A stretch of 38,756 nucleotides of DNA, taken from IMG/VR virus record IMGVR_UViG_3300048588_000125, positions 1 to 38,756 of that record. One strand, 5' to 3'. Shown here piece after piece: positions 1 to 38,756 of the stretch. The notes below the pieces were generated by a model that saw only the letters and a list, made by a program, of their open reading frames with translations, was not told the origin of the DNA and did no database searches. A program made the translations under genes and the position numbers. Positions within the stretch are counted from its first letter, which is position 1. Each line of letters begins with the position of its first letter. The stretch is from a virus.

Positions 1-127
1 CCAAGCACCGTGGACGACTGCAAACGCCGCATAGCGCGATGTGTTGCGCTGCAGACGGCTGAAATGGACAAACAATACTGCTTTTATAAGCCGGTCGAGA
101 AACCTTGGCCGGTGTTCGCGAATGAGA
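1..127. repeat. 127-base direct terminal repeat (left copy)
   Basis: Bases 1-127 are identical to 38630-38756. A gene reads in frame from the right end into this copy, so the repeat most likely marks circular closure of the assembly. 127 is a common maximum k-mer length in short-read assemblers, which makes an assembly overlap more likely than a biological terminal redundancy. The unique genome would then be 38,629 bases. Confidence 0.95.
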
Positions 128-144
128 AGGAGAAACAGCGATGA
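1..144 (+). CDS. 3' part of the junction-spanning small hypothetical protein
   Basis: Frame 1 is open from base 1 to a TGA at 142-144 and continues the gene that starts at 38576 near the other end of the window. Joined across the repeat, the product is 65 residues, beginning MIELMAAIALWCKASNEYPS and ending KEKQR. The N-terminus is mildly hydrophobic, three cysteines lie in the first 31 residues, and the C-terminus is charged. The stop overlaps the ATG at 141 (ATGA), so the gene is translationally coupled to the next one. The family is not recognised. The frame crossing the join is good evidence that the molecule is circular. Confidence 0.8.
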   Translation, partial: PSTVDDCKRRIARCVALQTAEMDKQYCFYKPVEKPWPVFANEKEKQR

Positions 145-347
145 GTTTTACAATCTTATACGAGCGTCTGGACGGCACCTACTTTGTAGGTTCGCTGTTC
201 CACCCACAAATGGAACATGCTTCCGTGCCAGACCCAGTAACGGGCGAAATAAGGACCTTCAAGACAGTATATAGCTATGAAGGCATCCCTATTAAACGTG
301 TAGAGGTAGCGCCGTATGTACAAGAGCAAGTACTTCAACAGTCATGA
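141..347 (+). CDS. Small hypothetical protein, 68 aa
   Basis: The product is a 68-residue soluble-looking protein starting MSFTILYERLDGTYFVGSLF. It has no membrane segment and no motif that I recognise. The ATG overlaps the stop of the upstream gene, with AGAAGGAGAAACAGCG upstream supplying the ribosome site. Its end overlaps the start of the M15 peptidase gene by 32 bases. This tight packing is typical of the rightward operon and supports a real gene. Function is unknown. Its position just before the probable endolysin is the only clue. Confidence 0.75.
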   Translation: MSFTILYERLDGTYFVGSLFHPQMEHASVPDPVTGEIRTFKTVYSYEGIPIKRVEVAPYVQEQVLQQS

Positions 348-681
348 AATATCTTGCCGGTGTGGTTGCGGTTTGATGCCTCAGGAAATCACGATTAGGT
401 TCGCTGACCAAGTCCGGCGCGAATGGGGTGGGCCGTTATATTGTCTGTCCGGCGCTCGGTGCGAAACCCACAATATCAAGGTCGGCGGCGCGCCACAGTC
501 CAAACACGTTCAAGGGCTGGCGCTCGACCTCGCACCGATCAACCAAGACCGCATACAAGAGTTTCAGGAGTGGTGCCGGGAACGCTTACCGCATTGGGTT
601 GTAGGTATGGAAAACCCGAAATTTACGACGACCTGGACCCATCTGCAGCTGGCAGAGCCCAGGCGAGTATTTGACCCTTAA
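316..681 (+). CDS. Peptidase M15-like enzyme, probable endolysin
   Basis: This 121-residue protein has the layout of the Peptidase_M15_3 family, small zinc D-Ala-D-Ala-type carboxypeptidases or endopeptidases that cut peptidoglycan cross-bridges. Visible zinc-site residues are His64 and Asp71 in SKHVQGLALDL and His109 in TTWTHLQL. A cysteine-rich N-terminal stretch (SCRCGCG, residues 13-19) is also common in phage members. No signal peptide is seen, so export would need a holin. GAGGT lies eight bases before the ATG. The gene is followed after eight bases by a 42-residue membrane protein, which suggests a lysis pair. A virion-associated hydrolase is the alternative role. Confidence 0.85.
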   Translation: MYKSKYFNSHEISCRCGCGLMPQEITIRFADQVRREWGGPLYCLSGARCETHNIKVGGAPQSKHVQGLALDLAPINQDRIQEFQEWCRERLPHWVVGMENPKFTTTWTHLQLAEPRRVFDP

Positions 682-689
682 GGAGACTT

Positions 690-818
690 ATGAATTACGT
701 TTACAAAGCCGCTCACTTTGTCTTTATCCCACTTATGTTCCCACTACTTCTTATTGGTTTTCTTGTTGGTCGCCTTTATAGCGCCTTGCGTGCTGGCTTC
801 CAAGACGGCCTTTTGTGA
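690..818 (+). CDS. 42-residue membrane protein, candidate holin
   Basis: The ATG at 690 follows AAGGAG with good spacing, and the frame runs to TGA at 816-818. The product starts MNYVYKAAHFVFIPLMFPLL. It has one strongly hydrophobic segment (about residues 8-27, ending near GFLVGRLY), followed by a short basic and amphipathic tail. It sits directly behind the M15 peptidase, where a holin or pinholin would be expected. Its last 75 bases overlap the 3' end of the convergent integrase gene. Size, topology and position support a small lysis protein, but this is inference and any single-pass membrane peptide would look similar. Confidence 0.6.
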   Translation: MNYVYKAAHFVFIPLMFPLLLIGFLVGRLYSALRAGFQDGLL

Positions 819-1868
819 CTTTACCCCCTTCCGGTCTTTTGGCTGCGAAGGGGTTTCTTGCGTTTTGAGCCGTTGTTTCATCGCTTCGATAGTCTCAGGC
901 TTGGCGACGAAACCAAGATAGTATTCATTGCAAACCGCCACGCTGTTACCCAGCAGCAAGGCAATATCAGACATGGAAAGCCCTTTGTTGAGCATATGAA
1001 TCGCGTAGCTGTGTCGTAAGTCATATATGACGACGCCTGTCTCTTTCTTAAAGGTCGCGTGTCGAGCGTTGCGCGGCAGCTTGTCTTTGTCCTTTATCGC
1101 GTCGCGGTACTTGATAAAGTCCTCGACATACTTCCAACCTTTTGGCTCGACCAGTACGTCTCTACCCTGTCCGGTCTTGGTATCTTGTACCTCCTTCTTA
1201 CGGTTCAGCTGGTCAGGTATTCGGATCACCTGCGGGCTCTTTATAAACATTCGAAACATCTCACCCGGCCTTGCGCCTGTGTAAAACATTGCACTTGCAA
1301 ATAGTCGGGTAAAGGTCGGAAGCTTGGGTAAGGTCTTGAGTAGGTCGGCTTCGTTTAGATAGCTGATTTCAGGTCTTGGTTTTTTGGCTGCTTGTAGTTT
1401 TACCTCGCGACCTAGGTATCTGAGAAGTTGGTTTACACGCGCCACAACACGACGCTGCTTACCTCGGTTCGGCAGAAGCTTGTTGACCTTGGCTTGTAGT
1501 TCGGCGCGTGTCGCAGACACCAAGTCCACCGGCTCGATAGCCTTTATAGCGCGTAGCAAGTCATTATACATCGCGTCAGCGTCAACCAAGATTCGCGTCT
1601 CATACTCCGACTGCCAGTAGTCCTCCATGAGTTTGCGGTTTACCAAAGACTGGTCGGCAAGATTTGCCTTGCTGGCCTTTTGCAGCATCAACACAAGAGC
1701 GTTTACCCGACGTTCGGCCTGCTCACGGTCGAGCCTACCTGCACGCCACAGTAGGTTGATAGCTTCCAAAGCCTCGCTCTTTTCCGCCTTCGATTTACCA
1801 GCTTCCCGTCTCAAAATTTGCCAGTTTTGGGTCGGTTTTTCGGGAGTTTTTTTCCAATACGTAGCCAT
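744..1868 (-). CDS. int: Tyrosine recombinase / integrase with atypical catalytic box
   Basis: This 374-residue protein has the phage integrase layout: an N-terminal basic helical region, a core-binding domain and a C-terminal catalytic domain. Visible active-site elements are Arg200 in FYTGARPGEM, Lys231 in DTKTGQGRD, Arg285 in YDLRHSYAIH and a candidate nucleophile Tyr316 or Tyr317 in CNEYYLGF. Two usual histidines are replaced: box II reads Y-D-L-R where H-x-L-R is common, and LGN replaces LGH. A lysine-rich tail ends the protein. GGAGG lies eight bases before the ATG. The gene adjoins a tRNA-Leu and a set of GGTAGAC repeats, the usual arrangement of int next to attP. Its presence implies a temperate life cycle. 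Confidence 0.9.
   Translation of the reverse strand: MATYWKKTPEKPTQNWQILRREAGKSKAEKSEALEAINLLWRAGRLDREQAERRVNALVLMLQKASKANLADQSLVNRKLMEDYWQSEYETRILVDADAMYNDLLRAIKAIEPVDLVSATRAELQAKVNKLLPNRGKQRRVVARVNQLLRYLGREVKLQAAKKPRPEISYLNEADLLKTLPKLPTFTRLFASAMFYTGARPGEMFRMFIKSPQVIRIPDQLNRKKEVQDTKTGQGRDVLVEPKGWKYVEDFIKYRDAIKDKDKLPRNARHATFKKETGVVIYDLRHSYAIHMLNKGLSMSDIALLLGNSVAVCNEYYLGFVAKPETIEAMKQRLKTQETPSQPKDRKGVKSQKAVLEASTQGAIKATNKKTNKK
825..853 (+). terminator. Probable rho-independent terminator of the rightward operon
   Basis: CCCCTTC at 825-831 pairs perfectly with GAAGGGG at 847-853, and TTTCTTG follows on the plus strand. It lies six bases after the stop of the 42-residue gene, inside the 3' coding end of the convergent integrase gene. 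It would stop rightward transcription before it opposes integrase expression. The U-run is short, so efficiency is uncertain. Confidence 0.5.
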
Positions 1869-1890
1869 GGTCTAACCCTCCAAAATACTT

Positions 1891-1925
1891 ATCGGGTAGA
1901 CGCTACAGGACTTAAAAGTCCGTGT
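1891..1925 (+). other. Degenerate copy of the tRNA-Leu D-arm/anticodon-arm region, candidate attP core
   Basis: Bases 1891-1925 align with 2026-2055 of the intact tRNA-Leu downstream. ATCGG, TAGAC, GGACTTAAAA and TCCGT are shared in order, with a few single-base insertions. The central GGACTT-AA-AAGTCC (1908-1921) is itself a short inverted repeat. Lying 23 bases upstream of the integrase start, this is where an attP core is expected. Whether it is the crossover site or a relic of an earlier tRNA capture cannot be told from this sequence alone. Confidence 0.45.
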
Positions 1926-2035
1926 CAATCCTTAATTCCTACTGTGATTTTACTTAATTACAGTCGCGAGGTAGACAGTTTGCAAGCGTGCAGGTAGACG
2001 TTGCTACCCACGCTCCCATGGTGGAATCGGTAGAC
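1895..2035 (+). repeat. Four direct GGTAGAC repeats, candidate integrase or excisionase binding sites
   Basis: GGTAGAC occurs at 1895-1901, 1970-1976, 1993-1999 and 2029-2035, all on the plus strand, within 141 bases. One copy lies inside the partial tRNA copy and one in the D-arm of the intact tRNA. Direct heptamer repeats around an attP core resemble arm-type integrase or excisionase sites. The stretch 1869-2011 has no gene. Confidence 0.4.
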
Positions 2036-2095
2036 ACAACGGACTTAAAATCCGTCGGTCGTAAGACTGTGCCAGTTCAAGTCTGGCTGGGAGCA
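2012..2095 (+). tRNA. tRNA-Leu (anticodon UAA)
   Basis: An 84-base cloverleaf can be folded. The acceptor arms GCTCCCA (2012-2018) and TGGGAGC (2088-2094) pair fully. The D-arm carries GGTAGAC, the anticodon stem ACGGA/TCCGT encloses CTTAAAA (anticodon TAA), a long class II variable arm follows, and GCCAG/CTGGC encloses TTCAAGT. The discriminator base is A2095 and no CCA is encoded. It reads UUA codons. A complete tRNA beside the integrase may be a working phage tRNA, the attachment site, or both. A two-way terminator lies just downstream. Confidence 0.95.
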
Positions 2096-2106
2096 TACTT
2101 TAAACG

Positions 2107-2152
2107 CAAAAAAGCCCGCTCAGGATTACTCCCCGGCGGGCTCGTTTTATTT
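2107..2152. terminator. Bidirectional rho-independent terminator
   Basis: AGCCCGC (2113-2119) pairs with GCGGGCT (2136-2142). On the plus strand CGTTTTATTT follows and would end the tRNA transcript. On the minus strand TTTTTTGCG follows and would end the leftward late operon after the metallopeptidase gene. The perfect seven-pair GC-rich stem with U-runs on both sides makes this the clearest terminator in the window. Confidence 0.85.
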
Positions 2153-2455
2153 ACCCATCGCTTTGAACAGCGCAGGTATAAACTGGTTTTCAATCATACA
2201 AACCAGGGTTTCTTCGACTTTGTCGTCTGTCAAGTAAGCGGTAAACTGGCTTTCCTCAAGCCAAGCGTGGGCCATCTCGTGAAATAGCGTGGACCACATC
2301 GTCTTTTTCTTGTCGCGCTTTACCTTGATAAGCTTTTCGTTTACTTCGGTTTCGCCGCGCGACCCTTCGTCGTCCACTACTTCAACAACATCGACCCGGT
2401 ATCTCGTCCCTAAGATGTCTACTTCTTTCGGCCACGGTACGCGATCAAAATTCAA
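2147..2455 (-). CDS. Small HExxH zinc metallopeptidase-like protein
   Basis: The 102-residue product carries LFHEMAHAW with HEMAH at residues 59-63, the zincin signature of two His ligands and a catalytic Glu. Glu81 and Glu82 about 20 residues on could supply the third ligand, as in small gluzincins. No signal peptide is visible. The start is a TTG at 2455 inside the end of the upstream gene, with GGGGGTG before it; the next in-frame ATG would remove half the protein. It is the last gene of the leftward operon. A role in virion maturation or protein cleavage in the host is possible but not shown. Confidence 0.75.
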   Translation of the reverse strand: MNFDRVPWPKEVDILGTRYRVDVVEVVDDEGSRGETEVNEKLIKVKRDKKKTMWSTLFHEMAHAWLEESQFTAYLTDDKVEETLVCMIENQFIPALFKAMGK

Positions 2456-2816
2456 CGGACACCCCCAGTAAGACTTCGCGGGTGCGAATGTTATAATTAG
2501 CGTCTACCCACACACTACCTACGACACGTCTTGCGGCTGTCACCGATACGTCTTTCGGTTCGCCGATAGGTAAGAGCGCGCCTAATCTGAACTGGCTTTT
2601 ACTATTTTTATGTGTTGACGGCTTTTCGACTTCGCGCGTTGTGATAGTTTCTGTGGTAGAACCTTCTTTGGTCTTGATAACGGTGCGGACAGTTTCCCGA
2701 AGTCGTTCAGGTCCCGGTACTGTTGATACGACCTGCCTAGGGAAAAACTTATACCCACAGTAAGAACCAGCGCAAAAAACAAGAACAAAAATTGCAGTGT
2801 AAAAACCATACCGCAT
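2445..2816 (-). CDS. Membrane-anchored or secreted protein, candidate spanin
   Basis: The 123-residue product starts with a short basic end and one hydrophobic segment (about residues 5-21), followed by a Thr/Glu/Arg-rich spacer with heptad-like charge and a C-terminal region of alternating hydrophobic residues (SVWVDANYNI, EVLLGVSVEF) that looks beta-rich. AGAGG lies before the ATG. This topology fits an inner-membrane anchored periplasmic protein, such as a unimolecular or inner-membrane spanin. The cysteines at the end of the hydrophobic segment do not match a standard lipobox. It overlaps the metallopeptidase gene by 11 bases. The family is not firmly recognised. Confidence 0.6.
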   Translation of the reverse strand: MRYGFYTAIFVLVFCAGSYCGYKFFPRQVVSTVPGPERLRETVRTVIKTKEGSTTETITTREVEKPSTHKNSKSQFRLGALLPIGEPKDVSVTAARRVVGSVWVDANYNIRTREVLLGVSVEF

Positions 2817-2841
2817 AAAACCTCTTTGAAAAGGTAGTGAA

Positions 2842-3321
2842 ATGTTCGTTCAGATTAGAGAATTCCCGAACTATGTAGTGAATTCAGACGGTGAAGTTGT
2901 CAGCTTCGCTTACAGAAGGTGGGAAACGATGAAGGCGTGCAACTCAACTGGCTATGCTCAAGTTGGGTTATGGAAAAACGGTAAACGGTACCAGCGTTAC
3001 GTCCACGCGCTGGTTGCGGAGGCTTTCCTAGGAGAGCGTCCGTCAGGTAAACACATTAATCACCTTAATGGTAACAAGCTGGATAACCGGTCAGAAAATT
3101 TAGAATACTGCACCAGAAAAGAGAATGCTGAACACGCTCTTAGTATGGGGCTTTATAAGACAGGTGAGCAGCACGGTCGAGCGCGCTTAACGCTTGAACA
3201 AGTCGAATTCATACGCCAAGCAAGAAACCAGACCGCCAAAAGCTTAGCGGCCCAATTCGGGGTTAGCGCAAGCCATATACGACGTCTCAGACAAGGCTTG
3301 CGATGGACTGTCATTCTATAA
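2842..3321 (+). CDS. HNH homing endonuclease with NUMOD4-like N-terminus
   Basis: The 159-residue protein starts MFVQIREFPNYVVNSDGEVV, a NUMOD4-type beginning, then carries an HNH core (VHALVAEAF, then HINHLNGNKLDNRSENLEYC, about residues 55-95). It ends in a helix-turn-helix-like segment (TAKSLAAQFGVSASHIRRL). Such proteins cut DNA at specific sites and spread their own gene. It lies on the plus strand inside the leftward late operon and overlaps the end of a small leftward gene by 11 bases, which fits a freestanding insertion. A second HNH protein with the same MFVQI start is at 31155. Confidence 0.9.
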   Translation: MFVQIREFPNYVVNSDGEVVSFAYRRWETMKACNSTGYAQVGLWKNGKRYQRYVHALVAEAFLGERPSGKHINHLNGNKLDNRSENLEYCTRKENAEHALSMGLYKTGEQHGRARLTLEQVEFIRQARNQTAKSLAAQFGVSASHIRRLRQGLRWTVIL

Positions 3322-3463
3322 TACCCACCAGACACCATTTACCTTTCGGGTCTGGGTCTTTAGCGCGCAGCAGGATTCGCTTACCGTACGCCGATTCAAG
3401 TAAAAGGGCGTGGACGCCGGGATACATCCGACGCCACGTTGCAACAAAACGATATGTGCGCAT
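3311..3463 (-). CDS. 50-residue hypothetical protein
   Basis: The ATG at 3463 lies two bases after the TAA of the 460-residue virion protein gene, and the frame runs to TGA at 3311. The product starts MRTYRFVATWRRMYPGVHAL, is basic and ends CLVGIIE. No motif is recognised and no membrane segment is seen. The close coupling (TAATAATG) and filling of an otherwise empty gap support a real gene. Its 3' end overlaps the convergent HNH gene. The ribosome site (GGGAAC) is weak. Confidence 0.5.
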   Translation of the reverse strand: MRTYRFVATWRRMYPGVHALLLESAYGKRILLRAKDPDPKGKWCLVGIIE

Positions 3464-3465
3464 TA

Positions 3466-4848
3466 TTAGTTCCCGTATTCGGGGTTCTTTTGCAAGGCTT
3501 GGTGTAAGGCAAGGACTGCGTTAGGTCCGCGTTGGGCGGCTTTCTCAAACAAGGCGGCGAACTTAGGGTTTTTCATTCCTTTAGCAAGCTTGTCGAGAAT
3601 AATCCCGCCCGCCTGATCGCCGTAACGCTTAATAGCCTCGCGACCGACCATGGACAAGATACCCGACACAGGTTCGCCGGTAGCAGCTGCACCCATAACA
3701 CCAGCTTGCCACGAGTTCAGGCCGATTTCGTTATTTGCAGCTGACCGGGATGCGCCGCTGTCAGCCATATCCTCAAGCAAACGCGCAAGATGCTTTTTGC
3801 GAAATAAGTCTTTGTTTGCGTCGCGCAGTTCCGGGCTGACCTTGGCAATCTGATCCATTTCAGCGTCGCCAAGAATTCCGTAAAGGTCTTTCTTTGCTGA
3901 TTTCGTCGCGCCGGTAGCAGTAAAATCCCGGATCTGTTCGCCCATATCCTTGCGGTAAGAGCCGAGATCAGACGGGTTAAATCCGACCTTCCCGGTACCA
4001 GCGATGTTTTTTCTGAGGCGGCGTAGTTCGCGTACAACCTCAGCTTTGCCAGGGTCCAAGGAATATTCGTCTATCTTACCTTCGATACGTCTGAGCAATT
4101 CGCCGGTCGGCAGGGAGGAATCAGCCGATTGCTCATAAATAGGTCGCATCTGGTTGTTGACGCCCGTTATAAATTCGTCGGCGCGGTCCGCCACCGCCTG
4201 GGAACTGGCAAACGGCGACGATATACCTTCGGTCCGGGCAAGCTCTGCGACGTCGCCAGCTTTGCCGCCAAGCTTTTCAATTTGCTTTTTTGTGCCGCCG
4301 AGCGATCGAATCGTGAATCGGTCCGCTACATCTTGGGTTTTGTCGCCCATTTTTGCCAGTAGGTCGCCCGCCTTCGAAGCGACAGCACCCGTCGCGCCGC
4401 CAAGAGCCGCACCTGTGATAGTGTCGAGCACCTGTTCACCAGCGTCACCATCCGAACGGCCGAAACCGCCAAGAGCGCCTTGTAGCGCGCCTTTCCCAGC
4501 AACTTCGGCAAGCTTTGCGCCTTTACCTGCATTCAAGAAACCAAGACCAGGGATAAAAGCGGTAGCGACGCCTCCGCCGATATCACCCGCAAGGTATGCG
4601 CCTGGATGCGCTTTTTGTGCTTCGTCGTATGCTTTGCGCGATTCGTCGCGAGCCTGGGTGTAACTCTTGTCTGTGAACATCGCTTCGAGGGCGCCGGTAG
4701 CTTCGTCAGCCAAGCCGAAGGACGCGCCTTGTGCAAGACCACGGACACCGGCCTCAAGAGTTGACGGTTTTTCCTTTAGGAACTCGTCAGGGTCGAAGTC
4801 CGAAGGCCCGCCGGCAAGGTAGGCGTCAGGGTTGAAATTACTGGCCAT
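3466..4848 (-). CDS. Internal virion / DNA ejection protein, 460 aa
   Basis: The protein has an acidic N-terminus (FNPDAYLAGG, FDPDEFLKEK), then Gly/Ala-rich segments at about residues 90-165 (GGGVATAFIPGLGFLNAG, ITGAALGGATGAVASKAG) that could insert into membranes, and a long helical, charged C-terminal half. No lysozyme motif is visible. It is the last of three large genes behind the nozzle gene, the place of ejection proteins in podovirus genomes such as T7 gp14-16 or P22 gp7, gp16 and gp20. It overlaps the upstream gene by 11 bases. The likely role is release from the head to form a DNA channel across the envelope. This rests on composition and position. Confidence 0.7.
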   Translation of the reverse strand: MASNFNPDAYLAGGPSDFDPDEFLKEKPSTLEAGVRGLAQGASFGLADEATGALEAMFTDKSYTQARDESRKAYDEAQKAHPGAYLAGDIGGGVATAFIPGLGFLNAGKGAKLAEVAGKGALQGALGGFGRSDGDAGEQVLDTITGAALGGATGAVASKAGDLLAKMGDKTQDVADRFTIRSLGGTKKQIEKLGGKAGDVAELARTEGISSPFASSQAVADRADEFITGVNNQMRPIYEQSADSSLPTGELLRRIEGKIDEYSLDPGKAEVVRELRRLRKNIAGTGKVGFNPSDLGSYRKDMGEQIRDFTATGATKSAKKDLYGILGDAEMDQIAKVSPELRDANKDLFRKKHLARLLEDMADSGASRSAANNEIGLNSWQAGVMGAAATGEPVSGILSMVGREAIKRYGDQAGGIILDKLAKGMKNPKFAALFEKAAQRGPNAVLALHQALQKNPEYGN

Positions 4849-7168
4849 ATTTACTCCGAAGCTTTTCCATTATTTTCGCCGCACGAGGGTCATTCGGGTT
4901 AGCTTGAGCCCATTGCGCCGCTTGCTGATCTTGCGGGTCTACGCTAGGTTGGGTAGTTCCGCCGCGCATTTTCAATTGTTCGTCAGCGTCCACACCTTCG
5001 CTGCCGATGCGAGCCCGCATTTCAGCCTCGAGTTTGGCCAGCTTACGCTCCTGCATTTCGGCAGAATCGGTCCAGGTCGGCAACATATCTATAAACCGCG
5101 CTTCCTCGTCTTTGCTGATAGCGCCACCTGATTGCAAGCGACCAAAGTTTTCAGCCGCTCTACGACGCGCTTCGGTGAAGTTGTTATCACCTACGACAGA
5201 GAAGGTGTTGTCCCCTGACTTGAGGGCGCTGCGCATATCATTCAAGCCTGTAAGCGTAGCCGAAGCATAGTTGACAGTTTTTTGTTGTCCCTCGTTAAGA
5301 GGTTTCTTGCCCTTCATATCTAGTTCACGCTCTTGGAGCGAATAGCTTCGGTTGGCGTTAGCCTGAGCGCGGTCGGCATTAAACTTCTGCATCAAAAGCG
5401 GTGAAGCTTTGTCGAGCTGGGCGGCGCTCATACCGGCAATTTTACTTTCGGCGTTAGGTATGAGTGTCGAAAGGAATGCTCGGGCGGCTTTCGATTCTTC
5501 CGAATTAGGGTCAGACCGTGCGAGGTCACGGTCAGCTGCAGACATACGCTGCTCAGTCATAAACTGATCTTCAGCCTGGGCGCGGTTTCCTTTTGCGTTA
5601 CCGACGTTCTGCGCTGCGAGCTTATCGAGCATTGAGCCGTCGTATTCCTTGCGGTCGGCTTCGGATACACTGGGCATTTTGCCGAGGTCTTGCATGCGGT
5701 TCTTGAGAATAACGTCTTGTTTCTGGGAGTTAGCGAAATCGGTCAGCCCTTTGCCCGCGACGTTTGCAATAGACATATAACCTTGTATGTCCTGAGCACT
5801 CTTGAGGTCGGCGTCTACGCCTTTCATTCGTTCGCGGTAAGCATCCAGAATGCTCTTGGACTTTGCGGCCTCTGGACTTAAAGCAGGGGTCGCTTCGGGA
5901 GACGACAGGTTCATGGCGCTAGGTTTAGGTCCGCTACCGTCTGTTCTGCGGTCATATTTTCTCTGTGCCGCCTCTGGGATTGGTAATCCGTCTGGTGTCG
6001 GGTAAAACGGCCTGTCAGCGGACTTTTGTGCCTGATTCTGGGCTACATACTTCGCCGCCATAGGGTCCATACCGGCTTTCACTGCAGCTGTGTACTGACT
6101 GGCCAATTCAGGCTGATTCGCGATAGTTTTGGGAAGCACAACCTCACCAGGGGTTAGCTGCGCTGGGAAAATATCATTCATTTCATTGTCGCCGGGGAAT
6201 GGACTGTCGCCAGGAACGACGCCACCATGGGCGAACGCGCCGCCTAAGGCACCGCCTACTTGAGCGCCTGCCATAGCTCCAGCAGGACCGCCTACAAAAG
6301 CTCCACCAACACCTCCTACCACAGTGCCAATCGCAGTTCCGACACCTTTACGCTTAGCGTCCTTTTGCTGTTTCGCCAGCATCCTACGGTTATAGTCGTC
6401 GGTTGCCTTGTTGTAAGACATCTGAGCGTTACCTTGCTGGGTACCTACTTTGTCTTTACGATAATCGTATTGTGACGCCGTGTTACGGTCCGAAGTTTGG
6501 TTTGTACGGTCCCAATTCGCTTGGTTCGCGCGTTGCTGCGCCTGCCAGTTGGCTTGTTGTTGACCTACGGTATTCGCAGTGTTGAACCGGGCGATAGCGT
6601 CTTGAGCCGCAGCCTTTTGAGCCTGTTCATTGAACTGCTGGCCGCGCATCGACGAAGCCATCCCACCCATACGAGCAGCGGCATCGCGCTGACCGGCTTG
6701 AGCCATAGCCACCTTCTCAAGGCTTGCAAGTGCCTCTTGATCGGTTGCAGCTTGCGCAGCCTGCATACGCGCGACAAGGTCCATCCCTGAACCTGTCATG
6801 CCGCGTCGCTGCATCTCTTGTTGAATCGCGCCTTGGCGGCCTCGGTTCTGCGCGTTTGTTTGCGTCTTAAGGCGGGCCATGTCCGCTTCATCTTGAAGGC
6901 TCAGACCTGAGCCCATTGCGCGTTCTTCGAGGGAGGAGAGCGCAGCGAGTTCGGCGTTTGCTAACCGAGGGTCTGTAGTAATGTTTCCGTATTGTGAGGC
7001 ACCCAGCTGAGCGAGGTCGCTTGGGTTCAAGCTATCAATCGCCAGTGGGTTTCCGGTCTGATACTGCGCAGCGCCGCCGTCGACAAACTCGTTCCCGGCG
7101 TTAATATAATCCCAAAGTGCGCGGTCTTCAGGGCTCATACGATCATAATTATCAGGCTTTTTAGCCAT
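4838..7168 (-). CDS. Large internal virion protein with glycine-zipper segment, 776 aa
   Basis: The N-terminal third is Gln/Ala-rich and helical. A glycine zipper follows at about residues 275-315 (GVGTAIGTVVGGVGGAF, then AGAQVGGALGGAFA). Next comes HGGVVPGDSPFPGDNEMND with PAQLTPGEVVLPKTIA, a motif I know from the ends of phage tape-measure and ejection proteins, where it follows a hydrophobic stretch. The C-terminal half is helical, Lys/Glu/Gln-rich and coiled-coil prone. It lies between two other predicted ejection proteins. The role is probably membrane penetration or DNA ejection. I see no enzymatic domain. Confidence 0.7.
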   Translation of the reverse strand: MAKKPDNYDRMSPEDRALWDYINAGNEFVDGGAAQYQTGNPLAIDSLNPSDLAQLGASQYGNITTDPRLANAELAALSSLEERAMGSGLSLQDEADMARLKTQTNAQNRGRQGAIQQEMQRRGMTGSGMDLVARMQAAQAATDQEALASLEKVAMAQAGQRDAAARMGGMASSMRGQQFNEQAQKAAAQDAIARFNTANTVGQQQANWQAQQRANQANWDRTNQTSDRNTASQYDYRKDKVGTQQGNAQMSYNKATDDYNRRMLAKQQKDAKRKGVGTAIGTVVGGVGGAFVGGPAGAMAGAQVGGALGGAFAHGGVVPGDSPFPGDNEMNDIFPAQLTPGEVVLPKTIANQPELASQYTAAVKAGMDPMAAKYVAQNQAQKSADRPFYPTPDGLPIPEAAQRKYDRRTDGSGPKPSAMNLSSPEATPALSPEAAKSKSILDAYRERMKGVDADLKSAQDIQGYMSIANVAGKGLTDFANSQKQDVILKNRMQDLGKMPSVSEADRKEYDGSMLDKLAAQNVGNAKGNRAQAEDQFMTEQRMSAADRDLARSDPNSEESKAARAFLSTLIPNAESKIAGMSAAQLDKASPLLMQKFNADRAQANANRSYSLQERELDMKGKKPLNEGQQKTVNYASATLTGLNDMRSALKSGDNTFSVVGDNNFTEARRRAAENFGRLQSGGAISKDEEARFIDMLPTWTDSAEMQERKLAKLEAEMRARIGSEGVDADEQLKMRGGTTQPSVDPQDQQAAQWAQANPNDPRAAKIMEKLRSKYGQ

Positions 7169-7170
7169 AA

Positions 7171-8379
7171 TTAAACTCCAGAAAATCCGCCTAGAATGCG
7201 GTTGTAAAGGTCGTCCTCAGTTTCACCTGTAGCGACAGAGCCGTCCGGGTTGTACCGAATACCATCGACTGGGGTAACAGTGAAGTCACCTTCCGTACTC
7301 GGAGTCATATCCGCTGCGCGTGTCGCATATTGATAGTCTGCGATATTCTTTGCTACCAAGTCACGGTTCGCAGACGCGATAGGGCTGGTATCTCTTGTGA
7401 GTGCATTGGTTGCGGTGTCCATATCGAGGCCCGACAGGGCGTTCAAGGCTGCGAGGTCGGCATCATTCAAGCCGTCAGCCATATTCACGCCGCGCGTGGT
7501 TACGGTGTTGGCCAACATGCCCGAATTAGGGTCAGAGATACCCGCATCAAGATATTGCTGGAGTACCCCGCTTTGCAGCGCGTCGCGTTCAGCCTTAAGC
7601 TTGGCCTGTGCATCGGCCTGAGCCTTAGCAGACATCGCCGCATACTTATCGTTCACGACCTTGTTTGCGGAATCGACCGCCGACTTACCCCGAGCGCCTG
7701 CACCCTTTGCGTAAGTGTCAACTCCTTCAACAGTCTTATCCCAATCCTTACTAAAGCCCGCATTCCGGGTCTGGAAGCCTTGTAGGGCGTCCTTGCCCGA
7801 TTGGTCGCCACGCATGATAAAGGTGTCCAGCGTGCCCATTCCGCCTGTGTAGCGACCGTTTTTACCAAACGTCTCTTGTGCGAGGGCTTTCTGGGTGTCG
7901 TAATTCTGGATATTATTGATCGCTTGGTTCGATTTCTGCACCTGACCGTAAACCGAACCATAGCCAGTGTCGGCCTGGGCGTTAACGGGTCCGGTGTAAT
8001 CCGCAGCCGATCGCCATGCGTTGAAGGCGTTGGCGTCGACTTTGGTCGGGTCAGAATTGATTTGCGAGGACCACGTATCTTGTTTGGTGCCTTGGTCAAC
8101 CCTACCCTTTGCAGCATCAGCCCATGCCTGAGCATTCGACGTCGCGCTGTCGATATCGTCTTGGGATTTTTTGGTTATCCCGGTTGCGACGCCAGCGCCT
8201 TGACCTTGGTTCATATCAAGGTAAGTTGAAAGGTTTTGCCAGCCTGTACCTTGCTGATTACCTTTTACATTGGACGACGCCGCTTGTGGCCCGCCACCAA
8301 CCGCCGAGGATTCGAGGCTCTGACCTTGCTGCATCCCCTGATCTTGTTCGTCGTCCAGAAAGTTCTTCTGCGTTGCCAT
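7171..8379 (-). CDS. Probable internal virion protein, 402 aa
   Basis: The 402-residue protein is Gln-, Asp-, Ala- and Ser-rich with few hydrophobic stretches, starting MATQKNFLDDEQDQGMQQGQ. Its middle is helical (ANKVVNDKYAAMSAKAQADA and onward) and its end is acidic. No enzymatic motif is visible. It lies three bases upstream of the large glycine-zipper protein gene and four bases after a 127-residue structural gene, so it is part of the same late unit. The likely role is a structural or ejection component, inferred from context only. Confidence 0.6.
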   Translation of the reverse strand: MATQKNFLDDEQDQGMQQGQSLESSAVGGGPQAASSNVKGNQQGTGWQNLSTYLDMNQGQGAGVATGITKKSQDDIDSATSNAQAWADAAKGRVDQGTKQDTWSSQINSDPTKVDANAFNAWRSAADYTGPVNAQADTGYGSVYGQVQKSNQAINNIQNYDTQKALAQETFGKNGRYTGGMGTLDTFIMRGDQSGKDALQGFQTRNAGFSKDWDKTVEGVDTYAKGAGARGKSAVDSANKVVNDKYAAMSAKAQADAQAKLKAERDALQSGVLQQYLDAGISDPNSGMLANTVTTRGVNMADGLNDADLAALNALSGLDMDTATNALTRDTSPIASANRDLVAKNIADYQYATRAADMTPSTEGDFTVTPVDGIRYNPDGSVATGETEDDLYNRILGGFSGV

Positions 8380-8382
8380 TTG

Positions 8383-8766
8383 TTACACCTGCGCAATAAG
8401 AATGACGTCGTACTTTACTGCCGACAGTCCGTTAAATGTCATGTCCAGCTGATTACCTTTCCAGGTCCAGGTAAACGAGTGAACAGGTAGCGCCGAGCCG
8501 TCTTGCGAAGCAATGCGGGCTACTCGTAGCTCTAAAGGTTTTTCGTTCAGGTCATAAGACACTGTCAGCGGGTAAGTTTGCGACGCCGACAGTGTTATAG
8601 TGTAAACCTGGGTTTTAAGGTTATCGCGAACAGTAAGACCGCTCGACAGCGCTTTGGCTACTTGGTCCATAAAGCTATTCAGCGGTTGCACGATAGCAGG
8701 CACCCATTTCTGGACATCTGAAGGAAACGATTCAACCAAGATTCGTTTGATTACGCTTAATTTCAT
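8383..8766 (-). CDS. Small tail-associated protein, 127 aa
   Basis: The start used is the ATG at 8766, which overlaps the stop of the nozzle gene (ATGA) and is preceded by GAAGGTG. An earlier in-frame start would lie deep in the nozzle gene. The protein starts MKLSVIKRILVESFPSDVQK, with an amphipathic helix, and continues into a beta-rich region (VYTITLSASQTYPLTVSYDL, HSFTWTWKGNQLDM). Proteins of this size and shape are common behind tail nozzle genes, but I do not recognise the family. A structural role is inferred. Confidence 0.65.
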   Translation of the reverse strand: MKLSVIKRILVESFPSDVQKWVPAIVQPLNSFMDQVAKALSSGLTVRDNLKTQVYTITLSASQTYPLTVSYDLNEKPLELRVARIASQDGSALPVHSFTWTWKGNQLDMTFNGLSAVKYDVILIAQV

Positions 8767-11288
8767 CGCGACACCTTCACAGAAGTCGGTTCGAATACCA
8801 ACGCTATGCCGGACAACTGCCAATCGGAGTAAGCAATTCGGTGCCGCAGATTCACAATCAGCGTGTTACAACGTGCGCTAGATCTTGGCACACCCTTACG
8901 GATAGGTGCCGGGTACGCGTCACCACCCCAGATACCTTCATCCCATTCACCGAAACCCCAGCCACCAATCGAGGATAAACCAGTAATCGACACAGCATTG
9001 ACAGCGGCGTTGGTATCGGTTCTGAAAGATAAGGTTGCGGATTTGATAAGAGGCTGGTTAAAGAGCAAACTACATTCGGTGAAGTGTTTGAAGCCCGCCG
9101 GGTTTCCAGCAAAATCCGGGTTCCATTCAATTTCACAGTCGATAGCTGCATAGTGCGACACGGCGCTGAGCAAATCCCAGTCTTGGTTCAGGTCAACTGT
9201 TACCGTTCCGGCTGACGTGTCGACCGCTGTGATAAACACAGGTTCCAGGTCGCCCTGAATCAGCATATCACCTATTTGCATTTCGTCGGTGCCAGTGATA
9301 GTCAGGACCACGGCTGTCGTAACCGTGGCATCGACGTCACTGATAGTTACATCTTGGACATAATCAGCAAAATCTGCGTACGTAAAGGTTTTCCGTTCCT
9401 GACGAATCTTGTTTGTGTCAGCTGGTCCGTAATACAGCTTTTCATCCTCAAGAGATACGAAGCCGCAATACATACCGAGATCCCATTCGCAAAACGTCTC
9501 GTTAAAGACATCGTAAACCAGCTGGTAAGTCGAGTAGGTGTCGCCTGAACCGGAAGGCAAGGCCAAGATATACTTACCGTCCGATTCGTAGCTTATTCCA
9601 AAGCTGACGTTCTGGGTTGCTGACAGCGCCGTACCAAACAATGAGTTTATCTTGTCTTTTATAGGCGCGGAGATGTAGCTAACCTGCGAACCGTCTATTT
9701 GAGCGATACCCGACGTGAACAGACCATAAATCGACCCGTTCAGTGATACAAGCGATTCAGCCGCCGCAAGCTTAGCGTTTTGATCTAACTCGGTTACGCT
9801 AAAATCAGCTTCGCTGTCACCTCGCAACACGAAGGTACCGTCTTTTGCTTTAAAGATAAAAAGTGCGTCGCGAAGGGCGACAATTCTTGTGATTGGGTCG
9901 TTTGCCGAACCGACGTAAAACTTGTTCTTGAGCGGAACCGACTCAGGTTCCAGGTATTTGCTGAAAGCAATTGCGTTGCGCTCAACATCGTTTTGCGCGT
10001 ACTGATTGTTTGTCGGTGTCGAGGCCAGCTGAGGGCTCCAGGGTGTAGCTCTTGTCGACGACTTTACGTTGAACTGGGCAGCTGACAGCGACCGCGATTC
10101 AAGCTGGATCACACCCGGCAAATCATTTTCGCCAGTCGACAAAAGATAAGCATAAACCAGTGTCGAAGTACGGTTTATCCGGTTGACCAAGGCGCGGGCT
10201 GTACTGTCAATGTTCTGCGACGGTGTACCTCCAGTGGACAGCTGAAATTCTTTCGAAGGGTGCGCAGCTGGTGAAGCTTTGGCTGTGAAAGTTTCGGTTG
10301 TCGTACCGTCCGAAACGATAATATCGTCACTGTCCTGCAGACCGTTTGAAGCGCCAACTGCAATTAGAGTGACCAGGAATCGGTAAGGTGATTTCAAGTC
10401 AGAGAAGAACATATGACCTTGGTAGGCAGCCAAGTCCCTGGCAAACGGTAATGCGGCGTTGTCACCTATAATGCTTTCGCCAGCGTTGGATGCAGTGTAA
10501 ATGTATGCGCCCAGCAAATCGTCGGGTACAATATCGTCAATTGAGAAAAACCCGTTATTGATGTCGTTCTGGGTTATAGGGTATTCGTAGCACAGCTGCA
10601 ATTCATCGTCAGGGGTTGCTGTCGAGTTTAGCGAGCGGTAAAGCTGAATAAAGCAATTCGTGTCGACACCTGTACTGGGCAGATAACCTACGACAGTCAC
10701 ATCTTTAGTGGTTCCGCCGCCTGTCGTGTTTTGAATAGTTTCCCGAGCCGAAACACCACCGTACACAAGATTTCGATTGGTATCGAACCGGCAAATTACA
10801 TAGCGATAAGCTACGTATTTAGTATCAGAAACGGCTGTCCCTGTGCCCGACTTCAATGAGAGGGCAAGGTTTAAACCTTTTGGAAGTCCAGCGGCGTAAA
10901 TCGTACCCGAGCTACTGTCGATTTTCTTGATACCTGCAGAAGACGTCATGTATAGATTACGTTGCAGCGTTGCGGTCTTGATAGAAAGAGCGTCGGAAGG
11001 CTTGCTTATCGAGCCACGACTTGACCAGCCTGAACCAGCGTCGTAGGTACCCAGTACACCGTTGTAGAACGCTAACAGCTTCGCATCGTAGCTCAAAAGC
11101 TTGTCGGCTCGGTCAGTCGAGTTAGGCAGGCCGTAGGTTAGCAGGTCAAAACCACGACGAGCCTCAGCAAGATTTGTACGACTGACGTTGATATTCCGGG
11201 CTATTGACAGTGACCCTTTCGGAACGCCGTTTATGTCCGACGAATAGGTGTAAAGTCCTTTTATCTGAAAGTCCAAGGACTGAGCCAT
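8763..11288 (-). CDS. Tail nozzle / tail tubular protein B-like, 841 aa
   Basis: The 841-residue beta-rich protein starts MAQSLDFQIKGLYTYSSDIN and has the repeating blades and low helix content of podovirus nozzle proteins (T7 gp12 and P22 gp10 class). The C-terminal WGFGEWDEGIWGG resembles a pattern often seen near the end of that family. A short inserted domain near residues 305-390 (DDIIVSDGTTTETFTAK to GVIQLESRSL) looks like the one in the 175-residue structural protein encoded at 14268. It follows the adaptor gene after three bases, the usual order of adaptor then nozzle. It should form the distal tail tube that guides DNA into the cell. Confidence 0.8.
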   Translation of the reverse strand: MAQSLDFQIKGLYTYSSDINGVPKGSLSIARNINVSRTNLAEARRGFDLLTYGLPNSTDRADKLLSYDAKLLAFYNGVLGTYDAGSGWSSRGSISKPSDALSIKTATLQRNLYMTSSAGIKKIDSSSGTIYAAGLPKGLNLALSLKSGTGTAVSDTKYVAYRYVICRFDTNRNLVYGGVSARETIQNTTGGGTTKDVTVVGYLPSTGVDTNCFIQLYRSLNSTATPDDELQLCYEYPITQNDINNGFFSIDDIVPDDLLGAYIYTASNAGESIIGDNAALPFARDLAAYQGHMFFSDLKSPYRFLVTLIAVGASNGLQDSDDIIVSDGTTTETFTAKASPAAHPSKEFQLSTGGTPSQNIDSTARALVNRINRTSTLVYAYLLSTGENDLPGVIQLESRSLSAAQFNVKSSTRATPWSPQLASTPTNNQYAQNDVERNAIAFSKYLEPESVPLKNKFYVGSANDPITRIVALRDALFIFKAKDGTFVLRGDSEADFSVTELDQNAKLAAAESLVSLNGSIYGLFTSGIAQIDGSQVSYISAPIKDKINSLFGTALSATQNVSFGISYESDGKYILALPSGSGDTYSTYQLVYDVFNETFCEWDLGMYCGFVSLEDEKLYYGPADTNKIRQERKTFTYADFADYVQDVTISDVDATVTTAVVLTITGTDEMQIGDMLIQGDLEPVFITAVDTSAGTVTVDLNQDWDLLSAVSHYAAIDCEIEWNPDFAGNPAGFKHFTECSLLFNQPLIKSATLSFRTDTNAAVNAVSITGLSSIGGWGFGEWDEGIWGGDAYPAPIRKGVPRSSARCNTLIVNLRHRIAYSDWQLSGIALVFEPTSVKVSR

Positions 11289-11291
11289 AAG

Positions 11292-12167
11292 TTACCTCAG
11301 GAAAAACGGGTCGATAGTGAACTGTTTTGGAGCGCCGACTACCCGTTTAGACAAAGTTTGAATCAGAGCGCCTTTTAGCTGTTCAGCTTTGGCCATACCT
11401 GCTTGGAGTTCGGCTTGGCTGCCCATTGATTGGAGCAAATCATTGACCGTCAACTGGGTAAGATAACGATAGGCGATATCAGGGCACTGAAAGTAGGGTG
11501 CATACCCGGCTTTGACCACGTAATCACCGACCACAATCGAAGTTGGGATGTCTACCGCTGCGAAAGTGATAGCTGAAGTCGACACTGCGGACGCTGTCAG
11601 GTCCATAGCCTTCGAATCGTGACCATTCTTGGTTGTTACAAGGTCGAAAGTGTCGGTCAACGTCCAGTCCGTAGGCAGTGAAGCCGTGATTTCGCCGGTT
11701 ACGCGATCAACTCCAGTAATCAGCCCGGCGTTTGCGACCAAGACTGGTCTGGAAGGGGTCAGAAAATAACTCATATTTACTGAACCTTCCGAAGAACGCG
11801 GCGTCGGGTACAGTTTTGCGTTAAAACCTTCAAGGTAAAACGCTTCCGGGTCGCTTTGCACCGAACTGACAACAAGTTCCGGCTCCATACGTGGTAAGTC
11901 GATAACTCTTGTGTCTTTTACGAGTTTCAGTTCACGCAGAATTCGGCCAAGGGCGCGATAAGGTATCTCATACTCGCTCTGCCCTGCTACGACACTCTGC
12001 GATTCACTGCGAACATAGTATTCTTCATTCAAAGCAATGATCAGAGGGACGACAACCGACATCAGTTGGTCATAGGCCACGTCAAGAACCTCTTCTGGCT
12101 CGTACCGCCCGCTAGGCAGTTCGCCATATAGCTCAACTTTTGCGACAAAGTCGTCGGTTGTGTACAT
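11292..12167 (-). CDS. Head-tail adaptor / tail tubular protein A-like, 291 aa
   Basis: The protein starts MYTTDDFVAKVELYGELPSG, has a helical N-terminal part, a central beta domain (residues 60-215) and a helical C-terminus (FQCPDIAYRYLTQLTVNDLL onward). Size and layout resemble T7 gp11 and P22 gp4-type adaptors, which bind below the portal and carry the nozzle. The next gene downstream encodes the nozzle, which supports the call. No enzymatic motif is visible. The family match is by shape and order, not by a diagnostic motif. Confidence 0.65.
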   Translation of the reverse strand: MYTTDDFVAKVELYGELPSGRYEPEEVLDVAYDQLMSVVVPLIIALNEEYYVRSESQSVVAGQSEYEIPYRALGRILRELKLVKDTRVIDLPRMEPELVVSSVQSDPEAFYLEGFNAKLYPTPRSSEGSVNMSYFLTPSRPVLVANAGLITGVDRVTGEITASLPTDWTLTDTFDLVTTKNGHDSKAMDLTASAVSTSAITFAAVDIPTSIVVGDYVVKAGYAPYFQCPDIAYRYLTQLTVNDLLQSMGSQAELQAGMAKAEQLKGALIQTLSKRVVGAPKQFTIDPFFLR

Positions 12168-12170
12168 GGT

Positions 12171-12380
12171 TCACTCTCCGAATTGTTTCAGCAGTTCTTC
12201 CAGTTCATCTTCGTCCGTAACGTCTTCCATCGGATCTTGTGTAGGCGCTTCGTCGGCTTCGTCTTCGGCACTTTCAACCTCGATTTTCTTCTTGGCGAAA
12301 GGCTGGCTCATTTTCGATTCGGCGGCTTTGATGATCTGAGCCAGCAAATCGTCGTCAATCGAACCAATCATCTTATCCAT
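12171..12380 (-). CDS. Acidic 69-residue protein
   Basis: The start is the ATG at 12380, which shares one base with the stop of the upstream gene (TAATG) and follows AGGAAA. An upstream extension is possible in the same frame but would overlap the previous gene deeply. The product is helical at the N-terminus (SIDDDLLAQIIKAAESKMSQ) and strongly acidic from residue 33 on, ending LEELLKQFGE. It could be a small virion or assembly protein. The family is not recognised. Confidence 0.65.
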   Translation of the reverse strand: MDKMIGSIDDDLLAQIIKAAESKMSQPFAKKKIEVESAEDEADEAPTQDPMEDVTDEDELEELLKQFGE

Positions 12381-12616
12381 TACATTTTTCCTATAAATTT
12401 GATGAAAATTTGCGCGGCGAACGTGATCACAGCGAGGCCGCCAGCAACAAACCATTTCCAGCGCCAAAGCTCATGAACTTCTTTTTCAAGTAGTTCGGTG
12501 CGTTTGATATGTGTATCAAGTGAGCCGTTATAATGCTTCAGGCGTTCGTTAGTAACGGCCTGTTCTGTACGGAGGTCACTTAAGTCCGACAGAATCTTGT
12601 CGAGTTTTTCATTCAT
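12380..12616 (-). CDS. Coiled-coil plus C-terminal membrane protein, XhlA/holin-like
   Basis: The 78-residue protein has an N-terminal heptad-like coiled coil (about residues 1-50: MNEKLDKILSDLSDLRTEQA and on), a Trp/Arg/Lys interface (LWRWKW) and one C-terminal membrane helix (FVAGGLAVITFAAQIFIKFI). This order matches the hemolysin XhlA-type family found next to phage lysis genes. GGGAGGTG precedes the ATG and a stable hairpin lies just upstream. It sits in the structural operon between the tail fibre and adaptor genes, away from the M15 peptidase. It could be a holin accessory or a membrane-tethering protein. Confidence 0.6.
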   Translation of the reverse strand: MNEKLDKILSDLSDLRTEQAVTNERLKHYNGSLDTHIKRTELLEKEVHELWRWKWFVAGGLAVITFAAQIFIKFIGKM

Positions 12617-12641
12617 AGCACGGCACCTCCCAGCGCCGGAA

Positions 12642-12659
12642 GCCCAGCCGAAGCCGGGC
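12642..12659 (-). promoter_or_regulatory. UUCG-tetraloop hairpin between tail fibre and membrane protein genes
   Basis: On the minus-strand RNA, GCCCGGC and GCUGGGC enclose a UUCG loop, with one G-U pair, forming a seven-pair stem. It lies between the tail fibre stop and the ribosome site at about 12625. No U-run follows, so it is more likely an RNA-stabilising, processing or pausing element than a terminator. Confidence 0.4.
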
Positions 12660-12672
12660 GCGGTGTTGGGGG

Positions 12673-13926
12673 TTACCTGCGTCGTCGAGCGTATATGTAA
12701 CCAATGAATTGTGGTGTGCCCGCCGAGTAGTAAGCGCGCACGTTAATGTAATATCTGACAGTTGAACCTGTAATGTTTACACGTTTAGTCAAGGTGATCG
12801 TGGAATGTGCGAAGGTAGGCGGGCTAGTTGCAACCCAATCTACACCGAAAGTGCAGCCGGTATTTGCAGCCGACGTTGAGCCGATACAGGCTTCAATATC
12901 GTCATTATGTGTTGCACCGTTTTTTCGACAGATGCCGTGCGCATATAGGTCCCAATCACCTGCCGGTATGTCCACATAAGATATAGCGTACCAAGCGCCT
13001 GTACCTGACATGTTTCTAAAAGTAGTGTCTGCAAGCGATGTGAACTGCCCGACATAGCCTGAAGCGGCGTCACTCGCGTCAGTTACGCCTTTGACTATAT
13101 CAACCTCTTCCCAGGTTGGTGTGCCTGAGCTTAAACTTCGCAGCCATTTTTTGGTCGCTGTACTATTAGCTGCAAGTCTCGTAGCTGCGCCCGAGACCCC
13201 GCCGTAAACAATATCCCCAGAAGTAGTCATCGGATTAGAAAATGCTTCGTCTGTGGTGGCAAGTTGTTTTTCTGTGGAGCCGCTGGACTGCACGTACCAC
13301 TTATCATCAGATTTAGGGTAAATCTTATTCTTACCGCTCGTAGGTGCGGCTGGGGTAGTTTCTTGGTTAAATGTAGCGGCGTTGTCGATGACCGGATTGT
13401 CGAGTGTTTTGTTAGTAAATGTCTGTGTTTCGGTCAGACCAGCGACAGTTGCAACACCGTGGGTTGAGGTGTCGGCCTCATGATTCGACAAGTCGGTAGT
13501 CGTCGCATAACTGCCAGAGGCCTGCTTACCGTCCAGCTGTGTTTGAATAGATGACGTCGCATCAAGATAGCTAAGCGCCGTCTCGCTCAAACCGACTGCG
13601 CCGAAGGTCCACTTGTCATCGCTATCAAGTTTAAATATCTTGTCTGCGCTGTTCGCCGCGTTGCGGAAGCCGAGGCCTTCGTTATTTGCGAGGCGTACAA
13701 CACCCGTCGTCGAAATATTCGAGGACGCGGACTTAAGGTATTTCACAATAAGCCCGTAAGTCGCACCGAAATTTGTGTCAGCAGTCAGGGTGAAGTTACC
13801 GCCAGCCTTAGACAGAGCGTTGTTAGCCAGGGCGATCAAAAGGTTACTCGTTTGAGTACCCCATTTCCGCTCACCGCTTGCCGGTACGCTGAAAGGCTGA
13901 CCGTTAAAGTTTACCGGGGTGGACAT
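12673..13926 (-). CDS. Tail fibre / receptor-binding protein, 417 aa
   Basis: The protein starts MSTPVNFNGQPFSVPASGER and continues with low-complexity Thr/Ser/Asn/Ala-rich repeats typical of fibre shafts (TFTNKTLDNPVIDNAATFNQ; LDGKQASGSYATTTDLSNHE). The C-terminal part from about residue 290 (GQFTSLADTTFRNMSGTGAW to the ARRRR end) looks like a compact beta head domain. No peptidase-like autocleavage motif is clear. The position among minor structural genes fits. It probably decides host range. Confidence 0.8.
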   Translation of the reverse strand: MSTPVNFNGQPFSVPASGERKWGTQTSNLLIALANNALSKAGGNFTLTADTNFGATYGLIVKYLKSASSNISTTGVVRLANNEGLGFRNAANSADKIFKLDSDDKWTFGAVGLSETALSYLDATSSIQTQLDGKQASGSYATTTDLSNHEADTSTHGVATVAGLTETQTFTNKTLDNPVIDNAATFNQETTPAAPTSGKNKIYPKSDDKWYVQSSGSTEKQLATTDEAFSNPMTTSGDIVYGGVSGAATRLAANSTATKKWLRSLSSGTPTWEEVDIVKGVTDASDAASGYVGQFTSLADTTFRNMSGTGAWYAISYVDIPAGDWDLYAHGICRKNGATHNDDIEACIGSTSAANTGCTFGVDWVATSPPTFAHSTITLTKRVNITGSTVRYYINVRAYYSAGTPQFIGYIYARRRR

Positions 13927-13936
13927 TTTAGTTACC

Positions 13937-14263
13937 TCAGCGTTTGGTGTAGGCTACGTAGGCTTTGAAAGTCGTCAACGTCCCGGATGTTCTTGTTGCG
14001 TTAACGCGCCAGTAAAGAGCGTCTTTCTCTTTAAGGTGGACGTACGCTGTGCCGCTAGCGTCTGTTACAGTCGTAGCAGACCCTTCGACTATCCAGTTAA
14101 TGCCGTCTAGCGAGTGTTCAACCGCGATACTAAAACTGGCAGTGGTGGACGTGTAGACGAACTGAATCGTTTCTGCTTTGTTGAAGTCCGCTGTGAACGA
14201 ATAAGCGGTCGTCGCGGTCAAGTTGGTCGCGTTGGCTATCTGAGTTACTATGAGTTTATTCAT
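13937..14263 (-). CDS. Small beta-rich structural protein, 108 aa
   Basis: The 108-residue protein starts MNKLIVTQIANATNLTATTA and consists of alternating Thr/Ser/Val-rich strands (FSIAVEHSLDGINWIVEGSA). That pattern fits an Ig-like or jelly-roll decoration or baseplate-type domain. It lies between the tail fibre gene and a 175-residue structural gene with gaps of ten and four bases. No motif is recognised. Role as a minor virion protein, such as head decoration or fibre attachment, is inferred from position. Confidence 0.6.
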   Translation of the reverse strand: MNKLIVTQIANATNLTATTAYSFTADFNKAETIQFVYTSTTASFSIAVEHSLDGINWIVEGSATTVTDASGTAYVHLKEKDALYWRVNATRTSGTLTTFKAYVAYTKR

Positions 14264-14267
14264 TGAA

Positions 14268-14795
14268 TCACCGCCCGAAAGTTTCGGCCGCGCTGGTTGC
14301 GCCGCCAGTACCGCCAGCCAAGAAAGCTGCCGAGGCTACGATTGTGGCATCCGCAGAACTGATAGGAATTTGGTTGCCGACGACTCCCTTTTGCAGAGCG
14401 CTGATGGTTACAACATTAGATGCGCTGGAAGCTGACACGACCTTGGACAGGACGCTGTGCGCGTTGATAGAGGCTGCAAGCGAAGCGGCATCAGCGGTAT
14501 CGCTAGCGCCGTCTATTTCCCACTGGTTTTCGTTTGCAGGAGTGGACGAAGCGGTCAGTGTCACAGCACCGATTGTCACGGCATCGGTAGCGACGGCGCT
14601 TGTTACTGTAAGCGTGCCTGAGGCGGCTACCGGATTGCTTGTGGAGTACTGGATATCTATCGAACCAAGGTTAGCGCCGGAATTCAGACCGGAAAACAGG
14701 TTGATAGCTTTGTTCATGTTCATATGCGGCTGACTAGTTTTTGCGAAGGAAGCCGCGTCTTTTGAAGTCGTGATTGTGTAAACGATAGTTGCCAT
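14268..14795 (-). CDS. Structural protein, 175 aa, with repeated beta/alpha module
   Basis: The N-terminal 60 residues (MATIVYTITTSKDAASFAKT onward) are followed by a module VTIGAVTLTAS...AASLAASINAHSV...VVTISAL...NQIPIS. This beta-strand/helix/beta-strand module occurs in many phage tail and adhesion proteins. A similar module is seen inside the nozzle protein (DDIIVSDGTTTETFTAK...ALVNRINRT). It is the first gene after the major capsid terminator. It is probably a virion surface or tail component. The function is not known. Confidence 0.6.
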   Translation of the reverse strand: MATIVYTITTSKDAASFAKTSQPHMNMNKAINLFSGLNSGANLGSIDIQYSTSNPVAASGTLTVTSAVATDAVTIGAVTLTASSTPANENQWEIDGASDTADAASLAASINAHSVLSKVVSASSASNVVTISALQKGVVGNQIPISSADATIVASAAFLAGGTGGATSAAETFGR

Positions 14796-14823
14796 TGCTT
14801 AGTTTATCCTTATTGCTTGGCGT

Positions 14824-14856
14824 AAAAAGGCCGGACCACGAAAGCAGTCCAGCCTT
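14824..14856 (-). terminator. Rho-independent terminator after the major capsid gene
   Basis: On the minus strand AAGGCTGGAC pairs with GTCCGGCCTT (ten pairs, one G-U) around a ten-base loop, and TTTTTAC follows. It lies about 20 bases after the capsid stop. It would keep capsid mRNA more abundant than the minor structural and tail transcripts downstream, either as a partial terminator or as a 3' stabilising hairpin. Confidence 0.8.
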
Positions 14857-14876
14857 ACTAAATGAGAGAGAGACGA

Positions 14877-16088
14877 TTAAGCGTGCAGCGCTTTGCTGTC
14901 GGAGCGGGTGATCAGAGTGATCCAACCTGGACGCTCGCAGAACACGCCGCAGCTGTCGGAGAACATGCGCATTTCTTTATAGTTGTAACCTTCGAGGTCG
15001 AAGATCATGTCGCCGTCTTTGGCCAGCTGGGTTGTGGCTTCCTGGCTACCGATGATGTAGGTAAACTCTTCAGGCCACAACACAGCTTCGCCGTCACGCG
15101 TATACAGGTGCGGCACAACCTCGATTTGGCCGTTAGCGCCAAGGAATTTGATAGTGTCAAAGCCGCGTTCAGCAGTGGACACGCCCGCCTTGTACTGAAC
15201 GAGGGCAGCCTCGTCACTCACAAGAGTTTGGAAAGTTTGCACTGGAACGTAGCAAACGAGTTTCTTACCGACGCAGCCTTTTTCAGCTGACATACCGGCA
15301 GCGGCCAAAATCTTGCCGAGCGTCAGGGCGGAGGTCCCGGCGTTGTAGGCGTTAGCCTTCCAGAGCGGGTTAGCGGCGGCGTCGATGTTGAACAGCGTAC
15401 CGGTATTCTTAGCGATATGCATCAGACCAATACGGCCTGTGTTGTGGTCGCCTTTGAAAAACAGAACGTCGCCAGGAGCCACGGAAGACGAAGTTCCTGT
15501 AACAGTTACCGTGCGGGCTGTGACGCCGATAGCGGAAACGGTCAGGTCACCGTTGTGCTGGGTCGAGCCGTCTACAGCGGTCCAAGCTTCCAGGATTGCG
15601 CCTTTGATGGAGCACATCAGGGTAGCGTTCCAAGACGCTTCGGTAATGGTGATAACCCCGGTGTCGATACTTTCGACAACACCGATACCTCGACGACCTT
15701 GGAGAGCCAAGAACTCCTCGCGCATGCGGAAGCTGTCGACCATAGGGATAAACTTGCTGTCCCCGAAGCGGTTAAACGCTTGGTCTTCTTTCTGGGCGCG
15801 TGCGATCAGCGAGTACGATACCTGAGACTGAAGGGTCAGGTTATAGGCCGACACGATTGCCTTAGCGTTGGTCTGTGCGATAGCGCCGTTCAATACGCCT
15901 TCGCCCTGCGTAAAGCCGAGTTCGAGGGACAACTGGACGTCGAATTCCGTTTGCTCACCGCCACCCATTTCGGCTTTGAAAGGCAAACGGCGCTGCAGGT
16001 CTGCCGGTACTGGAACGAGTTGGGAAGTCTCTTTGTTGTATTTTTTCTTGAGGCGGTTTACGAGGGTACTGGTCGTGTTAACTGACAT
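14877..16088 (-). CDS. Major capsid protein, 403 aa
   Basis: The 403-residue protein starts MSVNTTSTLVNRLKKKYNKE. Evidence is its place directly after the scaffold gene in transcription order, its size, its mixed alpha/beta content with a long N-terminal helical arm, and the strong terminator behind it. A beta-rich insertion lies at about residues 155-215 (GIGVVESIDTGVITITEASW onward). An HK97-type fold is expected for this class but cannot be read directly. AAGGAC lies eight bases before the ATG. The gene has a long structured leader (16089-16371), which suggests its own expression control. Confidence 0.8.
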   Translation of the reverse strand: MSVNTTSTLVNRLKKKYNKETSQLVPVPADLQRRLPFKAEMGGGEQTEFDVQLSLELGFTQGEGVLNGAIAQTNAKAIVSAYNLTLQSQVSYSLIARAQKEDQAFNRFGDSKFIPMVDSFRMREEFLALQGRRGIGVVESIDTGVITITEASWNATLMCSIKGAILEAWTAVDGSTQHNGDLTVSAIGVTARTVTVTGTSSSVAPGDVLFFKGDHNTGRIGLMHIAKNTGTLFNIDAAANPLWKANAYNAGTSALTLGKILAAAGMSAEKGCVGKKLVCYVPVQTFQTLVSDEAALVQYKAGVSTAERGFDTIKFLGANGQIEVVPHLYTRDGEAVLWPEEFTYIIGSQEATTQLAKDGDMIFDLEGYNYKEMRMFSDSCGVFCERPGWITLITRSDSKALHA

Positions 16089-16371
16089 TTGAAAAGTCCT
16101 TTAGTGTGTTTTTTGTTTGGTACGAGGACAGAGCAGGCCGCCACAGCATCCAGATAGGGGTAGGTGCCCGCAAAAGTGCGGCGCAGCATCCCTGAAATGG
16201 GTAGGAGTGTTGCCGAGTTGAAAAAAGTAAGATTTCTTTTACAAATAAATTAAAGTTAGTGCCGATACGCTTCTAACTGGAGCCTGACCTCGTGGAAAGG
16301 CGCAACGAGGGTACGCGGAGTACGTACGGTTTCATCGCACTATCGCAGACTTAATATAAGGGGAGGTCGCT
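16089..16371. promoter_or_regulatory. 283-base non-coding leader of the capsid gene with a duplicated element
   Basis: No gene is seen here. CAGCATCC occurs at 16144-16151 and 16184-16191, each followed 14-15 bases on by GGGTAGG (16158-16164 and 16199-16205). On the capsid mRNA this reads CCTACCC...GGATGCTG twice, with a CCGCA/TGCGG hairpin between the copies. A further perfect hairpin CCTCGT/ACGAGG spans 16288-16310. Upstream is an AT-rich segment (16220-16255). The arrangement suggests an RNA regulatory element or protein-binding leader for capsid expression. The GIY-YIG-like gene's ribosome site GGGGAGG lies at the right edge. Confidence 0.45.
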
Positions 16372-16665
16372 ATGTTTGTTGTGTATCGACTGCGCTCTAA
16401 CGATGGCTCAAACTGGCAATATATCGGCTCGGTGAGCGAGCATGACTTTGAGCGTAAAATTCGCCAGCATCGCGACGGCAAGATAGCTACTACGAGCATC
16501 AAGGACGGTGACATAGTCTTGACTGAGCGAGTTTTAGTCGAGACGAAAGAGCATTCGCTCAAACTTTCTCGGCTAGCCAAGAAAAACCGCAAGCTTAAGC
16601 TTCACGAACTGCTTGAAGCCGCTAAAAACCTGCCCGACACTGAGTTCGAACAATCCTGGAGATAA
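16372..16665 (+). CDS. GIY-YIG-like nuclease, probable homing endonuclease
   Basis: The 97-residue protein starts MFVVYRLRSNDGSNWQYIGS. VVY (residues 3-5) and YIG (17-19) with Arg28 and His33 in the following helix (FERKIRQHRDGK) match the GIY-YIG core, although the first triad is degenerate. It has no obvious DNA-binding extension. GGGGAGG precedes the ATG. It is on the plus strand between the leftward scaffold and capsid genes and ends four bases from the scaffold stop, as expected for a freestanding mobile nuclease gene. A single-domain repair-type nuclease is the alternative. Confidence 0.65.
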   Translation: MFVVYRLRSNDGSNWQYIGSVSEHDFERKIRQHRDGKIATTSIKDGDIVLTERVLVETKEHSLKLSRLAKKNRKLKLHELLEAAKNLPDTEFEQSWR

Positions 16666-16668
16666 CGA

Positions 16669-17526
16669 TTATCTGCGTCTCAGACTAAATGGATCAGCGA
16701 ATTCGCGTTTTGCTGCGTTACTGTTATCAGGCTGCCAACTTTCATCGATCTTTGGTGGTGGTGCCTGACGTTGGGTCCGAATTTTAGCCAAGTGAGCGCG
16801 CTGAACCTTCTTAGCTAAATCCTGCCCGAGCACTTCCAAAATACCTTCACCATCAAGATGCGACACCAAGAGTTGGAACGCTTTTAGGCGCTGGTTCTTG
16901 ACGTGGTCGGCGATTTCCTCGGGACTTGCCTCATACCCGGCTTGTTTCAGCATCCGCATATAGCTCGCCATTTCGCGAATCGCTTCGGCCTGGAGTTCGG
17001 GTACCTTTGCGAACGGCGTGAGTTCGATCGCCTTAGCCAGCGTCGCACCTAGGACGTTCTTGCGGTCCTCGACAGCAGCCTGGAACTCGCGCTGCTCCTG
17101 GGTCTGGCGTTCCTGCTCCTCGCGCTCTTGGCGCTCTTGGAGGGCGCGTTTCAGCTTTCGAATCTCGTCGTCACGCGGGTCAGGCGGACGGCCAGCCTCT
17201 TGGTCCATGTGTTCGAGCAGCCATTTCTGGGCGATCTCGTACTTCTTTGAGCCGAGTTCGGGCATCTCTGCCAGGACCGATTCGGGGTCGTCTGCGAGCC
17301 GTTTGCGGAACTGGGCAATCGATTCGCGTTCCTTGGCGACTTCGCGAAACCGTTTGTCGGCCTCTTGCCATTTCTTGCGTTCGCGCTTCAGGGCTTCAAG
17401 GTCCATTTTTTCGTCGCCGAGGTCGATCAGCTGGCGGGCTGGTTCGGACTTTGGTTCGGCGCTGGGAGCGACGTTGCTCGATTCTACTGGTGTGGAGCTA
17501 GGCGCTGGTGCGGCTGCGTCTGACAT
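16669..17526 (-). CDS. Scaffolding protein, 285 aa
   Basis: The protein is highly charged and helical. It has an Ala/Pro/Ser-rich N-terminus, a Glu/Arg/Gln coiled coil at about residues 120-165 (RALQERQEREEQERQTQEQR), and a basic C-terminus ending FSLRRR, the type of tail that binds coat protein in other phages. It lies between the portal and capsid genes, the usual scaffold position, and shares one base with the portal stop (TAATG). It should direct procapsid assembly and leave before or during packaging. Confidence 0.8.
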   Translation of the reverse strand: MSDAAAPAPSSTPVESSNVAPSAEPKSEPARQLIDLGDEKMDLEALKRERKKWQEADKRFREVAKERESIAQFRKRLADDPESVLAEMPELGSKKYEIAQKWLLEHMDQEAGRPPDPRDDEIRKLKRALQERQEREEQERQTQEQREFQAAVEDRKNVLGATLAKAIELTPFAKVPELQAEAIREMASYMRMLKQAGYEASPEEIADHVKNQRLKAFQLLVSHLDGEGILEVLGQDLAKKVQRAHLAKIRTQRQAPPPKIDESWQPDNSNAAKREFADPFSLRRR

Positions 17527-19592
17527 TATCTCTCTCCTGGAAAGTCTGGGTTTTCGGGAACCGGACCTTGCGCGTTCGCAAGATACTGGTCATACGATTC
17601 TTGTGTTTCGGGCGGTGTTTCGGGCGGCAGATTCGGTGCGTCGACGCCGGTTGGTAGTTGATCCTCTGGCAACGGTTCCGGTGCCGGTCCACCTTCAGGC
17701 GGCGGCGCTCCGGGCGGCGGTCCCATCATCATTTGCTGCGACGGTAACGGCGGAATCCCAAGGATTGCAGCCATGTCCGGGTCGATCGTTTTGTACTGAT
17801 TCAGGTGCTCTTGAATGTGAGCGAGCGCGGCCTGCATCAGCTGCGGGTTGTCGCGCATCTCAGGGTCGTTGAACACCTCGCGATGCTGGAGGATATGGTT
17901 CGGGTGAAGGTCGGTAAGGACCACGGTCACCGGCTCACCTTTGCGAAGCTTTTCGTTTTCCTGGCGAATCGTAACGCTGTCCTTGAACTGGTCTTCGGTC
18001 AGACTGTCCATCTGCCCGGTTCGCAAGAATTCTGCAATCTTTGCCGGGTCCTTTACTGCGCCCATCTTAATCATGTCGCTCAGAATGGTGTATCGACCGC
18101 TGATGTTCTGGGTCAGCGGGTTACCGATGTCGACCGAGACGCGGTTGATTGATTCAAGGTCGGATGCTTTGAACCGTTTTGCATACGACGCGCGGGTGAT
18201 ACCGCCGATGTACGCAATCATTTCATCCGAGCCGAAGCGCTGGATGTTGTGAATCGTGATCGTGGCGAGTTCGGCTGCGGCGCGTGCGTAAGCTTGCTGC
18301 AAGCTGTCAACAAACTGGACGGCCTGAGCCAGCATCAAAGCCTGACCAGCCGCAGTGTCCACAGCACCTTCGGGGTTACCGCGTACCGTGGCATTGATAC
18401 CCGATATCAGCTGTTCTTGTGATTGCAGCGTGTCGATTAGCGTGTAAGTTTCCTTCGCCGATTGGGTCAGCTGCAGTGCCTCGGGCTTTTCAGCCGACAC
18501 AACATTATTCTGGCCTTGGGTAATCGGTATGGTTTGCAGCGGCGTCTTCGACCATATGTTCTGGACCGAGTGGTTCAGGTTGTTGGTCACGACCGCGCTA
18601 TAGAGAGCGTCGATAGGTTGCTGAATGCTGAGCAAGCTTGTTGCCGGACTGTCGCCGCCTACCGTGTTCAAAATTTGCCGTGTTGTAAGTCTGACGATTG
18701 GCATGGTCTTGTAAGGTAACGTCGTGTCAGCCAAGACCACGTCGCCAATGACTTCGGTGTAGCGACCCTCGGGCAGTACCGTTGTGCGACGGTGCAAGAG
18801 TGTCAGCTTTTCGACCGTGTCGCCCATTTCGTCGTTATTGTTATCGAGCGGCGTTGCGAGACGATTGTTTTTCGTACCGTCGTAACCTTTACCTGCCCGC
18901 AACACTTTTTCGTAAAGTTCGTCGGGGTCACCTAGCGTCGGGTCGAGCATCGCCTTGGCTTTGATTCGCTCGGCTTCGTCGTACCTGCTTACGTATTCGC
19001 GGACGATATAGAACGGCGAAGTTTTGAGTGTGACGTGTTTTGCAACGTCGAACGCGTCCATAACCACATAACGCTGGTCGCCTTGTTTGGCCGCTGCGTC
19101 CGGATTCTCCGGGTCGCTGCCAATTTCCTCGCCAGCTTCAAAATCCCACGGCGCATACACATACGCCTCAAGCTTCACGAGCGCAGCCAAGACTTGCTCG
19201 GACATTGTCGCGTTCAGGTCTTTTTCGTCGCCAAAGTAGTCGAGCAGCCCACGGCACAGGTCGGCCTGGGTCTGGCTCTCAGCGTCGGAGTTGATTGCGC
19301 GTGGCACATATGAAAGCTTAGCCTGGGTCGTCAGCGAGTGCAACCGCTCCAAAAGGTTCTTGAAGTGGTTTACCTTGATCTTGGCTTTTGACTTATTTTT
19401 GCTCAGCGTGATGCCGAAGCCGCCTTCATCAAAGGTGTAAAAGGCGTTGTACAATTCTTGTATGATTGCGCCGTACCCGCTCGAATCGAGCCAGCGGTGG
19501 TATTGCGAAAACTTCGTATCAATTTCGCTGGCGATCTTGGATGACGGAGCAAGCGCCCAATAGCTTTTGGGGTTGTATGTCTTAGCGTCCAT
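17526..19592 (-). CDS. Portal protein, 688 aa
   Basis: This large alpha/beta protein starts MDAKTYNPKSYWALAPSSKI. Its size and position after TerL and before the scaffold identify it as the portal, the dodecameric ring through which DNA enters and leaves. The length fits podovirus portals. The middle contains long helices typical of the stem and crown, and the last 70 residues are a Pro/Gly/Met-rich disordered tail (MMMGPPPGAPPPEGGPAPEP). The start ATG overlaps the end of a 28-residue gene. No protease domain is visible. Confidence 0.85.
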   Translation of the reverse strand: MDAKTYNPKSYWALAPSSKIASEIDTKFSQYHRWLDSSGYGAIIQELYNAFYTFDEGGFGITLSKNKSKAKIKVNHFKNLLERLHSLTTQAKLSYVPRAINSDAESQTQADLCRGLLDYFGDEKDLNATMSEQVLAALVKLEAYVYAPWDFEAGEEIGSDPENPDAAAKQGDQRYVVMDAFDVAKHVTLKTSPFYIVREYVSRYDEAERIKAKAMLDPTLGDPDELYEKVLRAGKGYDGTKNNRLATPLDNNNDEMGDTVEKLTLLHRRTTVLPEGRYTEVIGDVVLADTTLPYKTMPIVRLTTRQILNTVGGDSPATSLLSIQQPIDALYSAVVTNNLNHSVQNIWSKTPLQTIPITQGQNNVVSAEKPEALQLTQSAKETYTLIDTLQSQEQLISGINATVRGNPEGAVDTAAGQALMLAQAVQFVDSLQQAYARAAAELATITIHNIQRFGSDEMIAYIGGITRASYAKRFKASDLESINRVSVDIGNPLTQNISGRYTILSDMIKMGAVKDPAKIAEFLRTGQMDSLTEDQFKDSVTIRQENEKLRKGEPVTVVLTDLHPNHILQHREVFNDPEMRDNPQLMQAALAHIQEHLNQYKTIDPDMAAILGIPPLPSQQMMMGPPPGAPPPEGGPAPEPLPEDQLPTGVDAPNLPPETPPETQESYDQYLANAQGPVPENPDFPGER

Positions 19593-19668
19593 TAATTATG
19601 TCCTTAAGTAGGTCGAGCCATGCGTCCACCAGGACCACGACGCAGACGACAAGAATTGTGTTAAGCAT
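19582..19668 (-). CDS. 28-residue hydrophobic membrane peptide
   Basis: The ATG at 19668 shares one base with the stop of the RuvC-like gene (TGATG), and the frame ends with TAA at 19582, 11 bases inside the portal gene. The peptide starts MLNTILVVCVVVLVDAWLDL. It has a short membrane segment of about 13 residues, then an amphipathic helix. The back-to-back coupling on both sides argues for translation. It may be a lysis or membrane-active peptide, or may only carry ribosomes to the portal start. The family is not recognised. Confidence 0.5.
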   Translation of the reverse strand: MLNTILVVCVVVLVDAWLDLLKDIINGR

Positions 19669-20117
19669 CAAAGCCGCCCGCAGTGATAGATGAGCGCTTT
19701 GCCGATTTCGATTGCGTCGCGTTCGTCGGACTTCGTGTAGTCGTTAGGCAGTTTCGCCTGCCAGATTCTTGTTGGTATCTCGACGAACAGCTCAGGCTGT
19801 TTGGCCTCGATAACCGCGCCGACCGACCATATGAGCGACGGGTTGAACTTGAACATTTGCTCGACACACAAGACATCACACGCCTTAGCCGTGGCCTCTT
19901 TGAGGTCGTGCATAATGCTGATGATTCTCTTGTGTGGTTTATTCTTGGGGTGCGCGGCGATCGCGCCCGATTCGATCAGCTTGCCTTTGTCGAACAGCGC
20001 CCAACCAAGAATGTTGCTGCCGGGGTCAATCGCGAGTAGGCGACCTTTGAGCACGGTATAGGCGACGGGCGCGATCTCCTTCCGAAACTTCTGCACTTCG
20101 GTCCGTTTCTCGGCCAT
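19668..20117 (-). CDS. RuvC-like Holliday junction resolvase
   Basis: The start is the ATG at 20117, preceded by AAGGAG at ideal spacing; an upstream in-frame ATG at 20138 overlaps the terminase stop and lacks this site. The 149-residue product has the RuvC/RNase H-like pattern: Asp31 in LLAIDPGSNILGWA, Glu86 in VLCVEQMF and acidic residues in SDERDAIEIG (about 131-137). It would resolve four-way junctions in replicated DNA before packaging. It lies between the terminase and portal genes and may work with TerL to debranch concatemers. Confidence 0.85.
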   Translation of the reverse strand: MAEKRTEVQKFRKEIAPVAYTVLKGRLLAIDPGSNILGWALFDKGKLIESGAIAAHPKNKPHKRIISIMHDLKEATAKACDVLCVEQMFKFNPSLIWSVGAVIEAKQPELFVEIPTRIWQAKLPNDYTKSDERDAIEIGKALIYHCGRL

Positions 20118-20127
20118 TGCCGCTCCT

Positions 20128-21618
20128 TCACATTTCAAACATTTTGCTAATCTCAGCCATAGCCGCCATTTGCTGCTTGCGCATCCTATGCGTCGCGAGC
20201 GTTCGCCCCTCTGTCGGCGGCGTCGGGTCCAGCGTGTTGCGAATCGGATAACCGTACATCAGCGCCGCGATCATATCGCAGTGATGCTTAGCGCCCTTCG
20301 CGTCTTCGAGCCGGTCGAAGTCCGTTTTCTGTTTGTTAAGTCGACCGCGTCGCAGGTGTTCGCGCATGACAACGCAGTTCTTGTGGACCGTGATTCGCTC
20401 GTTCTTGAATGCCACACGCAGACCTTGCAGGTGAGCATCGAATGAGCCTGGACCTTTGCTGGGCGTCGCATGATCGAAGCCGAGTCGCGACAGTTCGATA
20501 CTGACCTGTCCTTGGCAATCGGCAATTCTTGTGTGTGAGCCTTTTACGTCTCCTGCGAGCCACTGTCGCCCGTCGTACGGGTTGTGGCCGTCCTCGCCGT
20601 AGCGAGGTATGCAAGCCTCGATTTCTTTACATGCCGCCACAATCTCAGCGATCGACGTGTTAACGGGTAAGAGAACCTCGCTATAGACACGGAGCAAGTC
20701 AGACTTGGGCTCCATATAACACAACGCAATAGCGTGCGGGTCCATGCTACCGCCGAAGTCGATACAGGTGATCCAGTTCGCATACTCAGGCGGCGTAAAC
20801 TCATGCTCGGCGTCCTTGTATTCGGGTACGGCCATGTATTCATTGTTGCGGAATATCTCAGCGAGGTATTCGCGTCGCCAAGCTTCGTCGGTCGTCTCGG
20901 CCTTGATGCGTTCGATACGGTCGAAGGTCAGGAACGGGTTGTCGTAGATTGTGTAATTGGCGAACCCGCCTTGGTCGACGCAGCGCGGCAGTATCGTGGT
21001 GTGAACGTAGTGTTCTTCGTCAGCGCTCGGCGTCGTTACGATCAGGACGTCGGCATCAGCGCGCTGTCTCATCGGGCCGAGCACCGATTCGTAGGCATAT
21101 CTTGTGTCTTCGCTTTTCACGAAGCACATTTCTTCGATCACAATCAGGTCGCCGTTGATTCCGCGAGCGCTATCGACATGTGCGCGTTCGAGTGAATAGA
21201 GTCGCAGTTCACCTTTGCCGATGTACCAACGGTATTCGCTGCGCACGCGTTTGACTAAACCTTCAGGCGCGAACTGCAGCATCGGGTCAAGGTTATCTGC
21301 GACGATGTCTTTGAGTTTCTCTTTCACGGGTCCGAAGTACAGCACGCGCTTACCTTGCATCGCAGCTTCGAGCGCTTTGCCAAGAGCCCACCAGCTTTTA
21401 CCCAGCTGACGCGAACAGAACGCGAGGAACTCTTTACCTTGGCGCTTATTCCAGGCTTCCGTCATTCGTTTCTGCGTCGAGTGCATCAGCGGCGTCAGAT
21501 TCCCCTTCGCAAACAACATCCGAATCGCTGCCAGTTGTGTCGGCGTCAGGTTCTGTTGCGCAAGCGGTATTTCCTTGGGCAATCGCGAGGAGTTGACGTT
21601 CTGAGATGTCTGAGACAC
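20128..21618 (-). CDS. terL: Large terminase subunit (TerL)
   Basis: An ATPase and nuclease motor for DNA packaging. The Walker A-like CSRQLGKSW lies near residues 68-76, Walker B LIVIEEM follows, and the RNase H-like nuclease shows ITCIDFGGSMDP and HCDMIAALMYG. The start shown is a GTG at 21618, preceded six bases away by GGAGG. An upstream TTG (21672) has no ribosome site, and internal ATGs at 21519 and 21486 are other options. With the GTG start the gene overlaps TerS by 173 bases in another frame. It is followed ten bases on by the RuvC-like gene. Confidence 0.9.
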   Translation of the reverse strand: MSQTSQNVNSSRLPKEIPLAQQNLTPTQLAAIRMLFAKGNLTPLMHSTQKRMTEAWNKRQGKEFLAFCSRQLGKSWWALGKALEAAMQGKRVLYFGPVKEKLKDIVADNLDPMLQFAPEGLVKRVRSEYRWYIGKGELRLYSLERAHVDSARGINGDLIVIEEMCFVKSEDTRYAYESVLGPMRQRADADVLIVTTPSADEEHYVHTTILPRCVDQGGFANYTIYDNPFLTFDRIERIKAETTDEAWRREYLAEIFRNNEYMAVPEYKDAEHEFTPPEYANWITCIDFGGSMDPHAIALCYMEPKSDLLRVYSEVLLPVNTSIAEIVAACKEIEACIPRYGEDGHNPYDGRQWLAGDVKGSHTRIADCQGQVSIELSRLGFDHATPSKGPGSFDAHLQGLRVAFKNERITVHKNCVVMREHLRRGRLNKQKTDFDRLEDAKGAKHHCDMIAALMYGYPIRNTLDPTPPTEGRTLATHRMRKQQMAAMAEISKMFEM

Positions 21619-21844
21619 TTGCGCCCTCCTCTTCTGGGTTTGATGTTGGTATCGCTTGCGAGTATTGAGCAAGGAACTTAATGATTTCGAACTTCAGCTG
21701 TTCGTCGCGGGTCTTTCGCATCAGGTCGACAGCCTCGGCAACCAGACTGAGTTTGCGTTCGACTATTTGCTGTCGCATCGACTTGAATTTGCCGACACTT
21801 CCCTTCTTTTTGCCGTTCTGGGCATTAGGTATCGTCGAGGCCAT
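21446..21844 (-). CDS. terS: Probable small terminase subunit (TerS)
   Basis: The 132-residue protein has a basic N-terminal third (KKKGSVGKFKSMRQQIVERK) likely to bind DNA, a helical middle that could oligomerise (EQLKFEIIKFLAQYSQAI), and a very acidic, disordered C-terminus (EPDADTTGSDSDVVCEGESD). Position immediately before TerL and size fit TerS. The acidic tail is the part that overlaps the TerL N-terminus in another frame. AAAGGTACC precedes the ATG. No clear helix-turn-helix is visible, so the call rests on order and composition. Confidence 0.65.
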   Translation of the reverse strand: MASTIPNAQNGKKKGSVGKFKSMRQQIVERKLSLVAEAVDLMRKTRDEQLKFEIIKFLAQYSQAIPTSNPEEEGASVSDISERQLLAIAQGNTACATEPDADTTGSDSDVVCEGESDAADALDAETNDGSLE

Positions 21845-21858
21845 GCGAGGTACCTTTT

Positions 21859-21876
21859 ATTATTAATATTAATAAT
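21859..21876. promoter_or_regulatory. 18-base perfect AT palindrome upstream of TerS
   Basis: ATTATTAATATTAATAAT is a perfect palindrome 15 bases before the TerS start. It could be a protein-binding site, or could leave the TerS ribosome site in unstructured RNA. No clear -35 element is seen next to it. Confidence 0.3.
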
Positions 21877-21933
21877 TTGAATGGTTTAGGTAAGTGGCTG
21901 AACTGTGGTGCAACTGTTAACGCCGCGCAATCA

Positions 21934-22224
21934 TTATCCGTGGCGGTTCATCAGCGCGATGTTTACTTGTTGGGCCAGCTCGTCGACGCGGGTTTCTAGT
22001 TTATTATTATTATTCAACTCTTGTGTGTGTGCTTTCTGCGCGGCGTGGCCTTTGTACCGTTTGTCGGCGTAGTTCAGCAGCGCCAAGGCAAGAGTTGACG
22101 TCACAGCCCAATCGAGCGTCGGTGCGAGGGCGATCTTAACCACAAGAGTTGCCAGCAGGATGTTGCTCAGGCTCAGCGTACCGTCACGGTCGAACAGCTT
22201 TATTGCTTTCAGAAACTTCATCAT
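21934..22224 (-). CDS. Small two-helix membrane protein, holin-like
   Basis: The 96-residue protein has a charged start (MMKFLKAIKLFDRDGT), two hydrophobic segments at about residues 19-35 and 38-52, and a hydrophilic, Asn/Glu/Lys-rich helical C-terminus of about 40 residues. That topology occurs in class II holins and in phage membrane adaptor proteins. It is the second gene of the leftward operon and overlaps the first by four bases (ATGA). It is a competing holin candidate to the genes at 690 and 12380. The exact family is not recognised. Confidence 0.6.
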   Translation of the reverse strand: MMKFLKAIKLFDRDGTLSLSNILLATLVVKIALAPTLDWAVTSTLALALLNYADKRYKGHAAQKAHTQELNNNNKLETRVDELAQQVNIALMNRHG

Positions 22225-22433
22225 CGTACGTTCCTCATCATGGCTTCAACGGCCTTGGCTTTGGCCATGGACAGCGAATCGGGTGCGCGGGTCAACTCAC
22301 GTTCCGCGATTACCTTGCCGCCTTGAATCGTGACTTCGATGGCGCTGAACAGCAAGTGATCGACGCGGCGCAGTATTATTGCTGTTTCAGTTTTGGAAAT
22401 CTTGGGGGTGATCTTTTTTTCGTCGGCGGTCAT
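22221..22433 (-). CDS. First gene of the leftward operon, 70-residue hypothetical protein
   Basis: The protein starts MTADEKKITPKISKTETAII and is a mixed alpha/beta, soluble-looking 70-residue product with a basic C-terminus. GGAG precedes the ATG. It opens the leftward late operon, so the late promoter should lie in the AT-rich stretch just upstream (22455-22490). Its end overlaps the next gene by four bases. No motif is recognised. A regulatory role is conceivable from position only. Confidence 0.7.
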   Translation of the reverse strand: MTADEKKITPKISKTETAIILRRVDHLLFSAIEVTIQGGKVIAERELTRAPDSLSMAKAKAVEAMMRNVR

Positions 22434-22454
22434 GGCGCACGCTCCCTCTCTCTT

Positions 22455-22490
22455 TATATTATAATATTATATATATATATATATTAATAA
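22455..22490 (-). promoter_or_regulatory. TA-rich tract, candidate late promoter
   Basis: Upstream of the first leftward gene the minus strand reads alternating TA with two TATAAT hexamers about 25-40 bases before the start codon. A matching -35 box is not obvious. It is the best sigma70-like candidate for the late operon, or a melting region. Confidence 0.35.
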
Positions 22491-22928
22491 CTTACCTACG
22501 CTCTACCTCACGACTTCCGCTCTGCGACTCCGCTAAAACCCCAGACCCCAAACTGTTAAAAGGTTAATGAAAACCGTGAATTAAGCAAGCACGGGGTTGC
22601 CCGTTGATGCGCTCATGCGCTGATGCCAGCTATTTGCTGCGAAAAGAAAACTCCCGGCTGCGTTCACAACCGAGAGCATACCAAGGGCTGGGGTGCCGGT
22701 CTTTCCCGGCTGTCACCGCTGCTTAACGCTTTGCGGTTGAGCGAGCTATGAAGCGAAGCCACGCGCTATGATCAGAGCAAGTTGAGGAAGCGAACTTCCG
22801 CACTTGGGGTAACCCCCTACCTCGCATCTTAACCAACCTCTTTTCGAGGGACCCCACCGAGCACTCAGCGTCAGCCGTGGGCGTCTAAAGTGTTGACAGG
22901 CGGAATCTGAATTCTGCCCTCATATAGC

Positions 22929-22944
22929 AGTACTTATTTTCGAG
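22929..22944 (-). promoter_or_regulatory. 16-base motif, inverted copy facing the leftward operon
   Basis: AGTACTTATTTTCGAG on the plus strand is the exact reverse complement of the 16-mer at 23025-23040 and 26086-26101. It faces the leftward operon about 500 bases upstream of that operon's first gene. Confidence 0.6.
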
Positions 22945-22949
22945 TGACG

Positions 22950-22975
22950 ATTTCGAAAAAAATCGAAATTTTTTT
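22950..22975 (+). terminator. AT-rich hairpin with T-run between the two 16-base motifs
   Basis: ATTTCGA (22950-22956) pairs with TCGAAAT (22963-22969), and a run of six T follows. It has the form of a weak intrinsic terminator on the plus strand but could also be an unwinding element or binding site, as it sits inside the inverted 16-mer pair. Confidence 0.35.
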
Positions 22976-23024
22976 GTAAGTGTTTGATTTAGAAGCGAAG
23001 AAGCTTTTCTTACCAAAAATCCAA

Positions 23025-23040
23025 CTCGAAAATAAGTACT
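23025..23040 (+). promoter_or_regulatory. 16-base motif upstream of the ParB-like/PAPS-reductase-like operon
   Basis: CTCGAAAATAAGTACT lies 22 bases before the ATG at 23063. It is identical to the copy at 26086, which lies 35 bases before another operon start. It is followed in both places by AGG and then a TTA-containing segment. It is probably a promoter or regulator site. Confidence 0.6.
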
Positions 23041-23062
23041 CAGGGTTAAAAGGAGGACGACT

Positions 23063-23728
23063 ATGCTCGACCAAATCAAGACCCTGATCGCCCAAGTTTT
23101 GGACACTGACACAGCTACCAAGATCGACCTCATTAACCAGCTGAAGCTCCACCTTCACAGCCTGTCGCCGTTCAAAGGTGAGCCAGTAGATTGCGTGCTA
23201 TGGGTTCCTAACACTCGCGTCCAGGCCAATGACTACAACCCGAACGCCGTTGCGCCGCCTGAAATGGAATTGCTCCACACTTCGATCGCACAAGATGGTT
23301 ACACTCAACCCATCGTTACCTGGACCAACGAGGATAAGCACGAAGTCGTTGACGGTTATCACCGGCACCGCGTGGGTAAGGAATACGCAGACATTACCGA
23401 GCGTGTTCACGGTTATTTGCCTGTCGTCGTGATCAATGAGGACCGCCTTGATAAAGGTGATCGCATGGCCGCTACGATTCGGCACAACCGTGCCCGAGGC
23501 AAACACAAGATCCAGGCGATGTCCGAAATCGTACTGGACCTGAAGCGTCGTCGCTGGTCAGACGAAAAGATTGCAAAGAACCTCGGTATGGAACCTGATG
23601 AAGTCTTGAGGCTTGGACAGGTGGGCGGTCTTGTTGCGCTGTTCGAGGAATCGGAGTTCACGCAGGCTTGGGAACCTGAGTTCGCCGAAACTATAGACGA
23701 AGAATCAGTCATTGCGGATGAGGTGTAA
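23063..23728 (+). CDS. ibrB: ParB-like (IbrB-type) protein
   Basis: The 221-residue protein carries a ParB/Srx-type domain with VDGYHRHRVGKE (about residues 96-107), the conserved TIRHNRARGKHKI (138-150) and a helix-turn-helix-like part (WSDEKIAKNLGMEPDEVLRL). This combination resembles IbrB, which in E. coli prophages is encoded next to the PAPS-reductase-like IbrA. ParB-type domains can bind CTP or DNA or act on phosphate bonds; the activity here is unknown. The perfect AAGGAGG site suggests strong translation. It is the first gene of the rightward operon. Confidence 0.8.
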   Translation: MLDQIKTLIAQVLDTDTATKIDLINQLKLHLHSLSPFKGEPVDCVLWVPNTRVQANDYNPNAVAPPEMELLHTSIAQDGYTQPIVTWTNEDKHEVVDGYHRHRVGKEYADITERVHGYLPVVVINEDRLDKGDRMAATIRHNRARGKHKIQAMSEIVLDLKRRRWSDEKIAKNLGMEPDEVLRLGQVGGLVALFEESEFTQAWEPEFAETIDEESVIADEV

Positions 23729-23729
23729 C

Positions 23730-24131
23730 ATGCGTTTGGGCTTTGAGCGTAACTGGAAAGCAAAACCCAAGAACCCGCCGCCGCCTTACACCGAGTGGGA
23801 GGACTACCAACTTGGTATGTACGGTGACAAGATTGAAAAGGATAAGCTGCTCGCCGGTGCCGAACTCTTGCGTGACCTGGACAGGCTTTACGTGTTCATG
23901 CTCGAAGGTGCGCAGCGCTGTCCGAAGCGTTGGGCTTACGTGATCAAGTCCCGTATGAATCATCAAGCGTGGCTCGGCGCTATCGCCAACAGGCTCGGTG
24001 TCGGCGGTAACGATGCAACGGCACGCGCCGCCTACGGACTGCTCACACCACAAGAACAAAAGCTGGCCTGCGACGTAGCAGACCGCGTGAGGGAGGAGAT
24101 CGAAAATGGCAAAACGTCCACTGCCGTGTAA
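23730..24131 (+). CDS. Unknown protein between the IbrB-like and IbrA-like genes, 133 aa
   Basis: The start is the ATG at 23730, one base after the IbrB-like stop, with GAGGTG upstream. The product starts MRLGFERNWKAKPKNPPPPY, has a Pro-rich basic N-terminus, an aromatic helical middle (EWEDYQLGMYGDKIEKDKLL, RCPKRWAYVIKSRMNHQAWL) and a charged helical C-terminus. No motif is recognised. It overlaps the IbrA-like gene by 26 bases, so the three genes are very likely co-translated. Its place suggests it is a working part of the cassette and perhaps a partner subunit. Confidence 0.75.
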   Translation: MRLGFERNWKAKPKNPPPPYTEWEDYQLGMYGDKIEKDKLLAGAELLRDLDRLYVFMLEGAQRCPKRWAYVIKSRMNHQAWLGAIANRLGVGGNDATARAAYGLLTPQEQKLACDVADRVREEIENGKTSTAV

Positions 24132-25338
24132 TGTCCTCGAAGCAGCCCAGACCCGTATCGCCCTTATTTTCTCGACTACGAAGCATATTTACCTCTCATT
24201 CTCAGGCGGTAAAGATTCGTCAGTTATGATGCACCTTGTGTGTGACGAAGCGCGTCGCCAGAATCGTAAAATCGGTATTCTGTTTATTGACTGGGAGTGC
24301 CAGTTCAAGCTGACCGTTGACCACATCCAAGAGATGCTGGAGCAGTACAAGGACGTCGTGGTACCGTACTGGATATGCGGACAGGTTAAGACTGACAACA
24401 GCAGTTCTGTATTCGAGCCAGAGTTTACAGCATGGGATGAAACGAAGCGTGAGCTATGGGTGCGTGACAAACCTGCCATGGCTTACCCTGTCGAGACGTT
24501 GCCGTTCTACTACCCTGGCATCACCTTTGAAGAGTTCGCGCCCGAGTTTTCGAAATGGTACAGTCAAGGCGAAACCTCTGTCTGCTTTGTAGGCATCAGA
24601 ACGCAGGAGTCGCTGAATCGGTTTCGCGCTATCGCCAGAAACAAGGTGAACTACCTTGACCAGAAATGGACCACGCAGGTATCTGAGCATTCGTTCAATG
24701 CCTACCCTATTTACGATTGGACCGTGAACGATATCTGGACTTACAACCAGAAAATGAAGACCAAGTACAATCACCTGTACGACCTCATGTATCAAAGCGG
24801 TCTAACCGTAAGCATGATGCGCGTTGACGAACCGTTTGGCGATACCCAAAAACGTAGTCTGTGGCTTTATCAGGTTGTTGAGCCTGAGACGTGGGCGAAG
24901 CTTACGGCGCGTATCAGCGGAGTGAATACGTCCGGGTTATATGGCAAGGAAAAGGGTTTGATCAACGGTAACGGCAAGCTGAAGTTACCCGAGGGCTATA
25001 CCTGGAAACAGTTTACCCATTTCTTGTTGGATACGATGCCGCCGCGCACAGCGGAGCATTACAAGGCGAAGTTTGCTATCTATATCAAATGGTGGCAGGA
25101 CCGGGGATACCCAGACGACATCCCGGACAAGGCTGACGACATCATGGAATCGCGTGACCTCGCGCCGTCATGGTGCAGGCTGGCGAAAACTATTCTGCGA
25201 GGCGATTTCTGGTGTCGCTGGCTTGGTTTCTCGCCTACTAAAACCAAGGCATACGCAGCCTACCTTGAGCTTGCTAAGAAACGCCGCAAGGATTGGAACA
25301 TTTTCAATGAAGACAAAGCTACCTCTGAGGTTTCTTAG
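24106..25338 (+). CDS. ibrA: PAPS-reductase-like PP-loop protein with DUF3440-like C-terminus (IbrA-type)
   Basis: The 410-residue protein has a PP-loop SFSGGKDSS at residues 31-39, the ATP pyrophosphatase signature of the PAPS reductase/DndC class. The long C-terminal part (from about residue 200, SFNAYPIYDWTVNDIWTYNQ onward) matches the layout of DUF3440 proteins such as IbrA. A PAPS reductase proper would be shorter and end in a redox cysteine. GGGAGGAG precedes the ATG. With the ParB-like partner it may activate a substrate by adenylation, possibly nucleic acid or sulfur chemistry, or act in transcription control as reported for IbrAB. The 3' end overlaps a convergent RHH gene by 20 bases. 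Confidence 0.85.
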   Translation: MAKRPLPCNVLEAAQTRIALIFSTTKHIYLSFSGGKDSSVMMHLVCDEARRQNRKIGILFIDWECQFKLTVDHIQEMLEQYKDVVVPYWICGQVKTDNSSSVFEPEFTAWDETKRELWVRDKPAMAYPVETLPFYYPGITFEEFAPEFSKWYSQGETSVCFVGIRTQESLNRFRAIARNKVNYLDQKWTTQVSEHSFNAYPIYDWTVNDIWTYNQKMKTKYNHLYDLMYQSGLTVSMMRVDEPFGDTQKRSLWLYQVVEPETWAKLTARISGVNTSGLYGKEKGLINGNGKLKLPEGYTWKQFTHFLLDTMPPRTAEHYKAKFAIYIKWWQDRGYPDDIPDKADDIMESRDLAPSWCRLAKTILRGDFWCRWLGFSPTKTKAYAAYLELAKKRRKDWNIFNEDKATSEVS

Positions 25339-25645
25339 GTGCTGACTTCTCTACTCTGTCTTTTATTTCATCAATTGCTACTTTTTCAACCTTTTTAGCC
25401 TTGACGTAAGATTCCATCTGGGCGGGCTCTGCTTTGGCGGGCTTTTCAGGGATGTGACCGTCTTTCCGCAATTTGATTATGGCTCCTTCTTCCAGAACAG
25501 AGCCTAAGCTACGGTCAGGATAGACGGTTTTAATCTTTTCTTTCAGTTCTGCGGACAGCAAGACATTCGTCCGCTCCCGAGACACTGCCGCTTTTTTACC
25601 CTCTAAATCAGCCTCAAGATCTTTCAACTCGTCAGGATTGCTCAT
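25319..25645 (-). CDS. Ribbon-helix-helix-like DNA-binding protein, candidate phage repressor
   Basis: The 108-residue protein has an acidic start, then RTNVLLSAELKEKIKTVYPD followed by SLGSVLEEGAIIKLRK, which fits a ribbon-helix-helix fold (one strand, two helices; about residues 25-60). A Lys/Glu-rich flexible tail follows. It is the only leftward gene in the rightward early region, and repeated TTACACAC boxes lie just upstream between it and the divergent small genes. No CI- or Cro-type gene is seen elsewhere, so this is the best candidate for the lysogeny switch, comparable in principle to Arc or Mnt. GAGG precedes the ATG. Confidence 0.6.
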   Translation of the reverse strand: MSNPDELKDLEADLEGKKAAVSRERTNVLLSAELKEKIKTVYPDRSLGSVLEEGAIIKLRKDGHIPEKPAKAEPAQMESYVKAKKVEKVAIDEIKDRVEKSAPKKPQR

Positions 25646-25658
25646 TCCAACCTCATGC

Positions 25659-25738
25659 GTACAGTCTTACACACAAATATTTTTCTTTAACGCCCGCTAT
25701 TTGTCTAGTCGAAATAAGTGTGTACAGCCGTGTGTAAG
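25659..25738. promoter_or_regulatory. Candidate operator region with TTACACAC boxes
   Basis: CTTACACAC at 25666-25674 is matched by its exact inverse GTGTGTAAG at 25730-25738, and a variant GTGTGTAC lies at 25718-25725. GTACAG occurs beside two of the boxes (25659-25664 and 25723-25727 onward). A degenerate form of the 16-base motif, TCGAAATAAGT, lies at 25709-25719. The array separates the RHH gene from the divergent rightward genes and is a plausible binding site for the RHH protein. The remainder of 25739-25809 holds no further clear feature. Confidence 0.5.
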
Positions 25739-25809
25739 GTCGTGCTCACGAACCCCCGTTAAGTCTTTTAGAACAAGCGTTCAACAAAAACTAAATAACG
25801 GGGTCCGCA

Positions 25810-25935
25810 ATGATCATCATCCAAACATCAATCAAGGGTATCGAAGTCTGGGTTGTCCTTATCTCTGACACCGAGCAGCGGTCGTTTATGAGCCACGCAG
25901 CAGCTGTGTCCTGCGCAGTGAGGTACACCATATGA
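25810..25935 (+). CDS. 41-residue hypothetical protein
   Basis: The ATG at 25810 opens a 41-codon frame ending in TGA at 25933-25935. The product starts MIIIQTSIKGIEVWVVLISD and looks like a small beta-rich soluble protein. Its stop overlaps the ATG of the next gene (ATGA). It is the first rightward gene after the candidate RHH operator, the position in which antirepressor- or Cro-like genes occur, but no DNA-binding motif is visible. The ribosome site is weak (GGGGT). Confidence 0.55.
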   Translation: MIIIQTSIKGIEVWVVLISDTEQRSFMSHAAAVSCAVRYTI

Positions 25936-26075
25936 TCATCTTAGCTTTAACTGATCGCGATGGTGGACAGGTAGGGCTTGAAGAATATGAGACTGTCGAA
26001 GAACTCTTGTCTGATTGGCCGTACGCGCAATGCTGCGGTGATTATTGGGAAGCTTGGGTTGGCGGAAAAAGTTGA
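25932..26075 (+). CDS. 47-residue acidic hypothetical protein
   Basis: The frame starts at the ATG in the ATGA overlap with the preceding gene and ends with TGA at 26073-26075. The product starts MIILALTDRDGGQVGLEEYE and is acidic with a Cys-Cys-Gly and two Trp near the end. The translational coupling supports a real gene. The function is not recognised. Small acidic early proteins often bind host enzymes, but nothing here shows that directly. Confidence 0.6.
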   Translation: MIILALTDRDGGQVGLEEYETVEELLSDWPYAQCCGDYWEAWVGGKS

Positions 26076-26085
26076 GCGGACCTAC

Positions 26086-26101
26086 CTCGAAAATAAGTAC
26101 T
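26086..26101 (+). promoter_or_regulatory. 16-base motif upstream of the small-gene operon
   Basis: CTCGAAAATAAGTACT is identical to 23025-23040. It is 35 bases before the ATG at 26137 and again just upstream of a rightward operon. This supports a transcription signal rather than a chance repeat. Confidence 0.6.
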
Positions 26102-26136
26102 AAGGTTTAGAAACACAAAAACACGACGGAGCAAAT

Positions 26137-26487
26137 ATGAACAGCCAATATAAAGGCCGTATGGCAGAGCTTTACGCAGAATTCGAGCCAGTGCTTAACA
26201 AGCTTTCGTACAAGGACCTGTTATGGCTCGTATGTTTCGTACAAGGCTACCACGCAAACAACTCTGAATGTTTACGTCTTGTGTGTGGCTCTGATGAAGT
26301 CTTTGACGACATCAACTCGGAAGCTACCTACAACAAGAACAGCGTTCAACGGCAAGAGCCTAACATGTCTCGCAAGCGTAAATTGAAGTTCGCATACACG
26401 GAGCAAGACTACTCGCTCGAATCTGTCAGCCCTGAGGACACTTTGATCGACGTAATCGACAACCTTAACCGGGAGTTTGCAGCATGA
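26137..26487 (+). CDS. Hypothetical early protein, 116 aa
   Basis: The protein starts MNSQYKGRMAELYAEFEPVL with a helical N-terminal half (LSYKDLLWLVCFVQGYHAN), a basic middle (MSRKRKLKFAY) and an acidic end. ACGGAG precedes the ATG. Its stop overlaps the next ATG by four bases. It is the first gene after the 16-base motif at 26086. No family is recognised. It probably belongs to the host-takeover set. Confidence 0.7.
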   Translation: MNSQYKGRMAELYAEFEPVLNKLSYKDLLWLVCFVQGYHANNSECLRLVCGSDEVFDDINSEATYNKNSVQRQEPNMSRKRKLKFAYTEQDYSLESVSPEDTLIDVIDNLNREFAA

Positions 26488-26684
26488 CCTACGTATACAT
26501 TCAAACGCATCTTGTCGGTGCTCATGGTGTGGTTCCGGTCAAGCTCGAAGCCAAGACGTTTACGTACCGGTTCCAGGCGCGTACATGGCTCGTAGCTCAC
26601 GGTTATTGGATGCAAGACGGTAACACCTACACCAACCCTTATAACGGCGACACAGCCACACTCGAATCGCGGAGGACGGTATGA
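26484..26684 (+). CDS. Hypothetical early protein, 66 aa
   Basis: The 66-residue protein starts MTYVYIQTHLVGAHGVVPVK and is aromatic and beta-prone with no membrane segment. It overlaps both neighbours by four bases (ATGA at each end). That coupling is the main evidence that it is translated. No motif or function is recognised. Confidence 0.7.
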   Translation: MTYVYIQTHLVGAHGVVPVKLEAKTFTYRFQARTWLVAHGYWMQDGNTYTNPYNGDTATLESRRTV

Positions 26685-27031
26685 CAGAACGCGGAACACG
26701 ACCCGGACGAACCAACGGTAGGCTTTACTGCTGCGAGGCCAACGGCGGCTCGCTGTTTGATGTCAAGATTTATCGCGAAGGTAACGCTTGGTACACCGAA
26801 TCAGGACGCCTGCTGAAAAGTTTCTTGACAGAGATGTTTCACGAGTCGTCCAACGTCAAGTTTGCTCGCGCTGTGATCCCGACACAGAATCGAATCGTTT
26901 GGTTCAGGTTAGTGAACGGGACGGCCAAGGCTACTTACGAAGAACCTTTGGAAAGACCGGAAGTACCTGACACACGTCGCAGCACTGCTATGACCACCTA
27001 TTCTAAACCTAACGTGGGAGCACGCCAGTGA
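26681..27031 (+). CDS. Hypothetical early protein, 116 aa
   Basis: The protein starts MTERGTRPGRTNGRLYCCEA, with a basic N-terminus containing a Cys-Cys pair, a beta-rich centre (SLFDVKIYREGNAWYTESGR) and a Pro/Thr/Arg-rich disordered end. It overlaps the upstream and downstream genes by four bases each. No family or enzymatic motif is recognised. Confidence 0.65.
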   Translation: MTERGTRPGRTNGRLYCCEANGGSLFDVKIYREGNAWYTESGRLLKSFLTEMFHESSNVKFARAVIPTQNRIVWFRLVNGTAKATYEEPLERPEVPDTRRSTAMTTYSKPNVGARQ

Positions 27032-27390
27032 TGACAGCAATACAAATTCTTCTTTTTGTTGGTATCTTGTTCGGCTTTATCGTTTGGATTTGTCAGCAAG
27101 CGGGTTTTACCTTGCAGACAGCTGTCAACGTGTTCTCAACTTTCATCATGATAACCGTACTCTGCGCACTGTTCCTAAGTCTTGTGGCGTGTGGTCCGAA
27201 GTCGTCTACACACACCGTACAAGGCGAGGCGACTATCAAGGTTGTGGTCGGTGTTGACATTACCGTGTGTGACCAATTCCCGGTCGACCAAAGGCTGGAA
27301 TGTGTCCAGGCGCTGCTCGACCTTGCTAAGACGCTGAACGAAAAGGATGACGAAGAAAGCGCCTTTGATGGCCTTATAGGAGGTATCTAA
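27028..27390 (+). CDS. Membrane protein with internal lipobox-like site, 120 aa
   Basis: The protein has one membrane helix (about residues 4-25) and a second hydrophobic segment ending in LFLSLVAC at Cys55, which matches a lipoprotein signal (L-V-A-C). An internal ATG at codon 41 would give a classical short lipoprotein precursor starting MITVLCALFLSLVACGPKSS. The mature part has two or three further cysteines and an acidic end. It may be a two-helix membrane protein or, from the inner start, a lipoprotein such as a superinfection-exclusion protein. It overlaps the upstream gene by four bases. Confidence 0.6.
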   Translation: MMTAIQILLFVGILFGFIVWICQQAGFTLQTAVNVFSTFIMITVLCALFLSLVACGPKSSTHTVQGEATIKVVVGVDITVCDQFPVDQRLECVQALLDLAKTLNEKDDEESAFDGLIGGI

Positions 27391-27391
27391 T

Positions 27392-28102
27392 ATGAGAGAA
27401 TTAACCGTAACTCAACTGCAGGAAATTCTAACCCTGCACCGTGTTTGGTTGGAGTCGAACTACCAACAAGGTCAACGTGCGAACCTCGAACGCGCGAACC
27501 TCGTGGACGCGAACCTCAAACGCGCGAACCTCGCGGACGCGAACCTCTATGGCGCGAACCTCGAACGCGCGAACCTCTATGGCGCGAACCTCTATGGCGC
27601 GAACCTCGAACGCGCGAACCTCTATGGCGCGAACCTCTATGGCGCGAACCTCTATGGCGCGAACCTCGTGGGCGCGAACCTCGAACGCGCGAACCTCGAA
27701 CGCGCGAACCTCGTGGACGCGAACCTCTATGGCGCGAACCTCTATGGCGCGAACCTCGAACGTGCGGGCCTCGCGGACGCGAACCTCAAACGCGCGAACC
27801 TCGTGGACGCGAACCTCGTGGACGCGAACCTCGTGGGCGCGAACCTCGTGGACGCGAACCTCGTGGACGCGAACCTCTTCCAGTTCAATCTTGGTCGTCA
27901 CACTGTTACCGCGCATTTCAGCGACAAATACAAAGACGGCAGCATGGTCCGTGTTGGATGCCAGCGTTATTCTCTGGATCACTGGTTGGAAAATTACCGC
28001 CAGATCGGAGTCAGTAATGGCTACGACGAAGCCTCAATCAACCGATACGGTCTTATTTTCCGCTACCTGAAAGACGTTCAACTATCGGAGGTGAAGAAAT
28101 GA
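27392..28102 (+). CDS. Pentapeptide-repeat protein, 236 aa
   Basis: After a 28-residue N-terminus, 27 consecutive five-residue units of the form [R/D/G]-A-N-L-x follow, then a C-terminal domain of about 75 residues with VGCQRYSLDHWLENYRQIGV, which recurs in other phage pentapeptide proteins. The repeat should form a right-handed quadrilateral beta-helix. Members such as MfpA and Qnr mimic DNA and bind gyrase, but most phage members have no known role. GGAGG precedes the ATG and the 3' end overlaps the next gene. All three plus frames and one minus frame stay open across the 15-base repeat for purely periodic reasons. Confidence 0.9.
   Translation: MRELTVTQLQEILTLHRVWLESNYQQGQRANLERANLVDANLKRANLADANLYGANLERANLYGANLYGANLERANLYGANLYGANLYGANLVGANLERANLERANLVDANLYGANLYGANLERAGLADANLKRANLVDANLVDANLVGANLVDANLVDANLFQFNLGRHTVTAHFSDKYKDGSMVRVGCQRYSLDHWLENYRQIGVSNGYDEASINRYGLIFRYLKDVQLSEVKK
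27476..27880 (+). repeat. Tandem array of 27 x 15 bases encoding pentapeptides
   Basis: The units run without interruption from 27476 to 27880. The GCGAACCTC core is almost invariant, with one GCGGGCCTC exception near 27766. The variable six bases come from a small set (GAACGC, TATGGC, GTGGAC, GTGGGC, AAACGC, GCGGAC). This near-identity at DNA level suggests recent expansion and makes copy number likely to vary, and likely to be misassembled from short reads. Confidence 0.9.
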
Positions 28103-28281
28103 GCGTTATCAAATCAATTTTTCGCATGTTCAGACAGCTGACTATCGCGCCTCGTCCAGCGTTCATGACCGAACCTGACAACTTCAAAAAGTACAGCCCT
28201 GAAGCGCAAGCAATCAAGATTCACAAGGCTGAAGAAAAGCGAGCTAAGCGACGTGAAAGGAGAGAGAAACATGGGATTTAA
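28099..28281 (+). CDS. Basic 60-residue hypothetical protein
   Basis: The protein starts MSVIKSIFRMFRQLTIAPRP and ends in a strongly basic helix (KAEEKRAKRRERREKHGI). The N-terminal 16 residues form an amphipathic basic helix that could lie on a membrane or bind nucleic acid. The ATG overlaps the pentapeptide gene stop (ATGA). The end overlaps the next gene by 11 bases. The function is not recognised. Confidence 0.65.
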   Translation: MSVIKSIFRMFRQLTIAPRPAFMTEPDNFKKYSPEAQAIKIHKAEEKRAKRRERREKHGI

Positions 28282-28858
28282 AGTAGGTGATGTAGTTCTA
28301 ATCCTTGAACCGGCTTTCCGCTCAGGTGAGGTCGGTACCATTGTCGAAGCTGACCGTAACTCAGGTGAAGTAGGGAGGTGCGATTGCGAAATCAAATTCG
28401 GCGAGAAAGACTACGGACTGTACGATTACAGTGAACTGAAGCTGTGGGAACCGGGCACGCCAACACCTGAGCAAACACCTTCCCATTTTGCACACAAACA
28501 AATCTCAGGCAACGGGGTACAAATGGAAAACATGACCAAAGCACAGTATGCAAAGTTTGTTGAAGGTACGTTTTCGGAAATGCTTGCTCTCATCAAGCGT
28601 AAAAACGCGGACTACACAGGCTCAGGTGACGACCCTTTCGCCAACTTTCGCCGAGCTACACAAGTAGGTGTTCACCCTATCAGCGGTCTGGCTGTGCGAT
28701 TCTTGGATAAGGTCGCGCGTATCGAAAGCTTCCTACAGGCCGGCAAGCTTGAGAACGAAAGCTTCGAAGACGCATGGCTCGACGTCATCGGTTATGCGTG
28801 TCTTGCGCTCGGTATGCTCAAAGAGCGAAACGACAAGTTAGGCGAGGGCAAATGGTAA
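28271..28858 (+). CDS. DUF1599 / Nmad1-like protein with N-terminal KOW-like domain
   Basis: The ATG at 28271 follows AAGGAGAG at ideal spacing. A GTG six codons upstream is less likely. The first 60 residues (MGFKVGDVVLILEPAFRSGE, CDCEIKFGEKDYGLYDYSEL) look like a KOW/SH3-type barrel. From about residue 90 the sequence matches DUF1599, named nucleotide modification associated domain 1: KRKNADYTGSGDDPFANFRR, then RFLDKVARIESFL and ESFEDAWLDVIGYACLALGM. That family has been linked by gene context to modified nucleotides, with no proven activity. It is followed directly by the Cas4-like gene. Confidence 0.75.
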   Translation: MGFKVGDVVLILEPAFRSGEVGTIVEADRNSGEVGRCDCEIKFGEKDYGLYDYSELKLWEPGTPTPEQTPSHFAHKQISGNGVQMENMTKAQYAKFVEGTFSEMLALIKRKNADYTGSGDDPFANFRRATQVGVHPISGLAVRFLDKVARIESFLQAGKLENESFEDAWLDVIGYACLALGMLKERNDKLGEGKW

Positions 28859-29619
28859 GAATATCGCCCTCGTCTTTGACCTGGACCGAAGGCGGTGCAA
28901 ATGCCGCCTCTTTTAACGGGCACTGCTGGCGCTTCATCAAACACACCCAAGACCGCCGCTCACAGATTGACCCGCTGTACGGGTTAACGGGTGCGATGCA
29001 TGAACACTTCCACCAGCGAGAGCTTGAGAATCAAGGTGTTTCGTTTGAACGTGAAAAAGCGTTCCAAATTGAGACGGACACTTTCACTATCAGCGGGCGA
29101 ATGGACTTCCGTTTACCCGACTCCGTCGACGAGTGCAAGTCGTCGCTCAAGCCGCTTTATCTGAAAGACCTACCCAAGATTGACCATACCTACCAGCTGG
29201 CCTTTTACATGGCACAGGAACAGGTACAGCGCGGTCGTCTTGTGTATGGTCGTATCCAAGAGAACCAGGGCGGTCTGCTGGTTCGCACCCAGCTTGAGAC
29301 GGTGGACATTTCAATTACCGACGGCGGCGACGTTCTGGCTGGCGCGGTATATACCGGTTTCAACGTCGATTCGCTGATGCTCTCGGCTGCGGGTCTTGCT
29401 ACGGCACTGGTCAGCGACGTGATGCCCGACCGACCTATTCCACGCGGGTTTATGGGACCGTGCAAATACTGTCCGTTAGCCGCTACCTGCGACCGGTACG
29501 ACGCCGGGGAAATCAACCAAGACGAATTCAAAGCAGAAGTTCCGTCGGCTCTTGCGAATGCGAAGTCGACGCCCGCGAAAATGATCAAACTGAAAGGAAC
29601 TGTTAATGGAAAATTTTAG
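28852..29619 (+). CDS. PD-(D/E)XK nuclease of the Cas4/RecB family
   Basis: The start is the ATG at 28852, overlapping the end of the DUF1599-like gene, with GAGGGC upstream. The 255-residue protein shows the nuclease core Asp85 in GRMDF and Glu94-x-Lys96 in DECKSS, followed by the Q-containing helix (TYQLAFYMAQEQ). A C-terminal cysteine cluster CKYCPLAATC, with Cys25 near the N-terminus, could hold a 4Fe-4S cluster as in Cas4 and AddB. It would process DNA ends during replication or recombination. No Cas genes or CRISPR array are present. Confidence 0.85.
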   Translation: MVRISPSSLTWTEGGANAASFNGHCWRFIKHTQDRRSQIDPLYGLTGAMHEHFHQRELENQGVSFEREKAFQIETDTFTISGRMDFRLPDSVDECKSSLKPLYLKDLPKIDHTYQLAFYMAQEQVQRGRLVYGRIQENQGGLLVRTQLETVDISITDGGDVLAGAVYTGFNVDSLMLSAAGLATALVSDVMPDRPIPRGFMGPCKYCPLAATCDRYDAGEINQDEFKAEVPSALANAKSTPAKMIKLKGTVNGKF

Positions 29620-30352
29620 CAAAGACCTGTTTGAGTTCGACAAGGAAGTAGAAGGTAACATGACCGACGCCGAACTCAAAGAAGCCGTCGCGTCCACGCC
29701 TTCCATTGAGCCTTACAAGCGTCAGCAGCTGACGATTCTTGCTGTTGAGCCACGCGGCGTCAGCGAGTCTGACGACAACTGGTTGGCCTTTAAGCTTTAC
29801 CTTGGGTTGCCAGAATGGAAGCCTGCGACTGAAGAGAAAGACGGCAAAACCAAGATCATCTTTGTTGACGACAAGGGTAAAAAGAAAATGGCAATCAGCC
29901 ATTACCTTCTGGTGCCGCGCCGTAAAACTGTCACCTACATCGGCAAGAAGGGTCCTACCCCATTCGTCTTCCGTAACGCGCAGGACTTCATTGCTGGCCT
30001 GGGTCACACCTTGCTGCCGTCCACTGTAGCCGAAACGGTAGGCGCGCTCTTCTCAAAACCTGAAGCTCTTGTGGGCGCTGTCATTGACCTGCAGCCGGGT
30101 TACGAAGCCGACCATGTGGCCTATATCGGTCCTGACGAGTTCGCGATTAAAGACAAGAACGGCTCACTTGTGAAGCTGTTTCTTGAAGGTGTTGAGCAAG
30201 AAAACAAGTTCTCAGACAAGAACGCAGCCGAGGGCTTGGCAATCGCCTGCGGTCGCGACGTGGACATGAAAAACACCTTCCTTAAAGCAATCAAAATTTT
30301 CCCGGCGAAAGAGCCCTTCAAGGTGAAAAAGAAGGCTTCTTTTGACGATTAA
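29606..30352 (+). CDS. Probable single-stranded DNA-binding or replication accessory protein, 248 aa
   Basis: The protein starts MENFSKDLFEFDKEVEGNMT, has a beta-rich central region (YKRQQLTILAVEPRGVSESD, KKMAISHYLLVPRRKTVTYI) and ends with a basic stretch and SFDD. A short acidic tail with an aromatic residue is typical of phage ssDNA-binding proteins such as T7 gp2.5. It lies between the Cas4-like nuclease and the primase. No OB-fold motif can be proven by eye, so the call rests on composition, tail and context. Confidence 0.5.
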   Translation: MENFSKDLFEFDKEVEGNMTDAELKEAVASTPSIEPYKRQQLTILAVEPRGVSESDDNWLAFKLYLGLPEWKPATEEKDGKTKIIFVDDKGKKKMAISHYLLVPRRKTVTYIGKKGPTPFVFRNAQDFIAGLGHTLLPSTVAETVGALFSKPEALVGAVIDLQPGYEADHVAYIGPDEFAIKDKNGSLVKLFLEGVEQENKFSDKNAAEGLAIACGRDVDMKNTFLKAIKIFPAKEPFKVKKKASFDD

Positions 30353-30361
30353 GGGGTTAGC

Positions 30362-31150
30362 ATGCGGCTGTTTTGGGAATGGGTCAAGCAGCCAAACAAG
30401 CGAGCCGGAAACATGGTATCTGCCGAGGTCTTAGCTACCTCGGTTTCTCACCGTAACGCAGGTTTTCGCACGGTCTATGCATTCTCCGAGACAGACGCCG
30501 CTGCTATACGCGCTACCGGCACCAGCCAAGGTTTAGCCTATTACACGCCGTGCGCAGACACTCTGACAATCGACCTGGACGATGGCGACAAGACTTTGCC
30601 GATACTGCTTGACCGAATTCTTGAACGTGGTCTGCGTTGCGAGGTGTGGTCAAGCGGCGGCAAGGGCTATCATCTTGTGTTGTCTCATCCTCTTATTTGT
30701 GACAAACGCTTGCCGTACTCTCACGCCCGCTTTGTCGAGCAGCTAGCTGCTGGGCTCAAGTTCGACGACACGCTTTATCGCGCGTCCAGCCTAATCTCTT
30801 TGCCCGGCAGATTACACAATAAAACCAAACGTAAAAAACGTTTGATAGAAATTTGGGAAGGGGATAACGCCGTGATCGAATTGAAAGAGAAACCGCCCGC
30901 CTCATTTCATCAAGGTAGTGACGTTACTATGCTACAAGAAGCCGTTTCTCATTTGCAAGATCTCTCTGTCAGACAGCCGCGACAAGGGCAGCGTCATAAC
31001 AGAATCTGGCTGTGCGCTCGCTGTTTCGCTGAAGCTGGAATAAGCATCGACACGGCTATGGAACTACTTACGGCAGTAAACGATAGTTGGGAAGAGCCAA
31101 AGACAGAATCAGAAGTCACAACGGCAGTAACCCAAGCATACAAAGGGTAG
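30362..31150 (+). CDS. Archaeo-eukaryotic-type primase (AEP) with PriCT-like C-terminus
   Basis: The 262-residue protein shows AEP motif I as Asp71-x-Asp73 in TIDLDDG, motif II SSGGKGYHL (residues 97-105) and a later motif near SLISLPGRLHNKT. The C-terminal 70 residues (RQGQRHNRIWLCARCFAEAG to VTQAYKG) look like a primase C-terminal PriCT-type helical domain. It should make primers for the phage polymerase. AAGGGG precedes the ATG. It lies just upstream of an HNH gene and a helicase, so primase and helicase are on separate chains, unlike T7 gp4. Confidence 0.8.
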   Translation: MRLFWEWVKQPNKRAGNMVSAEVLATSVSHRNAGFRTVYAFSETDAAAIRATGTSQGLAYYTPCADTLTIDLDDGDKTLPILLDRILERGLRCEVWSSGGKGYHLVLSHPLICDKRLPYSHARFVEQLAAGLKFDDTLYRASSLISLPGRLHNKTKRKKRLIEIWEGDNAVIELKEKPPASFHQGSDVTMLQEAVSHLQDLSVRQPRQGQRHNRIWLCARCFAEAGISIDTAMELLTAVNDSWEEPKTESEVTTAVTQAYKG

Positions 31151-31154
31151 ACTT

Positions 31155-31607
31155 ATGTTTGTTCAGATCCCTGGCTATGCAAGATACTTAATAGATGATC
31201 AAGGCGTCGTAGTATCAACTCACAAAGGCAAGTGGAAGGTGTTAAAACCTTTCGTACAACAAGGCTCAGGCTATCTGCGAGTTGATCTGTGTGCGTCGGG
31301 CAAGGTGTTCAAACTGTCTGTTCATCGTCTAGTGCTTTTGGCGTTTGTCGGACACTCAAGTCTTGAAGTAAACCACAAAAACGGCGTTAAGACCGACAAC
31401 AGGCTTGAAAACCTTGAGTACTGTACAAGCAAGGAAAACACTGCTCACTCTTACGCCAACAACTTACAACAAACAAAATTTTCAAAAGCGCTGCTTGCCG
31501 AGGTCGTGTCCGCTAAAGGTACTATGTCGCATGCCGCAGCTGCTAAGAAATTCAGGCTTTCCAAAGCCTACGTAGGACATCTTTGGAAAGGTAAACACGA
31601 TGTTTGA
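31155..31607 (+). CDS. HNH homing endonuclease, second copy
   Basis: The 150-residue protein starts MFVQIPGYARYLIDDQGVVV (NUMOD4-like), then carries the HNH core VHRLVLLAF and VNHKNGVKTDNRLENLEYCT (about residues 57-98), and ends in a helix-turn-helix-like segment (SHAAAAKKFRLSKAYVGHLW). It is related to the HNH protein at 2842 along its whole length. It stands between primase and helicase genes in the same direction and overlaps the helicase start by eight bases. It is probably a freestanding homing endonuclease that targets a related phage. Confidence 0.9.
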   Translation: MFVQIPGYARYLIDDQGVVVSTHKGKWKVLKPFVQQGSGYLRVDLCASGKVFKLSVHRLVLLAFVGHSSLEVNHKNGVKTDNRLENLEYCTSKENTAHSYANNLQQTKFSKALLAEVVSAKGTMSHAAAAKKFRLSKAYVGHLWKGKHDV

Positions 31608-33051
31608 AAATTTCGACGGCTCGTCTCGCATCCCACGCCCTATCCAATCCGAAGCGCTCGCTTGGCTTGAAGCTAAACGCGAAAAGAAGCGCAAGGCTCT
31701 TGTGGGTCCAGTCGGCATGGGAAAGTCCGCAGTCATGCGCGCCTACCAAAAAGAGTTCGGCGGCGTAATCGTACCGCCTGTGAACGTGCTCGCTGATCAG
31801 CTTGAGCGCGACTACCCGGAAGTGAACTTGCTCAAAGGTCTTTCTAACTACCACTGTGAAGAGTGGGGCGAAGACTGCGAGACGGTTCGCTCTGTCAATG
31901 ACAACAAGTCTTGTGGTGATTGCCGGTACTCGAAGTGTCGGCAGAAGGTGATTGACGCTGAGCCGTCGATAGTCAACCCACTGGCTCTGTTCTACTCGAA
32001 ACAAGCGCCGCACAAGCCGTACCCCACAGTCTTGATTGACGAGTGTCACCGGCTCTTCTCGCTGCTGGAACTGGCCTGCTCTGACGAGTTCTCACACTCG
32101 CGCTACAAGTTCCCTGAAAAAATGGACAGCGTGAAGACTGTGGCCGATTGGCTGACGAAAGTCGCAATTCAGTATGCGGACTTGGCGAAAACCTACCGAG
32201 CACAAGATAACCTCAAGAAAGCTATGCAGGCGGCTAAGCGCTGCACGTCGATTTCAGTGTTGCGCGACCGAATGCTCACCAACCCTGCAAATTTCGTGTT
32301 TTGGTATGAGGAAAGGCAGCTGAAAAATGGCCTGGAAACCTACCTCAAGATCAGCCCGGTAGAGGTGCCTCGGGGTATCGTGAATGAGGTTTTAGGTCCC
32401 TATGAAGACCTGATTATCACGTCAGCTACCCTACCCCAGCGCTGGGCACGCAAGATATTCGGGACGGATGACTTCGAATACAAGGAACTCGACAGCCCTA
32501 TCCCGGTTGAAAACAGGCCAGTTTACGTGAAGCCCGCTGGCCTGACCGCTAAGTCCGACCCTTCCGAAGTAGCCGCTTGGATAAAGCAGCAAATGAGCCA
32601 ACACCCCGGTAACACAATCGTCCACGTTACCTATTCTATGGCTAAGGCGCTGACGCGGTTCTTTCCGCACGCTCTGACCCATACTGCCGAGACTAAGGAC
32701 GCGGTCATGGCTCGGTTCAAGGCCGAGGGCGGAATGTGGCTGGCTCCTGGCTGTGCTGAAGGTATCGACTTGCCCGGTAAGCAAGGTGAAACCAACCTTA
32801 TACCAATTTTGCCTTTTGCGAATATCGGCGCTCCGATTGTGGCGGCTCGCATGGCATTGCCCATGGGTCGCGCTGACTACGAACTCGATACACTGGTGAA
32901 CACGATACAGGCAGCTGGTCGCACGACTCGCGGTGCTGACGACAGGTCAACAACTGTCATTGGCGACGCCCGTATCATGCGTCTGATTCAAACACACAAG
33001 ACACAAATTCCACGCAGCTTTGTTGAGGCTGTGAAATACGTAACGAGGTGA
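31600..33051 (+). CDS. XPD/DinG-like Fe-S DNA helicase
   Basis: The 483-residue superfamily 2 helicase has Walker A GPVGMGKSA (residues 36-44), Walker B LIDECHRL (DECH at 147-150) and the C-terminal motif VI QAAGRTTRG. Between motifs I and II lies a cysteine group (Cys86, Cys93, Cys105, Cys108, Cys113) as in the 4Fe-4S domain of the XPD/DinG family. It would unwind DNA, probably 5' to 3', at the replication fork or in recombination. A GGAAAGG ribosome site lies in the end of the HNH gene. No DnaB-like helicase is present, so this may be the replicative helicase. Confidence 0.85.
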   Translation: MFENFDGSSRIPRPIQSEALAWLEAKREKKRKALVGPVGMGKSAVMRAYQKEFGGVIVPPVNVLADQLERDYPEVNLLKGLSNYHCEEWGEDCETVRSVNDNKSCGDCRYSKCRQKVIDAEPSIVNPLALFYSKQAPHKPYPTVLIDECHRLFSLLELACSDEFSHSRYKFPEKMDSVKTVADWLTKVAIQYADLAKTYRAQDNLKKAMQAAKRCTSISVLRDRMLTNPANFVFWYEERQLKNGLETYLKISPVEVPRGIVNEVLGPYEDLIITSATLPQRWARKIFGTDDFEYKELDSPIPVENRPVYVKPAGLTAKSDPSEVAAWIKQQMSQHPGNTIVHVTYSMAKALTRFFPHALTHTAETKDAVMARFKAEGGMWLAPGCAEGIDLPGKQGETNLIPILPFANIGAPIVAARMALPMGRADYELDTLVNTIQAAGRTTRGADDRSTTVIGDARIMRLIQTHKTQIPRSFVEAVKYVTR

Positions 33052-33797
33052 GGTTGTGCTATATGCTTTGGATTTATTTAGCGGCATTGGAGGCAACTCC
33101 ATTGGACTCAAAGACTACATCCGAACCGTTGCTTACTGTGAAGCAGACAGACATGCTCAAGCCGTGCTTCTTTCCAGAATGTCAGATGGAGAGCTTCCAG
33201 CCGCACCAATCTGCACAGATGTTACTCGGCTGGATGGATATGTACTCAGGGATAAAGTGGACATCATCATTGCCGGGTTCCCATGCCAGGACATTAGCGT
33301 TGCAGGCAAGGGTGCAGGATTGGAAGGACAGCGTTCAGGACTTTTTTATGAAGTCGTGCGCTTGGCCAAAGAAGTCCAGCCCACTTTCCTATTCCTTGAA
33401 AACGTCCCAACAATCCGAACACGGGGATTGGACCAAGTTGTCGAAGAACTTACCGAAGCAGGGTATGACTGTCGATGGACTATGCTTTCCGCTGCAGACG
33501 TTGGTGCCACGCAAATCCGTGAAAGGTGGTTTCTACTGGCTAACACCAAGAGCGGCTGTGATAGAAGAGAGCTACCAAACTTACTTGAAGAGAATGAAAG
33601 CCAGCCCAAACCCCAAAAACAATACAAAGACAAGACCAGGGAATCTATCGCAGCAGCTTGGTGGGCCAGCGAACCCAACGTGGGTCGAGTGGCTGATGGG
33701 GGTTACCCAGCGAGTGGACCGCCTTAAACGACTTGGGAATGCAGTGGTTCCGCAGCAAGCGAAAACCGCTTTTGAAATCCTGATGGGGATTAAATAA
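33048..33797 (+). CDS. Overlapping reading frame carrying methyltransferase motif X and a possible overprinted protein
   Basis: A 250-codon frame runs out of phase with the methyltransferase over its whole length; a GTG at 33048 or the ATG at 33063 could start it. Its last 31 residues (VTQRVDRLKRLGNAVVPQQA onward) are methyltransferase motif X. Upstream, in the overlapping part, it reads SHARTLALQARVQDW, LPKQGMTVDGLCFPLQTLVP, GGFYWLTP and NPTWVEWLMG. This order resembles a phage protein type I recall as separate genes near cytosine methyltransferases. It may be genuine overprinting, or those proteins may themselves come from this shifted frame. Translation is unproven. Confidence 0.4.
   Translation: MRLCYMLWIYLAALEATPLDSKTTSEPLLTVKQTDMLKPCFFPECQMESFQPHQSAQMLLGWMDMYSGIKWTSSLPGSHARTLALQARVQDWKDSVQDFFMKSCAWPKKSSPLSYSLKTSQQSEHGDWTKLSKNLPKQGMTVDGLCFPLQTLVPRKSVKGGFYWLTPRAAVIEESYQTYLKRMKASPNPKNNTKTRPGNLSQQLGGPANPTWVEWLMGVTQRVDRLKRLGNAVVPQQAKTAFEILMGIK
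33056..33727 (+). CDS. dcm: DNA cytosine-5 methyltransferase, frameshifted near its C-terminus
   Basis: The start is a GTG at 33056 after GAGGTGAGG. Motif I DLFSGIGG (about residues 6-13), catalytic Cys77 in GFPCQDIS, ENV (115-117) and QIRER (153-157) are all present, so the catalytic domain looks intact. This frame ends after GRVADGGYPASGPP. If one base of the G5 run at 33698-33702 is skipped, the reading continues as VTQRVDRLKRLGNAVVPQQ, which is motif X, to a stop at 33795-33797, giving about 246 residues, a usual size. This is either a natural or sequencing indel or +1 slippage on GGGGG. The corrected end overlaps the next ATG (TAATG), which favours the longer product as ancestral. Activity may protect the phage from restriction. 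Confidence 0.8.
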   Translation: MLYALDLFSGIGGNSIGLKDYIRTVAYCEADRHAQAVLLSRMSDGELPAAPICTDVTRLDGYVLRDKVDIIIAGFPCQDISVAGKGAGLEGQRSGLFYEVVRLAKEVQPTFLFLENVPTIRTRGLDQVVEELTEAGYDCRWTMLSAADVGATQIRERWFLLANTKSGCDRRELPNLLEENESQPKPQKQYKDKTRESIAAAWWASEPNVGRVADGGYPASGPP

Positions 33798-35413
33798 TGG
33801 CAAATGAAAAACTGACAGAAGACCAGCTTAACTGGTTACGCAAACACTACCATTCGGGCGACTGGTCCAGCCTCGCCAAAGCCTTCAACAAGGAATTCAA
33901 GACCAAAAAAAGCGCCGACGCTGTGCGTATCTTGTGGGGTAGGTACAAGAGCAAGGACCTATCTGGCTCTGAAGTACCTTTCGCCGACTTCACCCGTGAA
34001 TCCTTCGGTTCCGATAAGCTGAATATTAAAGAAGGTCGCTACTTTGTGACCGGCATCATGCCGCTCAATCCGATCGGCGCGCACATGCAATTCGGCAAAG
34101 CGGTTGGCGGGCGCATGGCTGGGCACGTCGATCATGAAGCATTTCTTACGTTGCGCGATACGGTTGACGCGGGGTTTTGCAGCCCTGTTCTGCTTACTGG
34201 TACTGCCCATACGCAGCTGGGTCAAAAGCAGCCGAACTACTACGACCCACACCTGAAACCGTTTCGCGATTGGATGACTTCGGGCGTGACATTCAACAAA
34301 CACCTGCAGGCCGTGGACATGCGCATCAATCCGCAGCAAGTCAAACCGCTGACAGGGCTGCAAGGTATCAAGACCGATTCGTCGCTTATCGTCGCTCACC
34401 CGCGCCAGCACATGCGGTTTATCAACCAAGGCAACGAGTTGCTGCCTTACCTTCATCACTCCACGGGCTGTTTAAACGGCCCTGATATGTATCAAGATAA
34501 CCGTATTGGACACCTTGCACGCCATGCTCATAAGGTAGGCGGCTTGATTGTCGAACTTAAAGGGGACCGATTTTTTGTACGTCAAGTCCAGTTCGACGAC
34601 GAAGGCGGATTTTACGACCTCGGCGTGTATCGTCAGTACGGTGAAAAGCCGAAATTTGTGCGACCTGAATGGGTCAAAATCGGCGACCTGCATTTTGGAC
34701 ACCATGACGAAGACTTGATGCGCGTTCTCGGCGAAATTCTTGGGTTGTTGCAACCTAAACGTATCATTGTCGAGGACGCTCGCGACGGCTATTCGCACAC
34801 TCACCATATTCGGAACATGCCTGACAAGGTTAAGCGTTTGCAATCGGACTGGGGTAAGAGCATCAAAGCCGAAGTCGAACTGGTCAAGGCAATGATGTCC
34901 CGGATTGAAGGTATGGTGCCGAAAGACTGCCAGATTGTGTTCACAGACGACAACCATGGACGTTTCCTAAAACGGTACGTCGACGAATGCCGTTACCTGG
35001 ACGACGTCGTTAACTTTGAGTTTGGGCATGAACTGCAGCTATTAAACCTGAAACGCAAAAACCTGTGGCAAGAACTGATCGACCCAAACAAGAAATACCG
35101 GTGGTTACACGCTAACCAGGACTTCATTATTGACAACTACCAGCTGTCCAACCATGGACATCTCGGCCTTAATGGGTCGCGCAACACCAAAGGCGCATAC
35201 CCCAAGATTGCCGACGCCCACGGTCACTCGCCCTTTATCGAAGACGATCACTGGAGAGCGGGTCACTGGTCGCAGGATCGCCACGGCTACAACCAAGGCC
35301 CAAGCTCTTGGATGCCTTCACTGATTGTTGGTTACCCAGGCGGGTACCTGCAGCAAATCGTTCCTATCAAAGCTCCAAAAGACCGCAAACCTTTTGAATG
35401 GAGGCTTACATGA
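33797..35413 (+). CDS. Calcineurin-like metallophosphoesterase with N-terminal SANT/Myb-like domain, 538 aa
   Basis: The N-terminus (LTEDQLNWLRKHYHSGDWSS to GRYKSK, about residues 5-52) resembles a SANT/Myb-type DNA-binding helix bundle. The second half carries metal-site motifs of the calcineurin-like or Mre11-like class: GDLHFGHHD (about 296-304), DDNHGRF (about 384-390), NHGH (about 451) and DAHGHSP (about 473-479). Such enzymes are phosphodiesterases or nucleases. Phage T5 A1, needed for DNA transfer and host DNA breakdown, is reported to be of this class, so host DNA degradation is a possible role. The ATG shares a base with the stop of the corrected methyltransferase frame. Confidence 0.75.
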   Translation: MANEKLTEDQLNWLRKHYHSGDWSSLAKAFNKEFKTKKSADAVRILWGRYKSKDLSGSEVPFADFTRESFGSDKLNIKEGRYFVTGIMPLNPIGAHMQFGKAVGGRMAGHVDHEAFLTLRDTVDAGFCSPVLLTGTAHTQLGQKQPNYYDPHLKPFRDWMTSGVTFNKHLQAVDMRINPQQVKPLTGLQGIKTDSSLIVAHPRQHMRFINQGNELLPYLHHSTGCLNGPDMYQDNRIGHLARHAHKVGGLIVELKGDRFFVRQVQFDDEGGFYDLGVYRQYGEKPKFVRPEWVKIGDLHFGHHDEDLMRVLGEILGLLQPKRIIVEDARDGYSHTHHIRNMPDKVKRLQSDWGKSIKAEVELVKAMMSRIEGMVPKDCQIVFTDDNHGRFLKRYVDECRYLDDVVNFEFGHELQLLNLKRKNLWQELIDPNKKYRWLHANQDFIIDNYQLSNHGHLGLNGSRNTKGAYPKIADAHGHSPFIEDDHWRAGHWSQDRHGYNQGPSSWMPSLIVGYPGGYLQQIVPIKAPKDRKPFEWRLT

Positions 35414-36264
35414 TCAACTTGAAAGCGGCTGCTAAGGTCGCTGACGCAGATATCAAAAACGTGAAACTGGGCGCTGTGATTCTCGGCACTCCGAGCGCTG
35501 GCAAGTCCGGGCTCCTTGGTACCTTCGGCTGCAAGACATTGTACGCATATTTCGGTGGTGAGTCACACGGTCCGATTTCGACGTTCACGCACGCCACTAG
35601 TGAAGTTATCCCCTACCCGTTGAGCCTTGATGACGAAGGTAAAGCTTTAAACTCAACCCAAGCCTATAGCCGATTGCTTACCCTGCTTAAGGCTAAAGAC
35701 ACACTCAAAGCCGAAGGTATCGAAGCCGTTGCGATTGACGGCTTGACTGAGCTAGAAAACACAATTCTGGACATGCCTGTATGGTCGGAGCGGGTTGAGA
35801 AAGAAAAGAAAGGTAACACCTCGTATTCAGGTGATATTACGGTGTCGCTGTTTCGACCAGTCTTGGATGCGTTGCGCGCTTTGCAGCGAGATATCGGCGT
35901 GCATTACGCCGTAACCTGCATTCTTGATGTGCAGAAGTACGACAAGATCGGAACCATTCTTGAGGGTATGCCGAAGCTCAAAGGTTTCGACGTTGCGACC
36001 GGCATTATCCTGCAGTTCCCCGACCGCCTCATGATTGGACCTATAATCAATGACGAGGGTGTTGCTGTTCCCCGCTTACAAATGACGGCCAAAGCGCATC
36101 GGGAAACCAAAGATCAAACGACCAAAGCTATACGCAAGACCTACAACTTCCGCGTACAGCTTGCGGGTTGTGATATGGCGACCTTCCCTGAGTCGCTGCG
36201 ACCTGACTTGAGTCGTATGATTAAGTACAAGGCTGCGAAGAAATATTTCAAGATTGAGGCGTGA
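35410..36264 (+). CDS. RecA-fold ATPase, Sak4-like recombination protein
   Basis: The start is the ATG at 35410, five bases after GGAGG inside the preceding stop region. The 284-residue protein has a P-loop GTPSAGKSG (residues 26-34) and Walker B VAIDGLTEL. The rest resembles phage AAA_24/Sak4 proteins, small RecA-core ATPases that help single-strand annealing together with an ssDNA-binding protein. The possible ssDNA-binding protein at 29606 and the Cas4-like nuclease would complete such a system. No separate Redbeta- or Erf-type annealing protein is seen. Confidence 0.75.
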   Translation: MINLKAAAKVADADIKNVKLGAVILGTPSAGKSGLLGTFGCKTLYAYFGGESHGPISTFTHATSEVIPYPLSLDDEGKALNSTQAYSRLLTLLKAKDTLKAEGIEAVAIDGLTELENTILDMPVWSERVEKEKKGNTSYSGDITVSLFRPVLDALRALQRDIGVHYAVTCILDVQKYDKIGTILEGMPKLKGFDVATGIILQFPDRLMIGPIINDEGVAVPRLQMTAKAHRETKDQTTKAIRKTYNFRVQLAGCDMATFPESLRPDLSRMIKYKAAKKYFKIEA

Positions 36265-36265
36265 A

Positions 36266-36475
36266 ATGAAAGAGTTGGATATTTCTGAAGAGCTTTGGCG
36301 TGAATACGATTACGGCGACCGAGTGTATCGGATTGAAGCGCCTATAAAGCTGTTCTTAAAAGACGGCGGTACAGGTCACCGAGTTCTTGACTCTAAAGGT
36401 GTGACTCACTGGTGTCCAGTCAATGTATGGCACTGCATTAGATGGGAGTCGCCCGCTAAACCTGTGAGGTTCTAA
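36266..36475 (+). CDS. Small hypothetical protein, 69 aa
   Basis: The ATG at 36266 lies one base after the upstream stop, with GAGG six bases before. The protein starts MKELDISEELWREYDYGDRV and contains YRIEAPIKLFLKDGGTGHRV and GVTHWCPVNVWHCIRWE, a pattern of alternating hydrophobic and aromatic residues that suggests a small beta barrel. Similar small proteins are common in phage replication operons next to polymerase genes. The function is unknown. Confidence 0.7.
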   Translation: MKELDISEELWREYDYGDRVYRIEAPIKLFLKDGGTGHRVLDSKGVTHWCPVNVWHCIRWESPAKPVRF

Positions 36476-36476
36476 C

Positions 36477-38579
36477 GTGTATTCACCGAAACTCGTGGCG
36501 TTCGATGTTGAGACCGCCGACAAGGACGGTGCTTCGCTCGAATACTGGAAGCCTGACTTCCGCGTACTCTCCTCAGCCTTCTCTTGGCGAAACTCACAAG
36601 GCAGCCTCACACACCTTTACTGCGACGGTGAACATGAGACAGCCGAATACCTCAAAGAAGTGCAAAAGCGCGGTCTGAAACTGGTCGCACACAGCGCACA
36701 ATTTGAGCACGGCGTCTTGCGCTGTCGCTTTCCATGGTTTGACCGTAAACTGCTTGAGGTTGATACGCAAAGGCTAGCTCAGAACTATGACTCAGGCGGA
36801 AAACGTTACAAGACCGAAAAGCCGACGACTCTTGAGGACGAGTTGAAATACCTCAACAACAAGGTCGAAGAACAGACCGGTCTAGGTCTTGAAGCCTGCG
36901 CGTCGCGTGTGTTGCCAAAGGATTGGCATAACCACAAGGAACCTTACTACAAATGGTTGCGCGAGAACGGTGTTAAACGTGGTCAAGAGGGTAAGCACCT
37001 GCACCTGCTACCAGCCGAAATGCTGGAAGCGTATAACACGGCTGATACCGACGTAACTCTTGTGTTGGCTGAGTTTTACCTAGACGCTTTCCAGCGTATG
37101 AATTTCAACTGGCGGTTTGATCACTACCTGCATATGTGCGCAATCGAGCGGCTGGTTGAGGGTAAGGTGCGAGGCATTCGGGTCGACCGGACCAAGCTTC
37201 AAACCTTCGTCGACAGTGTCAAGACCGAGCGGGCGTCAATCAAGGCGGCTTTCTTTGCTCATTACGAACGTGAAATCGAACTGATTGAAACCAAGCGACG
37301 CGAAGCTTGGGTTAATGAGCTTAAAACGCCGCAAGGTCGAGCGAAGCGCGAGGCTCAAGTATGGGATAAGCGTGAAGAGTGGGAGTTTAACCCGCGCTCT
37401 ACAGTTCAGCTGAAAGAACTGTTCGTCGACCGGCTCGGCTACGTTCCCAAGTTCTGGACTAAGGAAAGCAAAGAGTCGTCAGCCAAACGAAAAGAAGACA
37501 AGAGTTTACCCGAGTATGAGCCTAACCCTAGCTTCCGCGCCGCGCATTTGCCGACCTACGGTGAAGGCGGCGCTATCCTGGCAAACTACAAGAAACGCGA
37601 ACTCGTACAGCGTCAAGCCGAAAACCTCTTGGCTCTTTCTGCGGTCGACGGTCGCTGGCATTACGACTTGCGGGCGTGTGGAACCAAGACAGGTCGATAC
37701 ACAGGCGGTAGCAGTGGACCCGTGAAACTCAACATTCAAGCTTTGGCTCGTAAAGAAAAAGGGTTGATGTCTTGTCTTGTGGCTGAGCCGGGCTACAAAT
37801 TCGTCTCAATCGACTTGTCGTCAGGCGAGCCCACAGTTGTCGCCCACTACTCGCAGGATGAAAACTACATCGCAAACGCTTTCGGTATGGCCGGTAAAAA
37901 ACCGTACTGGAAGGGCGAACTCTTGATGTTGGATGACCCTTATCTGTCTTTTGCCAGCATTTCACCGCTTGGAAAGGCGGTTATCCGCAAAGTTTGGGAC
38001 GAAGGGTTGTTCGACACCTGGAACGACAACGAAGCAGCGACCGACGCAATCAAAGCAAAACTCAAGAAACTGCGTGCTTTTCACAAGACGCTGTTCCTTG
38101 CGCTGCTTTACGGTCAGAGCGCACGTGGTATGGTCAACTTCGCAGCCGATAATGGTGAGGTAATTTCATTTGCAGAAGCAAAAGAGGTCCACAAGACTTT
38201 CTGGCGCAAACTGTATCCAAAGGTCGGTAAGCTGGCTGACGTCATGGTAGCTCTTGTCGAAAGGCAAGGGTTCTTGGTTAACGCCTTCGGCTTCCGCATG
38301 ACGCCTGAACAGCCGCGTTTAGCCCTGAACTACCGCATTCAATCCAGTGTGTCCGGCATTATCAAGGTAGCTGAAAACAAGCTTTACAAACTGTCCGACT
38401 ACGCCCTACCCGGCCCGGTGATCCACGACGAAATACTGCCTCAGGTTCCCGAGGACAAGGTTGAACTGTTCAAAGAGGATGTCGGCAAGGCGTTCGCGTC
38501 TTTGAACCAAGACCTAAAATGGACCGTCGAAATCAGAAACGGGTTCGTAGTGGGTAATAACTTAAGCGAAGCAAAATGA
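36477..38579 (+). CDS. Family A DNA polymerase with 3'-5' exonuclease domain, 700 aa
   Basis: The start is a GTG at 36477 after GAGG. The exonuclease motifs are AFDVETA (Asp10, Glu12), AHSAQFEHG and YNTADTDVTLVL. The polymerase domain shows KTGRYTGGSSGPVKLNIQAL, motif A SIDLSSGEPTVVAHYS, motif B KTLFLALLYGQS and motif C VIHDEI (HDE at 650-652). No 5'-3' exonuclease domain is present. The length is close to T7 DNA polymerase. It is the main replicase. Its stop overlaps the next ATG (ATGA). Confidence 0.95.
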   Translation: MYSPKLVAFDVETADKDGASLEYWKPDFRVLSSAFSWRNSQGSLTHLYCDGEHETAEYLKEVQKRGLKLVAHSAQFEHGVLRCRFPWFDRKLLEVDTQRLAQNYDSGGKRYKTEKPTTLEDELKYLNNKVEEQTGLGLEACASRVLPKDWHNHKEPYYKWLRENGVKRGQEGKHLHLLPAEMLEAYNTADTDVTLVLAEFYLDAFQRMNFNWRFDHYLHMCAIERLVEGKVRGIRVDRTKLQTFVDSVKTERASIKAAFFAHYEREIELIETKRREAWVNELKTPQGRAKREAQVWDKREEWEFNPRSTVQLKELFVDRLGYVPKFWTKESKESSAKRKEDKSLPEYEPNPSFRAAHLPTYGEGGAILANYKKRELVQRQAENLLALSAVDGRWHYDLRACGTKTGRYTGGSSGPVKLNIQALARKEKGLMSCLVAEPGYKFVSIDLSSGEPTVVAHYSQDENYIANAFGMAGKKPYWKGELLMLDDPYLSFASISPLGKAVIRKVWDEGLFDTWNDNEAATDAIKAKLKKLRAFHKTLFLALLYGQSARGMVNFAADNGEVISFAEAKEVHKTFWRKLYPKVGKLADVMVALVERQGFLVNAFGFRMTPEQPRLALNYRIQSSVSGIIKVAENKLYKLSDYALPGPVIHDEILPQVPEDKVELFKEDVGKAFASLNQDLKWTVEIRNGFVVGNNLSEAK

Positions 38580-38756
38580 TTGAACTCATGGCCGCTATTG
38601 CCCTGTGGTGCAAGGCGAGTAACGAGTATCCAAGCACCGTGGACGACTGCAAACGCCGCATAGCGCGATGTGTTGCGCTGCAGACGGCTGAAATGGACAA
38701 ACAATACTGCTTTTATAAGCCGGTCGAGAAACCTTGGCCGGTGTTCGCGAATGAGA
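38576..38756 (+). CDS. 5' part of the junction-spanning small hypothetical protein
   Basis: The ATG at 38576 overlaps the polymerase stop (ATGA), and the frame is open to the end of the window. After removal of the 127-base repeat it continues at base 1 and stops at 144, giving 65 residues in total. It is the first gene behind the polymerase in the rightward operon. The family is not recognised. Confidence 0.8.
   Translation, partial: MIELMAAIALWCKASNEYPSTVDDCKRRIARCVALQTAEMDKQYCFYKPVEKPWPVFANE
38630..38756. repeat. 127-base direct terminal repeat (right copy)
   Basis: This is the exact copy of bases 1-127. It should be counted once when the genome is closed. Confidence 0.95.

Follow-up and report, generated by a model that had tools for sequence, protein, structure and literature searches.

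When the reading frame of a cytosine methyltransferase ends before its last conserved motif, and a second frame runs open through the whole gene, does the locus encode a damaged enzyme, a frameshifted one or two proteins? This question is raised by the IMG/VR phage contig IMGVR_UViG_3300048588_000125, of which positions 1-38,756 were examined (38,756 nucleotides, hereafter the window). Our analysis makes it very probable that two overlapping frames of the locus together specify a single cytosine-5 DNA methyltransferase of two subunits. The first frame, frame A (33056-33727, plus strand), had been taken in an earlier sequence-only reading for a dcm-type methyltransferase that loses motif X after GGGGG, and matches to PF00145 (E=3e-42) and phrog_363 (4e-53) confirm that assignment. 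Its translation places motif I (LFSGIGG, 33074-33094), motif IV (GFPCQ, including PCQ with the catalytic Cys, 33275-33289), motif VI (ENV, 33398-33406) and motif VIII (QIRERW, 33512-33529) in one shared frame, as expected of the alpha subunit of a C5-methyltransferase carrying motifs I-VIII. Alignment to M.HhaI is limited to A residues 4-162, and the frame stops 9 codons past the GGG at 33698 with the tail GGYPASGPP, lacking motif X. Motif IX is likewise absent in-frame, A reading EPNVGRVADG at 33672-33701.

Both motifs are instead found in frame B, the +1 frame, which stays open across the whole gene, from 33048 up to its stop codon at 33797, and has a probable ATG at 33063 (33063-33797, plus strand). 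Frame B of the contig holds a target-recognition region, motif IX and motif X, and the locus differs in this from a single-chain C5-methyltransferase, as IX and X lie in another frame than I-VIII. The recognition region (WLTPRAAV...ESYQTYLKRMKASPNPKNNTKTRPGNLSQQLGGPA, 33537-33671) was assigned by its match to the beta frame of a relative (L097), which covers 43 aa of frame B with E=2e-9, whereas frame A of the same stretch gave no match better than 0.02 among the relatives. Motif IX (NPTWVEWLMG, 33672-33701) is conserved in alignments A2 and A4 and lies in-frame in single-chain relatives. Its end overlaps the stretch GGGGGTT (33698-33704), which carries a net +1 base compared with the relatives and thereby exchanges the tails of A and B. 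From 33702 onward, motif X (LKRLGNAVVPQQ; LGNAVVPQQ, 33732-33758 by translation) is read in a frame other than A, here B, while nearly all relatives have it in A. The expectation that motif X would be restored in the other frame up to the stop at 33797 was borne out, and this stop shares one base with the ATG that follows.

The neighbouring genes are closely packed around this locus. A helicase gene (Helicase_C_2, 31600-33051) ends 4 bases upstream of the GTG of alpha at 33056, and a downstream gene of 538 aa (33797-35413, no Pfam match) has as its first base the final one of the stop codon at 33797. The arrangement suggests that the helicase gene, the methyltransferase locus and the 538-aa gene may be one translation unit. 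An HNH endonuclease gene (PF13392, 31155-31607) lies directly upstream of the helicase gene.

To judge whether frame B is coding, stop codons were compared with the number expected after synonymous codon shuffling that keeps the amino acids and codon usage of A. Between 33056 and 33697 frame B of the contig contains 0 stops against 5.6 expected, and zero was reached in 0 of 20,000 shuffles, in agreement with the earlier remark that the alternative frame is open over the whole gene; the +2 frame, shuffled in the same way, has 14 against 13.9. A first count among relatives had used loci chosen by B, and because this choice biased it, the count was repeated and replaced with 95 viral genes picked by frame A alone. 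From motif IV to motif X, these show 7 stops in frame B against 358 expected, with 92 of the 95 fully open, although the sampled genes share ancestry and the counts are not independent events. The third frame of the same genes is not depleted (907 against 960), and the controls behave alike, with a stop ratio of 0.99 in 159 neighbouring ORFs of the same loci and 95 stops against 100 expected in the +1 frame of single-chain relatives. In bacterial dcm genes, stops are not depleted in the +1 frame where a canonical motif IX lies in-frame, whereas genes lacking one have an open +1 frame that reads LNPxWVEWLMGxPxGWT.

The depletion begins about 15 codons upstream of GFPC or, in the MNELALF group, where the gene itself starts; opposite motifs IV-VIII the observed and expected stops are 2/66 and 0/88, the latter from ENV to motif VIII, and in the recognition region they are 0/68. 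About 10 codons beyond motif IX the depletion ceases, with 53 stops against 43 expected. That frame A is open between motifs VIII and IX is owed in part to the way in which the sample was selected.

Substitutions were then assigned to codon positions; a codon of B consists of the second and third bases of an A codon and the first base of the next, so that the wobble position of A is the second position of B and the first base of A is the wobble position of B. Across 63 pairs of relatives, the ratio of third- to first-position differences, counted in A, is 2.2 in the N-terminus, 1.95 in IV-VIII and 1.7 in motif X; the recognition region, by contrast, gives 0.78. In close pairs the differences between VIII and IX fall almost solely at the wobble position of B (for example 27,4,1 and 32,5,6), whereas single-chain controls follow their own frame throughout and keep a ratio of 1.73 in the recognition region. 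Significant similarity in this region was found between B translations in 6192 pairs, compared with 2074 for A. As judged from these comparisons, frame B is not open by chance, and because substitutions between motifs VIII and IX fall at its wobble position, it is the frame selected as a protein there. Selection in both frames across relatives, which the sequence-only reading had put forward as a mark of overprinting, is thus present, B being followed between VIII and IX and A in the N-terminus, IV-VIII and X.

These data bear directly on the possibility that frame B is an untranslated shadow which a conserved dcm gene casts in antiphase, and that its protein family consists of antiphase ORFs wrongly called in databases. 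Nearly all B homologs are indeed antiphase to a dcm gene, and in the public annotation of phages SOVA965 and XFactor the antiphase ORF was called and the intact dcm left out. A shadow cannot, on the other hand, yield a depletion of 7 stops against 358, substitutions at the wobble position of B or in-frame homologs in single-chain enzymes, and we regard this explanation as scarcely credible. The earlier proposal that overprinting would fall if no homologs existed outside dcm antiphase translations is right about where nearly all homologs lie, yet suits this locus poorly, as B is selected all the same.

Frame B also appears to have a start of its own. Among 39 relatives whose B frame is interrupted upstream, 31 have an ATG after the last stop, against 11.6 expected, and an ATG together with a Shine-Dalgarno sequence is present at the B start in 17 against 2.5. 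In the contig, the stretch GAGGTGAGG (33045-33053, plus strand) may serve as a Shine-Dalgarno region shared by the GTG of alpha at 33056 and the ATG of beta at 33063; it contains GAGG at 33045-33048 and 33050-33053, 7 and 9 bases upstream of the two starts, a spacing that is suggestive only as a start signal for the predicted subunits.

A single chain could alternatively be made by programmed ribosomal frameshifting, passing from A to B after motif VIII and from B back to A after motif IX. The existence of relatives with the single-chain order I-VIII, recognition region, IX, X speaks for such a route, as does the slippery appearance of the G run in the contig. Most relatives, however, would require two frameshifts, and they lack the G5 run, so that no conserved slippery site is found at the junction. 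Frame B is moreover open and depleted of stops opposite IV-VIII, which frameshifting would not require, and its own ATG and Shine-Dalgarno sequence would be superfluous. We therefore consider frameshifting very unlikely and two proteins more likely on this sequence evidence, and the +1 frameshift product offered by the sequence-only reading was set aside, B having its own start and staying open opposite IV-VIII.

What, then, is the protein encoded by frame B? The motifs that the sequence-only reading linked to separate phage proteins near dcm genes proved real: B of the contig matches phrog_1008 (E=3e-11), as do 22 of the 22 related B proteins tested, and the supposed separate proteins are the beta frame itself. 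The PHROG families that match the beta frame are phrog_1008, 26627, 27243, 31772 and 35493, of which phrog_1008 and 31772 are labelled 'DNA methyltransferase' and the other three carry no function; the label of PHROG 1008 is silent on a beta subunit overlapping an alpha frame. In gp68 of Mycobacterium phage VRedHorse, motifs I-VIII, the repeats LPTPVARDFKG...LPTPSASDG, PEWMMGWPAGW and GNGVVPQQ all lie in one frame, and the B profile matches this protein in-frame (E=8e-8). A family of such single-chain relatives was collected, with the order I-VIII, recognition, IX, X, and the predicted model of one of them superposes on M.HhaI 12-321 with a Z of 21.4 and 3.1 A over 241 residues. Because the B-type region is in-frame in these single-chain relatives, B is, on sequence grounds, the recognition and motif IX half (beta) of the same enzyme, shifted to the other frame.

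The connection of B to the canonical motif IX runs through the single-chain relatives; the direct match of the B profile to canonical motif IX was not significant, only four canonical sequences being used. The B profile gave no match among PDB sequences, B alone had no Pfam match, and an AlphaFold model of beta alone was poor (pLDDT 60, pTM 0.26). We had considered that B might be a new protein family born by overprinting, an idea that was dropped once VRedHorse gp68 was found. An unrelated overprinted protein that merely shares the DNA, such as a regulator or an anti-restriction protein, would accord with the absence of Pfam and PDB matches to B alone, but B-type sequence lies in-frame between motifs VIII and X of single-chain enzymes, and genes with a canonical in-frame motif IX have no B-like frame; we judge such a protein highly improbable. 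Of the three possibilities raised by the sequence-only reading, a +1 frameshift product, a true overprinted gene and a protein family derived from the shifted frame of dcm, the second accordingly holds in part: both frames are coding and B is selected, but B has no unrelated new function, being part of the same enzyme.

Taken together, alpha (frame A) would supply the catalytic half with motifs I-VIII, and beta (frame B), starting a few bases downstream of the alpha start or opposite motif III/IV, would supply the target-recognition region and motif IX, the two assembling into one enzyme. We infer that both proteins are made, dimerise, are active and protect the phage DNA; assembly into one active enzyme is proposed by analogy with M.EcoHK31I and M.AquI. 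The two ORFs of M.AquI barely overlap, and for EcoHK31I, Lee, Kam and Shaw reportedly found in 1995 that the small subunit is encoded within the gene of the large one, in a different frame. Both M.EcoHK31I (YGGCCR) and M.AquI (CYCGRG) are two-polypeptide C5-methyltransferases; motif IX of the former is in the small subunit only and its predicted recognition domain in the large one, while in the latter alpha carries I-VIII and beta the distal variable region, IX and X (PMC3404938).

The contig resembles M.EcoHK31I in that motif IX lies on a second predicted protein, read from another frame within the alpha gene, and, compared by description, in a large subunit with I-VIII, to which the contig's relatives also add X. 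It differs in that the recognition region, as codon evolution and the single-chain relatives indicate, is in beta and not in the large subunit, and in that motif X is in beta and not at the alpha end, where nearly all relatives have it. Most relatives, with motif X closing alpha, would thus be M.EcoHK31I-like. The contig, in which the extra base at 33698-33704 would shift X onto beta while the pair loses no motif, would have the M.AquI partition of alpha I-VIII and beta recognition, IX and X, a likeness that hinges on the extra base being real; unlike the two consecutive ORFs of AquI, its frames are nested, B being open opposite the entire catalytic part. Single chains of the VRedHorse gp68 type share I-VIII, the LPTPxAxD recognition modules, the EWMMGWPxGW motif IX and motif X, but carry all parts in one frame, and their +1 frame is not depleted of stops. 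A motif IX in a second polypeptide (M.EcoHK31I) and the partition of the contig (M.AquI) are thus already known. Our literature search found no paper on overlapping frames in phage dcm genes and none on PHROG 1008; as far as the literature found shows, what is new is the extent in phages, the statistics for B coding, the recognition region in beta, the single-chain intermediate and the tail-swapped variant.

Is the extra base itself real? The one-base shift that the sequence-only reading placed at the G5 run (GGGGG, 33698-33702) stands as a net +1 specific to the contig, but it is not attributable to the G run alone and, against relatives, can be placed only somewhere within GGGGGTT; the relatives have neither a frame change nor a G5 run here. 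We give an even chance to the base having been introduced in sequencing or assembly, or by a newly arisen disabling mutation, the true locus being the ordinary nested form with X in alpha. The extra base is missing in all close relatives, no second contig of this phage that spans the junction was found when one was sought, and both frames past the extra base still resemble the tails of relatives, so that no decay is seen beyond it. Against this, an independent tail swap is present in the isolate genome of Blastococcus mobilis (L242, near 3024-4980), where beta reads EFVEWLMGFPPGVDRRRALGNAVVPQVAEHIG in one frame, and in four related phages from among the single-chain relatives (L307, L309, L311, L316) the recognition region, IX and X lie together in the +1 frame. 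As the pair in the contig retains every motif, the swap, read from sequence, need not be harmful. Because L242 is the one other locus with the tail-swapped form, out of about 227, the extra base may be erroneous or may have arisen recently by mutation.

A tentative proposal, which we hold to be possible but somewhat doubtful, is that the phage truly carries the extra base and makes a working enzyme, and that phage methyltransferases shift, one base at a time, among single-chain, AquI-like and EcoHK31I-like forms, with the recognition half free of the catalytic frame. Such steps would then fall upstream of the recognition region or downstream of motif IX, and the recognition half, with its repeatable WPTP modules, would evolve mainly in the frame of beta.

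The nested-frame split form turns out to be widespread in phages, whereas characterised examples are limited to one or two enzymes from bacteria. A beta query at E<=1e-3 matched 307 of the 50,697 records from phages, together with 11 plasmid records, the 307 including some single-chain forms and so not counting split enzymes alone. Those matches that were inspected lie mostly beneath genes annotated as cytosine methyltransferase. One search probe was a consensus written by hand, and only its matches were used. Because gene callers retain a single frame where two overlap, the annotation of hundreds of phage methyltransferases is incomplete or in the wrong frame; the public annotation of Stenotrophomonas phage SOVA965 (L087, 2360-2860) and Mycobacterium phage XFactor (L089, 1818-2546) shows the beta frame only and omits an intact alpha. 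A 'dcm' cloned from such a phage without beta would probably be inactive, and target predictions from the annotated protein use the wrong residues, because specificity appears to lie in the frame of beta.

The collected set shows a possible stepwise path from single-chain to nested two-subunit enzymes. In Mycobacterium phage Ochi17 and its relatives (L284, 1184-1943), a frame change just after ENV breaks the alpha frame, and the locus is annotated as two 'DNA methyltransferase' genes. The single-chain mycobacteriophage enzymes of alignment A5 (L285-L306) carry one to five LLPTPxAxDxxGG modules between VIII and IX, recalling multi-specific phage methyltransferases with several recognition modules.
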